NCBI GenBank assembly: GCA_024742415.1
Contig: JANSYN010000005.1
Location: 124,001 to 188,000, forward strand
DNA: 64,000 nt
From: Gammaproteobacteria bacterium
GTDB lineage: Bacteria > Pseudomonadota > Gammaproteobacteria > Pseudomonadales > Halieaceae
Direction of reading: 5' to 3'
In this document: positions 1 through 64,000 of the stretch, in pieces
Position numbering within the stretch: position 1 is the stretch's first letter
Layout of the letters: the number at the start of each line of letters is the position of its first letter
The notes under the pieces: model-generated
The model's input: the letters and a program-made list of their open reading frames with translations, nothing else
What the model was told of the DNA's origin: nothing
Database searches by the model: none
Program-made: the position numbers and the translations under genes

Positions 1-194
1 TTCGCGAGATCAACTCTGACCACGACGAGTTCAGCTGGTGGCCTGATGGCGATCGCGAACACAACGGCTGGCGCACCGACATGCAGATTGTCTCGCAAGG
101 CCTGAAGTACAGTGTGGACTACGGCGCAATCTACAAGACCAGGGCATTTTCGTCACACGCCCCGGTCATCATGGATTTTGACATCGAACTCTAG
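1..194 (+). CDS. Crc / exonuclease III-like protein, C-terminal fragment
   Basis: This is the last 63 codons of a gene that starts before the window, read in the frame whose codons begin at position 3, with stop TAG at 192-194. The visible tail has FSWWPD, a GWR-D motif and a final SSHAPVIMDFD segment, which is the C-terminal signature of the exonuclease III / endonuclease-exonuclease-phosphatase fold. The FSWWPD form and the lack of the usual SDHAPV box look more like Pseudomonas Crc, a translational repressor partner of Hfq, than XthA. In Pseudomonas crc also lies next to rph. The family call is firm. The choice of Crc over XthA rests on 63 residues and is an inference. The gene converges with rph across 33 bp. 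Confidence 0.7.
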   Translation, partial: REINSDHDEFSWWPDGDREHNGWRTDMQIVSQGLKYSVDYGAIYKTRAFSSHAPVIMDFDIEL

Positions 195-227
195 CCTGGT
201 CGCTCGCAGGCCACCAGGCGTGCCGGC

Positions 228-950
228 CTAAGCTTCCGCTAGCGCCGCTTTTTGCTTTTGTATCAGCTCCTCGATGCCCTGCGTCGCCAGGTCCAGCATG
301 TTATTGAGCTCGGCGCGCGAGAACGACGCTCCCTCCGCGGTACCCTGCACTTCGATAAGGCCCCCTGACTCATCCATGATCACGTTCATATCTGTATCAG
401 CTGCAGAATCCTCCGGGTAATCCAGGTCAAGTACCGGCACACCCTGGTACACACCTACAGACACTGAAGCGATCATCTGCAGCAGCGGGTCCGTCTCGAT
501 TCGCTTGCTGCGCTGCAACGTATTGAGCGCATCTACCAGTGCTACACAGGCGCCGGTGATGGATGCCGTGCGGGTGCCGCCATCAGCCTGGATGACGTCG
601 CAGTCTATGACGATGGAGTGCTCACCCAGTTTTTTCAGGTCGACGGCGGCGCGCAATGAACGGCCTATCAATCGTTGAATTTCTACGGTGCGCCCCCCTT
701 GCTTGCCGCGCGCTGCCTCGCGGCCCATGCGGGAATCGGTAGATCGCGGCAACATGCCATACTCTGCCGTGACCCAGCCGCTGCCGGTGCCCCGTAAAAA
801 TCGCGGCACGCCCTCTTCGACAGAGGCCGTACAGATCACCCGGGTATCACCGAAACAGACCAGCACGGAGCCCTCCGCGTGTCGCGTGAAATGACGAGTA
901 ATGCTGATATCGCGTAACTGTGAGGGGGCCCGGCCGCTGGGTCGCTGCAT
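228..950 (-). CDS. rph: Ribonuclease PH
   Basis: The gene encodes a 3'-to-5' phosphorolytic exoribonuclease that trims tRNA precursor 3' ends using inorganic phosphate. The 240-residue product has the usual RNase PH length. It shows the HAEGSVLV N-terminal strand, the [16 protein letters not shown] segment, GKQGGRT near residue 85 and the [19 protein letters not shown] core, plus the acidic stretch [10 protein letters not shown] that carries the metal/catalytic aspartates. The start is the ATG at 950, which has a GGAG six bases upstream. A TTG four codons earlier has no such site. The gene is transcribed away from yicC. It is present and intact, unlike the frameshifted rph of E. coli K-12. 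Confidence 0.96.
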
Positions 951-985
951 GTATAACTCCAAGTAGTGAACTATATTCGCGCCAC

Positions 986-991
986 AGTATA
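986..991 (-). promoter_or_regulatory. Candidate -10 element for rph
   Basis: The minus strand reads TATACT (plus-strand AGTATA), 36 bases upstream of the rph ATG. No good -35 hexamer is visible at 16-18 bases, so this is only a -10 candidate. Confidence 0.35.
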
Positions 992-1071
992 CGCGAGCCG
1001 GGGCCGGTAATCGCAGCCCCTGCTGTGCTAATTGCGCAGCCGCCGTGGCTCTATAAGGGCCCGAACCAAGC

Positions 1072-1080
1072 TGCTACACT
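1072..1080 (+). promoter_or_regulatory. Candidate extended -10 promoter for yicC
   Basis: TGCTACACT fits an extended -10 (TGn plus TACACT). It lies 35 bases before the yicC ATG in the 165-bp divergent region between rph and yicC. No clear -35 is seen, which extended -10 promoters do not strictly need. Confidence 0.35.
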
Positions 1081-1115
1081 CGTGCCACAGCATCCAACCA
1101 GGTTCCTTTTCTTCC

Positions 1116-1982
1116 ATGATCCAAAGCATGACCGCCTTTGCCAGGGAAAGTATGCACACCTCCGGGGGCACGCTCACCATAGAACTGCGCTCGGTGAACC
1201 ATCGCTATCTGGATTGCAGCCTGAAAATGCCGGACTCGCTGCGCGCCCTGGAGCCCGAACTGCGCGAGGGGCTGGTATCGTCACTGGCGCGCGGCAAAGT
1301 CGAGTGCTTTATCAAGATGCAGGCCAACGCAGCTGAACCAGAAGAGATGGCAATACACGAGCCACGCCTGGCGGCCCTGATCGCCGCCACCGAAAGTGTC
1401 AACGCGCGACTGGACAGCGACCGCGTGCCCGATGCACTGTCGCTGCTGCAATTCCCCGGCATTTACACTGCGCGTGAGGCCTCAGAAGACGCACTGCAGC
1501 AGGACACGCTCGCCCTGTTCAGGGCCGCGCTGGCCAACCTGCAACAGGCACGCAGCCGCGAGGGCGCAAAACTTGCCGAGCTTGTTACCGACAGGCTGGT
1601 TCAGGTAGAGACCCAGGTCGCCGCAACCCGCGCCGTCATGCCAGAACTGATGCAACATCAGCGCGCGAAGATTACCCGGCGCATTGCCGAGCTTGAAGTA
1701 GAAGTCGATGAAGGCCGCCTTGAGCAGGAGCTGGTCTACCTGTCGCAAAAAGCCGATGTCGATGAGGAACTGGACAGGCTCGACGCGCACATCGCAGAAG
1801 TCAGGCGCACGATCAAAAAGGGTGGACCATGTGGCAGGCGCCTGGATTTTCTCATGCAGGAGCTCAACCGTGAGGCCAATACGCTCTCTTCCAAATCCCA
1901 ATCGGCCACAACCACGCTGGATGCCGTGGAATTAAAAGTGCTCATTGAGCAAATGCGCGAACAAATCCAGAATATTGAATAA
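1116..1982 (+). CDS. yicC: YicC family endoribonuclease
   Basis: The 288-residue product matches the YicC/YloC family in length (about 287-290 residues). It begins MIQSMTAFAR and ends with the DUF1732 block containing DFLMQELNREANT. Family members are reported as endoribonucleases involved in stress survival and small-RNA turnover. The role here is inferred from the family. An upstream in-frame start at 1032 would add 28 residues with no family similarity, so the ATG at 1116 is preferred. It is followed by gmk 33 bases later, the order found in Pseudomonas (rph, yicC, gmk, rpoZ, spoT). Confidence 0.92.
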   Translation: MIQSMTAFARESMHTSGGTLTIELRSVNHRYLDCSLKMPDSLRALEPELREGLVSSLARGKVECFIKMQANAAEPEEMAIHEPRLAALIAATESVNARLDSDRVPDALSLLQFPGIYTAREASEDALQQDTLALFRAALANLQQARSREGAKLAELVTDRLVQVETQVAATRAVMPELMQHQRAKITRRIAELEVEVDEGRLEQELVYLSQKADVDEELDRLDAHIAEVRRTIKKGGPCGRRLDFLMQELNREANTLSSKSQSATTTLDAVELKVLIEQMREQIQNIE

Positions 1983-2630
<648 letters not shown>

Positions 2631-2669
2631 CCCGCTCCGCCCAGGCGCCCTTGTGCGCAGTAATTACGC

Positions 2670-2700
2670 TGGACGCAGACCGGGGGTGTCGGGCTATAAT
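2670..2700 (+). promoter_or_regulatory. Probable promoter for rpoZ-spoT
   Basis: A consensus -10 TATAAT sits at 2695-2700 in the 198-bp gap between gmk and rpoZ. The upstream element is poorer (TGGACG at 2670-2675, spacing 19). The gap and the perfect -10 suggest that rpoZ and spoT can be transcribed separately from gmk. Confidence 0.55.
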
Positions 2701-2785
2701 GCGCGGTTCGACAAGGGGCCTGCGTGCACGCGCCGGGCTGTTCGGAACCACCCGCGACAGCCACTGCCCGACAACCACGGATTAC

Positions 2786-2802
2786 CTGTACCAGGGGTAC
2801 AG
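2786..2802 (+). promoter_or_regulatory. Hairpin in the rpoZ leader
   Basis: CTGTACC (2786-2792) and GGTACAG (2796-2802) form a perfect 7-bp inverted repeat around AGG. It lies between the candidate promoter and the rpoZ start, 26 bases before the ATG. It could be an RNA hairpin or a dyad protein site. No function can be read from the sequence. Confidence 0.4.
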
Positions 2803-2828
2803 TCAGTCTACTCACAGGAAGTAAACAC

Positions 2829-3089
2829 ATGGCTCGCGTTACAGTTGAAGATTGTCTTGAAAACGTTGCTAACCGCTTTGAACTGGTTATGGTCGCCAGC
2901 AAGCGCTCACGACAGTTGGCAACCGGCGGCAAGGACCCAATGGTTCAGGAAGAATCCGACAAACCCACGGTTATTGCCCTGCGTGAAATTGCAGAGGGCT
3001 TTGTCAATGCTGATATTCTCACTCGCGAAGACCAGATCGAAGCGGAAGACGAGCTCGCAGAGGTCATGGAATCCAGCGAGCCCATGTAG
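2829..3089 (+). CDS. rpoZ: RNA polymerase omega subunit
   Basis: This 86-residue protein is the small assembly subunit of RNA polymerase and contributes to a ppGpp-binding site in enterobacteria. It begins [20 protein letters not shown] and contains VASKRSRQL and [13 protein letters not shown], which are conserved in omega. The ATG at 2829 follows CACAGGAAG at a suitable distance. A longer in-frame reading from 2724 only adds non-conserved sequence. The gene sits 38 bases ahead of spoT, a conserved pairing. Confidence 0.96.
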
Positions 3090-3127
3090 TTCGCGGGGCA
3101 TCGACGTTACAGGCAAGCACCTACGCC

Positions 3128-5239
3128 ATGCAGACTATTGATGCCCTCAACCACACGCTTAACAGCTACCTGAAGCCCGACCAAACCAGCCAGGTTACCC
3201 GGGCTTACTATTTTGCCGAACAGGCCCACTACGGCCAAATCCGCCGCTCTGGCGAACCCTACGTCACCCACCCACTGGCAGTAGCCGGCATTCTTGCCGA
3301 CATGCACATGGATCACCAGAGCCTGGTGGCCGCCATGCTGCACGACGTCATCGAAGACACCGGCATTGAAAAGTCTGCTATTGGTGAGCAGTTTGGTGAC
3401 ACCGTTGCCGAGCTGGTCGACGGGGTCAGCAAACTCACGCAGATGGAGTTTGAATCCCTGGAAGAGAAGCAGGCAGAAAACTTCCAGAAAATGGCGCTGG
3501 CTATGGCACGCGATATCCGCGTTATCCTGGTCAAACTCGCAGATCGACTCCACAACATGCGCACACTTGGCGTACTGAGCACCGACAAGGCAAAACGCAT
3601 CGCGCGGGAAACCCTAGACATCTACTCACCCATCGCAATGCGCCTGGGCATGAACAATGTGCGCATGGAATTCGAGGATCTGGGTTTCAGCATACTCTAC
3701 CCCATGCGTGCCCGCCGCATCGATGCGGCAATCCGCAACGCCCGCGGGCACCGCAAGGAACTGGTAGAGAACGTGCGCAGCCAGATTGTCGCGACCCTCA
3801 ATCAGGAAGGGCACGATGTTCGCGTTATTGGCCGCGAGAAGCACCTGTACAGCATTTACAAAAAGATGAAGTCCAAGCGCAAGTCCTTTGCAGAGATCAT
3901 GGACATCTACGCCTTTCGCATCATCGTCGACTCAGTCGATACCTGCTATCGCGTCCTGGGTTGTATACACAGTCTCTACAAACCCGTACCCGGCGAATTC
4001 AAGGACTATATCGCCATTCCCAAATCCAACGGCTATCAATCGCTGCACACGGTGCTAATGGGCATGCACGGTGTACCGATCGAAGTACAGATTCGCACCC
4101 GCGAAATGGAAGACATGGCCAACAATGGTATTGCCGCGCACTGGCTATATAAAAGTGATGACCAGGGAGCCAACAGCAGCCAGGCACGTGCGCGCCAATG
4201 GGTACAGGGTTTGCTGGAAATGCAGCAAAAGGCGGGGGATTCGCTGGAATTCATCGAGAGCGTAAAGATTGATCTGTTTCCCGATGAAATCTACGTGTTC
4301 ACGCCCAAGGGTCGCATACTGGAGTTACCCCGTGGCGCAACGGCTGTGGACTTTGCCTATGCGGTACACACCGATGTGGGCAACAGTTGCGTGGCATGTC
4401 GCATCAACCGCCGTCTTGCCCCTTTATCCGAGGCACTGGAAAGCGGCCACACCGTCGAGATACTGACGTCTTCAGGTGCACGACCGAACCCCTCGTGGCT
4501 GGACTACGCCGTGACCGCGAAAGCACGCTCGAACATACACCACTTCCTGAAGCACCAGACACGAGATGATTCTGTTGCCCTGGGACAAACGCTGTTGAAC
4601 AAGGGTTTCGCAGATTTTGGCACGACGCTTGATCAAGTCGATCAGGACCAGCTCACAGAGTTCTTGCAGGAACATCACTACACGACCGTTGAAGACCTGT
4701 TGGTAGACGTGGCGCGCGGCAGCCGCCTGCCCGCCATCACCGCGCAACAGATCTTGAGCGAGCATGTTGCGGGCACGGCCACGGCGGGTCGCGACGAGCC
4801 CGTGGCGATCCGCGGTACCGAGGGCTATATGGTGAGTTTCGCACGCTGCTGTCACCCCATTCCCGGCGATGCTATTGAAGGCTACCTGAGCTCTGAAAAA
4901 GGCGTGGTTGTGCATCGCGACCAGTGCAATAACCTCGCCGATATGCGCGAGAACAGTGACCGGCTGGTTGCGTTGCGTTGGGACGATGACGTACAGGGCG
5001 ACTATCCCGTTGAACTGCGAGTAGAGGTGGAGAACCGGCGCGGTATGATTGCGGTCATGGCGACACGCATCAACAGCATGGGCGTAAACATCGAGAAAAT
5101 TTCAACAGAGAACAAGGACTACCAATTCACATTTGTGAACATGGAGATGCATGTTGAAAATCGCGTCCACCTGGCGCGAATCATGAAACGACTGCGTGAT
5201 GTGAACCATGTGCGCAAGGTCGTGCGCGTTAAGAATTAA
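3128..5239 (+). CDS. spoT: Bifunctional (p)ppGpp synthetase/hydrolase SpoT
   Basis: This stringent-response enzyme both makes and degrades (p)ppGpp. The 703-residue protein has the HD hydrolase domain first (H48, H72-D73, then IEDT). The synthetase domain follows (GREKHLYSIYKKMKSK, then DIYAFRIIVD and IPKSNGYQSLHT), then a TGS domain near 390-450 (DEIYVFTPKGRILELPRGATAVDFAYAVH region). A zinc-finger/helical part contains CCHPIPGD and an ACT domain closes the protein. Both catalytic halves look intact, as in SpoT rather than monofunctional RelA. The context (rpoZ upstream, ridA downstream) matches other gammaproteobacteria. Confidence 0.97.
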   Translation: MQTIDALNHTLNSYLKPDQTSQVTRAYYFAEQAHYGQIRRSGEPYVTHPLAVAGILADMHMDHQSLVAAMLHDVIEDTGIEKSAIGEQFGDTVAELVDGVSKLTQMEFESLEEKQAENFQKMALAMARDIRVILVKLADRLHNMRTLGVLSTDKAKRIARETLDIYSPIAMRLGMNNVRMEFEDLGFSILYPMRARRIDAAIRNARGHRKELVENVRSQIVATLNQEGHDVRVIGREKHLYSIYKKMKSKRKSFAEIMDIYAFRIIVDSVDTCYRVLGCIHSLYKPVPGEFKDYIAIPKSNGYQSLHTVLMGMHGVPIEVQIRTREMEDMANNGIAAHWLYKSDDQGANSSQARARQWVQGLLEMQQKAGDSLEFIESVKIDLFPDEIYVFTPKGRILELPRGATAVDFAYAVHTDVGNSCVACRINRRLAPLSEALESGHTVEILTSSGARPNPSWLDYAVTAKARSNIHHFLKHQTRDDSVALGQTLLNKGFADFGTTLDQVDQDQLTEFLQEHHYTTVEDLLVDVARGSRLPAITAQQILSEHVAGTATAGRDEPVAIRGTEGYMVSFARCCHPIPGDAIEGYLSSEKGVVVHRDQCNNLADMRENSDRLVALRWDDDVQGDYPVELRVEVENRRGMIAVMATRINSMGVNIEKISTENKDYQFTFVNMEMHVENRVHLARIMKRLRDVNHVRKVVRVKN

Positions 5240-5272
5240 TCCTCGTATTCCACCGAGCGGAGCAACCTGACA

Positions 5273-5656
5273 GTGACAAACCGTGCCATCATTTCCACCC
5301 CGGACGCGCCCAGCGCCATTGGCCCTTACTCACAAGCGGTAAAAGTCGGCGACACCGTCTGGCTGTCCGGGCAAATCCCACTGGACCCAACAAGCGGAGA
5401 GCTCGTTACAGGCAATATCAGCGAGCAGGCTCGCCAGGTTTTCAGTAACCTCGCGGCTGTGGCAGAAGCGGCTGGTGGGAATTTGAACAATGCCGTAAAA
5501 ATCAATATCTCGCTGACCGACCTGGGCGACTTCAGCGCAGTCAATGACGTCATGGCGAGCTTCCTGAAGCCGCCCTTTCCTGCGCGCGCCTGCGTACAGG
5601 TAGCAGCACTACCCAAAGGTGCGGCCATCGAGGTCGAGGCGATTCTGACGCTGTGA
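5273..5656 (+). CDS. ridA: RidA family enamine/imine deaminase
   Basis: The 127-residue protein hydrolyses reactive 2-aminoacrylate-type enamines and imines released by PLP enzymes. It shows SAIGPYSQAV near residues 14-23, LSGQIPLDP and the C-terminal RACVQVAALPKGAAIEVEAILTL, which includes the conserved arginine that binds the carboxylate. The start is GTG at 5273. The gene follows spoT by 33 bases in the same direction, an arrangement also known in Pseudomonas, and converges with the SDR gene. Confidence 0.94.
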   Translation: MTNRAIISTPDAPSAIGPYSQAVKVGDTVWLSGQIPLDPTSGELVTGNISEQARQVFSNLAAVAEAAGGNLNNAVKINISLTDLGDFSAVNDVMASFLKPPFPARACVQVAALPKGAAIEVEAILTL

Positions 5657-5672
5657 TACACACAGCGCGGCA

Positions 5673-6551
5673 CTAGCGCAACAACGCCGCGTAACCGGCA
5701 CGGTAATCCGGATACAAAAGACGATAACCGCTCGCGCGCAAGGCCACATTGCGACAACGCTTGTGCCCACTGTTGTGCCGCACTGGTTCGTTATCCGTAT
5801 GTGGTAGCGGCGTTGCTCCGAGCTGCTCCGCCAGCCAGCTTTCCACCTCGTAGCGAGGCGCAGGGTAGTCGTCAACACCAATGTAGACGCTCTGGAGGCC
5901 ATCGCCGGTGGCTGGTTGACCCGGTGCCGCTTGCTGCTCGGCTTTCTCCAGCAGGTGCACCAGAAATCGGCTGCAGTCCTGCCGATGAATACGATTGGTA
6001 AACCGCACCGGTTGCGGCGGCGCAATCTCTCCACGACTGACGCGCGCTATCAGCCGGCCACCGGGAATACCGTAGATGCCTCCAAAACGCACTATCGAGG
6101 CACGGTGACCGGATGCCAGCAAGCGCTGCTCCGCCTCGATAATTGACCGTGCCCATGGGTCCGATTCACTCAGGGCGCTGGACTCATCCACCCAGCCGCC
6201 GTCTGCCTCGGCAAACACACGCGTGCTGCTGGACATGAGAATCCTTCGCGGCCGATGCGCACCCAGACCAGCCAGGAGATTATCCATCGCCTGCACAAAA
6301 CCGCGCCGGTACCCCTGGTCTGAGCGATCAAACGGATTAAACGTTGTTATCACATAATCGGGCTGCAGTGTTTGCGCAAAGTCCAGGCTGCCTGCCTCGG
6401 TATAGTCCGCGGCATGCGCAGCAAAACCCGCCGGCAGGTTCTCGATACGGCGCCGTACCCCGGTTACCTGGGCTCCCAGCTTCAGAAGCTGTTCACCCGC
6501 ACGAATCCCAATATCGCCACAGCCGACAAGTAGGACAGTTCTGCTCTTCAT
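5673..6551 (-). CDS. SDR family NAD-binding protein (YeeZ-like)
   Basis: The 292-residue protein has an N-terminal Rossmann motif, LLVGCGDIGIRAGEQLL (GxGxxG-like, residues 7-23), followed by an extended-SDR layout with SSTRVFAE and RFGGIYG. The tyrosine and lysine of a canonical YxxxK active site are not obvious, which fits the atypical, possibly non-catalytic YeeZ-type NAD(P)-binding proteins. The substrate cannot be named. The gene diverges from oxyR across 67 bp, so the two may share regulatory DNA. Confidence 0.75.
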   Translation of the reverse strand: MKSRTVLLVGCGDIGIRAGEQLLKLGAQVTGVRRRIENLPAGFAAHAADYTEAGSLDFAQTLQPDYVITTFNPFDRSDQGYRRGFVQAMDNLLAGLGAHRPRRILMSSSTRVFAEADGGWVDESSALSESDPWARSIIEAEQRLLASGHRASIVRFGGIYGIPGGRLIARVSRGEIAPPQPVRFTNRIHRQDCSRFLVHLLEKAEQQAAPGQPATGDGLQSVYIGVDDYPAPRYEVESWLAEQLGATPLPHTDNEPVRHNSGHKRCRNVALRASGYRLLYPDYRAGYAALLR

Positions 6552-6618
6552 AAAGGGTTATCTCACTGGTTACACTACAGGTACTATTGCTACAGACTAT
6601 CAACGGACACACATACCC

Positions 6619-7521
6619 ATGACCCTGACGGAACTGCGCTATCTTGTCGCCCTATCGGAGACAGGCCATTTTCGCAAAGCGGCCGAGCAGTGCAACGTCA
6701 GTCAGCCGACCCTCAGCATTGCAATCAAGAAGCTGGAGTCAGAGCTGGGGGTCAGCCTGTTCGAACGGTCCCGCCACAAAGTTACCACAACACCCACCGG
6801 AGACATGATCGTTGACCAGGCACGCACCGTTTTGCAGGAGGCGCAGAACCTGCTGCAACTGGCAGAGCTTGGCAAGGACCCATTGGGTAGCATGCTGTCT
6901 GTGGGGGCAATCTACACGGTAGGCCCTTACCTGTTCCCCAGGCTGGTGAGCAACATGCAGCAGATTGCCCCGCAAATGCCGCTCTTTATCGAGGAGAACT
7001 ACACGTCCAGCCTGCGCGGCAAACTCACACGCGGGGAACTGGACGCCGTCTTTGTCGCGCTGCCGTTTACCGAAACCGACGTTGTCACCAAGCCGGTCTA
7101 TGACGAGGAATTCGTTGTAGTAATCCCTAACAGGCACTCGCTGGCAGAAAGGCAAAGTATCGATCCGGCAGAGCTGGCCAGTCATCGTGTGCTCATGATG
7201 GGCGAGGGGCACTGCTTTCGCGACCAGGTACTGGACGCCTGCCCCGGCCTGCAGGAGGCAATCCGGGCCGGACACGCAAAGGGGCAGGCTGTTGTTGAAG
7301 GCAGCTCACTGGAAACACTCAAGCACATGGTGGTTGGCGGTCTGGGCATTACCGTACTGCCAAAAACTGCTGCCGATGTCTCCACTTACGGCGAAAGCGC
7401 ACTGCAGGTCAGGCCCTTCACGAGTCCGGCACCGAAGCGCACGATCGCTCTGGCCTGGCGCGCCAGCTATCCGCGGCCGCAGGCGATCGACACACTGACC
7501 GGCGCGATCGGGCCTCAGTAA
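6619..7521 (+). CDS. oxyR: Hydrogen peroxide-sensing LysR regulator OxyR
   Basis: This LysR-type activator has an N-terminal winged helix (residues 1-60, including HFRKAAEQCNVSQPTLSIAIKKLE) and a C-terminal substrate-like domain. The cysteine in GEGHCFRDQ falls at residue 199 and a second one at residue 208. This is the same numbering as the redox pair C199/C208 of E. coli OxyR, which forms a disulfide with peroxide. The 300-residue length is normal. It precedes recG by 15 bases, the oxyR-recG unit described in Pseudomonas. Targets in this organism cannot be seen, but the peroxide-stress gene yaaA lies 8 kb away. Confidence 0.95.
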   Translation: MTLTELRYLVALSETGHFRKAAEQCNVSQPTLSIAIKKLESELGVSLFERSRHKVTTTPTGDMIVDQARTVLQEAQNLLQLAELGKDPLGSMLSVGAIYTVGPYLFPRLVSNMQQIAPQMPLFIEENYTSSLRGKLTRGELDAVFVALPFTETDVVTKPVYDEEFVVVIPNRHSLAERQSIDPAELASHRVLMMGEGHCFRDQVLDACPGLQEAIRAGHAKGQAVVEGSSLETLKHMVVGGLGITVLPKTAADVSTYGESALQVRPFTSPAPKRTIALAWRASYPRPQAIDTLTGAIGPQ

Positions 7522-7536
7522 CGGTTTCTGTCTGCG

Positions 7537-9603
7537 ATGGACGAGATCGCAAAAATACCTGTTCGCGAGCTTCGCGGAGTTGGGCCCAAACTGGCCGGAA
7601 AGCTGGCGGACTATGGCGTTCGGCATCTTGAAGACTTGCTGTTTCACCTGCCGCTGCGCTATCAGGATCGCACACGTATTACACCGATTGCGGCGGCACA
7701 AGACGGCACTGATGTCGTTATCGAGGGCGAAGTTCGCGCCGCAGACGTTGTGTTCGGCCGCCGTCGCAGCCTGGTGGCCCGTATCCAGGACGGTAGCGGT
7801 ACTCTCACACTGCGCTTCTTTCATTTTTCAGCCGCGCAGAAAAACAACTTGAAGAGCGGTGCGCGACTGCGCTGCTTTGGACAGGTCAGGCGTGGGTCCA
7901 GCGGGCTGGAGATGTACCATCCCGAGTACCGTATGCTGGACAGTGACAGCGCGCCTGTTGAAGAGGCCCTGACCCCAATCTACCCAACCACCAGCGGCAT
8001 AGGCCAGCACCAGTGGCGCAGCCTCTGCGCGCAGGCCCTCACCTATCTGCGCAAGGCCGGCATCGAGGAATTGATGCCCGAGTGCGGCTCCTACCCCTAT
8101 GCACTGACGCAGGCGCTGATCTATCTGCACAACCCACCGCCCGATGCGGCCCTGGACGCCCTGCGCGAGGGCCTGCATCCGGCACAGCTGCGACTGGCGC
8201 TGGAAGAACTGGTAGCGCACAACCTGTCACTGTTCAGGTTGCGCGAACGCCAGCAGCGCGAAGGCGCGCCCGAGCTGCCCGCGCGGGACCACGAACTGAA
8301 CGCCTTTTTGTCCGCCTTGCCGTTTGCGCCCACGCAGGCACAGAAGCGCGTACTGGCCGACATCGCCGCCGACCTGGCCCGGCCGGTGCCAATGCTGCGC
8401 CTGGTGCAGGGTGATGTGGGCTCAGGCAAAACACTGGTTGCGGCAGGCGCTGCTCTGCAGGCGATCGCCAACGGCTATCAGGTCGCCCTGATGGCACCCA
8501 CAGAACTGTTGGCCGAGCAGCACTGGCAGAACTTTCAGCAGTGGTTCAAGCCTTTGAATATCACCATGGAGTGGCTCAGTGGCCGTACGAAGGGCACAAA
8601 ACGCAAAGATGCCCTCTGCCGCATCGCGGCGGGCGAGGCCATCCTGGTGATCGGAACGCATGCCCTGTTTCAGGCAGACGTTGAGTTCAGCCGCCTGGGC
8701 CTGGTCATCGTCGACGAACAGCACCGCTTCGGTGTGCACCAGCGGCTGTCGCTCACCCGCAAAGCCGGCAACATTGCCGGTCGGCCGCACCAGCTGGTCA
8801 TGACCGCCACGCCAATCCCGCGCACGCTGTCGATGGTCGCCTATGCCGACCTGGATTGTTCGGTAATAGACGAGCTGCCACCGGGCAGAACGCCCGTGGC
8901 AACGGCACTGGTTGACGCAGGCCGCCGTGATGAAGTCGTCGCTCGCGTCGCCGCAGCCTGCGAAGCCGGCCGTCAGGCTTACTGGGTGTGCACGCTAATC
9001 GAGGAAAGCGACGCGCTGCAGGCGCAAGCCGCCGAGGCAACGGCGCAGGAACTGCGCGCGGCATTGCCACAGCTGGGTATAGGCCTGATTCACGGGCGCA
9101 TGAAACCAGCAGAGAAAGAACAGGCAATGGCCGCCTTCAAGGCGGGTGACACCGCGTTACTGGTGGCCACAACCGTGATTGAAGTGGGCGTCGATGTGCC
9201 CAATGCCAGCCTGATGATTATCGAAAACCCCGAGCGCCTTGGTCTTGCCCAACTGCACCAACTGCGCGGGCGCGTCGGCCGCGGCGCACAGGAAAGCCAT
9301 TGCGTCCTGTTGTATCAACCACCGCTTACCATTAACGGCAAACAACGTCTGGGAGCGATGCGCGAGAGCAATGACGGCTTCTATATTGCCGAGAAGGACC
9401 TCGAACTGCGCGGCCCCGGCGAAGTGCTGGGCACGCGACAGACCGGCCTGCTGGAGTTTCGCGTTGCACAATTGCCGACTCACGAACACCTCCTACAAGA
9501 CGTACAAACACTCTCCGACACCATCCGCCGCGAGCACCCCAACAACGTAGAAGGCATTATCAGGCGCTGGACTGGCACCAGCGAGGAATTCGCCAAGGTG
9601 TAA
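7537..9603 (+). CDS. recG: ATP-dependent DNA helicase RecG
   Basis: RecG reverses stalled replication forks and branch-migrates Holliday junctions. The 688-residue protein has an N-terminal wedge/OB domain that grips the fork, starting with the helix-hairpin segment LRGVGPKLAGKL. A Walker A GDVGSGKT lies at residues 292-299 and a DEQH box at 393-396 within VIVDEQHRFG. The remaining superfamily 2 motifs include TATPIPRTL and QLRGRVGRG. The length matches the family (about 690). It is probably co-transcribed with oxyR. Confidence 0.97.
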   Translation: MDEIAKIPVRELRGVGPKLAGKLADYGVRHLEDLLFHLPLRYQDRTRITPIAAAQDGTDVVIEGEVRAADVVFGRRRSLVARIQDGSGTLTLRFFHFSAAQKNNLKSGARLRCFGQVRRGSSGLEMYHPEYRMLDSDSAPVEEALTPIYPTTSGIGQHQWRSLCAQALTYLRKAGIEELMPECGSYPYALTQALIYLHNPPPDAALDALREGLHPAQLRLALEELVAHNLSLFRLRERQQREGAPELPARDHELNAFLSALPFAPTQAQKRVLADIAADLARPVPMLRLVQGDVGSGKTLVAAGAALQAIANGYQVALMAPTELLAEQHWQNFQQWFKPLNITMEWLSGRTKGTKRKDALCRIAAGEAILVIGTHALFQADVEFSRLGLVIVDEQHRFGVHQRLSLTRKAGNIAGRPHQLVMTATPIPRTLSMVAYADLDCSVIDELPPGRTPVATALVDAGRRDEVVARVAAACEAGRQAYWVCTLIEESDALQAQAAEATAQELRAALPQLGIGLIHGRMKPAEKEQAMAAFKAGDTALLVATTVIEVGVDVPNASLMIIENPERLGLAQLHQLRGRVGRGAQESHCVLLYQPPLTINGKQRLGAMRESNDGFYIAEKDLELRGPGEVLGTRQTGLLEFRVAQLPTHEHLLQDVQTLSDTIRREHPNNVEGIIRRWTGTSEEFAKV

Positions 9604-9701
9604 CAACGGGCTGTCGGGTAAGCCTGTTTTGCGCGTATAGTGCCTACGCAGGAGCAAATCCACCGAAGCAACCGTGAGCACCCGGTAAGGCGCAAGGCTC
9701 T

Positions 9702-10184
9702 ATGAAAGTACGAAACATTCTACTCATGGGTATCAGCCACATTGGCATGGCACTGTTGGGTTTTGCCGCAGGCATTTACACACTGCCGATCCTGATTGCA
9801 CCTGATGCTCCGGCCAGCGCGGCTGTCGCAGCGGCCGCAGCACAGAGCACCTACATTGGTGAATTCTCGCGGGAGCGCGCTGATAGCGACGCACTGCACT
9901 GGGGTGAGGGCCAGATTGCAATAAGCACAGAGACGGTATCCTTCGCTGGCAAGCTCGCTCCAGGGCCAGACTACAAACTGTACTTTTCGCCGAAGTTCGT
10001 AGAAACAGAAGCCCAGTTCAATGCGCTCAAGGCCAGTATGGCCCTGGTGGGAGACGTCAAAACCTTTGACAACTTTGTCGTGGCAATACCCCCGAGCATT
10101 GACCCGGCAAACTATGAAGCGGTGATTGTCTGGTGCGAGTCTTTCGGGCAATTCATCACTTCAGCCCGCTACCAGCTCAAATAG
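9702..10184 (+). CDS. Membrane-anchored DM13-domain protein
   Basis: The 160-residue protein has one N-terminal hydrophobic segment (about residues 7-32) that is either a signal anchor or an uncleaved signal. A DM13-like domain follows, with GEGQIAI, FAGKLAPGPDYKLYFSP, an internal GDVKTFDNFVVAIP stretch and the conserved VIVWCESFGQFITSA ending with its single cysteine. DM13 domains have been proposed to take part in extracytoplasmic electron transfer or hydroxylation, but no biochemical role is established for this kind of short protein. It stands alone between recG and the convergent rubredoxin reductase gene. Confidence 0.72.
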   Translation: MKVRNILLMGISHIGMALLGFAAGIYTLPILIAPDAPASAAVAAAAAQSTYIGEFSRERADSDALHWGEGQIAISTETVSFAGKLAPGPDYKLYFSPKFVETEAQFNALKASMALVGDVKTFDNFVVAIPPSIDPANYEAVIVWCESFGQFITSARYQLK

Positions 10185-10240
10185 GCCCTGCCAGGGGAAT
10201 GCTGCCGGGCCTTGCACCGCAGGCCTTCGACAGCGCGCAC

Positions 10241-10265
10241 AAAAAAGGGGCTCGAAAGCCCCTTT
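10241..10265. terminator. Bidirectional intrinsic terminator
   Basis: AAAGGGGCT (10244-10252) and AGCCCCTTT (10257-10265) form a perfect 9-bp stem with a CGAA loop, between two convergent genes. On the minus strand the stem is followed by a run of six T, so it best terminates the rubredoxin reductase transcript. The plus-strand tail (TTTGTTG) is shorter. Confidence 0.85.
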
Positions 10266-10287
10266 GTTGACCACCAGTTAAACGACC

Positions 10288-11658
10288 TCAAGCCATGATC
10301 GGCGGCAACTGCTTCTGCAGTGCCATTTTTTCCTTGATCGCCTCTCCGGTCAGCGCAAACCCAAGCAGGTTGCCCGCGCTGTCGTGAAACAAACCTTTCA
10401 CGTTACTGCCATCCTGTTCGATCGTCCACTCACCCTGCGCGCCATGCGCTGGCGGAGACACCACCACCGGACAGGCGGGCGTCTTGATGGTAACTGGCAT
10501 CGCCGGGTAGCTCACCTCGGTGGGCTCTCCTGCCAGGGTTTTACCCAGCGCCTTGGCAGCTGCCATTAACGGAGCCACGTAAACCAGTACATTGCCATCT
10601 ACCTCGGCACAATCACCCATAGCATAGACATTGGGCGCACTGGTTTGCAGGAATCGATCAGTGATGATGCCGCGATTGGTGCTAATACCACTGGCCTGGG
10701 CCAAATCGATACGCGGCCGCACGCCGACGGCGGAGACTACAATATCTGCGCTGATGGCGTCGCCATTGTTCAGAGTGACACTAACACCATCAGCGGCCTT
10801 GTTCACTGCGGTCACAAGCGGGCCGAAATGGAACCTGGCGCCCTTGGCTTCCAGGGCGGCCTGAACGGCCTTACCCGCCGCTTCTGGCAGTAGTGTCGGC
10901 AGGCAATAACCCAGCGGATCGACTGCTTCGACTGCAAAACCGCCATTGATCAGGTCATTGGTGTATTCACAGCCGATAAGACCGCCGCCGATGATGCAGA
11001 CTTTCTTGACGTCATTTTTGGCGATCGCTGAGCGGAAATCGGCGTAGTCTGCCAGGTCGTTCACCGAGTAGACCAAATCCAGCCCATCGCCCTGGATAGG
11101 CGGGCGAATGACGTCGGCCCCCACTGCCAGCACCAGCTTGCCGTAGTGCACGGCGCTCTGTGCATCACCGACCTTGATCAACTGGTTCGCGGTATCTATC
11201 TCACTCACCTTGGTCATCGTCCAGACGCTGGCCTTGAGTTGACGCGCCATGTTGCCCGCGTCCATCTGGGCGAGGTCGTCGGCGGACTGGTCACGCGTGT
11301 AGCCCGTAGACAACATGGGCTTGGAATAAGAGCGGCCGTCGTCGGAGGTGATCAATATCAGGGGTGTTTCTGTATCGTGCTTGCGGAACTCCTTGGCCAC
11401 ACCGTAGCCGGCCAGGCCTGTGCCCAGAATCACGACCGGGGCATGGACCTTGTCCACCACCGGTTCATCGTGGTGCGGGGTATCGTCTACCGGAGACTCC
11501 TCCAGCAGCTCGAAGTCCTCCTTGCCTACGCCACAATCGGGGCAGAGCCAGTCCTCGGGTACGTCTTCCCACTTGGTACCGGGCGCAATGCCATCGTCGG
11601 GCCAGCCTTCCTTCTCGTCGTATACCAGGCCACAGACAATACATTCCCACCTACTCAT
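10288..11658 (-). CDS. Rubredoxin-rubredoxin reductase fusion protein
   Basis: The 456-residue protein joins two electron-transfer modules usually encoded separately. Residues 1-50 are a rubredoxin with iron ligands C6, C9, C39 and C42 ([10 protein letters not shown] and [13 protein letters not shown]). After an acidic linker, an FAD/NAD(P)-dependent reductase starts at about residue 75 with GTGLAG at 79-84. It has a second dinucleotide motif, [13 protein letters not shown], and the FAD-binding [12 protein letters not shown]. Known rubredoxin reductases pass electrons from NADH to rubredoxin for alkane hydroxylases or oxygen/peroxide detoxification. The terminal acceptor here is unknown. The ATG at 11658 starts exactly at the rubredoxin domain. 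Earlier in-frame starts add 34 unrelated residues. Confidence 0.9.
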
Positions 11659-11758
11659 AATTTCTCTCGCTGTTGAGTTCGTCTCGATAAAAGCCCATGA
11701 ATCCAATGGCTTGCGTTGTACAAACGCTTGCAGAGCGGGCTTAATTTCCGGACGCATC

Positions 11759-11786
11759 ACTATAGAGTTGTACGATAATTGTGCAA
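11759..11786 (-). promoter_or_regulatory. Promoter for the rubredoxin fusion gene
   Basis: On the minus strand TTGCAC (11781-11786) and TATAGT (11759-11764) are separated by 16 bases. The predicted transcript would have a leader of about 94 bases before the ATG at 11658. It lies in the 251-bp divergent region shared with ubiC. No clear ubiC promoter is visible there. Confidence 0.6.
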
Positions 11787-11909
11787 GGGTTTTCTGGGTA
11801 ATGCAGTCTGGCTATTTAGGCCGGATGGTGGACAGGGCTTGCCCTGCACCGCGGGCAACGGGGCTTGCAAGGGCGGTTAAGATCGCTCATTCTCGCCTCT
11901 CCCTCTACT

Positions 11910-12566
11910 ATGGAACCGCCGTTTTTGCGCGCTACCCGTCCTTCCAGCAACAGCCATCGCCCGGCCAGCCGCGAACCTCGCTGGCGGCCCCTGAAACGCT
12001 ACACCAGTCAGGAGTTGCCCGCCGCGATCAGGCCCTGGCTTACCGATGACGGTTCTCTCACGGACCGGCTGAGCGGCATGAAGCGGGGCGCTTTTCGTGT
12101 ACAGCGGCTCTTTCAGGGCTGGGCTGTACCGTCGTTGTCGGAACGACGGTCGCTAGAGGTACCGCTACGCCAGCGTGCAATGATCAGGGAGGTGGCGCTG
12201 ATGCTGGACAACACCCCGGTGGTCTTTGCACGCAGCGTGTTCCCGGTGCGCAGCCTGGCCGGTGAACTCGGGCACCTGCGCAGGCTACGAAACAAGTCGC
12301 TGGGTGCCATTCTATTCCAGCACCCTGGCATGCTGCGCAGCCCATTTGAGTTGGCGCTCGTTCCCGGGCAGAGCCACTACCTTCCAGGCGAACTGCGCCA
12401 GCGGCAGACTGCCTGGGGCAGGCGCTCACGGTTTGATATTGCAGGCAAGCCGCTGCTGGTCAGCGAAGTGTTCCTGCACACTTTCGTTCCGTGGCAGACC
12501 CTGTTGCCCGTGCACCGCTCGCAGCGCGGCCGTGTCAGCGCTGCATTACTCTCGGCAACCCAGTAA
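11910..12566 (+). CDS. ubiC: Chorismate--pyruvate lyase
   Basis: The enzyme splits chorismate into pyruvate and 4-hydroxybenzoate, the first committed step to the ubiquinone ring. The 218-residue sequence has MIREVALM, VVFARSVFPV and the closing LLVSEVFL. These contain the arginine and glutamate that correspond to active-site residues in E. coli UbiC, although the family is poorly conserved overall. The start ATG at 11910 lacks a good ribosome-binding site. A TTG at 11865 is the alternative. It precedes ubiA by 9 bases, a classic pair. Confidence 0.9.
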   Translation: MEPPFLRATRPSSNSHRPASREPRWRPLKRYTSQELPAAIRPWLTDDGSLTDRLSGMKRGAFRVQRLFQGWAVPSLSERRSLEVPLRQRAMIREVALMLDNTPVVFARSVFPVRSLAGELGHLRRLRNKSLGAILFQHPGMLRSPFELALVPGQSHYLPGELRQRQTAWGRRSRFDIAGKPLLVSEVFLHTFVPWQTLLPVHRSQRGRVSAALLSATQ

Positions 12567-12575
12567 GCTGTCTGC

Positions 12576-13439
12576 ATGACCGAGGCAACGCAACTGCAGG
12601 CCTACCTGCAACTGATCCGATTCGATAAGCCCATAGGCACTTTGCTGCTCCTGTGGCCGACGCTCTGGGCATTGTGGATAGCCGCAGAGGGCGTTCCGGA
12701 TGCCAGGCTGCTGGTGATCTTCACGCTGGGCACCTTCCTCATGCGTTCAGCCGGTTGCGTCGTGAATGACCTGGCAGACCGCAACATCGACGGCGGCGTC
12801 ACGCGCACCCGGTCGCGGCCATTGGTCACAGGCGCTGTCAGTGTTAAACAGGCCCTGGCGCTGTTCTTCGCGCTGTTGTTTGCGGCCTTGTTGTTAGTGC
12901 TGATGACCAACCGCTTAACGGTGCTCTTGTCCGTTTTTGCGGTACTGCTCGCCTCTTCCTATCCGTTTATGAAGCGCTATACACATCTGCCGCAGATTGT
13001 CCTGGGTGCAGCCTTCTCGTGGAGCATTCCCATGGCTTTCGCTGCGCAAAGCCAGGCATTGCCGGCCGAACTCTGGCTGCTCTATGTGGGCAACCTGCTG
13101 TGGACTGTTGCCTATGACACCCAGTACGCCATGGTTGACCGGGAGGACGACCTGAAGATTGGCGTGAAGTCGACGGCGATCCTGTTCGGGCGCCACGATC
13201 GCAACATCATCGCACTGCTGCAGGTGGGTGCGCTAACCGCTTTTTACGCTGCGGGATCCGCTTTCTCGCTCGGGCCGTATTATCAGGTAGGCCTGATCAT
13301 CGCGGCTGCGTTCTTTGTTCATCACCAGGTGCTGATACGCAATCGCGACCCGGCTTTGTGCTTCAAGGCCTTCCTCGATAACAACCGGGTCGGGGCGGCA
13401 ATCTTTTTGGGCGTTGTCGCCCACTATGCGCTCGCCTGA
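12576..13439 (+). CDS. ubiA: 4-hydroxybenzoate polyprenyltransferase
   Basis: This integral membrane enzyme attaches the polyprenyl tail to 4-hydroxybenzoate in ubiquinone synthesis. The 287-residue protein is almost entirely hydrophobic helices. It carries both aspartate-rich motifs that bind Mg-diphosphate: N64-D65-x-x-D68-x-x-x-D72, and DREDD at residues 188-192. It uses the product of UbiC, encoded immediately upstream. Length and motifs are typical. Confidence 0.96.
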   Translation: MTEATQLQAYLQLIRFDKPIGTLLLLWPTLWALWIAAEGVPDARLLVIFTLGTFLMRSAGCVVNDLADRNIDGGVTRTRSRPLVTGAVSVKQALALFFALLFAALLLVLMTNRLTVLLSVFAVLLASSYPFMKRYTHLPQIVLGAAFSWSIPMAFAAQSQALPAELWLLYVGNLLWTVAYDTQYAMVDREDDLKIGVKSTAILFGRHDRNIIALLQVGALTAFYAAGSAFSLGPYYQVGLIIAAAFFVHHQVLIRNRDPALCFKAFLDNNRVGAAIFLGVVAHYALA

Positions 13440-13452
13440 TACCAGGACAGGT

Positions 13453-14616
13453 ATGACTGATTCAGCAGCACCGCAATACGACATAGAATTTATCGCCAGC
13501 CTGGGTGCCATCACGGCACAGCAGTGGAATGCCGTCACCGGCACAGACTATCCGTTCATCCGCCATGAATTTCTCCACGGCATGGAGGTCACAGGCTGCA
13601 CGACGGCGCAGACAGGGTGGCAACCCTGTCACCTGGTGATCCGTGATGGCACCCGCGTGGTTGCGGTTGCACCTATGTACCTGAAGTCTCACTCCTATGG
13701 CGAATACGTCTTCGATTGGTCGTGGTCAGACGCCTGGCGACAGTCAGGGCTGGACTACTACCCCAAGCTGCTCACTGCCATTCCCTTTACCCCGGCCACA
13801 GGCCCGCGATTCTGCGTGGCCTCAGGCACGAGCCAGGAAGCGGCATTGGGGCTTGCACATCAGGGCATCTGTGAGTTCGCGCAGCGGAACAGCCTGTCAT
13901 CCTGGCACGTGCTGTTTCCACAGGAGAACCTCAGCGACCAGCTGCTGGCCAGGGGTATGCATCGCCGTGACGCCACCCAGTTCCACTGGTTCAATCAGGG
14001 CTACGACAGTTTTGACGACTTCCTCTCCACGTTTAACAGTCGCAAGCGCAAGTCTCTCAGGCGCGAGCGGCGCCGCGTTGCGGAGCAAGGCATCACCCTG
14101 CGGGCCTTTACCGGCGCCGAGATACAGGAAGAGCACTGGCAACAGTTCTACCGCTTTTACCAGACCACCTACGCCAAACGCAGCGGTCACAGCGGTTATT
14201 TGAGTCGCGAGTTTTTTCTCCAGACTGCTGCCAGTATGGGCGACCAGGTCGTTATGTTTCTGGCCTTTAAAGAGAATGCGGCGGTCGCTGGCGCGCTGTG
14301 CTTCCGCTCCAGCGACACCTTGTACGGACGCTACTGGGGCTGCGAACAGGAGTTCGATTGTCTGCACTTTGAAGCCTGTTACTACCAGGGCATCGACTAC
14401 TGCATTGCCCATCGACTGCAACGCTTTGATCCGGGCGCGCAAGGCGAGCACAAGATCCAGCGCGGCTTTACGCCCATCACTACTTGCTCTAACCACTGGA
14501 TTGCTGACCCGCAGCTATCCGCGGCTGTTGGTGATTTCACGCGACGCGAAGCGCAGCACAATGCGCAGTATAAATCCGCCGCCGCCGACTTCCTGCCATT
14601 CAAGGTGGGCAGCTGA
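13453..14616 (+). CDS. GNAT-fold acyltransferase, COG3146-type
   Basis: The 387-residue protein resembles the large COG3146/DUF482 family of predicted N-acyltransferases. Diagnostic stretches are VAPMYLKSHSYGEYVFDWSW, TFNSRKRKSLRRERR, RSGHSGYLSREFF and the C-terminal ALCFRSSDTLYGRYWGC and PGAQGEHKIQRGF. The family looks like a double-GNAT, FemAB-like fold, but substrates are not established, so none is assigned. The ATG at 13453 has AGGA just upstream and starts 14 bases after ubiA stops, suggesting a ubiC-ubiA operon extension. Confidence 0.8.
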   Translation: MTDSAAPQYDIEFIASLGAITAQQWNAVTGTDYPFIRHEFLHGMEVTGCTTAQTGWQPCHLVIRDGTRVVAVAPMYLKSHSYGEYVFDWSWSDAWRQSGLDYYPKLLTAIPFTPATGPRFCVASGTSQEAALGLAHQGICEFAQRNSLSSWHVLFPQENLSDQLLARGMHRRDATQFHWFNQGYDSFDDFLSTFNSRKRKSLRRERRRVAEQGITLRAFTGAEIQEEHWQQFYRFYQTTYAKRSGHSGYLSREFFLQTAASMGDQVVMFLAFKENAAVAGALCFRSSDTLYGRYWGCEQEFDCLHFEACYYQGIDYCIAHRLQRFDPGAQGEHKIQRGFTPITTCSNHWIADPQLSAAVGDFTRREAQHNAQYKSAAADFLPFKVGS

Positions 14617-14699
14617 GCGCGTTGCCTGCGTTGAACGGCCGAGTTCTAAAAGAAGCGCCCGCCTGGCAGGCCGCGATACGGTGCGAGCTGCTGCGCAGA

Positions 14700-15305
14700 T
14701 TAAACGGCCTTCCACACCAATAGTCGGTTGTTAGCGGGCAGGGCATTGTCGGCCAGCAAGGCCAGTCCCGCCTGTTCTGCCAGGGCATCGACTGCTTCAA
14801 AGTCACGAATCGCACTGTGCGGATGCTGCTCGTGCAGCCACTGGTCAAAGCGGGCATTACTTTGGCTGGTGTACTGGCCGCCATAATTGAACGGGCCGTA
14901 CACAGCCATCGTGAAATCTTCGGGCCGCCCCGTGGCCAACCGCGCGAAAAATGCCTCCACGGAGGTCCACGGCATAATGTGCAAGGTGTTAGCGGTAAAC
15001 AGCGCGTCAGGGATAGCTACCGGCCACGGCTTGGCGCACACATCCAGTGTTTGTTCCGGCAGCAGATTACTACCCTCATAGGCGGCACAGCGTGGCCGCA
15101 ATACCGTGCGATTCTGGGCCAGCTCAGTAGGCTGCCAGAGCAAGTGTGGCATGCGCGCGGCGAAAAAGGTCGCGTGCTGCCCGGTACCGCTGCCCACTTC
15201 CAGCACTTGCCTGCGATCGGCAAACACGCTGCTCAAAACGTCGTATATCGGGCCCTTGTTATTCTCGCAGGCCTGTGAAAAGGGCAAATCACCTGATGGC
15301 AACAT
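14700..15305 (-). CDS. DUF938 SAM-dependent methyltransferase-like protein
   Basis: The 201-residue protein has the class I methyltransferase motif I, LEVGSGTGQHATFF (E36-G42 and following). It starts with PFSQACENNKGPIYDVL and contains TANTLHIMPW and YGPFNYGGQYTSQSNARFD, all characteristic of DUF938. The methyl acceptor is unknown for the family. It lies 5 bases downstream of yaaA on the same strand, so the two are probably co-transcribed. It converges with the acyltransferase gene across 83 bp in which I see nothing. Confidence 0.85.
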   Translation of the reverse strand: MLPSGDLPFSQACENNKGPIYDVLSSVFADRRQVLEVGSGTGQHATFFAARMPHLLWQPTELAQNRTVLRPRCAAYEGSNLLPEQTLDVCAKPWPVAIPDALFTANTLHIMPWTSVEAFFARLATGRPEDFTMAVYGPFNYGGQYTSQSNARFDQWLHEQHPHSAIRDFEAVDALAEQAGLALLADNALPANNRLLVWKAV

Positions 15306-15310
15306 GGTGT

Positions 15311-16093
15311 TCAGGTGCTGGGAGGCTTGTCTCGCGTAAAGACTAGCTCACGAGCGCTGGATTCCGCCTTGTTGTACCTGTAGCCGTCTTTTCTGAACTT
15401 TTTCAGACCCTCCGGCTCGTTGAGTGCATGATCAATAATGTATCGCGCCATCTGCCCCCGCGCTTTCTTTGCAAAGAAACTGATGACGCGATACTTGCCG
15501 CCCTTGAGATCCTTGAATACCGGCGTTATGACATCGGCATCCAGTGCGCGCGGCTTGACGGACTTGAAGTATTCATTCGATGCAAGATTCACCAGTACAG
15601 GTGAACCCGAACTGGCGATGTGGCGGCCCAGCGTCTCGCTGATAGCGTCTCCCCAGAAATCATAAAGATTCTTGCCTTGGCTGTTGGCAAACTTCAAGCC
15701 CATTTCCAATCGGTAAGGTTGCATCAGGTCCAGGGGTCTCAGAAGGCCATACAGTCCGGACAAAATGCGCAAATGCTTCTGCGCAAACTTCAACTGCTCG
15801 CTGTTCATCGTTTCTGCTTCGAGCCCGGCATACACATCGCCCTTGAAAGCGAGCACCGACTGTTTGGCATTGTCCAGGCTGAAAGGCAGGCCCCAGTCCA
15901 TAAATCGCTTGTGATTGAGATTGGCGATGTTCTCGCTCACACCCATCAGCGTCTGTATGTCTGCCGGGCTCATGCCGCGCGCCTGCTCAACCAGCTGGGC
16001 TGAGCGTTCGAGAAACTCCGGCTGCGTCGCTCTGCGTGTTGTGGGTTTGGTATCGAAATCCAGCGTTTTGGCGGGCGATATTACAGTTAACAT
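15311..16093 (-). CDS. yaaA: Peroxide stress protein YaaA
   Basis: The 260-residue protein begins MLTVISPAKTLDF and carries SENIANLNHKRF, LSGLYGLLRPLDLMQPYRLEMG, LVNLASNEYFKSV and VISFFAKKARGQMARYII, all signatures of the YaaA/DUF328 family. In E. coli YaaA lowers free intracellular iron during hydrogen peroxide stress and belongs to the OxyR regulon. Its DNA-binding fold has been described, but its exact activity is debated. A GGGAT ribosome-binding site precedes the ATG. A perfect hairpin lies just upstream of it. Confidence 0.93.
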   Translation of the reverse strand: MLTVISPAKTLDFDTKPTTRRATQPEFLERSAQLVEQARGMSPADIQTLMGVSENIANLNHKRFMDWGLPFSLDNAKQSVLAFKGDVYAGLEAETMNSEQLKFAQKHLRILSGLYGLLRPLDLMQPYRLEMGLKFANSQGKNLYDFWGDAISETLGRHIASSGSPVLVNLASNEYFKSVKPRALDADVITPVFKDLKGGKYRVISFFAKKARGQMARYIIDHALNEPEGLKKFRKDGYRYNKAESSARELVFTRDKPPST

Positions 16094-16110
16094 GGTGTTA
16101 TCCCGTTCTT

Positions 16111-16132
16111 TGGCCGGAGTAATATCCGGCCA
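16111..16132. promoter_or_regulatory. 8-bp perfect inverted repeat between yaaA and dctQ
   Basis: TGGCCGGA (16111-16118) and TCCGGCCA (16125-16132) flank the 6-base loop GTAATA in the 120-bp divergent region. For yaaA it would be a leader hairpin ending 17 bases before the ATG. Alternatively it is an operator for either gene. The sequence alone does not decide. Confidence 0.5.
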
Positions 16133-16213
16133 TCATTACTTTTCACCTGAAGCAGCACGCTATGATACTCTGACGACCAATAATCAAAAAGACCTACGAC
16201 CAGCTTCTTGACC

Positions 16214-16729
16214 ATGCCCACACTGCACGCCCTTGTGCACTCCATTGATACGTTCACAGAGCGCACAGGCCAACTCCTGGCCTGGCTTGCCCTTGGCATG
16301 GCCGTTGCGACCGGGGGCGTCGTCATTTTACGCTACGGATTCGATATCGGTTCTATTGTGGCGCAGGAGGCCGTTATCTACATGCACGGGGCGCTGTTTC
16401 TCCTGGGCGCCGCCTACGCGCTGAAACACGGTGCGCACGTACGCGTTGATATCTTTTATCGCGACTTTGGCCCGCGCGCCCGTGCCTGGGTTAACAGCCT
16501 TGGCGGTATCGTTTTTTTGATGCCACTGTGCGTGTTCATTATCACCAGCAGTTTTGATTATGTGTCAGAATCCTGGTCGATGCGCGAATCCTCACCCGAA
16601 CCTGGCGGCATCCCCGCCGTGTTTTTGCTCAAGACATTGATCCCCCTGGGAGCCATCAATCTGGCCCTGCAGGGCATCGCTGAGGTACTTCGATCCAGTC
16701 TCGTATTGTTGGAAGGCAGGGATCACTGA
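16214..16729 (+). CDS. TRAP transporter small permease (DctQ-type)
   Basis: The 171-residue inner-membrane protein has four predicted hydrophobic helices (about 20-40, 50-70, 92-112, 135-160). It shows the DctQ-type motif VAQEAVIYMHGALFLLGAAYALKHGAHVRVD, in which a conserved arginine follows the second helix. The small subunit helps the large permease take up an organic acid driven by an ion gradient. The ATG at 16214 is preferred. A TTG six bases earlier is the alternative. Its stop overlaps the dctM start by one base (TGATG), implying translational coupling. Confidence 0.9.
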   Translation: MPTLHALVHSIDTFTERTGQLLAWLALGMAVATGGVVILRYGFDIGSIVAQEAVIYMHGALFLLGAAYALKHGAHVRVDIFYRDFGPRARAWVNSLGGIVFLMPLCVFIITSSFDYVSESWSMRESSPEPGGIPAVFLLKTLIPLGAINLALQGIAEVLRSSLVLLEGRDH

Positions 16730-18093
16730 TGGAATTCATTGCCATCTACCTGTTTCTGGCCGTCTGCCTGGTATTGATGCTGGGCTATCCCGTGGCCTTC
16801 ACGCTGGCCGGGACATCGCTGGTGTTTGCCGCAGGCGGTGTTATTTTTGGGGTTTTCGATGCGGGCTTTCTGTCGGCGTTGCCAGGTCGCATTTTTGGCA
16901 CGATCAACAACACTACGCTCATTGCAGTGCCGTTGTTTATCTTGATGGGCACGGTGCTGGAAAAATCACGCATCGCGGAAGAACTGCTCGAAAGCATGGC
17001 GCAGGTGTTTGGCGGGCTGCGCGGCGGACTGGGTATCTCCGTTGTCGTGGTAGGCATGTTCCTGGCAGCCAGCACCGGAATCGTGGGCGCCACGGTTGTG
17101 ACCATGGGGCTTTTGTCATTGCCTTCGATGCTGCGTAATGGTTACAGCCCGGCGTTGGCAACGGGCACCATCGCGGCAACCGGCACTCTGGGCCAGATTA
17201 TTCCCCCGTCCATTGCGCTGGTTCTGCTTGGCGACATTCTCTCCAATGCGTATCAACAGGCACAGCTCAATATGGACATCTTTAATCCCAAAACGGTGTC
17301 GGTGGGCGATCTTTTCATTGGTGCATTAATTCCCGGCGTGATTCTGGTCGCACTGTATATCCTGTACCTGCTTATCTATGCGCGGCTGCGGCCCGAAGCA
17401 GCGCCACCGGCAGAAACCGAATCTGTGTCTGTTGTGAGCATACTCAAGGGCCTGCTTCCTCCCCTGGGGTTAATCGCCGTTGTACTCGGGTCCATACTGG
17501 CCGGCGCGGCCACGCCGACTGAAGCGGCTGGCATCGGTGCCGTGGGTGCCATTGTGCTGGCCATCGCCAAGGGACAGATGAGCATCCAGCGACTGCGGGA
17601 GGCCGCGCAGAGCACCCTTGAAGTGACCTGCATGGTGTTCATGATTCTTATTGGTGCCGCTGTGTTCTCACTGGTTTTTCGCGGATTCGGTGGAGAGGAA
17701 CTCATTCACGAGTTTTTCCACTCGCTCCCGGGCGGTGCCATGGGTGCGACCCTGGTGGTAATGCTGGTGATCTTTTTGCTTGGCTTCATCCTGGATTTTA
17801 TCGAGATAACCTTTGTGGTTGTGCCGATTGTCGGACCCATACTGTTGGCGATGGGGCTGGACCCGGTCTGGCTGGGTGTCATGATCGCCCTGAATCTACA
17901 GACCTCGTTTCTCACGCCGCCGTTCGGCTTCGCCCTGTTTTACTTGCGCGGCGTCGCACCTTCTTCAGTTGCAACGAGTGCTATCTACCGCGGCGTTATT
18001 CCATTTATACTGCTGCAACTTTTGCTGCTCGTGGCGCTCTGGTTCTGGCCCGAGATGGCAACATGGCTGCCCGAGAAACTAAAGAATTCTTGA
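16729..18093 (+). CDS. TRAP transporter large permease (DctM-type)
   Basis: The 454-residue protein is the transport channel of a tripartite ATP-independent periplasmic transporter. It contains the family hallmarks LFILMGTVLEKSRIAEELLE, GTIAATGTLGQIIPPSIALVLLGD and ATPTEAAGIGAVGA, and has about 12 hydrophobic helices. Its start overlaps the dctQ stop. A candidate binding protein lies 0.6 kb downstream, but on the opposite strand. The substrate cannot be read from the permease. Confidence 0.94.
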   Translation: MEFIAIYLFLAVCLVLMLGYPVAFTLAGTSLVFAAGGVIFGVFDAGFLSALPGRIFGTINNTTLIAVPLFILMGTVLEKSRIAEELLESMAQVFGGLRGGLGISVVVVGMFLAASTGIVGATVVTMGLLSLPSMLRNGYSPALATGTIAATGTLGQIIPPSIALVLLGDILSNAYQQAQLNMDIFNPKTVSVGDLFIGALIPGVILVALYILYLLIYARLRPEAAPPAETESVSVVSILKGLLPPLGLIAVVLGSILAGAATPTEAAGIGAVGAIVLAIAKGQMSIQRLREAAQSTLEVTCMVFMILIGAAVFSLVFRGFGGEELIHEFFHSLPGGAMGATLVVMLVIFLLGFILDFIEITFVVVPIVGPILLAMGLDPVWLGVMIALNLQTSFLTPPFGFALFYLRGVAPSSVATSAIYRGVIPFILLQLLLLVALWFWPEMATWLPEKLKNS

Positions 18094-18154
18094 ATAACAT
18101 TCAGCGACGCACCCGCGCCGTCTAACGCAGGTGCAACAGCCCTAGGAAAAACTC

Positions 18155-18550
18155 ATGAGCGATATCGACGACACACCCACACCACGCGGCACACTCGCGC
18201 TGCAAACGGTCGCAATGCCCAAAGACACCAACGCCAATGGCGATATCTTTGGCGGATGGTTGTTGTCACAAATGGATATCGCAGCACTGATTACCGCAAG
18301 CCGGGTGGCCGATGGCCGCGCAGCAACGGTAGCGATCGACAGCATGGCTTTTCTCACACCCGTGCACGTTGGCGCCGTGGTCTCTTGTTATTGTGATGTC
18401 CTGGAGATAGGCCGCAGCTCGGTAAGGATTCTGGTCGAAGTATGGATCAATTCAAAACACGATGGCGAACCACTCAAAGTCACCGAGGGTGAATTCGTGT
18501 TTGTTGCCATTGATGAAAACGGACGCACGCGGGCTATCAAGCAGTCCTGA
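18155..18550 (+). CDS. Acyl-CoA thioesterase, YciA-like hotdog fold
   Basis: The 131-residue protein carries the hotdog thioesterase core: NANGDIFGGWLLSQMDIAA, with the catalytic N-x-x-G-D-I-F-G-G-W motif, then VAIDSMAFLTPVHVGAVVSC. It hydrolyses acyl-CoA thioesters in the cytoplasm. Chain-length preference cannot be told. The ATG has an AGGAAAAACTC leader. It lies in the same direction as dctQM, 61 bases downstream. The last codons are part of an 18-bp tandem repeat that continues past the stop. Confidence 0.9.
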   Translation: MSDIDDTPTPRGTLALQTVAMPKDTNANGDIFGGWLLSQMDIAALITASRVADGRAATVAIDSMAFLTPVHVGAVVSCYCDVLEIGRSSVRILVEVWINSKHDGEPLKVTEGEFVFVAIDENGRTRAIKQS

Positions 18551-18632
18551 ACGAATAGAGAGTCCTGAACGAATAGAGAGTCCCGAACGAATAGAGAGTC
18601 CCGAACGAATAGAGGGTCCTGAACGCATAAAC
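18543..18632. repeat. 18-bp tandem repeat at the thioesterase 3' end
   Basis: Four nearly identical copies of AGTCCTGAACGAATAGAG run from 18543 to 18614, with only T/C changes at one position. A degenerate fifth copy covers 18615-18632 and traces of a sixth follow. The first unit contains the thioesterase stop codon. Because 18 is a multiple of three, each later unit keeps a TGA or CGA in that frame. The rest of the 173-bp convergent gap up to 18723 holds nothing else recognisable. Confidence 0.9.
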
Positions 18633-18723
18633 AGTCCCGCACAAAACCACAGTGTTCAACGCACTTAGTTTGGCACCCCAACATCAGCCCCTGAGTGTGG
18701 AGGCCTCCGCGTATTTCATCTGG

Positions 18724-19905
18724 CTAGTAATCTTCGTCACCGAGAACGTCATCGCGAATATTGATGTACGCCTGTTCAGAAATGTGGTGGTAATTGCGCA
18801 CGCCCTTGTAAAACTCACGATAGGACGCGTACACCTTCGCCGCTATCGGGTCTTTTTCCACCAGGTCATCCAGCGCCTGACGCGTGCCACGCCACAGGGC
18901 CATCAGCACATCGTCTGGCAGCTTTCGTAGTTCCACCCCGTGTTCATTGATCAGGCGCTGCAGGGCGGCATTGTTACGCGCTGTGTACTCGTCCAGCATT
19001 TCCTGGTTTGCAGCCCTTGCCGCGTACTCAACGATCGCCTGCAAGTCCTGCGGGAGCGCTTCCAGCGATTCCTTATTGACGATAAATTCAAGCATCGCCC
19101 CAGGCTCATGCCAACCAGGATAGTAGTAGTACCTGGCCACTTCCTGAAAACCAAACGCCAGGTCATTGTAAGGGCCAACCCACTCCAGTGCATCGATCAC
19201 ACCGGTCTGCATGGATGTGTACAGTTCGCCGCCGGCAATGCGCACAGCTGTGCCACCGGCCGAGGCATATACTTCACCGGCCAGGCCCGGGATGCGCATC
19301 TTCAAGCCCTTCAGATCTTCGATCGAATCTATGGGCCGGTTATACCAGCCGGCCATCTGCACACCCGTACTACCGCCAGTGTAGGGTACAAGATTGTACG
19401 GGGCATATACTTCACGCCACAGCTCCAAGCCCCCACCGTGATGCAGCCAGCCATTCATTTCCTGCGCATTCATGCCGAACGGCACCGAGGTAAAGAATAC
19501 GGATGAGGGAATCTTGCCTTTCCAGTAGTAGGCTGCACCATGGCCGGCATCAGCGACTCCCTGTGATACCGCATCGAATACCTCCAGCGCAGGGACAATT
19601 TCGCCGGCGCCATAAACGCGGATAGTGAGACGGCCGCCGCTCATTTCATCGACATAGCGCGCCAGGTTCTCGGCGGCCAGGCCAAGGCCGGGAAAGTTCT
19701 TTGGCCAGGTGGTGACCATCTTCCACTCGTAGCGGTCCTGCGACTGGCTTGCGCCTTGCGAGGCGTCACCTGCAATCCTGGAATGCTGCGCGCTGGTGAG
19801 CGCTGCTTTTTCCCTGGCCCACAGGCCAATCGTCAACACCAGCGCGGCAACGAGTAAGAGTATGATGATGGGTGCGCTGCGGCGCTCCATGGATGCGTCG
19901 GGCAT
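18724..19905 (-). CDS. TRAP transporter substrate-binding protein (DctP-type)
   Basis: The 393-residue protein has an N-terminal hydrophobic segment (about residues 11-28, after MERRS) that serves as signal or anchor. A DctP-family periplasmic binding domain follows, with WKMVTTWPKNFPG, ALEVFDAVSQGVADAGHGAAYYW, DLKGLKMRIPGLAGEVY and GVIDALEWVGPYND. This style is close to the COG4663 branch, which binds organic acids such as 2-oxoacids or aromatic acids. The precise ligand is unknown. The ATG at 19905 has GGAAG upstream. The gene follows uvrD by 20 bases and converges with the thioesterase, so it is not in one operon with dctQM although it probably serves them. Confidence 0.88.
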   Translation of the reverse strand: MPDASMERRSAPIIILLLVAALVLTIGLWAREKAALTSAQHSRIAGDASQGASQSQDRYEWKMVTTWPKNFPGLGLAAENLARYVDEMSGGRLTIRVYGAGEIVPALEVFDAVSQGVADAGHGAAYYWKGKIPSSVFFTSVPFGMNAQEMNGWLHHGGGLELWREVYAPYNLVPYTGGSTGVQMAGWYNRPIDSIEDLKGLKMRIPGLAGEVYASAGGTAVRIAGGELYTSMQTGVIDALEWVGPYNDLAFGFQEVARYYYYPGWHEPGAMLEFIVNKESLEALPQDLQAIVEYAARAANQEMLDEYTARNNAALQRLINEHGVELRKLPDDVLMALWRGTRQALDDLVEKDPIAAKVYASYREFYKGVRNYHHISEQAYINIRDDVLGDEDY

Positions 19906-19925
19906 GCGGCTTCCGTCCGTATTTC

Positions 19926-22076
19926 TTATAAAAGTTGCAGGTTGGCATACTGCAGCACCAACCATTTCCCGCCTTCCGAATCGAAGTTGACTTCAACGCG
20001 GGCGCTGGACCCACGGCCCTCGAAGTTTAGCACGACACCTTCCCCAAACACCTGGTGATAAACACGCTGCCCCAGGGCCAGCTCTGTATCGGGCACCGCG
20101 GCCTGGCTTAACGCGCTCAGCGGTTGTGTAATCGTGCCGTGCAGCCGTACCTCTTCGACAAGCTCCGCGGGGATTTCCCGCACAAAGCGGGAGGGGGTAT
20201 TGTAGTTCTCACTGCCGTGCAGTCTGCGGCATTCCGCATAGGTCATTTCCAGGCGCTGCATGGCGCGCGTAATGCCCACGTAGCAGAGCCTGCGCTCCTC
20301 CTCCAGGCGACCAGGCTCTTCTACAGACATACGGTGTGGAAAGAGGTTCTCTTCCATGCCGGCCAGAAACACCAGCGGGAACTCCAACCCTTTTGCAGAG
20401 TGCAGGGTCATGAGTTGTACGCTGTCCTGGTGTTCTTCTGCCTGCGCATCTCCGGCGTCCAGCGCGGCATTATCAAGAAACTGCTGTAGCGGTGACAGTT
20501 CGGACTCCTCCGGTTGAAACTGCTTGGCCGCGCTCACCAGTTCTTCCAGGTTCTCCACCCTTTGCTGGCCTTTCTCACCTTTCTCCTTGCGGTGAAACTC
20601 AATCAGGCCCGATGCCTGGGTTACATGGTCCACGAGCTCCTCCAACGTGAGTTGGTCAGTGCCGCTATCGAGTTCATTGACCAGAATCGTGAAGCTCTCC
20701 AACGCGCCCAGCGCTCGGGCGGGCAGCAGCTTTTCCTCAACGACTGCGCCAATGGCTGACCACATCGGGATTTCTCTGGTGCGGGCACACTCGCGCACCA
20801 CGTCCAGCGTTTTACTGCCAATCCCCCGGGGGGGCGTGTTCACAACGCGCTCAACAGCGGCATCATCCACGCGATTCAGGACCAGCCGCAAATACGCCAG
20901 GGCGTTGCGTATCTCCAGCCGCTCATAGAAACGCTGGCCGCCGTAGATCCTGTACGGCACGCCGTTACGCAACAGGGCCTCTTCCAGCACGCGCGACTGT
21001 GCATTTGAACGATAGAGGATGGCACAGGACTGGTACGCATTGCCCTGCCGTGACCAATCGTCAATCTGCTCGACGATATAGCGTGCCTCATCGTGCTCGT
21101 TGTAGCCGGCGTAAAGGCGAATAAGGGCGCCTTCATCGCCTGCCGTCCACAGGTCTTTGCCCAGTCGGCCGCTGTTGTTGGCAATCACGCCATTGGCCGC
21201 GCGCAGTATCGTCTGGGTGGAGCGATAGTTCTGCTCCAGCCTGACTGTCCTGGCGTTGGCAAAGTCTGTTGAGAATCGCTGAATGTTTTCAATTCTCGCG
21301 CCGCGCCAGCCGTAGATCGACTGGTCGTCATCGCCTACAGCGACCACCGGAATCTGCCCACCCGACAACACCCGTAGCCATGCATACTGGATCGTATTGG
21401 TATCCTGAAACTCATCTACCAGAATCTGGCGGAACCGGCCCTGATAGTGTTGCAGAACGTCCGGGTTATTCAGCCACAACTCATGGGCCCGCAACAACAA
21501 CTCCGCGAAATCCACCAGACCGGCGCGCTCGCACGCGGTTTCATAGGCGAAGTAGACCTGCACCATGGTCTGGGCGAACTGATCTGCGGGGTTCACTACC
21601 ACATGCCGCGCACGCAAACCCTCGTCTTTCTGGCCATTGATAAACCACATGGCCTGCTTGGGCGGCCAGCGCGATTCGTCAAGGTTGAGTTCACGACAGA
21701 CACGCTTGACCAGTCGCAGCTGGTCGTCTGCATCCAGAATAGTGAAGTTTTGCGGTAGCCCGGCTTCCTTCCAGTGAGCCTTGAGCAGGCGATGGGCGAG
21801 GCCATGGAAGGTTCCGACCCACATGCTTCGGGTGGGCACACTGAGCATATGCTCTATTCGACCGCGCATCTCCTTGGCTGCCTTGTTGGTGAAGGTCACC
21901 GCAAGTATCGACCAGGGCGCAAAGTCCTCTGCGCGAATAAGCCAGGCAATTCGGTGCACCAGCACACGTGTTTTGCCACTGCCGGCACCGGCCAGCACAA
22001 GCATATTCTGGCTGTCGGCAGCCACGGCATCACGCTGCGCATCGTTCAGGGGAGAGAGTATGTCTGACACATCCAT
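19926..22076 (-). CDS. uvrD: DNA helicase II UvrD
   Basis: This superfamily 1 3'-to-5' helicase acts in nucleotide excision repair, mismatch repair and clearing of RecA or RNA polymerase. The 716-residue protein has Walker A AGAGSGKT at residues 29-36, VTFTNKAAKEMR, VGTFHGLAHRLL, the Walker B region DEFQDTN, GDDDQSIYGWRGA, EQNYRST and LMTLHSAKGLEF. These motifs and the WPPKQAMWFINGQKDEGLR insert match UvrD better than Rep or PcrA. The Tudor-like C-terminal domain (LALGQRVYHQVFGEGVVLNFEGRG) is present. Confidence 0.96.
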   Translation of the reverse strand: MDVSDILSPLNDAQRDAVAADSQNMLVLAGAGSGKTRVLVHRIAWLIRAEDFAPWSILAVTFTNKAAKEMRGRIEHMLSVPTRSMWVGTFHGLAHRLLKAHWKEAGLPQNFTILDADDQLRLVKRVCRELNLDESRWPPKQAMWFINGQKDEGLRARHVVVNPADQFAQTMVQVYFAYETACERAGLVDFAELLLRAHELWLNNPDVLQHYQGRFRQILVDEFQDTNTIQYAWLRVLSGGQIPVVAVGDDDQSIYGWRGARIENIQRFSTDFANARTVRLEQNYRSTQTILRAANGVIANNSGRLGKDLWTAGDEGALIRLYAGYNEHDEARYIVEQIDDWSRQGNAYQSCAILYRSNAQSRVLEEALLRNGVPYRIYGGQRFYERLEIRNALAYLRLVLNRVDDAAVERVVNTPPRGIGSKTLDVVRECARTREIPMWSAIGAVVEEKLLPARALGALESFTILVNELDSGTDQLTLEELVDHVTQASGLIEFHRKEKGEKGQQRVENLEELVSAAKQFQPEESELSPLQQFLDNAALDAGDAQAEEHQDSVQLMTLHSAKGLEFPLVFLAGMEENLFPHRMSVEEPGRLEEERRLCYVGITRAMQRLEMTYAECRRLHGSENYNTPSRFVREIPAELVEEVRLHGTITQPLSALSQAAVPDTELALGQRVYHQVFGEGVVLNFEGRGSSARVEVNFDSEGGKWLVLQYANLQLL

Positions 22077-22206
22077 CGCGGCATTCTAACGGACTGGGCA
22101 GAGCGAAGTCAGGCTTTACTTGGCTGGCCAGCAGCACGTACCGGGGCCCCGACGGTGATAGGCGAAGAATTCCACAGTTTATGTCCAAGATAATACTGGA
22201 CTTGTT

Positions 22207-22215
22207 TGCTATGAT
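22207..22215 (+). promoter_or_regulatory. Extended -10 promoter for the SPOR protein gene
   Basis: TGCTATGAT fits an extended -10 (TGn plus TATGAT) and ends 37 bases before the ATG at 22253. This argues against an upstream start at ATG 22181 or 22211. No clear -35 is visible. Confidence 0.45.
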
Positions 22216-22252
22216 CGGCCCGAATAGTCCAAAAAAGCAGGTGCAATCGGCC

Positions 22253-23515
22253 ATGAAAGAAGACCAAGACGATCACGCCCGCAGCACCGCCAGGCCACGA
22301 CCCGGCTTCGACACCAACCCCTTTGACAAGCACTTATCCGATGCCACCTCGCAATCATCTGTGACCTCCGACTGGCAGGACAATGACACGCAATACTTCT
22401 CTGGCATGGATGAAGACCTCGATCCCTCCTACGAGGAGACCGATAGAGACACCGATTTCGCGCCTGCGTTGCACGATGACGCGCTGGATGAAACCGCCCA
22501 GGCGCTTGCTTTTGATGAGCTGCTGCCCGAGGACCTGCAAAGTAAAGATGACGACCTGTTCGCCGAACAGGAGGCTTTTCTGCACAATGAAGCGGGCAAC
22601 ATTATCAAGGAAGAGCACAACGACAAAGGCCACTTCTGGAGCGCTGTTGATCAATCCGACGACCGCTGGTTGGACGATGACGATTCCGAAGAAACGCGCC
22701 ACGACAGACACCCCACCCCGGCGAAAACGTACGATATGCAAAACACGCACGAACAAAAAACCCTGCAGCCCGAAGCGCTTTGGCTAAGTGCCACCGCCGG
22801 CATGAACAACGATGAAGAGGAAGCCCGGGACGACGAATGGTACGACGACGAGGAAGAGTACAGCGACGAGGAGTTTGAATCTGAGCGTTGGCCCATCAGC
22901 CTCATTGTTATCGGTTCACTGGCACTATTGCTGGTGATAGCCGGCGTCTACGGTATCGTGCAGGACCGCTCCGCTACGCAGGATCAGATTCGCCAGTTGC
23001 AGGCCAGCCTGGCTACCGCCGTCAGCCCGGAGGAAGTAGCCTCGAGTCGCTCTGCCTTGCAGGACGCAAACGAGCGGGCCCGCGAACTCAGCGCACAGGT
23101 CTCCAGCCTGCGCTCGGAGAACCAGCGCCTGGCTGACACCGTGGCAGGACTTGAGGCACAGGTCGCTGCACTATCTTCTCCTGCCAAACCCGCCGCCGAT
23201 GACAAGCCCGTGGCGCCCAAACCGGCCGTTGCCAGCAAACCCGCCCCCGCGGCCCCCAAGCCTGCGGCGACAGCGACAAGCGAAGGTTGGTTCGTTAACT
23301 TCGGCTCCTACGGTGACGAGACTATAGCCAGGGACTGGGCGAACAAACTCAGCGCAGAATTCGGCGACGTTATTGTTGCTCCCAGCGCCAAAGACGGACG
23401 AACCTACTATCGCGTCCGGGTTGTTGGGCTTAGCAGTCGTGATGCTGCAGAGGCTACAGCGAAAAAGCTCGAAAGCGCCTATGGCTTGTCCCGGCTGTGG
23501 GTAGGTCGCCAATAA
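22253..23515 (+). CDS. SPOR domain-containing inner-membrane protein
   Basis: The 420-residue protein has an unusually acidic, probably disordered cytoplasmic region (residues 1-215, with runs such as DEEEARDDEWYDDEEEY). A single transmembrane helix comes next (WPISLIVIGSLALLLVIAGVYG, about 218-240), then a coiled coil of heptad-like repeats, a Pro/Ala/Lys-rich linker and a C-terminal SPOR domain (EGWFVNFGSYGDETIARDWANK onward). SPOR domains bind denuded glycan strands of septal peptidoglycan, so the topology resembles FtsN/DamX-type division proteins. The exact role is not known. The start is placed downstream of the extended -10. The frame stays open back to 21968. Confidence 0.82.
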   Translation: MKEDQDDHARSTARPRPGFDTNPFDKHLSDATSQSSVTSDWQDNDTQYFSGMDEDLDPSYEETDRDTDFAPALHDDALDETAQALAFDELLPEDLQSKDDDLFAEQEAFLHNEAGNIIKEEHNDKGHFWSAVDQSDDRWLDDDDSEETRHDRHPTPAKTYDMQNTHEQKTLQPEALWLSATAGMNNDEEEARDDEWYDDEEEYSDEEFESERWPISLIVIGSLALLLVIAGVYGIVQDRSATQDQIRQLQASLATAVSPEEVASSRSALQDANERARELSAQVSSLRSENQRLADTVAGLEAQVAALSSPAKPAADDKPVAPKPAVASKPAPAAPKPAATATSEGWFVNFGSYGDETIARDWANKLSAEFGDVIVAPSAKDGRTYYRVRVVGLSSRDAAEATAKKLESAYGLSRLWVGRQ

Positions 23516-23605
23516 CGCGAAACCCTCGTTACAGCTCGACTCTTGGCAGCGAGGGGCTGGCCTGTTAATGTTTTCCTCCTATAGCAATAATGGAAGGAAA
23601 CCCTC

Positions 23606-23974
23606 ATGCATAATCTGGTAAAAATCGCGGCGATGGGACTGCTCCTTGGCGCCACCGGCACAACCGCAGCCGACTGCACAGCTCCCGACGTCCCGACCAT
23701 GCCAAGCGGCTCCACCGCCAGCATGGAAGAAATGCTCAGCGGACAACAAGCCGTTAAGGCTTTCCAGGCTGCCAACCTGGAGTATATGGGCTGCCTCGAC
23801 CCAATGATTGCCGCAGCCAAGGCAAAAGCCGATAGTGAAGAAGCCACCAAGGATGACCTAAAAACCCTGAAATCGCTGGAAGAGCAGTACAATGCGGCGG
23901 TGTCAGAAGAAGAAGACCTGGCCGGCAAATTCAACGCACAAATACGGGCCTACAAGGAAGCGAACCCTGGTTAG
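23606..23974 (+). CDS. Small exported hypothetical protein
   Basis: The 122-residue product starts with a cleavable-looking signal peptide (MHNLVKIAAMGLLLGATGTTA, cut near residue 22). A short, charged, helix-rich mature part contains two cysteines (DC near residue 24 and GC near 63) that could form a periplasmic disulfide. The C-terminal half has coiled-coil character. I do not recognise a family with a known function. A GGAAGG ribosome-binding site lies eight bases before the ATG. It follows the SPOR gene by 90 bp, in which CCCTCG/CGAGGG forms a loose inverted repeat. Confidence 0.7.
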   Translation: MHNLVKIAAMGLLLGATGTTAADCTAPDVPTMPSGSTASMEEMLSGQQAVKAFQAANLEYMGCLDPMIAAAKAKADSEEATKDDLKTLKSLEEQYNAAVSEEEDLAGKFNAQIRAYKEANPG

Positions 23975-24001
23975 GGCAGCCCTGTCTCGCCAGTCACAGG
24001 T

Positions 24002-24391
24002 TCAACATGCCAGGGGGCACAGCGGCCCCCAGGCGCTTTTACTCAATGCTACGACCACAATGTATGTCGCCACAACCAGCGCCATCAACCATGCCGTTAT
24101 CCGCTGCGCCTTGCTCTTTCCAAGGCGCAATGCAACCAGCCCCAGCGTAATGTAGAAGAGCAGCGCGATGAGCTTGGCGATCAGCCAGGGGCTATCCACC
24201 AGTGTGATGGGCAGCCGGTAAAGCATGGCCAGGGCAGAGCCCAATAGCAGCGTATCAACCACATGGGGCGCTATCTTCACCGCGCGGCGGTGCAACAGGT
24301 CGGAACCGGTTGCCATCCAGTAACCGCGCAGCGCAAAGCCTGTTATCGACAGCCCAGCGCACACCACATGCGTCAGGTAAAGTTCGTACAC
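24002..24391 (-). CDS. SirB family integral membrane protein
   Basis: The 129-residue protein has four hydrophobic helices and the SirB2-type motifs LTHVVCAGLSITGFALRGYWM near the N-terminus, RRAVKIAPHVVDTLLLGSALAM and SPWLIAKLIALLFYITLGLVALR. The family is named for an invasion-regulator locus but has no demonstrated biochemical role. The start is a GTG at 24391. The gene follows the flippase gene on the same strand after 55 bp. Confidence 0.82.
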   Translation of the reverse strand: MYELYLTHVVCAGLSITGFALRGYWMATGSDLLHRRAVKIAPHVVDTLLLGSALAMLYRLPITLVDSPWLIAKLIALLFYITLGLVALRLGKSKAQRITAWLMALVVATYIVVVALSKSAWGPLCPLAC

Positions 24392-24446
24392 GGCACACCC
24401 TGTAAACTGATCTTCATGCCGGGCATGCCATGCCCTGGCCCTGTAT

Positions 24447-25883
24447 TCACGATTTCTTCAGCGCCTTGTCCAACAACCGCCTGATCTCGAAAGACACCGG
24501 ATGGGCGGTCACAAAAACAAACAGCAGCCAGAGCACGAGGGCGATCACCCCGGTAACCAGCAGCAGCAAGAAACTGCCACCCCCGGGAACAACCAACGAG
24601 CGTGTTGCAACCGTACTCAGAACCAGCAAGCCGGCCACCATAACAGCGGGCAATACAGCGCGCGTAAACCCACCGATATCAAGCCCGAAGAATTGCCTGG
24701 CCAGGCTTACCACGAAAGCAACCCTGGCAAGAAAGCCAACAATCAGCGCCAGCGCTGCCGCCTCCAGGGAGACCCAGGCCAGCACAGCCAGCGCACCAAG
24801 ACGCAAACACTGCGAGAGCACGACAAAGCGCATGGCCTGCCCAGGACGACCGTTGGCGATCAGCATCTGCTCAAAAAACAGGGTCGGAGCAAAGAGCGCC
24901 CCGGCTACACACATGACTTGCAGGACAGGTGTAGCGGCGCCCCATTGATCGCCATAGAGTAGTGCGATCACCTCGGCCGCATTTACCCCCATGTACGCAA
25001 AAAAGGGAATCGCAAAGATAGACGTCAATGTAAGAATCTTCAGGTAGATGTCCCCAAGATCTTCGTTGTCGTGTTTCGCGCGCGAAAGAAATGGCAGCAC
25101 CACTGGTCGAATGGTTTGCACAAAGGCAAACTCAAATAATCGGAAGGTGCCGTAGGCGCGCGAATAGATCCCCAGATCGTGCAAGCCATGCGCCTTGCCG
25201 ATCACCAGTTCGGTGGCTGAGTCTGTGCCGCTATTGGACAGATCCATGGCCCCCACTTTCACACCAAACGACAGCACGTTGCGAAAACCCTTTACGCCGG
25301 GGAGCCACGGCGTGCCTGCTGGCCGAAACAATAGCGTTACCATGATAGAAACAACCGTACTGGCGTTGCTCGCCCAGGCAATCGACAGGTAGCTGGCACC
25401 CATAAAAGCTGCCGTAAGACCAACCACCATGGCAGTAACCGCCGCGGAAATGTCGATCACCGCTATTTTTTCAAACCGCATCTCTCGTCGTAGCAGGGCG
25501 TTAGTCACCGCACCAAACGGCAGGAGAAAGAAGTTGAATGACAGAAAGTAGAGAACCAGGGAAACCCCATCCTCTGCATAGAAGCGGCCCAGCGCTGGCG
25601 CGATCGCAACAAGCAGCAAACCTATAGTCCAGGAGACAAAAAGCGTAACGGCGAACGCCGCGCGCAGCATTTCATCAGTAACATTCGCGGCCTGTACGAT
25701 GTACTGCCCAACACCGAAGTTACGAAACAGGTACCCCAGCAGTACCACCGAGGCCGCAATACTGTAGATGCCGAAGTCTTCAGGAGTGAGTAATCGCGCA
25801 AGAACGATGCCCGAGAATAACGCCAGGCCATGCTCTACATATTTCGCAACGAAATTGATGCTGATAGAGCGTCGTACGTTCAC
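24447..25883 (-). CDS. Wzx-like polysaccharide flippase (MOP superfamily)
   Basis: The 478-residue protein has about 12-14 hydrophobic helices and a start typical of the oligosaccharide flippase family: an amphipathic N-terminus, then FSGIVLARLLTPEDFGIYSIA. Internal signatures are ALLRREMRFEKIAVIDISAA and VEVGIYS-like GLHDLGIYSRAYG. Such proteins move lipid-linked sugar units across the inner membrane. No glycosyltransferase, polymerase or ligase gene is nearby, so its substrate is unknown. The GTG start lies 18 bases after glmS stops, on the same strand, so it is probably in the glmU-glmS operon. Confidence 0.85.
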   Translation of the reverse strand: MNVRRSISINFVAKYVEHGLALFSGIVLARLLTPEDFGIYSIAASVVLLGYLFRNFGVGQYIVQAANVTDEMLRAAFAVTLFVSWTIGLLLVAIAPALGRFYAEDGVSLVLYFLSFNFFLLPFGAVTNALLRREMRFEKIAVIDISAAVTAMVVGLTAAFMGASYLSIAWASNASTVVSIMVTLLFRPAGTPWLPGVKGFRNVLSFGVKVGAMDLSNSGTDSATELVIGKAHGLHDLGIYSRAYGTFRLFEFAFVQTIRPVVLPFLSRAKHDNEDLGDIYLKILTLTSIFAIPFFAYMGVNAAEVIALLYGDQWGAATPVLQVMCVAGALFAPTLFFEQMLIANGRPGQAMRFVVLSQCLRLGALAVLAWVSLEAAALALIVGFLARVAFVVSLARQFFGLDIGGFTRAVLPAVMVAGLLVLSTVATRSLVVPGGGSFLLLLVTGVIALVLWLLFVFVTAHPVSFEIRRLLDKALKKS

Positions 25884-25901
25884 TGCTGCTGCCCGCCGGC
25901 C

Positions 25902-27731
25902 CTATTCAACGGTTACGGACTTGGCAAGGTTGCGCGGTTTATCAACGTCGGTGCCTTTCTGGACGGCAACATGGTAGGACAGCAGCTGCAGGGCAACGGT
26001 ATACACGATGGGAGCCAGCACATCGGGGCAGTGCGGCATTTGTAAAACACGTATGCGGTTCTCGCTCTTGAAACCCGACTCACGATCAGCAAACACAAAA
26101 AGTTCACCCCCTCTTGAGCGTACCTCTTCCAGGTTGGATTTGAGCTTCTCCAGCAACTCATCGTTGGGGGCAACCGCAACAACCGGCATGTCATCATCCA
26201 CCAGGGCCAGCGGGCCATGCTTGAGCTCGCCCGCTGGATAAGCCTCTGCATGTATGTAAGAAATTTCTTTGAGTTTTAGCGCGCCCTCCATGGCCACCGG
26301 ATACTGGATGCCGCGCCCAAGAAACAGTGCATGGCGCTTGGCGATAAATTCCTCTGAGAGTTTTTCAATTGCAGGGTCGAGTTCGAGAGTCTGCTCAACG
26401 TAGGTGGGTAGCTCGCGTAGCGCGGACAGAATCTCGCGCTGTTTATCTTCGGGCAGGTCACGACGACGCCCCAGGACGAGCACAAGCATCAATAAACCCA
26501 ACAGCTGCGTGGTGAATGCCTTGGTGGATGCAACACCAATCTCAGCGCCTGCGCGCGTCAGGAAAACCAGATCACATTCACGCACCAGTGAACTGTTATC
26601 GACATTGGCAATCACCAGGCTGCCGATAAACTCGCCCGATGCCGCGTTGCGCAATGCAGCAAGCGTATCTGCCGTTTCACCGGACTGCGAAATAGCGACC
26701 AGCAAAGTTCCCTCATGCTGCACGCGCTTGCGATAGCGAAACTCGGATGCAACTTCAACTTCACAAGACACACCGGCGATCTCTTCCAACCAGTAGCGAG
26801 CAACCATACCCGCATGAAAGCTGGTGCCACAGGCGACGATCTGGATGTTCTGCACTTTATCGAAAATCTCAGCTGCGCCCTCGCCAAAGCTGCGCTCCAG
26901 CTGCGCATAAGAGGCGGCACCCGCCAGCGTTGCCTCCAGCGCTTTGGGTTGCTCGAAGATCTCTTTAATCATGTAGTGGTCGAAGCTGCCCTTGTCACTT
27001 GCTTCAACCGCTTCAGAGATGCGTGTGCGCGGCCGCGCTACGGCAGAGCCATCCTGGGCATAAACCTGCAGGCTGCCGGGCTTTATCTGAACAAAGTCAC
27101 CTTCTTCAAGATAGATGAATCGGTCGGTCACCTGCCGCAGTGCCATTTGATCCGATGCAAGGAAGTTTTCTCCTATGCCAATCCCCACGACGAGCGGGCT
27201 ACCACGACGGGCTCCCACAACCTCGGATGGGTGCTCGGTATCAACCGCAGCCAGGGCATAGGCGCCATCGAGCCTTTTTACCACGCTCTGCATGGCTTCT
27301 ATCAGCGTTTCACCCTGGTGCAGATGGGCATGAATCAGGTGAGCGATAACCTCGGTGTCTGTCGCTGAGACGATATCGTAGCCCGCCGCCATCAGCTCTT
27401 CTCGCAATTCGCTGTGGTTTTCAATAATACCGTTGTGCACAAGTGCAACCCTGCCGCCGGACGTATGGGGGTGCGCATTGACGCGCGAGGGCTCACCGTG
27501 TGTTGCCCATCGGGTGTGGGCTATACCCGTGTTGCCATAGAAAGGGTCATCATCCTGAGCGCTCTCCAGCTCTGCGACTTTGCCCTGCCGTTTGTGAACA
27601 TGCAGTTGCGCATTGTCATCAATCAAGGCCATGCCAGCAGAGTCGTAACCTCTATACTCAAGACGGCGCAAGCCTTCCAGCAATATCTCTGACACTTCGC
27701 GCCGTGCCGCGGCTGCTACAATCCCACACAT
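25902..27731 (-). CDS. glmS: Glutamine--fructose-6-phosphate aminotransferase
   Basis: The enzyme makes glucosamine-6-phosphate from fructose-6-phosphate and glutamine, the first step to UDP-GlcNAc. The 609-residue protein begins MCGIVAAAARR, so the catalytic cysteine becomes residue 1 after Met removal. This fixes the start at 27731, which has GAGGAT upstream. The N-terminal Ntn glutaminase half is followed by two SIS sugar-isomerase domains (ACGTSFHAGMVARYWLEE; FLGRGIQYPVAMEGALKLKEISYIHAEAY) and the C-terminal KSVTVE tail. It starts 5 bases after glmU stops. Confidence 0.98.
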   Translation of the reverse strand: MCGIVAAAARREVSEILLEGLRRLEYRGYDSAGMALIDDNAQLHVHKRQGKVAELESAQDDDPFYGNTGIAHTRWATHGEPSRVNAHPHTSGGRVALVHNGIIENHSELREELMAAGYDIVSATDTEVIAHLIHAHLHQGETLIEAMQSVVKRLDGAYALAAVDTEHPSEVVGARRGSPLVVGIGIGENFLASDQMALRQVTDRFIYLEEGDFVQIKPGSLQVYAQDGSAVARPRTRISEAVEASDKGSFDHYMIKEIFEQPKALEATLAGAASYAQLERSFGEGAAEIFDKVQNIQIVACGTSFHAGMVARYWLEEIAGVSCEVEVASEFRYRKRVQHEGTLLVAISQSGETADTLAALRNAASGEFIGSLVIANVDNSSLVRECDLVFLTRAGAEIGVASTKAFTTQLLGLLMLVLVLGRRRDLPEDKQREILSALRELPTYVEQTLELDPAIEKLSEEFIAKRHALFLGRGIQYPVAMEGALKLKEISYIHAEAYPAGELKHGPLALVDDDMPVVAVAPNDELLEKLKSNLEEVRSRGGELFVFADRESGFKSENRIRVLQMPHCPDVLAPIVYTVALQLLSYHVAVQKGTDVDKPRNLAKSVTVE

Positions 27732-27736
27732 TGTGT

Positions 27737-29107
27737 TTAATCCTCGGAGCGTTTTTTCGCGGGCCTGTCCCAACCAGCGATATTGCGTTGTCGGGCACGA
27801 CCAACAGCAAGCTCGCCAGCCGCTACTTTTTTGGTGACTGTTGAACCTGCGCCCACGAAGCTGTTGACCTCAAGATCAAGTGGAGCCACCAGTGTACTGT
27901 TGGAGCCGACAAACACTCCGGAACCAATCGTGGTTCGGTACTTGTTAACACCGTCGTAGTTACAGGTAATCGTGCCCGCACCAATATTGACGTCGCTACC
28001 CATATCGCAATCACCGATGTAGGTGAGATGATTCACCTTACTGCCAGCGCCAACCTGTGCATTCTTGGTTTCCACAAAGTTTCCAATGCGGGCCTTGTCT
28101 GCCAGTACGGTGCCTGGGCGCAGGCGCGCAAAAGGCCCGACACTGCAAGCAGTACCGATCGTGGCACTATCGATGTGGCTCATAGGGTTGATAACCGTGT
28201 TGTCGCCGATCACCGCGTTACTGATCACACAGTTGGCACCGATCTTCACACCACTGCCAAGTACCACGGTGCCTTCAAAAACAACGTTAACGTCTATCGA
28301 TACGTCCTCAGCGCAAGTTAAGGACCCCCTAACATCCAGTCGGGATGCATCGGCAAGGCTGACACCGGCCCGCATGAGTGCCTCGGCCAATCGTCGCTGA
28401 TATTCGCGCTCGACCTGGTTGAGCTGCACCCGATCATTAACGCCCAGTATTTCAAGTTCGTTTTCAGCACAACACGAACCAATGGTCTTGCCGTCTTCAA
28501 CGGCGAGGGAGAGTACATCCGGTAAGTAATACTCTCCCTGCTTGTTATCGTTCTTGACCAGTGGGAGATAACGTTCAAGGTCCGCACAAGGAGCGGCCAG
28601 CAAACCTGTGTTTATCTCGCGAATCTTACGTTGTTCTTCGTTGGCGTCCTTGTGCTCTACAACGGCGACCAGGTTATCGTTAGCATCCCTGACGATACGA
28701 CCATAGCCCTGGGGGTCTGCCAGGTGCGCGGTTAGCAGCGCCGGGGCTTTCTCGGCCAACGCTACCAGTTGGCGCAACGTCGCCACCTGTGTGAGCGGTA
28801 CATCACCGTACAACACCAACACGACACTCTCGGGAGAGACTGCAGGCATCGCCTGCATCACTGCGTGGCCGGTTCCGAGCTGTTCTTCCTGCTCTACCCA
28901 TTGAAGTCCGGGGTGCTCTATGCTCCTGCGCACCTGATCACTGCCATGCCCGGTTACCACATGGATGGCACTGGGATTGAGCTGCGAAGCGGTGTCTACC
29001 ACATGTTGCAACAGGCTTCTTCCAGCGAGGCTGTGTAACACCTTGGGCAAAGACGATTTCATGCGGGTGCCCTGGCCCGCGGCAAGAATGATGATTTCCA
29101 GTGACAT
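27737..29107 (-). CDS. glmU: Bifunctional GlmU (acetyltransferase / uridylyltransferase)
   Basis: The enzyme acetylates glucosamine-1-phosphate and then couples it to UTP to give UDP-GlcNAc for peptidoglycan and lipopolysaccharide. The 456-residue protein has the pyrophosphorylase signature LAAGQGTRMKSSLPKVLH (about 8-25) and a C-terminal left-handed beta-helix of hexapeptide repeats ending in VGRARQRNIAGW. The start at 29107 is chosen because MSLEIIILAAGQGTRM is conserved. A GTG nine codons upstream adds nothing. With glmS it forms an operon, diverging from the TrmB-like gene. Confidence 0.97.
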   Translation of the reverse strand: MSLEIIILAAGQGTRMKSSLPKVLHSLAGRSLLQHVVDTASQLNPSAIHVVTGHGSDQVRRSIEHPGLQWVEQEEQLGTGHAVMQAMPAVSPESVVLVLYGDVPLTQVATLRQLVALAEKAPALLTAHLADPQGYGRIVRDANDNLVAVVEHKDANEEQRKIREINTGLLAAPCADLERYLPLVKNDNKQGEYYLPDVLSLAVEDGKTIGSCCAENELEILGVNDRVQLNQVEREYQRRLAEALMRAGVSLADASRLDVRGSLTCAEDVSIDVNVVFEGTVVLGSGVKIGANCVISNAVIGDNTVINPMSHIDSATIGTACSVGPFARLRPGTVLADKARIGNFVETKNAQVGAGSKVNHLTYIGDCDMGSDVNIGAGTITCNYDGVNKYRTTIGSGVFVGSNSTLVAPLDLEVNSFVGAGSTVTKKVAAGELAVGRARQRNIAGWDRPAKKRSED

Positions 29108-29156
29108 AGAGCGTCCCGTTGTGAGCTGACTCAACGTGTGAATTATCAGTTATTTT

Positions 29157-29186
29157 TTGACACTACAGGGTAGTTAATTGCATATT
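29157..29186 (+). promoter_or_regulatory. Promoter with overlapping palindrome for the TrmB-like gene
   Basis: A perfect -35 TTGACA (29157-29162) is followed after 18 bases by CATATT (29181-29186), a partial -10. The palindrome ACTAC-AGG-GTAGT (29162-29174) fills the spacer right behind the -35, where a bound repressor would block RNA polymerase. The region also lies upstream of glmU on the other strand. Confidence 0.55.
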
Positions 29187-29229
29187 AATCTTGGACTTTT
29201 GAAGCGCAACGCATTTTGTCATTAAAATT

Positions 29230-29979
29230 GTGACAACGAACACGCTAGAATCGCTGGGCCAGTTGGGCCTTGACCAACGCCAGGTGCGCATTTACCGGGC
29301 GCTGCACAAACTCGGCCCGTCATCCATCCGCGACGTAGCCTCTGAAGCCGGGGTAAATCGGGGCAGCACCTACGAAACACTCAAGGATCTTGTCGGCATG
29401 GGTCTGGTGAGTTATCTCCCGAAAGGAAAGCGGCGAGTGTTTCAGGCAGAGGATCCCGAGCGCCTTCTGATGCTTGGCGAAAGCAAGCAGCAGGCATTGG
29501 CGCAAGCGATGGAAGACTTGCGCAAAGACATCATCCCTACGCTGCGACAATCGCGCACGGCCTTTACCCCCGGCAACGTGCGCTTCTATGAAGGTGATGA
29601 TGGTGTCGAACTGGTGCTTCGGGACATTCTTGATAGCACCGCCAAAGATCCGAACAAGTGCTATTCGGTCATCTCAACCAAAACTCTGCGCGAGCATCTT
29701 TACCGGCCGTTTCCGAATTTCACGCGCACCCGTGTTCAGCGCGGCATCAAGGTTCGTGTTCTGGCGGTTGGCGAGGGCGGCGACGATGCCGAACTGGCGG
29801 AGCGAAAGTGGCTGCCCGCCAGTGCGGGCGCAGACGCATCGTACATTGCAATCTATCCACCCAAGGTTGCAATGATAACGCTCGCCGAGGGTAACTACCC
29901 GGTAGTGGTTATCATCGACTCCAGCGCAATAGCCTCCACACAACAACTGCTATTCAACACGTTGTGGGGCCTGTTGTAA
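29230..29979 (+). CDS. TrmB-like transcriptional regulator
   Basis: The 249-residue protein has an N-terminal winged helix-turn-helix of the TrmB type (residues about 12-75, QVRIYRALHKLGPSSIRDVASEAGVNRGSTYETLKDLVGMGLV split across helices 1-3). A coiled linker follows, then a C-terminal effector-like domain (YSVISTKTLREHLYRPFPNFTRTRVQRGIKV region) related to phospholipase D-like sensor domains of archaeal sugar regulators. The start is a GTG with no good ribosome-binding site. It diverges from glmU-glmS, so regulation of amino-sugar synthesis or of itself is a reasonable guess, not shown. Confidence 0.82.
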   Translation: MTTNTLESLGQLGLDQRQVRIYRALHKLGPSSIRDVASEAGVNRGSTYETLKDLVGMGLVSYLPKGKRRVFQAEDPERLLMLGESKQQALAQAMEDLRKDIIPTLRQSRTAFTPGNVRFYEGDDGVELVLRDILDSTAKDPNKCYSVISTKTLREHLYRPFPNFTRTRVQRGIKVRVLAVGEGGDDAELAERKWLPASAGADASYIAIYPPKVAMITLAEGNYPVVVIIDSSAIASTQQLLFNTLWGLL

Positions 29980-29988
29980 CTCAAAGCG

Positions 29989-30456
29989 CTATGACTTGGT
30001 CGGTGTGAACTTCTCGCTGAAATCATCGAACTGGCTTTCGTACATCACCGGGCTGGAGACTCGCTCCGGGGCCAGTAAAAGCATAACGCGCTCGGCATCC
30101 GGCGCATCCATACCCTCGGGCGGCTCTATACCTCCAGACACCTTGCGAAAATGTGCAGTAAATAATTCGCGCGCGGGATCATCGACAATTTGCACTGTTC
30201 CACGAACCTCTACATAGTGCATCGGATCCTTACCAGAGACGACGCAAAGCGTAGCCTGCGGGTTTGCCACGAGATTCTTGTATTTCATGCGCCCTTTTAA
30301 CGTGCTGATTTCAAACTCAGCGCCGTTCCAGAGAAAGCTGACAGGGTTGGTCGATATTTTTTGGTCGTTATGCCGCAAGGTGCTAAAGCACCCTATGACC
30401 GTCGTGGCCAATATCCGTTCATGGTGGGGTTTGATAAGCGAGGCATCGTTCGACAT
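29989..30456 (-). CDS. PPOX-fold flavin/F420-type oxidoreductase
   Basis: The 155-residue protein has the split-barrel fold of the pyridoxamine-phosphate-oxidase-like family. Diagnostic stretches are GCFSTLRHNDQKISTNPVSFLWNGAEFEISTL, the RMKYKNLVANPQATLCVV segment that contacts the cofactor, and YVEVRGTVQIVDDP. Members bind FMN, F420 or haem. Gammaproteobacteria generally lack F420, so FMN is more likely here, but this is inference. It converges with the TrmB-like gene across 9 bp. Confidence 0.8.
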   Translation of the reverse strand: MSNDASLIKPHHERILATTVIGCFSTLRHNDQKISTNPVSFLWNGAEFEISTLKGRMKYKNLVANPQATLCVVSGKDPMHYVEVRGTVQIVDDPARELFTAHFRKVSGGIEPPEGMDAPDAERVMLLLAPERVSSPVMYESQFDDFSEKFTPTKS

Positions 30457-30560
30457 TTCGGTTTTCCTTGTCTGGAGCGGTGAAGCGCTTTTTTCAGACT
30501 ATGGCACAGTGCAATTCACTAACCTACCACCGCCAGTTCACAGCGCTGCGACGCTCTTGC

Positions 30561-30596
30561 AAAAAAAACCCCGGCCGTTCAGGTGGCCAGGGTTTT
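30561..30596 (-). terminator. Intrinsic terminator of the ATP synthase operon
   Basis: The arms 30565-30576 and 30585-30596 pair as AAAACCC/GGGTTTT and GGCC/GGCC with one mismatch and an 8-base loop. On the minus strand the stem leads into a run of T (plus-strand A at 30561-30568). It lies 31 bases after the atpC stop. Confidence 0.85.
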
Positions 30597-30626
30597 GTCG
30601 GGTCTTTTTCTTGTCCAGGCCTGCGC

Positions 30627-31055
30627 TTAACCACGCCCCGCGCGATTCTTCAGCTTTCGCAAGGTTGCCAGTTGCGCCGCTGCCTCTGCCAGCTGGGCAG
30701 ACGCGCGGCCATAATCAAACTCGCCGGTTTGATTGGCCAATGCTTGCTCGGCTTCTCTGCGTGCCTCTTCGGCGGCGGCTTCGTCGACATCGTCGGCACG
30801 TATTGCTGTGTCTGCCAGTATCGACACCACGCCCGGCTGGACTTCCAGGAAGCCACCTGAAACGTAGAACACTTCCTCGCTGCCGCTTTGTGTCACAACG
30901 CGAACCGGGCCGGGAATCAGCGAGGTGAGCAAGGGCGCATGACCATAGCCCACGCCTAGCTCACCTACATCGCCTGTTGCTACAAGCATCTCAACCAGAC
31001 CAGAGAAAATTTCTTCTTCAGCGCTGACGATGTCGCAGTGGATGGTCATTGCCAT
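30627..31055 (-). CDS. atpC: ATP synthase epsilon subunit
   Basis: The 142-residue protein is the rotor-stalk subunit that couples and can inhibit F1. The N-terminal beta-sandwich contains [13 protein letters not shown] and [23 protein letters not shown]. The C-terminal helical hairpin ([20 protein letters not shown] onward) is the inhibitory part. It is the last gene of the operon, 27 bases after atpD, and is followed by a strong terminator. Confidence 0.97.
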
Positions 31056-31082
31056 AATTTTTCTCGCTATTGCCTATCGGCG

Positions 31083-33435
<2,353 letters not shown>

Positions 33436-33450
33436 CGACTGGTCCTCGGG

Positions 33451-34995
33451 TTACCAGGTCTGCGTTGACTTGAAGGTTTCGACTGCAGACTTGATGGTTT
33501 CGAGTACCTCGTCGCTATACGCTCCGCTCTCCACGAGACCCTTCATGAAATCGCCATGCTCGGCATGCATGTAGGACAGAAGCGCGGACTCAAAATCGCC
33601 AATCTTGTTCACTTCAACATCGGCCAGGTGGCCTTCGTTTGCGGCATACAGAACAACACCCATCTCGGCAATCGACAGCGGTGAGTACTGCTTCTGTTTC
33701 ATCAACTCGGTCACGCGCTCACCGTGGTCCAGCTGCGCCTTCGTCGCGTCATCCAGATCAGAGGCAAACTGTGAAAACGCCGCCAGCTCGCGATACTGCG
33801 CAAGCGCCGTTCGGATGCCGCCAGACAGCTTGCTCATCAACTTGGTCTGTGCAGCACCACCCACACGAGACACCGAAATACCGGCGTTCATCGCAGGGCG
33901 GATGCCTGAGTTAAACATGTCGGCTTCGAGGAAAATCTGGCCGTCCGTGATCGAGATAACGTTGGTAGGAACGAATGCAGAAACGTCACCCGCCTGAGTT
34001 TCGATCACAGGCAGTGCAGTCAGCGATCCGGTCTTGCCTTTGACTTCGCCATTCGTGAATTTTTCAACATAGTCGGCATTCACACGCGCGGCGCGTTCCA
34101 GGAGGCGCGAGTGAAGATAGAACACATCACCGGGATAAGCTTCTCGACCGGGTGGGCGGCGCAACAGCAGCGAGATCTGGCGATAAGCCCAGGCCTGCTT
34201 GGTCAGATCATCATAGATAATGAGAGCGTCTTCGCCGCGATCGCGATAGTACTCACCCATGGTGCAGCCAGCAAACGGTGCCAGGAACTGCATTGCCGCT
34301 GGGTCAGAGGCGGTCGCGGCAACGACGATGGTGTGCTCCATCGCGCCGTGCTCTTCCAGCTTGCGCACAACCGCGGCCACCGACGATGCCTTCTGGCCCA
34401 CGGCCACGTAGATACATTTAATCCCGGAGCCTTTCTGGTTGATGATTGCGTCCACCGCAATCGCGGTTTTACCGATCTGTCGATCACCAATGATCAACTC
34501 GCGCTGGCCCCGGCCAATAGGCACCATCGCATCGATAGCCTTAAGGCCAATTTGCACGGGCTGGTCAACCGACTGGCGAGCAATAACACCCGGCGCTACC
34601 TTTTCAAGCGCGTCGGTCATCGCAGCATTCACCGGGCCCTTGCCGTCGATCGGCGTACCCAACGCGTCTACCACTCGGCCCTGCAGTTCCGGTCCAACCG
34701 GTACCTCAAGAATACGGCCGGTACAGCGGCAGCTCTGACCTTCGGCCAGGCTCTTGTAATCACCCAGGACAACGGCACCAACAGAGTCTCTTTCGAGGTT
34801 AAGTGCCATGCCGTAGACACCCCCTTCGAATTCGATCATCTCGCCATACATTACCTCGGCAAGGCCGTGGATACGGATAATTCCGTCACTGACCGATACC
34901 ACGGTACCTTCATTGCGAGCCTCCGAGCTGACATCGAGCTGGTCGATGCGTTGCTTGATAATCTCGCTGATTTCAGATGGATTCAGTTGCTGCAT
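33451..34995 (-). CDS. atpA: ATP synthase alpha subunit
   Basis: The non-catalytic nucleotide-binding subunit of F1. The 514-residue protein has the P-loop GDRQIGKTA, the [21 protein letters not shown] segment, [46 protein letters not shown] in the usual order and the [12 protein letters not shown] signature. The ATG at 34995 begins [17 protein letters not shown], which is standard. It follows atpH by 22 bp. Confidence 0.98.
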
Positions 34996-35017
34996 GCTCT
35001 GTTCCTCAATCCTAAAG

Positions 35018-35554
35018 CTAGGAATTCATTGCCTCGGCCAGCTTGTTCAGCCGACCGCGGACTGAGCCGTCGATGACCAGGTCGCCGGCTCTGATTAATA
35101 CTCCGCCAAGAAGGGACGCGTCCTCAGACGTAGTCACCTTCACTTCGCGCTCCAGCCTGCGGCGCAACACGCCTGCCAGCTTTTCGGTGAGCGCGTCTTG
35201 CAATTCGAACGCCGACACGACCTCGACATCGACCGTCTTTTCCAGATTCGCCCTTAGCAGCTCGAACTGGGAAAGAATTTTCGGAAGCAGCTCAAGACGC
35301 TTATTGGTTGCCAGTATCGTGACGAAGTTTTTCACCGGTTCATCAGTAGATGCACCGCAAAGCTCATTCACCAGATTCGCTTGCTGCTCTCCGGTCAGTG
35401 CCGGATTGTCCAGCACAGCACTGACGCGTTCATCGCTTATCACAGCCGCACAGGTGGACAATTGCCTGGCCCAATCCGCTAGCGCGTTGGCACTGCGGGC
35501 ATATTCAAATGCTGCTTTGGCGTAAGGTCGCGCAAGAGTGCTTAATTCAGCCAT
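35018..35554 (-). CDS. atpH: ATP synthase delta subunit
   Basis: The 178-residue protein links the peripheral stalk to the top of F1. It begins [19 protein letters not shown] and contains [18 protein letters not shown]. The C-terminal [25 protein letters not shown] is the family signature. A longer in-frame reading from 35644 overlaps atpF and is not conserved, so the ATG at 35554 is used, 10 bases after atpF stops. Confidence 0.97.
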
Positions 35555-35564
35555 GTCGCTCGCC

Positions 35565-36035
35565 TTAAAGCTCGGAAGCCAGTTTTTCAACCAGCGCGTT
35601 GTGCGCCGACTGGTCGATTTCGGCGCCCAGCACTTTCTCGGCACCGGCCAATGACAGGGCTGCTACCTGCCCGCGCAGGGTTTCGCGCGCGCGGTTGGTT
35701 TCCTGCTCGATCTCTGCCTGTGCCGCCGCCTTTACACGCTCGGCTTCTACCAGGGCTGCATCCTTGGCTTCTTCTACGATTTGATTGGCGCGCTTATTCG
35801 CAGAGTCAACGATTCCCGCCGCCTCTGTCTTGGCTTCCTTGAGTCGCTCTACGGCTTTTTCCTGCGCCAGCTCAAGGTCGTGGCTGGCACGATCGGCAGC
35901 GGCGAGCCCGTCAGCGATCTTCTGCTCGCGCTCTGCCATGGCCGCCAGGATCGGTGGCCAGACATACTTCATGCAGAACAAAACGAAGCCTGCAAAAGCG
36001 AGCATCTGTCCGATCAGCGTCAAATTAATGTTCAC
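35565..36035 (-). CDS. atpF: ATP synthase b subunit
   Basis: The 156-residue peripheral-stalk protein has one N-terminal membrane helix (about residues 5-26, [18 protein letters not shown]), then a long charged coiled coil ([21 protein letters not shown] onward). This is the form expected for a homodimeric b subunit of 156 residues, as in E. coli. The start is GTG at 36035 with GGGAG upstream. Confidence 0.97.
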
Positions 36036-36092
36036 GCTTTCTCCCTCACAGAATAGTAGGGCTTATTACGCCCTGGTTTTCGTTCCCGGGTT

Positions 36093-36341
<249 letters not shown>

Positions 36342-36370
36342 CTAGAGTTGAGAACGTACGTTAGGGTTAA

Positions 36371-37267
<897 letters not shown>

Positions 37268-37278
37268 TCACTTCTGTT

Positions 37279-37677
37279 TCAGTTAGCCGACCATCGCCGA
37301 AGCAACAGCCAACTGCCAGTAATTTGCATTGCCAGCATCGCAATAAAGGCTACGAATACTGCCATTGGATTTAACGGGTGTACCGTCGAAAACACGACAG
37401 CGAACCCTGCTGCGGTAAGGAGAAATTTTCCGACTTCTCCAGCATAGCCACTGCGCGCTACGGCATCTGCCGAACGCGCTCCCCGCTTGCGAAACAGCCT
37501 GGCAGCAAACCAGGCCTGGGGACCAACAGCGATCAACCCGCCAATCGCCGCAGAATACGCCGCTGTCACATCAAACATTGCCACTACGGTGCACACCACC
37601 ACCAGAACAGCGATCTGTGCAAGAGTAATGCGGTGAACCGGGGGGCGCTTAATGCTGGCGCCGGACTGCTTCAACAT
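37279..37677 (-). CDS. atpI: ATP synthase protein I
   Basis: The 132-residue protein has four hydrophobic helices and the small-protein-I layout (GGLIAVGPQAWFAARLFRKRGARSA in the middle loop). AtpI is thought to help assemble the c ring and is dispensable in E. coli. It is the first gene of the operon, 23 bp before atpB, downstream of a clear promoter. Confidence 0.88.
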   Translation of the reverse strand: MLKQSGASIKRPPVHRITLAQIAVLVVVCTVVAMFDVTAAYSAAIGGLIAVGPQAWFAARLFRKRGARSADAVARSGYAGEVGKFLLTAAGFAVVFSTVHPLNPMAVFVAFIAMLAMQITGSWLLLRRWSAN

Positions 37678-37743
37678 TTTGTGCCGCTGGCCTGCGCAGC
37701 GCTAGCGCGTCTCAGCGTTTCCGTCCTCGGTTCGGGCGCGCGC

Positions 37744-37772
37744 ATTATAGGGGGATTGAGGGTGGTATTCAA
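37744..37772 (-). promoter_or_regulatory. Promoter of the ATP synthase operon
   Basis: On the minus strand TTGAAT (37767-37772) and a perfect TATAAT (37744-37749) are separated by exactly 17 bases. The leader to atpI would be about 60 bases. The rest of the 279-bp gap to parB (37773-37956) holds a second weaker pair, TGTCAC at 37905-37910 and CGTATA at 37882-37887 as written on the plus strand, and nothing else. Confidence 0.72.
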
Positions 37773-37956
37773 CCGAGATCGTGCGGTGAAGTTGGCGGTC
37801 ATTGGGCGCTAATGGCCGCACGATCGGTGCAGGTTTGTGAGGTTTTTCCCCAGACTCACGCGCTCCGACGAACCGTGGCACCGTATATAGTGCTGCTTGC
37901 CACTTGTCACACTACATCCTGTAGTTTGCTGCACCTTCAGCGCGCCAATCGATGCG

Positions 37957-38853
37957 CTACTTGATGTGTTTCAGAATACCGTCGAGCTCATCCAGCGAGC
38001 TGTACGGCAATACCAGCTTGCCCTTACCATTGGCCCCGTGCTTGATCTCCACACGGGTGCCCAACCTTTGCGACAGGTCGTTCTGTAAATGCCGTATGTT
38101 CGGATCCTCTGATCTGGCCGGCCGGGAAGCGCTGCCACTGCCCTGTTGCAGCTGCCTCACCAGCGCCTCTGTTTGCCGCACCGAAAGGCTCTTGCCTACC
38201 ACAGTGCGCGCCGCTTGTGACTGGCTCATGCCCTCCAGTGACAACAGCGCTCTGGCATGGCCCATTTCCAGGTCGCCGTGCTCGAGAAGGCGACGCACAT
38301 CATCTTGCAGGCTCATAAGCCGCATCAGGTTGGTGACCGTGGAACGCGATTTGCCCACGGCCTGCGCCACCTCCTGCTGAGTGAGCTCAAACTCCTGTTG
38401 TAACCGTTGCAAGGCCATTGCCTCTTCAATGGGGTTTAAGTCTTCACGTTGGATGTTCTCAATAAGCGCCATGGCAATGGCTGCGCTGTCGTCAACATCG
38501 CGCACCACCGCAGGGATGACATCCAACCCGGCCAGTTGCGTCGCTCGCCAGCGACGCTCGCCGGCAATGATTTCGTACCGGGTGTCGGATATCGGTCGAA
38601 CCACAATCGGCTGCATCACTCCCTGGGCCTTGATGCTGTTTGCCAGCTCCTGCAAGGCCTCAGGTTCAATATCGCGGCGCGGCTGGTATTTGCCTCGCTG
38701 TATCAGGTCAACCGGAAGTTCTTTGAGATCACCGTCAGCAGCACCGGAGACGGACGCTTCCGGGACCTGACCGGGGTTGTCAGTGGCACCTTGTGAGTGA
38801 GCACTTAGTAACGCGTTGAGTCCGCGCCCTAAACCTTTTTTCCTGCCAGACAT
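37957..38853 (-). CDS. parB: Chromosome partitioning protein ParB
   Basis: ParB binds parS palindromes and spreads along DNA as a CTP-dependent clamp. The 298-residue protein has the N-terminal basic GRKKGLGRGLNALLS, the CTPase/arginine box GERRWRATQLAGL, the NIQREDLNPIEEA segment, the helix-turn-helix TQQEVAQAVGKSRSTVTNLMRL and a C-terminal dimerisation domain. The ATG at 38853 has GGGAGA upstream. It lies 20 bp after parA. Two perfect parS sites lie in recF, 18-19 kb away. Confidence 0.97.
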   Translation of the reverse strand: MSGRKKGLGRGLNALLSAHSQGATDNPGQVPEASVSGAADGDLKELPVDLIQRGKYQPRRDIEPEALQELANSIKAQGVMQPIVVRPISDTRYEIIAGERRWRATQLAGLDVIPAVVRDVDDSAAIAMALIENIQREDLNPIEEAMALQRLQQEFELTQQEVAQAVGKSRSTVTNLMRLMSLQDDVRRLLEHGDLEMGHARALLSLEGMSQSQAARTVVGKSLSVRQTEALVRQLQQGSGSASRPARSEDPNIRHLQNDLSQRLGTRVEIKHGANGKGKLVLPYSSLDELDGILKHIK

Positions 38854-38873
38854 GGTTTCTCCCACTCCCTTTT

Positions 38874-39686
38874 TCAGGCCGTCGTCACCGGCGCAGGGCC
38901 GCCGGACGGCACTGTACCAGCTTGCTCTGCGCGGCGGATAATTTCACCGGCCAGGGCCATATATGCCTTGGCGCCACGCGAGTACCGATCATAGTACATC
39001 GCCGGCACACCATGACTGGGGGCTTCTGCCAAACGGATGTTGCGTGGGATGACCGTACGGTACACCTTGCCCGCAAAATGCTCATGCAGTTGCGCTGACA
39101 CCTCGGTCGTAAGACTGTTTCGCGGGTCGTACATGGTTCGCAAAATGCCCTCTATCGCAAGCCCGGGATTGGCTGTTTCGGCAACCCCCTGAATCGTCTC
39201 CACCAGGGCCGACAAGCCTTCCAGGGCGAAGTACTCGCACTGCATGGCAATAATGACCGCATCGGCGGCAACCAGCCCGTTGAGCGTCAGCATATTCAGG
39301 GAGGGCGGACAATCGATCAGCATATAATCGTAATTCGGCGCGACTTCTATCAGTGCGCTACGCAGGCGACGCTCACGATTTTCGATATCGAGAAGCTCTA
39401 TCTCGGCTGCGGTCAGGTCGCCATTGGCAGGCAGCACCTGGTAGCCGCTATCCCCCGCGGCACAGGCCACCTGGCTGACCGGCGCCCGGTGCACCAGCAC
39501 ATCATAGATGCTGCGCTGCACACCCCACTTATCGACCCCACTGCCCATCGTGGCGTTGCCCTGGGGGTCGAGGTCCACCAGCAGCACTCGTTGCTGCATG
39601 GCGGCAAGCGAGGCCGCAAGATTGACGCAGGTTGTTGTCTTGCCAACACCGCCTTTTTGATTCGCTATTGCGAGAATCCTGGCCAA
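38874..39686 (-). CDS. parA: Chromosome partitioning ATPase ParA
   Basis: The 270-residue protein is a deviant-Walker ATPase that moves ParB-parS complexes. KGGVGKTT at residues 11-18 carries the signature lysine, and VLLVDLDPQGNATMGSG and YMLIDCPPSLNMLTLNGL follow in order. It is a short chromosomal type without an N-terminal DNA-binding domain. The start is a TTG at 39686 with GGGG upstream. It follows rsmG by 15 bp. Confidence 0.96.
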   Translation of the reverse strand: MARILAIANQKGGVGKTTTCVNLAASLAAMQQRVLLVDLDPQGNATMGSGVDKWGVQRSIYDVLVHRAPVSQVACAAGDSGYQVLPANGDLTAAEIELLDIENRERRLRSALIEVAPNYDYMLIDCPPSLNMLTLNGLVAADAVIIAMQCEYFALEGLSALVETIQGVAETANPGLAIEGILRTMYDPRNSLTTEVSAQLHEHFAGKVYRTVIPRNIRLAEAPSHGVPAMYYDRYSRGAKAYMALAGEIIRRAEQAGTVPSGGPAPVTTA

Positions 39687-39701
39687 TACCGTGCCCCTGT
39701 T

Positions 39702-40367
39702 TTATAACGCGACTACTTGCGGATGAATCTGAACCAGATGTCGGGCCTCGTCCAGGCCAGGTACTAACAGCTGATGCACTTTCACACTGGCTCCCTGGGC
39801 TGGCAACATCGCCAACTCTTCGGCTGGGTACACCCCCTTCATGGCCAGGAAGCAGCCAGCGGTATTGAGCAGGTGTTGGCAGCCCGCCACCATGTCCTGC
39901 AGTGATGCGAAGGCCCTTGAAATGACGGCGTCGTAGGTCAAGGTGCCCTGGAAAGACTCAACGCGTGCCTGATGGATCACCATATTATCCAAGCCCAGAG
40001 CCGTTTTCACCTGAAAAAGGAAGCGCGTTTTCTTGCCGTTGCTGTCCAACAGGTGCCATTCTCTGTCAGGAAACATAATCGCCATGGGCACCCCGGGCAA
40101 ACCGGCGCCAGTGCCGACGTCGATGAAACGTTTTCCGGTGATGTAAGGCGCTATCGACAGACTATCGAGCAGGTGTCGAACCACCATCTGGTCGCGACCC
40201 CGGATCGCGGTCAGGTTATAGGCCTTGTTCCACCTCTCCAGTAAATCCAGGTAGGATTCCAGTGCCGTATGTTGTCGCTCAGACATCTGTAAACCAAGCG
40301 TATCGCATCCACGGGGCAACAACCGTGCATTTGGCCCGTGGGTGTCAGGCAAGCTGGCGCCGCCCAT
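39702..40367 (-). CDS. rsmG: 16S rRNA 7-methylguanosine methyltransferase RsmG
   Basis: The enzyme methylates G527 (E. coli numbering) of 16S rRNA. The 221-residue protein has [12 protein letters not shown], the SAM motif [17 protein letters not shown], the [12 protein letters not shown] segment and [13 protein letters not shown], all typical. The ATG at 40367 is the most likely start, though it lacks a clear ribosome-binding site. It overlaps the 3' end of mnmG by 23 bases, suggesting coupled translation. A TTG at 40385 is the alternative. Confidence 0.94.
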
Positions 40368-42252
40368 CGGCCGTAGCCCCTTCAAGGGCGCCGCGCTTCT
40401 TCAGGTAAATCAATAGCAGGGATACCGCCGCCGGCGTAACACCCGGGATACGAGCCGCCCGCGCCAGGGTGTCCGGTTGTGCCTGGTTCAGCTTCTGCTT
40501 CACTTCGTTGGAAAGCCCATCGACTCTCTCGTAGTCCAGCCCCTGGGGCAGCGGCAGGTTCTCATGCCGACGCAGTTTATCGATATCGTCCTGCTGGCGC
40601 TCAATGTAACCGGCATACTTTGCCTGAATCGCGACCTGCTCTGCGACCTGCGGGTCGTCACAGCCGTGACCGGTCGCGTTTGCGATATCGTTGTAACCGA
40701 TTTCCGGGCGCTTGAGCAGATCCAGCAGCGAATACTCACGACCGAGCGGCGTTTTCAGGGTTGTCGCCAGCGACTCGGCCGCCGCCGTGTTCGGGTGAAC
40801 AAAACTACTGGCCAGCCGGGCATTCTCACGCTCGATTGCCTCGCGTTTTTGCGTGAAGCGCTGCCAGCGATTTTCATCCACCAGTCCTAAACGGTAGCCC
40901 GTCTCCGTCAAGCGCAGATCGGCGTTGTCCTCGCGCAGCAACAGTCGATACTCTGCACGCGACGTAAACATGCGATAGGGCTCAAGCGTACCCAATGTGA
41001 TCAGGTCATCCACCAGCACGCCGATGTATGCCTCGTCACGGCGCGGGCACCACGCTTCCTTGCCCTGTACCGCAAGCGCGGCATTCAGGCCCGCGAGCAA
41101 GCCCTGTGCGGCGGCCTCCTCATAACCTGTGGTGCCGTTGATCTGCCCGGCAAAATACAACCCTGGCAGGGCGCGCGTTTCCAGCGAGTACTGCAAGTCG
41201 CGCGGATCAAAAAAGTCGTATTCGATGGCATAGCCCGGACGCGTGATATGCGCCTGCTCAAAGCCGGCAATGCTTCGCACCAGCGCCATTTGCACGTCAA
41301 AGGGCAGGCTGGTTGAAATACCGTTGGGGTAAAGCTCGTTGGTCGTCAGACCTTCTGGTTCAATGAAAATCTGGTGCGAGGCCTTGTCAGCAAACCGATG
41401 GATCTTGTCTTCGATGCTGGGGCAATAACGCGGCCCAACGCCTTCAATCACACCAGAGAACAGTGGCGATCGATCAAGACCCGCGCGAATGAGATCGTGC
41501 GTTTTTTCATTAGTATAAGTGACCCAGCAGCAGCGCTGCTCGGGGTGCTCATCAACCGAGCCCAGAAATGACATCACTGGCATGGGCTCATCACCCCATT
41601 GCTCCTGCAAACCCGAAAAATCCACACTGCGGGCATCAATACGCGGTGGTGTTCCAGTTTTCAGGCGCTCTACACGAAAGGGTAATTCCCGCAATCGATT
41701 TGCCAGCGCAATCGACGGTGGGTCGCCAGCACGCCCACCCGAGTTGTTCTCCAGGCCAATGTGGAGCTTACCCCCAAGAAAAGTGCCGGTTGTTAACACC
41801 ACGCGCGGTGCCCTGAAAGTCAGGCCCATCTGGGTAATGGCACCGGCCACAGCGCCGTTTTCAATGAGTAAATCATCTACCGGCTGCTGGAAAATGGAGA
41901 GGTTGGGTTGTGATTCCAGAATGTTGCGGATGGCATTCTTATACAGAATTCTGTCTGCCTGGGCGCGTGTCGCGCGCACTGCGGGGCCCTTACGGCTATT
42001 CAACACCCGAAACTGTATGCCCGCCTGATCGGTAGCGCGGGCCATAGCGCCGCCCAGGGCATCCACTTCCTTCACCAGGTGGCTTTTACCGATACCGCCA
42101 ATCGCAGGGTTGCACGACATCTGGCCCAGCGTATCGACACTGTGTGTCAGCAATAGTGTGCGGCAACCCATCCGCGCGGCCGCAAGGCAAGCTTCCGTAC
42201 CGGCATGGCCGCCGCCGACGACAATAACGTCAAATGTCTGCTGGTATTCCAC
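40345..42252 (-). CDS. mnmG: tRNA uridine-5-carboxymethylaminomethyl modification enzyme MnmG
   Basis: With MnmE it installs the cmnm5 group on wobble U34 of several tRNAs. The 635-residue FAD protein has [12 protein letters not shown] at about residues 12-22, the [16 protein letters not shown] segment with the conserved cysteine, [16 protein letters not shown] and the GRAGDPPS loop, with a C-terminal helical domain that contacts MnmE. The start is GTG at 42252. It is the first gene of mnmG-rsmG-parA-parB. Confidence 0.98.
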
Positions 42253-42301
42253 AGGTTGTCACGACTCCGAAACGGACTGTACGCTTTGGCTTTTTAAGCG
42301 C

Positions 42302-42317
42302 CCCGCTACCCAGCGGG
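42302..42317 (-). promoter_or_regulatory. Leader hairpin of mnmG
   Basis: CCCGCT (42302-42307) and AGCGGG (42312-42317) form a 6-bp GC-rich stem with a 4-base loop just downstream of the predicted start point of the mnmG transcript. It has no T run, so it is not an intrinsic terminator. It may stabilise the 5' end. Confidence 0.4.
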
Positions 42318-42323
42318 TCGGCG

Positions 42324-42352
42324 ATTATACGCGCCAGCCGCAAGTTGATCAA
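42324..42352 (-). promoter_or_regulatory. Promoter of the mnmG-rsmG-parA-parB operon
   Basis: On the minus strand TTGATC (42347-42352) and a perfect TATAAT (42324-42329) are separated by exactly 17 bases, about 72 bases before the mnmG start. This is one of the clearest promoters in the window. The rest of the 193-bp gap to 42446 shows nothing else. Confidence 0.75.
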
Positions 42353-42445
42353 AAAGCATGCGGTGACTTTTTACACGTCCGGTAGCCCCAGGCACGGTTG
42401 CAATGCCCTGCTTTGTAGCGAATCGTGTTCGGGAGCGTCAGCGGT

Positions 42446-43501
42446 TCACTTGCTGGCATCGATCTCGGCGACAAACGCTTCTATCTCTTCCCAGGCCTGC
42501 CTGGCTTCGGTTAACTCTGGATGAAAAATCTGCCAAACATGCACCACATGCGGCCACGTTTGGAGTTTGACGGAGGAGCCATGCGCCACCGCTTTATTGG
42601 CATATCGCCGGGCATCATCGAGCAGCATTTCAGCCTCACTGGCCTGCACCAGCGTTGGTGGCAGGCCCGACAGATCACCAAACGCAGGTGAAACCGACGG
42701 ATCACGGGGTGTGATTCGGTTCTGAAACCACGACACCCACCACAACAATGGCCTGGGTACTTTCGCCAGCCGCCCAAATATGGGCCCGAGCATGGCATCC
42801 GTTTCCCTGTTTGTTATCCAGCTGGGAGACACGAGCGTTGCGTCAGTTAACGGGGAAAGCGCCACCGCAGCATCCGGTTGGCGCAGTGGCTGTGATCGTA
42901 GCCAGCCTGTTAGTGACAGGGTAAGGTTGCCTCCGGCGGAGTCACCGGCAACAAATATCCTGTCTGCTGCCGCGGGACCATCCGGGCCGTTGTTAACCAG
43001 CCACCGATACGCCTGCCGACAATCTGCTATCCCCGCCTTGCGTGAGTGTTCAGGCATCAGGCGATAATCAATGGCCAGCACCGCTGCCCTGGCAACACGG
43101 GAAAAGTTACTTGTGATGTTGCGGTGGCTTTTTGGGCTGCCCATCATGAAGGCGCCGCCATGGATGTACAGCACTCTGCGATCAGGGTCAGCGCCGGGAG
43201 CCAACACCCACTCAGCCGCAACACCTGAGGCATCGACAGGTTTGAATGTGGCATCCAGGTCACGACCGTCAGACATACTGTCCAGGTAGTTTCGAACCCG
43301 AGCCAGCCGCTCGCGACGGGGGCCGCCATTAAGGGCGCCCATACCTGAACTCAATTGCTGAACAACCGCCCGGTGCTCTTCACTGGGAGGCTCGCCATTG
43401 GAAAAGCTCTCACCACGAGGCCAGTCATAGGGAGAGAGGTCTTCTCCGCGCAGGTGAAACCAGGTGATCAATACAACCGCAAGTAGCAAAAACCAAAACA
43501 C
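42446..43501 (-). CDS. HSL-type alpha/beta hydrolase (lipase/esterase)
   Basis: The 351-residue protein begins with a hydrophobic anchor (residues 1-15, VFWFLLLAVVLITWF). A hormone-sensitive-lipase-like domain follows, with the oxyanion motif HGGAF at 114-118 and the nucleophile box GDSAGG at 186-191 (Ser188). An aspartate in the SEAEMLLDDARRY segment and a histidine in HVVHVW near the end would complete the triad. It hydrolyses short or medium acyl esters. The substrate is unknown. The frame is open to 43573, but the GTG at 43501 has AGGAG nine bases upstream and starts the anchor cleanly. It diverges from hppA. Confidence 0.85.
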   Translation of the reverse strand: MFWFLLLAVVLITWFHLRGEDLSPYDWPRGESFSNGEPPSEEHRAVVQQLSSGMGALNGGPRRERLARVRNYLDSMSDGRDLDATFKPVDASGVAAEWVLAPGADPDRRVLYIHGGAFMMGSPKSHRNITSNFSRVARAAVLAIDYRLMPEHSRKAGIADCRQAYRWLVNNGPDGPAAADRIFVAGDSAGGNLTLSLTGWLRSQPLRQPDAAVALSPLTDATLVSPSWITNRETDAMLGPIFGRLAKVPRPLLWWVSWFQNRITPRDPSVSPAFGDLSGLPPTLVQASEAEMLLDDARRYANKAVAHGSSVKLQTWPHVVHVWQIFHPELTEARQAWEEIEAFVAEIDASK

Positions 43502-43625
43502 GCTTTCTATCTCCTGAAAAATAAAGACCAATAAGCTTTGTGCCCCGATGGCCGGTAACACTTGACGGACCACTCAGGCACAACAAACCAATCAATATAC
43601 GCTAAATCGAAGGTCCCTGCGTTGC

Positions 43626-43655
43626 TTGTCAGCGTCTCGAATAGTGGCGTAGGAT
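43626..43655 (+). promoter_or_regulatory. Candidate promoter of hppA
   Basis: TTGTCA (43626-43631) and TAGGAT (43650-43655) are 18 bases apart, 41 bases before the hppA ATG. The -10 is imperfect, so this is a moderate call. Confidence 0.45.
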
Positions 43656-43695
43656 GGAGTGGCATAACAATAAAATAAACAGCAGGAGTCGTCCC

Positions 43696-45684
43696 ATGAA
43701 AGAGTATTTAGCAATACCTCCCATGCTCGGCGCCGCAGGTTTGGTCGTCGCGTTTATCATTTACCACATCATGACCAAAGCCAGCCCCGGTGAAGGCAAG
43801 ATCACCAAGATTGGTGACCAGATTCACCTCGGTGCAATGGTATTCATGAAACGTGAATACACGATGTTGGCACTGTTCGCGCTGGTGCTTCTCGTTGCAA
43901 TCTTCATTTCACCCCTGGGTACCAAGACTGCCATCGCTTTTCTGGCAGGGGCGCTGTCGTCCGCAACCGCAGGCTTTCTTGGTATGTTCGCCGCCACAAA
44001 AGCCAACGTGCGCACGGCCGTCGCCGCGCATGAAGAGGGGCAGGGCAAAGCTCTTACCATCTCTTTCTACGGCGGATCCATCATGGGCCTGTGTGTTGCA
44101 TCACTGGGTTTAATTGGATTGGGCAGCGTGTATTGGTTGTTTGGCGGAGATCCTGAAACCGCCCATGCCATACACGGTTTCGGTATGGGTGCCTCGGTCG
44201 TTGCCCTTTTCTCGAGAGTGGGCGGCGGCATCTTTACCAAGAGTGCCGATGTGGGCGCCGACCTTGTCGGAAAAATTGAAGCGGGCATTCCCGAGGATGA
44301 TCCACGCAACCCCGGAGTGATCGCAGACAACGTCGGTGATAACGTCGGTGATATCGCAGGTATGGGTTCAGATATTTTTGAATCTTACTGTGGCTCCATG
44401 ATTGCCTGTATCGCTATTGCGTCCACGATGGCGGTAGGTGTGCAGGCGGAAATGATGCTATTGCCACTCGCACTGGCCAGCATTGGCCTTATTGCATCCC
44501 TTATGGGCATTGGTGTTGTGCGCATGCGCTCGGCCGCGGCGCCTGAGGCCGCGCTGCGCACCGGAACGATGCTTGCCCCGGTGGTGTTCGCGTTCATGGC
44601 CTGGTTCTTGATAGCGGGACTGGGCTTGCCGCCCACTATCTGGTGGTCAGTGGTCAGTGGCGCGGTCGGCGGCATTGCAATCGGGTTGATCACGGAATAT
44701 TACACCGGTTCAACACCAGTTCAGAAAATCGCCAAATCGGGTGAAACCGGCCCTGCGACCGTGATGATTACCGGGCTGGCCGTTGGCATGCAGTCTGTTG
44801 TTCTGCCTATCCTGTTCCTGGCGGCCATTATTTTCGTCTCTACTGAACTGTCCGGCCTGTACGGCGTTGGCATCGCGGCGGTGGGTATGTTGGCGACCGT
44901 AGGCATCACAATGGCGATTGATGCCTATGGCCCGGTGGCAGACAACGCGGGCGGTATTGCCGAGATGGCCGGCATGGGTGCAGACACCAGAAAAATCACC
45001 GACGGTCTTGATGAAGTCGGCAACACCACAGCAGCGATCGGCAAGGGGTTTGCCATTGGCGCTGCTGCTTTGGCGGCACTGGCGATTATTGCCGCATTCG
45101 TCGAGACGGTGCAGCTCAACAATGCCGACTTTTCGTTGGAGATGTCTGATCCCACTGTGCTGGTGGGGATGTTTATCGGCGGAACGATTCCGTTTCTCAT
45201 CGCTTCCATCACCATGACCGCCGTTGGCGAGGCTGCCTTTGACATGATCAATGAGATTCGGCGGCAGTTTCGGGAAATACCGGGCCTACTGGAAGGCACC
45301 GCCGAGCCTGACACTGCCAAATGTGTAGACATTGCAACCACGGCCGCGCTGCGCCGCATGATTTTGCCGGGCGCAATCGCTGTTAGCGCGCCGGTAATCG
45401 TTGGTTTTGGTTTGGGCCCCTCATCCCTGGGTGGCATGTTGGGCGGTGCGCTCCTTGGTTGTGTACTTATGGCACTAATGATGGCTAACGCCGGTGGGGC
45501 CTGGGACAACGCCAAGAAATATGTGGAGAAAGGAAACCTCGGTGGGAAAGGCTCTGACACGCACGCTGCGGTTGTGGTTGGCGACACCGTCGGTGATCCG
45601 TTCAAGGATACCTCCGGACCTTCCATGAACATCCTGATCAACGTCATGGCTATTGTCAGCCTGGTCATCGCCCCGCTGTTATAA
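43696..45684 (+). CDS. hppA: Membrane-bound ion-pumping pyrophosphatase
   Basis: This protein hydrolyses pyrophosphate and pumps ions out of the cytoplasm. The 662-residue sequence has about 16 hydrophobic helices, the substrate motif [13 protein letters not shown] with [20 protein letters not shown], and the C-terminal [15 protein letters not shown] that binds Mg-pyrophosphate. The stretch [10 protein letters not shown] places alanine (A446) and glycine (G449) where K+-dependent enzymes have them. K+-independent ones have lysine and threonine. So it is probably K+-stimulated. Whether H+ or Na+ is pumped cannot be told. The ATG at 43696 has AGGAG seven bases upstream. Confidence 0.95.
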
Positions 45685-45694
45685 GCGTCAATGC

Positions 45695-45722
45695 AGATGC
45701 CCCGGCATTCGCCGGGACATCT
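45695..45722 (+). terminator. Hairpin downstream of hppA
   Basis: AGATG/CATCT and CCCGGC/GCCGGG pair in a long stem with a 4-base ATTC loop and one mismatched position, starting 11 bases after the hppA stop. There is no T run behind it, so it may be a weak terminator or an mRNA-stabilising hairpin. Confidence 0.55.
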
Positions 45723-45807
45723 GTATAACAACTCTTTGAACCAACCCCTGATCCTGAACCTGCCAATGGCACAAAGGCGGAGGTTTGGTCCATGATTATG
45801 CTCTGGG

Positions 45808-45836
45808 TTACAAGACGCATAAGAAGGTTTTAATAC
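45808..45836 (+). promoter_or_regulatory. Candidate promoter of the NTF2-like gene
   Basis: TTACAA (45808-45813) and TAATAC (45831-45836) are separated by 17 bases, 42 bases before the ATG. Both hexamers are imperfect. Confidence 0.4.
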
Positions 45837-45877
45837 TCGCACCCATGCACGGTGCGATTTTACAGGGAGCAAAACTC

Positions 45878-46342
45878 ATGGCGAGGTGGAAACGCAAGGA
45901 AATCGAGAAGGCCTTTGACAAGTATCAGGTTGCCGCACTCAAAGGTGCTCAAACCAAGGACTGGACCGATTGGGCTAACTGTTTTACTGAGGATGCCACT
46001 TACTTCGAGCATCACTACGGTCGCTTCTGGGGCCGTGAGCGGATACATGCATGGATTACTGAAACCATGAATCAGTGGCCGCCCAGCCACATGACCGCAT
46101 TCCCTATCACATGGTACTCCATCGATGAAGAGCGCGGATGGGTATTCTGTGAGGTGATGAATCGCATGGAAGACCTCGGTGATGGAAAGATCTACGAGGA
46201 ACCTAACATTACCATCCTGCATTACGCCGGTGAGGGCTTATTCAAATATGAAGAAGATGCCTACAACCCCCATAATATGGGCGTTATGATCGGTGCGTGG
46301 ATCGAAGCTAAAAAATCGCTGGATAAGAAGGACGGTCAATAG
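45878..46342 (+). CDS. NTF2-like (SnoaL-type) protein
   Basis: The 154-residue protein fits the nuclear-transport-factor-2-like fold. An N-terminal helix (KEIEKAFDKYQVAALKG) is followed by DWTDWANCFTEDATYFEHHYGRFWGRERI and a curved sheet (HMTAFPITWYSIDEERGWVFCEVMNRM). The family includes isomerases, hydratases, dioxygenase small subunits and non-catalytic proteins, so no reaction is assigned. The ATG at 45878 has GGGAG eight bases upstream. It is the first of three co-directional genes with possible catabolic roles. Confidence 0.78.
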   Translation: MARWKRKEIEKAFDKYQVAALKGAQTKDWTDWANCFTEDATYFEHHYGRFWGRERIHAWITETMNQWPPSHMTAFPITWYSIDEERGWVFCEVMNRMEDLGDGKIYEEPNITILHYAGEGLFKYEEDAYNPHNMGVMIGAWIEAKKSLDKKDGQ

Positions 46343-46390
46343 CGTTTAGACGACACGCCCACCAGAGCTAATCCGCAGAGTAATCAGACC

Positions 46391-47383
46391 TTGTCCAACG
46401 CTGTGATTCCGCGCAACATTGTTTTGCGTTTTGACATGCGCCGTTCCCCCCAGAGCGAGGATTCAGAATCCGCGCGCTACAGCGCCGCTATCGATATGGC
46501 ACAGTGGGCAGACAACAATTGCGTTGATGTAGTCGGGCTCTCGGAACATCACGACAGCCCCGACGGGTTTCTCAGTTCTCCCCTGTTGCTGGCAGGAATG
46601 ATCGCCGCCCGCACACTCTCAATTCGCCTGAGCGTCAGTGCGCTGTTAGTGCCTCTACACGACCCGCTGCGTCTGGCCGAAGATATCAGCGTTCTGGATC
46701 TGGTAAGCAACGGCCGGTTTTCGACGACCTGCGGACTGGGTTATCGCGAACAGGAATACCAACAGTTTGGCGTTGACTGGGCGCATCGTGGCAAGATATT
46801 TGATGACAAGCTGGATACCCTGGTAGCTGCCTTGTCAGGCGAATCGTTCCTCCATAACGGCAAGGAAACACGACTTGCCCCTGCACCCCTGTCGCCGGTG
46901 CAAGCGCTGTTGCTCATCGGCGGCAACAGTAAGGCTGCTGCCAGAAGGGCCGCTCGCCTGGGCCTGCTGTTCTGCCCGGCCATCGATGACCCTGAGCTGG
47001 AAGCGACCTATCTTGCGGCCTGTGAGGAATACAACACAGGCTTTGCTATGACCATTTTTCCGAGGGAGCCGGCAACAACATTCATCTGTGAAGACCCTGA
47101 CGCGGGGTGGAAGCAGTTGGGCCGGTATCTGTTGTTTGATGCTCTGGCCTATGGCGCGTGGCGGCATCCCAATCGCAGGGCCTATGCGGAATCTTTCGCT
47201 TGTGACATGGAAGCGCTCAGGCAGGAAGGCAAGTACCGTATTCTTTCGCCCGAACAGGCATTGCAAACCATAGAAGAAACCGGCTCCCTGCACCTGGCAC
47301 CCTTGTGCGGTGGCGTTCCCGTTGCGCAGGGCTGGAAGAGCCTCAAGCTCTTTGAAGATAAAGTGCAGCCCTACCTCACCTGA
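46391..47383 (+). CDS. Luciferase-like (LLM) flavin monooxygenase
   Basis: The 330-residue protein has the TIM-barrel luciferase-like layout: FDMRRS near the N-terminus, VVGLSEHHDSPDGFLSSPLLLAGMIAARTLSIRLSVSALLVPLHDPLRLAEDISVLDLVSNGRF in usual family order, and GNSKAAARRAARLGLLF. Such enzymes use reduced FMN or F420 to oxygenate or oxidise aldehydes, terpenoids or sulfonates. The substrate is unknown. The start is uncertain: TTG at 46391 gives the listed product and GTG at 46403 is an alternative. It lies 48 bp after the NTF2-like gene. Confidence 0.83.
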   Translation: MSNAVIPRNIVLRFDMRRSPQSEDSESARYSAAIDMAQWADNNCVDVVGLSEHHDSPDGFLSSPLLLAGMIAARTLSIRLSVSALLVPLHDPLRLAEDISVLDLVSNGRFSTTCGLGYREQEYQQFGVDWAHRGKIFDDKLDTLVAALSGESFLHNGKETRLAPAPLSPVQALLLIGGNSKAAARRAARLGLLFCPAIDDPELEATYLAACEEYNTGFAMTIFPREPATTFICEDPDAGWKQLGRYLLFDALAYGAWRHPNRRAYAESFACDMEALRQEGKYRILSPEQALQTIEETGSLHLAPLCGGVPVAQGWKSLKLFEDKVQPYLT

Positions 47384-47463
47384 TACCTCAGCGGCAGCTC
47401 ACGCTGGCGGCCTGACAAGCAACACGACAGCCGGGCCTTGCGCGCTGCATGGCTGCTACAACT

Positions 47464-47519
47464 ACAAGGCGCACAAGGCTTGTTGGCGTTAGCGAACGCT
47501 CTTGTTCCAGCGCCCTTGT
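47464..47519 (+). other. Large imperfect stem-loop in the gap before the ligase gene
   Basis: Outer arms 47464-47472 and 47510-47519 pair over 9 bp with one bulge (ACAAGG/CCTTGT plus CGC/GCG). ACAAG at 47473-47477 pairs with CTTGT at 47501-47505, and GCGTT (47486-47490) pairs with AACGC (47495-47499) around AGCG. It fills much of the 208-bp gap between the monooxygenase and the ligase. No promoter is obvious there. Confidence 0.5.
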
Positions 47520-47591
47520 TGCTGCAACATCGCTACTGGTAGCACCGTTCACCTCTTCTAAAAAAACCATACAGAAACAGTGGGATAAACT

Positions 47592-49139
47592 ATGAGCAGC
47601 GAAATCAATATCGGCGATCTACTGACTACCCGAACCTTTCTTAACCCGAATAAAGAAGCGCTGTACGACGACTATGCGGGCTTGCGCATGACCTACCGGG
47701 ACTTGAACGAGCGCGCTAATCGCTGCGGGAATGGCCTTTTTGACCTGGGGCTCAGACGAGGCGATCGCGTTGCCCTGCTGGCGCAGAACGGACACCAGTT
47801 CGCTGAGAATTTTTTTGGTCCAACCAAAATTGGTATGGTGATGATGCCGCTGAACTGGCGGCTGACCGCGCAGGAGCTAGCGTTCATACTCAAGGATGGT
47901 GGCGCCACGGCTATCGTATTTGATGCAGAATTCGCACCTGTCATCGACGAAATTCGCGGCATGGGCGCTGCAGGTAGTGACCTGGAACATTTCATCTGCA
48001 TCGGCGAAAACGCGCCGGATTATGCAACCAGCTATGAAGCCATGCTGCAGGCCAGCAGCACGGAAGAGCCCACCGAAAAAGCCGGTCCGGATGACAACCT
48101 TTTCATCATGTATACCTCTGGCACTACCGGTCACCCCAAGGGTGTTGTGCATACTCACACCACGGTCATGTGGGGTTTGCTTACCTTCAATGCAACGGCC
48201 GATACACACTTTAGTGACCGCTACCTCCTCATGATGCCCATGTTTCATGTTGGCGCACTGACGCCGCTAATCTCTTCAACGTATCTTGGGACGACCTTGG
48301 TTTTACTGCGCTCTTTTGACCCGGTGCACACGTGGAAAACTATTGAAGCTGAACGCATCACTACCACGTTGGCCGTACCTGCAATGCTCAATTTCATGTT
48401 GCAGGTACCAGATTACGAAAAATACGATTGGTCCAGCGTGCGCTATGTCGCCAGCGGCGCGGCGCCCGTGCCACCAAGCCTGATAAAAACCTACATGGAA
48501 ATGGGCATACAGATCAACCAGATCTACGGCATGACAGAAACCTGTGGCCCGGCATGCATGATTGGCCCTGATGACGCGGTCAGCAAGATTGGTTCAACCG
48601 GGAAGGCGTTTTTCCACACAGGCGTTCGCATTGTCGACAGCCAGGGTAATGACCAGCCACCAGGTGAACCAGGCGAAGTGTTGGTCAAAGGTCCGCACAT
48701 CATGAAAGAGTACTGGAACAGGCCTGAAGCGACGGCAGAGGCGATTGTGGATGGCTGGTTATACACGGGAGATATAGCGACCTGGGACGAAGACAAGTTT
48801 GTCACTATACAGGATCGCATGAAGGATATGATTATTTCCGGCGGAGAAAACATTTATCCTGCAGAGGTAGAAAATATCCTGCTTCAACATCCGGAGATTT
48901 CTGACGTTGCAGTGATCGGACAACCCAGCGCGCGGTGGGGTGAAAGTCCTGTGGCTGTGATTGTCTCTGAGAACCCCGAACTGTCCATCGCGGATATCAC
49001 GCAGCACTGTGAAGGAAAACTGGCCCGATTCAAAATTCCCAAGGGCATTGAGCGTATCGATATTATCCCGCGCAACCCCAGTGGGAAAATACTCAAGCGC
49101 ATCTTGCGCGATGAATTTCCGGGGCCGGCACCTGAATAG
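47592..49139 (+). CDS. Acyl-CoA synthetase / AMP-forming ligase
   Basis: The enzyme activates a carboxylic acid with ATP and joins it to CoA. The 515-residue protein has the P-loop-like YTSGTTGHPKG at residues 174-184, the adenylate-binding QIYGMTETCG, GWLYTGDIA and the C-terminal hinge DRMKDMIISGGENIYPAEVE, then the catalytic lysine in NPSGKILKR. This branch covers medium- and long-chain fatty acyl-CoA ligases and related aryl ligases. The acid cannot be named. Position suggests that it works with the two upstream genes. Confidence 0.92.
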   Translation: MSSEINIGDLLTTRTFLNPNKEALYDDYAGLRMTYRDLNERANRCGNGLFDLGLRRGDRVALLAQNGHQFAENFFGPTKIGMVMMPLNWRLTAQELAFILKDGGATAIVFDAEFAPVIDEIRGMGAAGSDLEHFICIGENAPDYATSYEAMLQASSTEEPTEKAGPDDNLFIMYTSGTTGHPKGVVHTHTTVMWGLLTFNATADTHFSDRYLLMMPMFHVGALTPLISSTYLGTTLVLLRSFDPVHTWKTIEAERITTTLAVPAMLNFMLQVPDYEKYDWSSVRYVASGAAPVPPSLIKTYMEMGIQINQIYGMTETCGPACMIGPDDAVSKIGSTGKAFFHTGVRIVDSQGNDQPPGEPGEVLVKGPHIMKEYWNRPEATAEAIVDGWLYTGDIATWDEDKFVTIQDRMKDMIISGGENIYPAEVENILLQHPEISDVAVIGQPSARWGESPVAVIVSENPELSIADITQHCEGKLARFKIPKGIERIDIIPRNPSGKILKRILRDEFPGPAPE

Positions 49140-49602
49140 TAGCGGACGGTGTGAACAGGTTTTCTTGTGTTTATCAGTCTTCTACTTACTATAAATAATA
49201 TATGTATAGAGATATATAAGATTACTATAGTAATAATTATTAGGGGTGCCCTTTGCTGTGGAAAACCCCTTGTTTTAAAGACTATTCAGTGGCTTGCGCG
49301 CATGATAAACCAAGGGATATCCCCTGCTTTTGACGTCAGCTATGCGTTACCAAACGGTGCATAACAAGGCCTGTGTTGTGCATGAAAAAACGATCGCCTT
49401 TTTGCCTGTGTAGAAAGCACTTTTTTATCACAAGCTAATACAGGCTATCCCCACCAGTTGTACACATTACTTTCACGCTGCTGGTTGTGTCGCTACAGCA
49501 TGGTAATAAGTGTTGAATGAGTTGTGGATAGGACCGTTACAACGCGATGGATAGCAACATTGTTGTGAGGCGATCATGTGTAAGGCTTGGAAAAGCTGTG
49601 GA
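49140..49602. other. AT-rich non-coding region with degenerate DnaA-box-like sites
   Basis: No convincing gene lies here. Positions 49180-49242 are almost pure A/T. Downstream lie several near-matches to TTATNCACA: TGTGGATAG (49523-49531, 8 of 9 on the minus strand), TTGTACACA (49459-49467, 8 of 9) and TTATGCACC on the minus strand (49356-49364, 8 of 9). Weaker copies also occur. Palindromes GGGATATCCC (49314-49323) and TGACGTCA (49331-49338) also occur. The region resembles an origin-like or DnaA-binding module, but the strict box is absent. Confidence 0.4.
49242..49276 (+). terminator. Probable terminator after the acyl-CoA ligase gene
   Basis: AGGGGT (49242-49247) and ACCCCT (49265-49270) form a stem with a 17-base loop, followed by TGTTTT. 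It lies 103 bases after the ligase stop. The large loop makes this a moderate call. Confidence 0.45.
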
Positions 49603-50976
49603 CTACTTCCCGATACAAAAACTGGAGAAGATTTCACCCAGCAGGGCATCTGTAGACATCGCGCCGGTGATTTCCCCCAGACTATCGTGGCAGTGACGCA
49701 GATCTTCAGCCAACAGCTCGCCGGCACCTGTCGTTGTTAACTGATGCATGCCCTGTTCAAGCGCCATGATAGCGTTCTCAATGGCGACGAGGTGACGCCT
49801 GCGCGCACTGAAGTTGCCCTGACCCTCAGCATTGAAACCCATCACTGATTTCAGGTGGTCTTTTAGCAATTGCAATCCTGCGCCGGTCTTTGCAGAAAGA
49901 TAGATCTTTGGGATCGTTGCTTCAGTTGACAACCGCGGTTCCAGCGACGCGGCGTCCGTCTTGTTGACAATAATCGTAACCGGGGTTGGTGCGCGCGGCC
50001 TGGCATCATCCGGCCAAAGCGCATCTATATTCAGGTCTTGCAGGGATTGAGTGGTAGCATCAACGACCAGAAGTATTCTGTCGGCGGTTTCGATTTCAAG
50101 CATCGCGCGTCGAATGCCTTCCTGTTCAACGGCATCTGCGCTGTCGCGCAGTCCTGCGGTATCTACGATGTGCAGAGGCATGCCGTCTATTTGAATGGCT
50201 TCTGTCAGCACATCCCTTGTGGTGCCCGCGATCGGCGTAACGATAGCGCGGTCTTGGCCGGCAAGTGCATTGAGTAAGCTGGATTTGCCAGCATTCGGTC
50301 GACCGGCGATTACCACTCTCATGCCCTCGCTGATCAGGCTGCCCTGTTGCGCCTGCGCCAGCACACTATTGAAGGCCTCGCGTAGATCAGACAAACGAGA
50401 GGCGACAACACCGTCAGCGAGAAAGTCAATTTCCTCTTCCGGAAAGTCGATAGCAGCCTCTACATACACCCTAAGAGCGGTGACCTGCTGCAGCAGGGAG
50501 TCAATTTTGCGAGAAAATTCACCCTGTAACGAGCGATTGGCGTTCAGTGCGGCTTGCTGGGTGGAACTATTGATAAGATCGGCAATCGCTTCTGCCTGTG
50601 ACAGGTCAAGCTTGTTATTGAGAAAAGCGCGTTCCGAAAACTCTCCTGGACGTGCCAGGCGCGCCCCGCAGTGGCAGATTTCCTGCAGTAGCATATCCAG
50701 CACAATGGGGCTGCCATGACCCTGAAATTCAATAACATCTTCGCCGGTAAATGAGCCGGGCCCGGGGAAATACAACACGATACCGGAATCAATAAGGGTG
50801 TTTGAGGCAGGAAAATCGCTGTGAAACCTGGCGTAGTGGGCGACGCGAGGTACCAGCTTACGTTGCGTAATGTGTTCTGCAATTTGCAGGGATGCCGGCC
50901 CAGACACCCGCACAATACCGATACCGCTGCGCCCAGGTGCTGTAGCTATTGCCGCTATCGTATCGATGTCAGTCAC
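49603..50976 (-). CDS. mnmE: tRNA modification GTPase MnmE
   Basis: It acts with MnmG to modify wobble U34 of tRNA. The 457-residue protein has an N-terminal folate-binding domain ([13 protein letters not shown] onward), a central GTPase domain with [20 protein letters not shown] and NKTD, and the C-terminal C-x-G-K (FCIGK) motif with the active cysteine. The start is a GTG. It is the last gene of rpmH-rnpA-yidD-yidC-mnmE, 16 bp after yidC. Confidence 0.97.
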
Positions 50977-50992
50977 TGTTCAGTGAACGTGT

Positions 50993-52690
50993 TCAGGCGG
51001 CGGCTGCGGCTTTATCGATTTGGCGGGTGATATACCATTGCTGGGCCATGGACAACAGGTTGTTCACTACCCAGTACAGAACCAGGCCAGATGGGAACCA
51101 CAGGAAGAAGAAGGTGAACATCACCGGCATCCACTGCATGATCTTGGCCTGCATAGGGTCTGGCGGCGGCGGATTCAGTTTCTGCATAAACCACATGCTG
51201 GCGCCCATGATCAGGGGAAGCACGAAGTACGGGTCAAGCACCGAGAGGTCTTTGATCCAAAGCGCAAAGGGAGCGTGGCGCAGCTCGACACTTTCCATGA
51301 GCATCCAGTACAAACCTATAAACACCGGCATTTGCACCAGGATGGGGAGACACCCTCCCATAGGATTGATTTTTTCTTTCTTGTAGAGATCCATCATCGC
51401 CTGTGACTGTTTCTGCTTGTCATCGGCGTATTGTTCGCGTATCTCCACCATCTTGGGTTGTACACGGCGCATGTTGGCCATGGACCGATAGCTGGCCGCG
51501 GACAGGGGGTAGAAAATCAGTTTGATGAGAACGGTCAGTAAAATAATGGCCACGCCCCAGTTCACAACGATCGACTGTATGAAGGTCAGCACATAGAACA
51601 AAGGCTGTGCGATCCACCAGAGCCAGCCGTAATCAACACTCAGGTCAAGGTAGGGTGAGATCTCTTTCAGCCTGTACTGGTCTTTCGGTCCGGCATAAAA
51701 CTGCGCGCTGGTTGTGCCGCTTCGACCAGGGTCTACGACCAATGCGGGGCTGGTAAATTCAGCAATGTTGAATCCACTATTGGTTTTACGTGCACTGTAG
51801 TTGTGGGTTTGATCAGGGTTTGGTATCCAGGCGCTGAGGAAATAGTGCTGGATCATGGCAATCCAGCTGCCTTGCAGCTGGGCACGGAAAGATTCTTCGG
51901 CCAGGTCGTCGAAGGTGAATTTCGTAAAGCGATCATCTGGCTGGGTGATCGCCACGCCCAGGAAAGGCTGCATACCCATCGCTGCTGTATCCTGCGCGGG
52001 AGGCAAGCCGTCTTGTCGTTTGATCTGGCCGAAAAGATTTGCCTGCCAACGTTCCTCGCTGCGGTTGTCTACCAGATACTCGATATCGATCAGGTAATCG
52101 CCACGACGCAGTGTGAAGCGTTTGGTGATCTGGACCTCATCGCTTTGTGTCCAGGCCAGGTCAATGGTCAGCGTATCGGCACCTTCATCCAGAGAAAATG
52201 TGGTGGAGGTGGTAGTAAACTGAGCGCGCCCCTGCCCATCGATTCCGTTGGGGCCCAACAGGCCGCTGCGTGCAACGTAAACCAGTTGATCATTTTGCTC
52301 CAGGAGTACAAAGGGGTCATCCTTGCCCAGTGTTTCGAGATACTCCGGCAGAGCGAGCTCAACGATGTCGCCGCCATCCAGGTCGATAACAAACTGCAAG
52401 ACGTCAGTGCGAACTCGCACCAGCTTGCTGGTATCTACCACAGTAACATCGGCAACAACATCGGGCTGTCCGGTTGCCGTAGGCGGCGCGGGAAGTTCGT
52501 CGTTGTCCAGGGCGTCGTCGCCGGCATCTGCGAGGGACGACAGCGCAGGGCGGTCATCATCGGCGATGAGTCTGGAAGATTCCTGTACAACCGAAGACGT
52601 TTTTTCGTCTTTGAAAGCCACCCATTCCGTCAGCAGCATGAAAGAGAGTGCTGCGATGGCACCAATAAGGAGAGTCCGTTGCAAATCCAT
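50993..52690 (-). CDS. yidC: Membrane protein insertase YidC
   Basis: The 565-residue protein inserts and folds inner-membrane proteins, alone or with SecYEG. It has an N-terminal helix (about 5-18), a large periplasmic domain as in other gram-negative YidC, and a conserved C-terminal core of five helices, including VVNWGVAIILLTVLIKLIFYPLS and NPMGGCLPILVQMPVFIGLYWML. One substrate is the ATP synthase c subunit, encoded 15 kb away. It lies 15 bp after yidD. Confidence 0.97.
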   Translation of the reverse strand: MDLQRTLLIGAIAALSFMLLTEWVAFKDEKTSSVVQESSRLIADDDRPALSSLADAGDDALDNDELPAPPTATGQPDVVADVTVVDTSKLVRVRTDVLQFVIDLDGGDIVELALPEYLETLGKDDPFVLLEQNDQLVYVARSGLLGPNGIDGQGRAQFTTTSTTFSLDEGADTLTIDLAWTQSDEVQITKRFTLRRGDYLIDIEYLVDNRSEERWQANLFGQIKRQDGLPPAQDTAAMGMQPFLGVAITQPDDRFTKFTFDDLAEESFRAQLQGSWIAMIQHYFLSAWIPNPDQTHNYSARKTNSGFNIAEFTSPALVVDPGRSGTTSAQFYAGPKDQYRLKEISPYLDLSVDYGWLWWIAQPLFYVLTFIQSIVVNWGVAIILLTVLIKLIFYPLSAASYRSMANMRRVQPKMVEIREQYADDKQKQSQAMMDLYKKEKINPMGGCLPILVQMPVFIGLYWMLMESVELRHAPFALWIKDLSVLDPYFVLPLIMGASMWFMQKLNPPPPDPMQAKIMQWMPVMFTFFFLWFPSGLVLYWVVNNLLSMAQQWYITRQIDKAAAAA

Positions 52691-52705
52691 AGGGGTAGTT
52701 TTGGC

Positions 52706-52933
52706 CTAGTCAGTCTGTTTACAGGGAGGGACGGGGTCTAAGCCGCCCTCGTGCCAGGGGTGGCACTTGCCGATGCGTCGAACCGCAAGGAAGAGACCTT
52801 TGCAGACACCGTGCGTTGCGACGGCCTCTTCGGCGTAAGACGAACAGCTGGGGTAGAAGCGACAATTGTTACCCAGAAAGGGACTAAGGCATGCGCGGTA
52901 ACAGGCGATAAAAAAAATGATGAGTTTGCGCAT
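52706..52933 (-). CDS. yidD: Membrane protein insertion efficiency factor YidD
   Basis: The 75-residue protein has the family signature IIFFIACYRACLSPFLGNNCRFYPSCSSYAEEAV and KCHPWHEGGLDPVP, with its conserved cysteines. YidD assists YidC-dependent insertion. It sits between rnpA and yidC, the standard position. Confidence 0.95.
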   Translation of the reverse strand: MRKLIIFFIACYRACLSPFLGNNCRFYPSCSSYAEEAVATHGVCKGLFLAVRRIGKCHPWHEGGLDPVPPCKQTD

Positions 52934-52959
52934 GGGATACCTGTGTCGCGACCTGTCTT

Positions 52960-53337
52960 CTAGTGCCCACGTTGTTGGGCGTTATGTTCCAGTTTGGACC
53001 ATAGCTGCGCCAATATAGAGGATACCTGGGCGTTCTCCAACTCACCCAGGCCAGGCCGTGCAAGTATGACAACATCCAGGTTGCGCTGGCCGCTGGGTTG
53101 GTGGCGAAAAAACTCTCTCGCGAGACGTTTTATCCGGTTGCGATTGACCGCCTGGCGAACGTGCTTTTTGGCAATCACCAGACCCAGTCTGTGGTCAGGC
53201 AGGTCGTTGACGCTGCCTAGCATTAACAGGTGCTTATGAGAAGCTTTGGCGCTGGCCGTTTCAAAAACCCGGCTGTAGTCGCCAGCGTTGAGTAACCGCT
53301 TGTTCTTACTGAAGCAGGCCGAGATAGGGCCTTTCAC
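52960..53337 (-). CDS. rnpA: Ribonuclease P protein component
   Basis: The 125-residue basic protein binds RNase P RNA and matures tRNA 5' ends. It contains KRLLNAGDYSRVFE, RLGLVIAKKHVRQAVNRNRIKRLAREFFR (the RNR motif) and LDVVILARPGLGELENAQ. The start is a GTG at 53337 without a good ribosome-binding site. It may be coupled to rpmH, which ends 18 bases upstream. Confidence 0.95.
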   Translation of the reverse strand: MKGPISACFSKNKRLLNAGDYSRVFETASAKASHKHLLMLGSVNDLPDHRLGLVIAKKHVRQAVNRNRIKRLAREFFRHQPSGQRNLDVVILARPGLGELENAQVSSILAQLWSKLEHNAQQRGH

Positions 53338-53355
53338 TCAAAGAGGCTGCCCGGA

Positions 53356-53490
53356 TCAGGCAGACAGAACCTTGCGGCCTTTCGCCCTGCGGCGATTCAA
53401 AACGTGGCGACCGCCTTTGGTTGCCATGCGTGCGCGAAAGCCATGAGTACGTTTGCGTTTGATAACACTGGGCTGAAATGTTCTCTTCAT
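53356..53490 (-). CDS. rpmH: 50S ribosomal protein L34
   Basis: The 44-residue very basic protein starts [20 protein letters not shown] and ends GRKVLSA, which is unmistakable L34. The ATG is at 53490 and the TGA at 53356-53358. It heads the rpmH-rnpA-yidD-yidC-mnmE operon, directly next to the probable oriC. Confidence 0.98.
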
Positions 53491-53567
53491 TGGTTTATTT
53501 CCGGCTGTTCAGGCGGTTGGGTCACGAAGGCTGTTCGTGAGCGAGCGCCTGTGAAAAAAGGTGGGGT

Positions 53568-53596
53568 ATTCTATGTAAATGTATCTCGCAGTTCAA
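53568..53596 (-). promoter_or_regulatory. Promoter of the rpmH operon
   Basis: On the minus strand TTGAAC (53591-53596) and TAGAAT (53568-53573) are separated by exactly 17 bases, giving a leader of about 70 bases before rpmH. Both hexamers are good. Confidence 0.7.
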
Positions 53597-53699
53597 TCGG
53601 CATGGCCATTATTTACTGCCATCCGTTGGTGCCAACAGCCCTGTCGGCATGGCGCCAGGCCGTGCGAAGTGTGGTGATTTCTGCCGGCACTGAGCCGGG

Positions 53700-54016
53700 A
53701 AAAAATCCTAATAAACACTAGGCCTTAGGGGCTTAGCACACACCTTTACCATAAGATATAAACAACTTATACACAGGATAAGCTACACACAGAAAAATTC
53801 TCAGATGGCGATCAAAAAGTGTACGAAAAACACCTAAGCTTCTGAATTAAAAGGATTATAAAAATAGGCATTTTTTGCGCCGGACTGTGGATAAGTGACT
53901 CATTGGGGAGTATCATCTTGTTCGTGGCCAGTCGTAGCAGCCACCAGATAGAACTTTTATATCATATACCGCGTTTATGTAGCCTGTATCTATTATCCGG
54001 CTTCAAGGGGATCATT
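53700..54016. other. Probable chromosomal replication origin (oriC)
   Basis: The 526-bp gap between rpmH and dnaA holds no credible gene. It contains two strict DnaA boxes: TTATACACA (53767-53775) and TGTGGATAA (53886-53894, TTATCCACA on the minus strand). Between them lies an A/T-rich stretch (53838-53876) that could be the unwinding element. A GATC lies at 53810-53813. The position between rpmH and dnaA is where the Pseudomonas origin lies, and gene direction diverges here. The last part (53895-54016) must carry the dnaA promoter, which I cannot place with confidence. Confidence 0.75.
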
Positions 54017-55495
54017 TTGCCTGAATTTGCTTTACCCGAAAAAGTCTGGAAGCACTGCGTTGACAGGCTACGCGATGAGCTTCCTTCCCAGCAGTTTAAT
54101 ACCTGGATTCGTCCACTGCAGGTGCAAGAAGGCAACGAAGCCTTAAGACTGGCCGCTCCTAACCGCTTCATAAAAGACTTCGTTTGCGAAAAGTACGCTG
54201 AGCGCATCGTACAACTCATTCGTGAAGCAGAGCCGGGTGCCAATGCAGACTTCGTGCTCGAGGTTGGCGCCTCCAGCGATGCCTCCGCGGTCTCGCAGAC
54301 GGCACCAGACAACCCACCGGTCCCAGCCAACGGGGCGCGCGAGCCTTCGCCATCAAGTATCGCTGCGTCGCACAGCCCCGCCCTTTCAGGAGACGCGGTT
54401 TCGCGTTCTGCACCGTTGGTTGGCTCGGCGATCAGTACCCGGCGCAGAAGCGCTGACACATCTTCGCTGCATCACGACCACCCGCTGGTTGGAAACTACA
54501 CCTTCAACAGTTTCGTAGAGGGCAAGTCTAACCAGCTGGCGCTTGCAGCGGCGCAACAGGTAGCTGAAAACCCCGGCGACGCCTACAACCCGCTGTTCCT
54601 GTATGGTGGCGTGGGACTGGGTAAAACCCATTTGATGCACGCTGTGGGTAATGCCCTGAAAACCCAGAATCCGGGGGCGAAGATTGTTTACCTGCACTCG
54701 GAGCGCTTTGTTGCAGATATGGTCAAGGCGCTGCAGCTCAATGCCATCAGTGATTTCAAGCGCTTTTACCGCTCGGTGGATGCACTGCTGATTGACGACA
54801 TACAGTTCTTTGCCAAAAAAGAGCGCTCCCAGGAAGAGTTTTTTCATACCTTTAATGCGCTGCTGGAAGGCCGGCAGCAGATGATCCTTACCTGCGACCG
54901 CTATCCAAAAGAGATCGACGGGCTCGAGGAGCGCTTGAAATCGCGCTTCGGTTGGGGGTTGACGGTCTCTGTTGAACCGCCCGAGCTCGAGACGCGAGTA
55001 GCGATATTGATGAAGAAGGCAACCGAGGCGAGAGTTGACCTGCCACCCGACGCTGCTTTTTTCATCGCTCAGCGTATTCGTTCTAATGTACGGGAGCTTG
55101 AAGGCGCATTGAAAAGAGTGATAGCAAGTGCCCACTTCGTGGGGAAGCCGATTGATATCGAGCTCATCAAGGAGAGCCTCAAGGACCTTCTGGCGCTGCA
55201 GGACAAACAGGTGAGTATGGATAATATCCAGCGCATCGCCGCGGAGTACTACAAAATTAAAGTCTCGGATATGATGTCTCGGCGCCGCAGTCGCTCTGTC
55301 GCCAGGCCTCGACAAATGGCAATGGCACTATCGAAAGAGCTCACCAACCACAGCCTGCCTGAAATCGGAGAGAGCTTTGGTGGTCGAGACCACACGACAG
55401 TCTTGCACGCATGCCGTAAAATCAAGGAACTTCGGGAAACTAACTCGGATATTCGCGAAGATTACAAAAACTTGCTACGTTCTCTTACAACGTAA
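54017..55495 (+). CDS. dnaA: Chromosomal replication initiator DnaA
   Basis: DnaA opens oriC and loads the helicase. The 492-residue protein has domain I ([24 protein letters not shown]), a Pro/Ser-rich linker (about 90-155), an AAA+ domain with Walker A GGVGLGKT at 197-204 and LLIDDIQFF, and the C-terminal DNA-binding domain with [15 protein letters not shown]. The frame is open from 53903, but homology begins at 54017. There a TTG start follows AAGGGG by six bases, so translation probably begins at TTG. Confidence 0.97.
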
Positions 55496-55554
55496 GAATA
55501 CAAAACCAAGTTTACAGAATCTTGGCTTTTGGGTGCATGAACCCCTCGTAAGCC

Positions 55555-55569
55555 CCTTTTGACAAAAGG
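55555..55569 (+). promoter_or_regulatory. Small hairpin over the dnaN ribosome-binding site
   Basis: CCTTTT (55555-55560) and AAAAGG (55564-55569) pair around GAC. The second arm overlaps the only Shine-Dalgarno-like sequence (AAGGA), which is 11 bases from the ATG. In the same 86-bp gap CCAAG/CTTGG (55506-55525) forms another loose hairpin followed by CTTTT. Confidence 0.4.
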
Positions 55570-55581
55570 AACCATAAGTCT

Positions 55582-56691
55582 ATGAAGTTTAGCGTCTCGC
55601 GGGATACTTTATTGAAATCCCTGAACCTGGTAGCGGGGGTCGTTGAGCGTCGCCAGACCCTCCCGATTCTCGCCAACGTGCTTATGGTGCTTGAAGATGG
55701 TCGTTTGTCGCTGACCGGTACAGATCTTGAGGTAGAGCTGGTGGGCCGGGTTCAGCTGCCCGCTGCCGGTGACACCGGAGAGGTCACAGTCCCCGCGCGC
55801 AAGTTGGCTGACATCTGTAAATCTTTGCCAGAAGGCAGTGAAATCAGCTTTAGCGTTGCGGATGGCAAGGTGACCGTTAAGTCAGGTCGCAGTCGCTTTA
55901 CCCTGTCTACCCTGCCTGCCAGGGAATTCCCCAATGTAGAAGACAGCATGGGCACGCATCAACTCACCTTGAAGCAGGGACAGCTCAAGCGGCTGATAGA
56001 GCGCACCGGCTTTGCCATGGCGCAGCAGGACGTTCGCTATTACCTCAACGGGATGCTCTGGGAGCTGCAGTCCGGCCAACTACGCGTGGTAGCGACAGAT
56101 GGCCACCGCCTGGCAATGTGCACCCTGCCCGAAAAAGTAGACGTTAAAGGTGACGGTGACATCCAGGTGATTCTTCCGCGCAAGGGCGTGTTAGAGCTCG
56201 CCAGGCTGCTTATGGACGATGATGCGGATATCGCGATCGTCATTGGCAGTAATCATATTCGCGCAGTAACGGATGAGTTCACATTCACCTCCAAGCTGGT
56301 GGATGGCAAATTCCCGGATTATCAACGCGTGCTCCCCCGCTCACCGGACAAAATCCTGGTGGGCTCTCGCCTGGAGTTGCGGCAAGCCTTCACCCGCACG
56401 GCGATTTTGTCGAATGAGAAGTATCGCGGCGTGCGTCTGAAGATGACAGGGGATGCGCTGGATATTCTGGCAAACAACCCCGAACAGGAAGAAGCCGAAG
56501 AAACAGTACCGGTCACGTATTCTGGTGACGCTCTGGAGATGGGGTTTAACGTGTCTTACCTGCTGGACGTGCTGGGCGTTCTCAGTGGCGACCAGGTGAA
56601 GATGTCTTTGGCTGACCCTAACAGTAGTGCATTGCTGGAGGAGTCAGAAGAAGGCGACTCACTCTATGTCGTGATGCCCATGCGCCTTTGA
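55582..56691 (+). CDS. dnaN: DNA polymerase III beta sliding clamp
   Basis: The ring-shaped processivity factor of the replicase. The 369-residue protein has three similar clamp domains, starting MKFSVSRDTLLKSLNLVAGVVERR and ending DSLYVVMPMRL, with YYLNGMLWE and ATDGHRLAM in order. The hydrophobic pocket that binds polymerase and other partners lies near the C-terminus. It is 86 bp after dnaA, with a leader hairpin over its ribosome-binding site. Confidence 0.98.
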   Translation: MKFSVSRDTLLKSLNLVAGVVERRQTLPILANVLMVLEDGRLSLTGTDLEVELVGRVQLPAAGDTGEVTVPARKLADICKSLPEGSEISFSVADGKVTVKSGRSRFTLSTLPAREFPNVEDSMGTHQLTLKQGQLKRLIERTGFAMAQQDVRYYLNGMLWELQSGQLRVVATDGHRLAMCTLPEKVDVKGDGDIQVILPRKGVLELARLLMDDDADIAIVIGSNHIRAVTDEFTFTSKLVDGKFPDYQRVLPRSPDKILVGSRLELRQAFTRTAILSNEKYRGVRLKMTGDALDILANNPEQEEAEETVPVTYSGDALEMGFNVSYLLDVLGVLSGDQVKMSLADPNSSALLEESEEGDSLYVVMPMRL

Positions 56692-56791
56692 TGTACAAGC
56701 GGTCGCCTGGTGGAGCGCTGGGCGGATTACCAGGATTTGGGCCGTTTTACAGGCTGTTGGCCGGTTAGGGCCATCAACGCACTGACTGATA

Positions 56792-57898
56792 GTGGCCCTG
56801 CAAGCACTCCATATCGAGCATATTCGCAACCTGAAGGCTGTCCGCCTGGAGGGGCTGTCCCGTGTGAATGTGTTTTACGGGGAGAATGGCAGTGGTAAAA
56901 CGAGTGTTCTGGAGTCGATCCACCTTCTTGGAATGGCGCGCTCCTTTCGCGGAAGCAGTATCAAGACGCTTATCACGCATGAGGAGGCGCACTGTACCGT
57001 TTTTGGCGCCAGCTCAAGACCGGGAGCAGAAGGTTTGACGCCCCTCGGGGTACAGCGAACACGGCAAGGCGAGGCACTGATAAAAATTGGCGGCCAGGTT
57101 GTCAGAACCGTAGCGGAATTGGCAGAGCACCTCCCGTTGCAGGTTATCACCGCAGACAGCTTCAGCTTGCTCACTGGGCCTCCGGGTGCCCGGCGGCGCT
57201 TTCTGGACTGGGGTGTGTTCCACGTGGAACATGAGTTTTTTGGCCAGTGGCAGAGGTTTCAGCGTTGTATAAAACAGCGCAACATGTTGTTGCGCCGTGG
57301 TAATATAGACCCGAGAGAACTGGAGGTCTGGACGAGGGATTTGGCCACGTTTGGTGAGGCAATAAACGGTTTCAGAGCCACCTATTTTGACGCCTTATCT
57401 GAACGGTTTGCCACCACGATCAAGCAGCTAGCGCCTTCGTTGGCTGGCCTTGATCTGCGGTTCAGGCGAGGCTGGGACGCGGAGCAGTCCTATGCCGAGG
57501 CCCTGCACCAGGGTCAATCGGCAGATGTGGAGCAGGGGTATACGCATGCCGGCCCGCAGCGTGCAGATATCAGGGTAATGACAGGCAAACACCTGGCGGC
57601 TGAGACGCTATCCAGGGGGCAGCAGAAGTTGGTCATATGTGCGCTCAAACTGGCCCAGGGTCAATTGATGTCGGATGCCGGCCGGGCAGAGTGTATGTAT
57701 CTGATCGACGACTTGCCCGCAGAGCTGGATGAGAATCATAGCAGGCTGGTCTGTGAGTTACTGGCGAGTATGGATGCGCAGGTTTTTATCACCTGTGTAG
57801 AGCCGCAAGAGATTCGAGCCGTCTGGCCGCAGCATAAGGAATTGGCCGTGTTCCACGTGGAACACGGCGCTGTAAAACTGGCACTTGCCGAGGAGTGA
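56792..57898 (+). CDS. recF: DNA replication and repair protein RecF
   Basis: RecF helps load RecA at gaps. The 368-residue SMC-like ATPase has Walker A GENGSGKT at residues 30-37, the PPGARRRFLDWGVFH segment near 129-144, the signature TLSRGQQKLV and Walker B MYLIDDLPAELD. It starts with GTG at 56792. Unusually, it contains two copies of the hexapeptide VFHVEH (residues 142-147 and 353-358), each encoded by a perfect parS palindrome. Confidence 0.95.
   Translation: MALQALHIEHIRNLKAVRLEGLSRVNVFYGENGSGKTSVLESIHLLGMARSFRGSSIKTLITHEEAHCTVFGASSRPGAEGLTPLGVQRTRQGEALIKIGGQVVRTVAELAEHLPLQVITADSFSLLTGPPGARRRFLDWGVFHVEHEFFGQWQRFQRCIKQRNMLLRRGNIDPRELEVWTRDLATFGEAINGFRATYFDALSERFATTIKQLAPSLAGLDLRFRRGWDAEQSYAEALHQGQSADVEQGYTHAGPQRADIRVMTGKHLAAETLSRGQQKLVICALKLAQGQLMSDAGRAECMYLIDDLPAELDENHSRLVCELLASMDAQVFITCVEPQEIRAVWPQHKELAVFHVEHGAVKLALAEE
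57216..57231. other. parS: parS site 1, inside recF
   Basis: TGTTCCACGTGGAACA is a perfect 16-bp palindrome identical to the parS consensus of Pseudomonas-type chromosomes, the binding site of ParB. It lies in frame within recF and encodes part of VFHVEH (residues 142-147). It is about 3.4 kb from the probable oriC. Confidence 0.92.
57849..57864. other. parS: parS site 2, near the end of recF
   Basis: A second perfect TGTTCCACGTGGAACA. Four further flanking bases on each side also pair, giving a 24-bp palindrome (57845-57868). It encodes VFHVEH again (residues 353-358) and ends 34 bases before the recF stop. The two sites are 633 bp apart. Confidence 0.92.
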
Positions 57899-57975
57899 GA
57901 GTGCCTGACGGCTGTTGATATAAGACTGTTGAAAGAGGGCTGTTGAGAGAGGGCTGTTCGAAAGAGGGGCGCAAC
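57899..57975 (+). repeat. Degenerate GGCTGTTGA repeats after recF
   Basis: About four imperfect copies of a 14- to 16-base unit (consensus GGCTGTTGAAAGAG) follow the recF stop. The clearest is GGCTGTTGAGAGAG. The CCAAGA run begins a little further on. No gene is seen in the 265-bp gap from recF to gyrB. Confidence 0.6.
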
Positions 57976-57986
57976 AGATAGCGTGC

Positions 57987-58016
57987 CCAAGACCAAGACC
58001 AAGACCAAGACCAAGA
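57987..58016 (+). repeat. CCAAGA hexamer tandem repeat
   Basis: Five perfect copies of CCAAGA lie in the recF-gyrB gap, 148 bases before the gyrB start. Such short repeats can change length by slippage. Confidence 0.9.
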
Positions 58017-58115
58017 GTGAGCCACGAGACACGATAGACACGATCCGGAGCCGGTTAGCAGCAGGGTTTCGTGTGCAACACAGCAGCTTTGATGCATACA
58101 TAACACGCCGGATGA

Positions 58116-60584
<2,469 letters not shown>

Positions 60585-60617
60585 TTCGACAGGTAGCTTG
60601 GGCGTGGACCTGCCCGG

Positions 60618-61268
60618 TTACTGCCCGCGGTAGAGTAAGGCCGGTAGCAGCTCATGCGTGTGCTGCAGCAGAAACACCGGGTTGAAGGGCTTGAGCTCCG
60701 CCTCGGAGCCATAGCCCCACAGAACCCCTGCCCCATCAATCGCGTGTGCCTGCGCGGCAGCAAGGTCAAAATGTCGATCGCCTATCATCAGGGTGCTGGC
60801 ATTGATTGTCCCGGCGTCCAGCAGCGCCCCGATCTGGCTGGATTTTGCCACACCTACGTCTCCCCCACTCACAAACGTAAAGAAGTGCGAGAGGTTAAAG
60901 AGCTCGAGTATTTTGTGGGCAAAGTCAGCGCGCTTTGATGTACACAGCCCGATCACGACCCCGGCATGTTGGTGCAGCTCGTTCAGGGCGCTAACGATAC
61001 CCGGGTACAGGGCATTTTCCCGATAGCCGATTTCTGCGTAGCGCTCCCTGTATTTGGCAATCAGTGCGCCGATGAACTCGGGGTTTCGCTCTCCGACCAA
61101 TTGCCTGAAGCTGTAATCGAGTGGCGGACCAATGAATTGTGCCAGCGTGTCTGGTGGGTGTTGTGGGAGGTCAAACGAGGCCAGGGCGTAATTCAGGCAG
61201 TTGGTGATCCCCTGCTTTGGGTCGCTGATTGTGCCGTCCAGGTCGAACAGCAGGTACTGGTAATTCAT
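60618..61268 (-). CDS. HAD-superfamily phosphatase (phosphoglycolate phosphatase-like)
   Basis: The 216-residue protein has motif I DLDGT at residues 9-13 (nucleophile D9, acid D11), a four-helix cap typical of subfamily IA, a motif II threonine/serine in GLCTSKRADFA, a lysine in GVAKSSQIGALL and motif IV MIGDRHFDLAAA. It is close to Gph/PgmB-like phosphatases, but the substrate cannot be deduced. It converges with gyrB across 33 bp and lies 58 bp downstream of rmuC. Confidence 0.85.
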   Translation of the reverse strand: MNYQYLLFDLDGTISDPKQGITNCLNYALASFDLPQHPPDTLAQFIGPPLDYSFRQLVGERNPEFIGALIAKYRERYAEIGYRENALYPGIVSALNELHQHAGVVIGLCTSKRADFAHKILELFNLSHFFTFVSGGDVGVAKSSQIGALLDAGTINASTLMIGDRHFDLAAAQAHAIDGAGVLWGYGSEAELKPFNPVFLLQHTHELLPALLYRGQ

Positions 61269-61326
61269 CTTGACGGGCCTTTAGCGATGTCCGGCAGACG
61301 CTGATCGGCGGTGTTCATTGCCCCGG

Positions 61327-62847
61327 CTATGAATCAGGCCGGATGGGCTTGACGATCGCGCGGTCTGGTTCTGTGTTCTTGTCATCAGCGGTTGGGCCCG
61401 CTTGGGACTCAGGCCCAGTGCCCTCGCCCGATTCTTCGATCAGCCCTGTCAAGCGGTGAGTCTCAAGATCGTCGGCGATGGGCTCGGGGTTGGGTAGCTT
61501 GTGCTGCGCCTTGCTGGACAGCTTCTGGAATCTTTCTACCTTGCTGTGCAGGCCCTGTTTGCCGGTCAGGCTGGTGAGCGTGTCATTATAGTGGCCCTGC
61601 GCAGCGCGCAGGGAGTTGCCAAGCCTGTCCAGCCGTTCGGCAACGCGCCGTACTTGCTGATAAATGTCGCCGGCGCGGCTGGAAATCTCCCTGGCCTCCC
61701 GGTTGCTGTGTTCCACCATCCACAGGTTTGCCACCGTACGTAGAATGGGCATCAGTGTGGTGTGCGATACCATGACCACGCCTTTCTGGTAGCCGTAGTT
61801 GAATAAGTCCTTGTTGTGTTTCATGGCCTCGATATAAGCAGGCTCAATAGGCATAAACATCAGAACGAAATTGGGGCTTTCGATGCCGGGCAGGCGCGCG
61901 TACTCCTTGGAGGCCAAATCGTCGATGTGTTTGCGCACGGCGGCGGCATGGGCTGTAAGCGCTTCCATGCGCTCCTCGTCAGATTCCGCAGCAATTGCGC
62001 GGTCGTAATCGACCAACGACACCTTGCTGTCGACCACCAGATGCTTGCCATCGGGCAGCTTGATCACAAAGTCGGGAAGCTTGCGCTTGCCCCCCTCATC
62101 CCTGAATGCCGCCTGGCTTTCGTAATGTTCTCCGGGCTGCAGGCCCGATAATTCCAGTGCGCGTTCGAGTTGTACTTCGCCCCAGTTGCCCGTAGTTTTT
62201 TTGTCGCCCTTCAGGGCGCTGGTGAGATTGCTGGCCTGGCTGTTCATTTCCAGGCCTATCTCCAGCACTTTCCTGATTTCCGATTCCAGTGCGGAGTTGC
62301 CTTTTATTGACTCAGAGTGCACCTCGTTAACGCGCTGTTGAAAGCTGGAAATTTGCTCGCGAAAGGGCTTGAGCAGAGCCTCCAGTGACGCCTGGCTGGT
62401 GCTGGTAAATGCCCTGCCCTTGTCTTCGAAAATCCGGTTTGCCAGGTTCTCGAAGTCTTTTTTCAGGCTCTCTCGGGCCTCGTTGAGCAGCTGGATTTGC
62501 TCCTGGTGGCGATCCTCGCGTTCACGCTGCAGGCTTTTTAGCTCCGCATTGCTTTGCAGCGCGCCGTTGAGCTGGTGCTGCAGCCCGGCGAGTTCCTCGC
62601 GCAGCGCGTGAATGTCCGATTGTTTTTCGGCCAGTTGGGCGCGGGTTTGCTCAAGTGCCACGGCCTGGCCATGAAATTCCAGCCGGGCGGTATTGAGGTG
62701 TTCTTCTTTTTGCCGGATGGCATGATGCGCACGCCTGAGAGCGCGACGTGCCCGAAGGCTGCTCCACACGCTGACAAACAGTGCCAGGATGATAAACAAA
62801 GCCAGCGCTGCTGCGGCGAGGATGATGGCGTCGATACTAGCGGTCAT
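61327..62847 (-). CDS. rmuC: DNA recombination protein RmuC
   Basis: The 506-residue protein has an N-terminal membrane helix (about 7-29), a long coiled coil (about 35-170) and a C-terminal RmuC domain that includes VKGDKKTTGNWGEVQLERALELSGL-like segments (here SALKGDKKTTGNWGEVQLE), PDFVIKLPDGKHLVVDSKVSLVDY and FMPIEPAYIEA. This domain has a predicted PD-(D/E)xK nuclease fold. RmuC limits inversions and short-range rearrangements in E. coli. Confidence 0.94.
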   Translation of the reverse strand: MTASIDAIILAAAALALFIILALFVSVWSSLRARRALRRAHHAIRQKEEHLNTARLEFHGQAVALEQTRAQLAEKQSDIHALREELAGLQHQLNGALQSNAELKSLQREREDRHQEQIQLLNEARESLKKDFENLANRIFEDKGRAFTSTSQASLEALLKPFREQISSFQQRVNEVHSESIKGNSALESEIRKVLEIGLEMNSQASNLTSALKGDKKTTGNWGEVQLERALELSGLQPGEHYESQAAFRDEGGKRKLPDFVIKLPDGKHLVVDSKVSLVDYDRAIAAESDEERMEALTAHAAAVRKHIDDLASKEYARLPGIESPNFVLMFMPIEPAYIEAMKHNKDLFNYGYQKGVVMVSHTTLMPILRTVANLWMVEHSNREAREISSRAGDIYQQVRRVAERLDRLGNSLRAAQGHYNDTLTSLTGKQGLHSKVERFQKLSSKAQHKLPNPEPIADDLETHRLTGLIEESGEGTGPESQAGPTADDKNTEPDRAIVKPIRPDS

Positions 62848-62953
62848 ACTTTCCCCCGTGAGGGTTCAGTGTACTGCATACTCTGGACCACGGGTGAAGG
62901 AACCCTGCTGGATGCAGGAGCACCCGTCGCCTATTCATACACACTGCGCGTCC

Positions 62954-64000
62954 CTATTTGGCGACGACCAGCTGTGAAATATCCGCGACCTCCAGGAATA
63001 AATCGCGCAGTTGTTTGAGCAGGTTCAAGCGGTTGCTGCGCAGTTGTTCGTCTTCGGCGTTCACCATCACGGCGTCGAAAAATGCGTCTACAGGCTCGCG
63101 CAGCGCTGCCAGCGAGGCGAGCCCCTGGGCGTATTCGCGTCGCTGAAAGTGTTCATTTACTACGCTTTCCAGGGCGCTCAACTGTCCAGCCAACGCCGAT
63201 TCTTCTGCCTCTTGCAGTAAGTCTGCGCTTACTTCGCCAAATACATGCCCCGCTTCAACCTTCTCAAGTATATTGGAGACACGCTTATTGGCCGCGGCCA
63301 GCGCCTGCGCTTGCGGCAGGGTCGAGAACGCCTGCACCGCCATGACGCGGCGGTGAATATCCAGTGGCTGGGTGAGGCCCTTGGCGCTAACCGCCTTGAA
63401 GACCTCCGCCGGAATTGCATCTTCTTCATACCATGCGCGAAAGCGCTCAATCATATAACCCAGCACCTGATCGACGGTGCCGGGATCCAATGCGCCCTTT
63501 GGATAGCCATCGATAGCCGCTTCCAGGCAGTGACGTAAATCGAGGTCGAAGTCCCGTTCCACGAGAATACGCAGCACGGCCAGCGATGCGCGGCGCAGTG
63601 CAAATGGGTCCTTGGAGCCCGTTGGCGGCTGTCCAATACCAAAGATGCCGACCAGGGTATCCAGGCGGTCAGCCAGGCCGAGTGCGCAGGCCGTCTGGCT
63701 CTGTGGTAACTGATCGCCAGCAAACCTTGGCCAGTATTGCTGTGCAATGGCCGCTGCCACCTCTGCAGGCTCGCCGTCCTGTGCGGCATAGTAGGAGCCT
63801 GCAATGCCCTGCATATCAGAGAACTCCTGCACCATATCGGTCACAAGATCTGCTTTGCTCAGCAGCGCTGCGCGCTCGGCAAGGCTGCTGTTGCCGCCGC
63901 ACTCGCTGGCCAGCTGTGCAGCCAGTTTCGCGACGCGCAGTGTTTTGTCATGCAGTGAACCCAGCTTTTGCTGGAAGACGATTTTTTCAAGGGCTGGCAG
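62954..64000 (-). CDS. glyS: Glycyl-tRNA synthetase beta subunit, C-terminal part
   Basis: The reading frame stays open to the right edge of the window, so only the last 348 codons are seen. The start and N-terminal half lie outside. The segment shows LEKIVFQQKLGSLHDKTLR, the PTGSKDPFALRRASLAVLRILVE motif and a C-terminal domain with RVSNIL. GlyS is the tRNA-binding subunit of the bacterial alpha2beta2 glycyl-tRNA synthetase. glyQ would be expected just beyond the edge. A 106-bp gap separates it from rmuC. Confidence 0.96.
   Translation of the reverse strand: MPALEKIVFQQKLGSLHDKTLRVAKLAAQLASECGGNSSLAERAALLSKADLVTDMVQEFSDMQGIAGSYYAAQDGEPAEVAAAIAQQYWPRFAGDQLPQSQTACALGLADRLDTLVGIFGIGQPPTGSKDPFALRRASLAVLRILVERDFDLDLRHCLEAAIDGYPKGALDPGTVDQVLGYMIERFRAWYEEDAIPAEVFKAVSAKGLTQPLDIHRRVMAVQAFSTLPQAQALAAANKRVSNILEKVEAGHVFGEVSADLLQEAEESALAGQLSALESVVNEHFQRREYAQGLASLAALREPVDAFFDAVMVNAEDEQLRSNRLNLLKQLRDLFLEVADISQLVVAK

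Follow-up and report, generated by a model that had tools for sequence, protein, structure and literature searches.

Predicted parS centromere sites within recF: an arrangement held by the DNA and common in Gammaproteobacteria

The recF gene in the stretch of gammaproteobacterial chromosome analysed here (64 kb, hereafter the window) carries two copies of a 16-bp palindrome that are, very probably, the chromosome's parS centromere sites, lying within the recF codons in an arrangement that is held by the DNA and common in Gammaproteobacteria. We infer from the sequence that these sites are bound by ParB and serve segregation in the window organism; the proposal of a first-pass annotation, made from the letters of the window, that they form the likely ParB loading centre gains support from their sequence, position, partner genes, genome-wide uniqueness and conservation. 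In ParABS systems, ParB dimers load on parS with CTP and spread, and segregation of the origin region follows from transport of the complex by ParA. Here, ParB clamps would load at the two recF sites and then spread over recF and its neighbours, after which ParA would move the origin region.

Two palindromes in the recF reading frame

A 16-mer scan of the window found TGTTCCACGTGGAACA in two exact copies, at 57216–57231 (site 1) and 57849–57864 (site 2), with a spacing of 633 bp, both matching TGTTNCACGTGNAACA, the palindrome of chromosomal parS. Their host gene, recF (56792–57898, + strand), scores 346 bits against the NCBIfam RecF equivalog model TIGR00611 (cut-off 172), and its reading frame contains both copies, each in frame and each encoding VFHVEH: site 1 runs from the end of V142 to the start of H147 (hexapeptide at residues 142–147), and site 2 from the end of V353 to the start of H358 (residues 353–358). 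Spacing, frame and peptides were thereby confirmed as first annotated, and so was the placement of the second copy inside a 24-bp palindrome, GCCGTGTTCCACGTGGAACACGGC (57845–57868), which is perfect and has site 2 at its centre. At the window's base composition, ~0.0008 exact copies would be expected by chance in 4.14 Mb, and, given the VFHVEH peptides, the chance of exact parS codons under the window's codon usage is ~0.022 per site. Both sites are assigned as parS from the exact 16-mer and its class-wide conservation as DNA, described below, and both lie within the recF frame, as recF-embedded parS does in Pseudomonas aeruginosa. Separately, a short tandem repeat of ACCAAG-type hexamers was seen by eye in the recF–gyrB spacer, at ~57990–58016.

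The first-pass claim that the 64 kb hold no other perfect copy extends to ≤3 mismatches, at which the window has no third match to TGTTCCACGTGGAACA. The whole-genome search that the same annotation had proposed returned only the two recF sites within 2 mismatches across 4.14 Mb, with no further match in the rest of the genome (G000; 4,142,327 bases in 27 contigs, 99.65% complete). Since nothing else parS-like was found genome-wide at ≤2 mismatches, the window locus adds a comparatively pure case to those showing the arrangement.

We consider it improbable that the two sites, though real parS, are remnants or accessories and that ParB loads mainly elsewhere, for example at diverged sites or half-sites. 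P. aeruginosa ParB is reported at many half-parS sites (excerpt of the review PMC7022226), some relatives have parS away from recF, and a genome in 27 contigs could hold a site in a gap. These points are outweighed by the two perfect copies, by the lack of any other match at ≤2 mismatches in so complete a genome, by the report that one parS of the oriC-near cluster is both necessary and sufficient in P. aeruginosa (excerpt of PMC4368675), and by the near relatives. Among named relatives, RecF is most similar in a Halieaceae MAG (67% identity) and in Pseudohalioglobus lutimaris (L213; 64%), and four of five near relatives compared (L212, L213, L214 and L249) keep both sites perfect, the fifth (L271) having one mismatch in site 2.

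Genomic neighbourhood and partner genes

The genes around the sites follow the order dnaA (54071–55495, + strand; TIGR00362; start chosen within the longer ORF 53903–55495), dnaN (55582–56691, + strand; TIGR00663), recF and gyrB (58161–60584, + strand; TIGR01059, NF011501), with mnmG-rsmG-parA-parB 15–19 kb off. A cognate ParB and ParA, as a chromosomal parS calls for, appear to be encoded there. The parB gene (37957–38865, − strand), the presumed reader of the sites, scores 210 bits against TIGR00180 (cut-off 58) and, like the ParABS systems of other bacteria, has solved homologues (phmmer to the solved ParB 6t1f, E 2.2e-58). Adjoining it is a parA-like ATPase gene (38874–39686, − strand), whose best matches are ParA/RepA/MinD-type models, none of them over its curated cut-off. 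The first-pass placement of parA and parB 18 kb away therefore stands, the neighbour of parB being best called parA-like.

Chromosomal parS sites are also origin-proximal, and site 1 lies ~3.3 kb from the presumed oriC, in agreement with the 3–4 kb first annotated. The putative oriC region (53400–54070) is upstream of dnaA and contains three DnaA-box-like 9-mers, at 53550, 53767 and 53886, as would suit an origin immediately before that gene; since the window as a whole has no excess of such 9-mers (6 against an expected 3.8, with as many in 20 of 100 shuffles), the placement rests on gene order. An Rfam scan of the window gave nothing at gathering scores. A tRNA-Arg called by ARAGORN at 44637–44728 is probably false, as it has no Rfam match and sits inside an ORF (43654–45684) that presumably encodes a protein resembling membrane pyrophosphatase.

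Codons frozen to the parS consensus

For the class, we sampled 274 gammaproteobacterial genomes and took recF from 140 among the best RecF matches listed, so that weak RecFs are under-sampled; codons were ranked over 141 RecFs (these 140 plus the window), and next codons and peptides were counted over 179 (38 more added). Among the 141, 67 had an exact site 1 and 49 a site 1 with one mismatch, the corresponding counts for site 2 being 85 and 26, and the spacing was 612–633 bp when both were exact. At least one exact TGTTNCACGTGNAACA site was present in 110 of these genomes, all sites falling within recF in 87 of the 110, and 152 of 185 exact sites overall were inside recF. Across the full 274, 94 genomes were without any exact TGTTNCACGTGNAACA, part of them with one-mismatch forms.

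Codon freezing was scored per position against each gene's own codon usage at 163 testable RecF positions. The seven most frozen, V145, V356, H144, H355, V142, E146 and E357 (z 9.2–16), are all covered by parS, and the highest z outside parS-covered positions is 5.9. The preferred codons are GTG for valine (115/118 at V145, 117/124 at V356, 68/72 at V142), CAC for histidine (122/127 at H144, 117/121 at H355) and GAA for glutamate (105/107 at E146, 96/99 at E357). At F143 and F354, parS puts no demand on the third base, which is split about evenly between C and T, and the third base of H358, which lies outside parS, is not frozen to the degree of the parS-covered positions either. After CAC-GTG, at 259 sites in 179 RecFs, the next codon was GAA 213 times, AAA 46 times and GAG or AAG never: a charge reversal between glutamate and lysine is accepted where parS allows it, whereas a silent third-base change that parS forbids is not. 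This freezing, with the retention of parS after recF loss, is the DNA-level conservation in ParB-bearing relatives that marks a chromosomal parS.

Where a RecF has the peptide FHV[EK], it is encoded CAC-GTG-RAA in 127 of 130 cases at site 1 and 132 of 140 at site 2. The RecF alignment that the first-pass annotation had suggested thus finds the peptide only where parS is, with few exceptions. The case that it had named as refuting, RecF homologues keeping the peptide with other codons, does exist, yet is rare: 3/130 at site 1, 8/140 at site 2 and, as FHVE at site 1 written with GTC or GTT, 5 of 80 named genomes (four Pseudomonas and one Photobacterium). These 80 loci had been gathered by peptide patterns including DWG[VL]FHVE, so that their site 1 is no test of peptide conservation, and they were used for codons and site 2. 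In Pseudomonas spp. L225–L228, site 1 is broken by silent changes while the FHVEP peptide stays and site 2 is intact, apparently a recent loss of one centromere site.

Residues of RecF and residues of the centromere

From the protein's perspective, the hexapeptides could be conserved for RecF function, with matching DNA following from codon bias, an explanation to which we give slightly less credence than to ParB loading elsewhere. In its favour, F143 is present in 159/159 and H144 in 142/159 of the RecFs not counted as ParB-less, each is kept in 15/16 ParB-less RecFs, and FHVE at site 1 outlasts the broken DNA site in the four Pseudomonas and one Photobacterium just mentioned. Against it, the letters that are frozen relative to each gene's own codon usage, at third positions as well, spell the parS consensus; lysine is accepted in place of glutamate, but GAG in place of GAA is not (0/259); parS is kept in the spacer in 18/23 cases without recF; and the same peptide takes two different secondary structures in an AlphaFold model of the window RecF (pLDDT 92.9). 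In that model the site-1 hexapeptide ends a helix (131–145) and the site-2 copy lies in a strand (352–357), which argues that VFHVEH is not a shared protein module.

The par genes are reported to be absent from Enterobacteriaceae and Pasteurellaceae, and our ParB-less set (n = 16) comprised 15 RecFs from the order of genome G252, with no ParB match or one of E 2e-19 or worse, plus that of Escherichia coli K-12 (L163). At site 1, V145 occurs in none of the 16, and at site 2, F354 is present in all and H355 in two. No exact parS was found at either recF site in this set, two members differing from it by a single base of the CAC core at site 2. In the same order, 13 ParB-bearing genomes have site 2 at ≤1 mismatch in 12 and an exact site 1 in 5.

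The first-pass suggestion that selection at residues 142–147 and 353–358 may reflect parS holds, as far as the alignments indicate, for V145–H147 and H355–H358, which would largely reflect the centromere. It fails for F143 and mostly for H144, two of the six site-1 residues that we read as RecF's own because they are conserved without parS too. Returning to the reading of the palindromes as parS, ParB recognition would select the DNA letters and thereby fix V145, E/K146 and H/Q147 at site 1, and V/M/L353, H355, V356, E/K357 and H/Q358 at site 2, with RecF's own need at site 1 seeming to be only W-G-x-F-[H/Y].

Genomes without ParB or with parS elsewhere

Exact parS is present in 176 of the 260 class genomes with a ParB match and in 4 of the 14 without (G038, G130, G131 and G215, drafts 77–95% complete), lying within recF in G131 and G215. 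On a single-gene tree, ParB presence set against parS in recF gave 4 changes and 4 independent pairs, too few for significance in a paired sign test, and a Fisher value for the same comparison carries no correction for relatedness and was given no weight; the association with ParB loss is weak once relatedness counts, because the tree holds few ParB losses (4 changes). Two genomes of family f35 (G032 and G177, 99–100% complete) may have lost the ParABS system altogether: neither has a ParB match, a RecF above the cut-off or an exact parS.

Eight named genomes in which recF has lost both sites (four Marinomonas, a Marinobacterium, a Salinicola, an Oceanospirillaceae MAG and Photobacterium iliopiscarium) were searched, and ParB was present in all eight and exact parS elsewhere in six, the genome search of two Marinomonas giving no exact parS. 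The relocated parS places that were fetched had no dnaN, recF or gyrB alongside. Of the eight, only P. iliopiscarium still has FHVE at site 1, and parS relocation would appear to free RecF residues much as ParB loss does.

The dnaN–gyrB gap after recF loss

We picked 49 class genomes for a weak or missing RecF match and examined the gyrB side or the parS place in 34 (8 + 17 + 9), the first eight and ten of twenty in the second batch having been chosen for having parS. At least three of the 34 hold recF or part of it (G109, G118 and G199), eight others show no dnaN–gyrB adjacency in the stretch fetched, and in 23 dnaN adjoins gyrB with no recF between. The gap contains parS at ≤1 mismatch in 18 of these 23 (exact in 12) and measures ~73–290 bp in the keepers, or 882 bp in L147; the centromere thus mostly stays when recF leaves. 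The gap of L178 has parS-like sites two mismatches off, and four recF-lacking genomes (families f110 and f111) have no parS in the gap, that of f110 sitting in the mnmG-rsmG-parA-parB region. Eight genomes that had been picked without exact parS and have dnaN adjacent to gyrB and no recF divide into five with a site at ≤1 mismatch, one at ≤2 and two with none. Among the 18 keepers, one gave no match to ParB (G217; L336, 1 mismatch). Evolutionarily, recF presence changes at least nine times on a dnaN tree of 188 rows (FastTree, one gene; two broken-recF rows left out), in counts that do not distinguish gain from loss. Short matches of RecF to the gaps by tblastn were considered as recF remnants and rejected, the best ones being the translated parS itself.

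Palindromes within an operon message can form hairpins, and the sites could in principle serve another reader, either as an RNA hairpin in the recF message or as targets of a CACGTG-recognising regulator of dnaA-dnaN-recF-gyrB. That sites of this kind can affect transcription follows from P. aeruginosa, where ParB excess represses dnaA-dnaN-recF-gyrB, an effect ascribed to likely ParB binding at parS1/parS2 (excerpt of PMC5521831); this is nevertheless the least credible of the explanations weighed here, since variants of the free base pair, such as TGTTCCACGTGAAACA in L095, would disrupt an RNA stem, parS persists in intergenic DNA without recF, the exact site occurs in 0/16 ParB-less enteric RecFs, and the letters match the ParB consensus.

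Two recF-lacking loci have unusual structures. In L147 (7001–7738, genome G194), the two parS of the 882-bp gap are part of a 34-bp inverted repeat flanking ~670 bp, a layout that resembles the insertion of an element at the centromere. In gammaproteobacterium G117 (L331:1244–1858, contig C48), there is a satellite-like array in which a 43-bp unit with a parS-like core is repeated ~14 times, including 12 copies of TGTTTCACGTGAAACC at an exact 43-bp period; it ends 67 bp upstream of gyrB, and the preceding gene is not dnaN. No further array of this type was found among 338 loci scanned, and two of its units gave no match in a plasmid collection. The array mirrors the F plasmid centromere, reported as twelve 43-bp repeats (excerpt of PMC6238139).

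Comparison with known ParABS systems

The arrangement itself is not new, because parS1 and parS2 of P. aeruginosa have already been placed within recF (excerpts of PMC5521831 and PMC3909081), and the window shares with that species two origin-proximal parS inside recF and a chromosomal ParB. It differs in number: P. aeruginosa is reported to have ten putative parS, four of them near oriC, and in the window genome the two recF sites are the only ones found. For the intragenic parS of P. aeruginosa, point mutations were chosen that leave the proteins unaltered (both from excerpts of PMC4368675). The 16-bp consensus family is also that of Bacillus subtilis (TGTTNCACGTGAAACA; table in PMC7022226) and Caulobacter; in Caulobacter, a hot spot for inserted parS covers recF and gyrB, the native cluster lying elsewhere (excerpt of PMC5815017). 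Xanthomonas citri likewise has a parS of this type in this gene cluster, at a distance of 3 kb from the origin, but at the 3' end of dnaN rather than in recF, and with G as its last base (excerpt of PMC3937727).

Outside the class, parS lies at or beside mnmE, mnmG, rsmG or parA in 7/7 non-gamma Pseudomonadota loci examined (7 of 12 genomes with a parS match), and none of the seven has it in recF, which suggests, for a small and pattern-selected set, that the recF location is a gammaproteobacterial novelty. Our literature search found the P. aeruginosa statements and no class-wide analysis, the excerpts of the papers found placing native parS in recF only for P. aeruginosa; the parS survey of Livny et al. 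2007 was outside its scope, and an earlier notice for other species is possible. As far as these searches show, what is new is how general and how DNA-constrained the recF-embedded parS is in Gammaproteobacteria.

Evolution and significance

We think it likely, on balance, that the centromere within recF originated close to the root of Gammaproteobacteria, where it took over from sites near mnmG and parAB, and that it has since dictated several RecF residues. On the same account, it mostly outlives recF between dnaN and gyrB, the residues drift after ParB is lost or parS moves, and in one recF-less lineage it became an F-plasmid-like array of ~14 43-bp units. The locus would be a natural case of one DNA stretch with two masters, a protein and a centromere, for which both single-loss controls exist (ParB lost, recF lost). 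FHVEH-type signatures in RecF alignments would then partly reflect the centromere and not repair function, and recF deletion or codon optimisation in these bacteria may also remove centromere sites.
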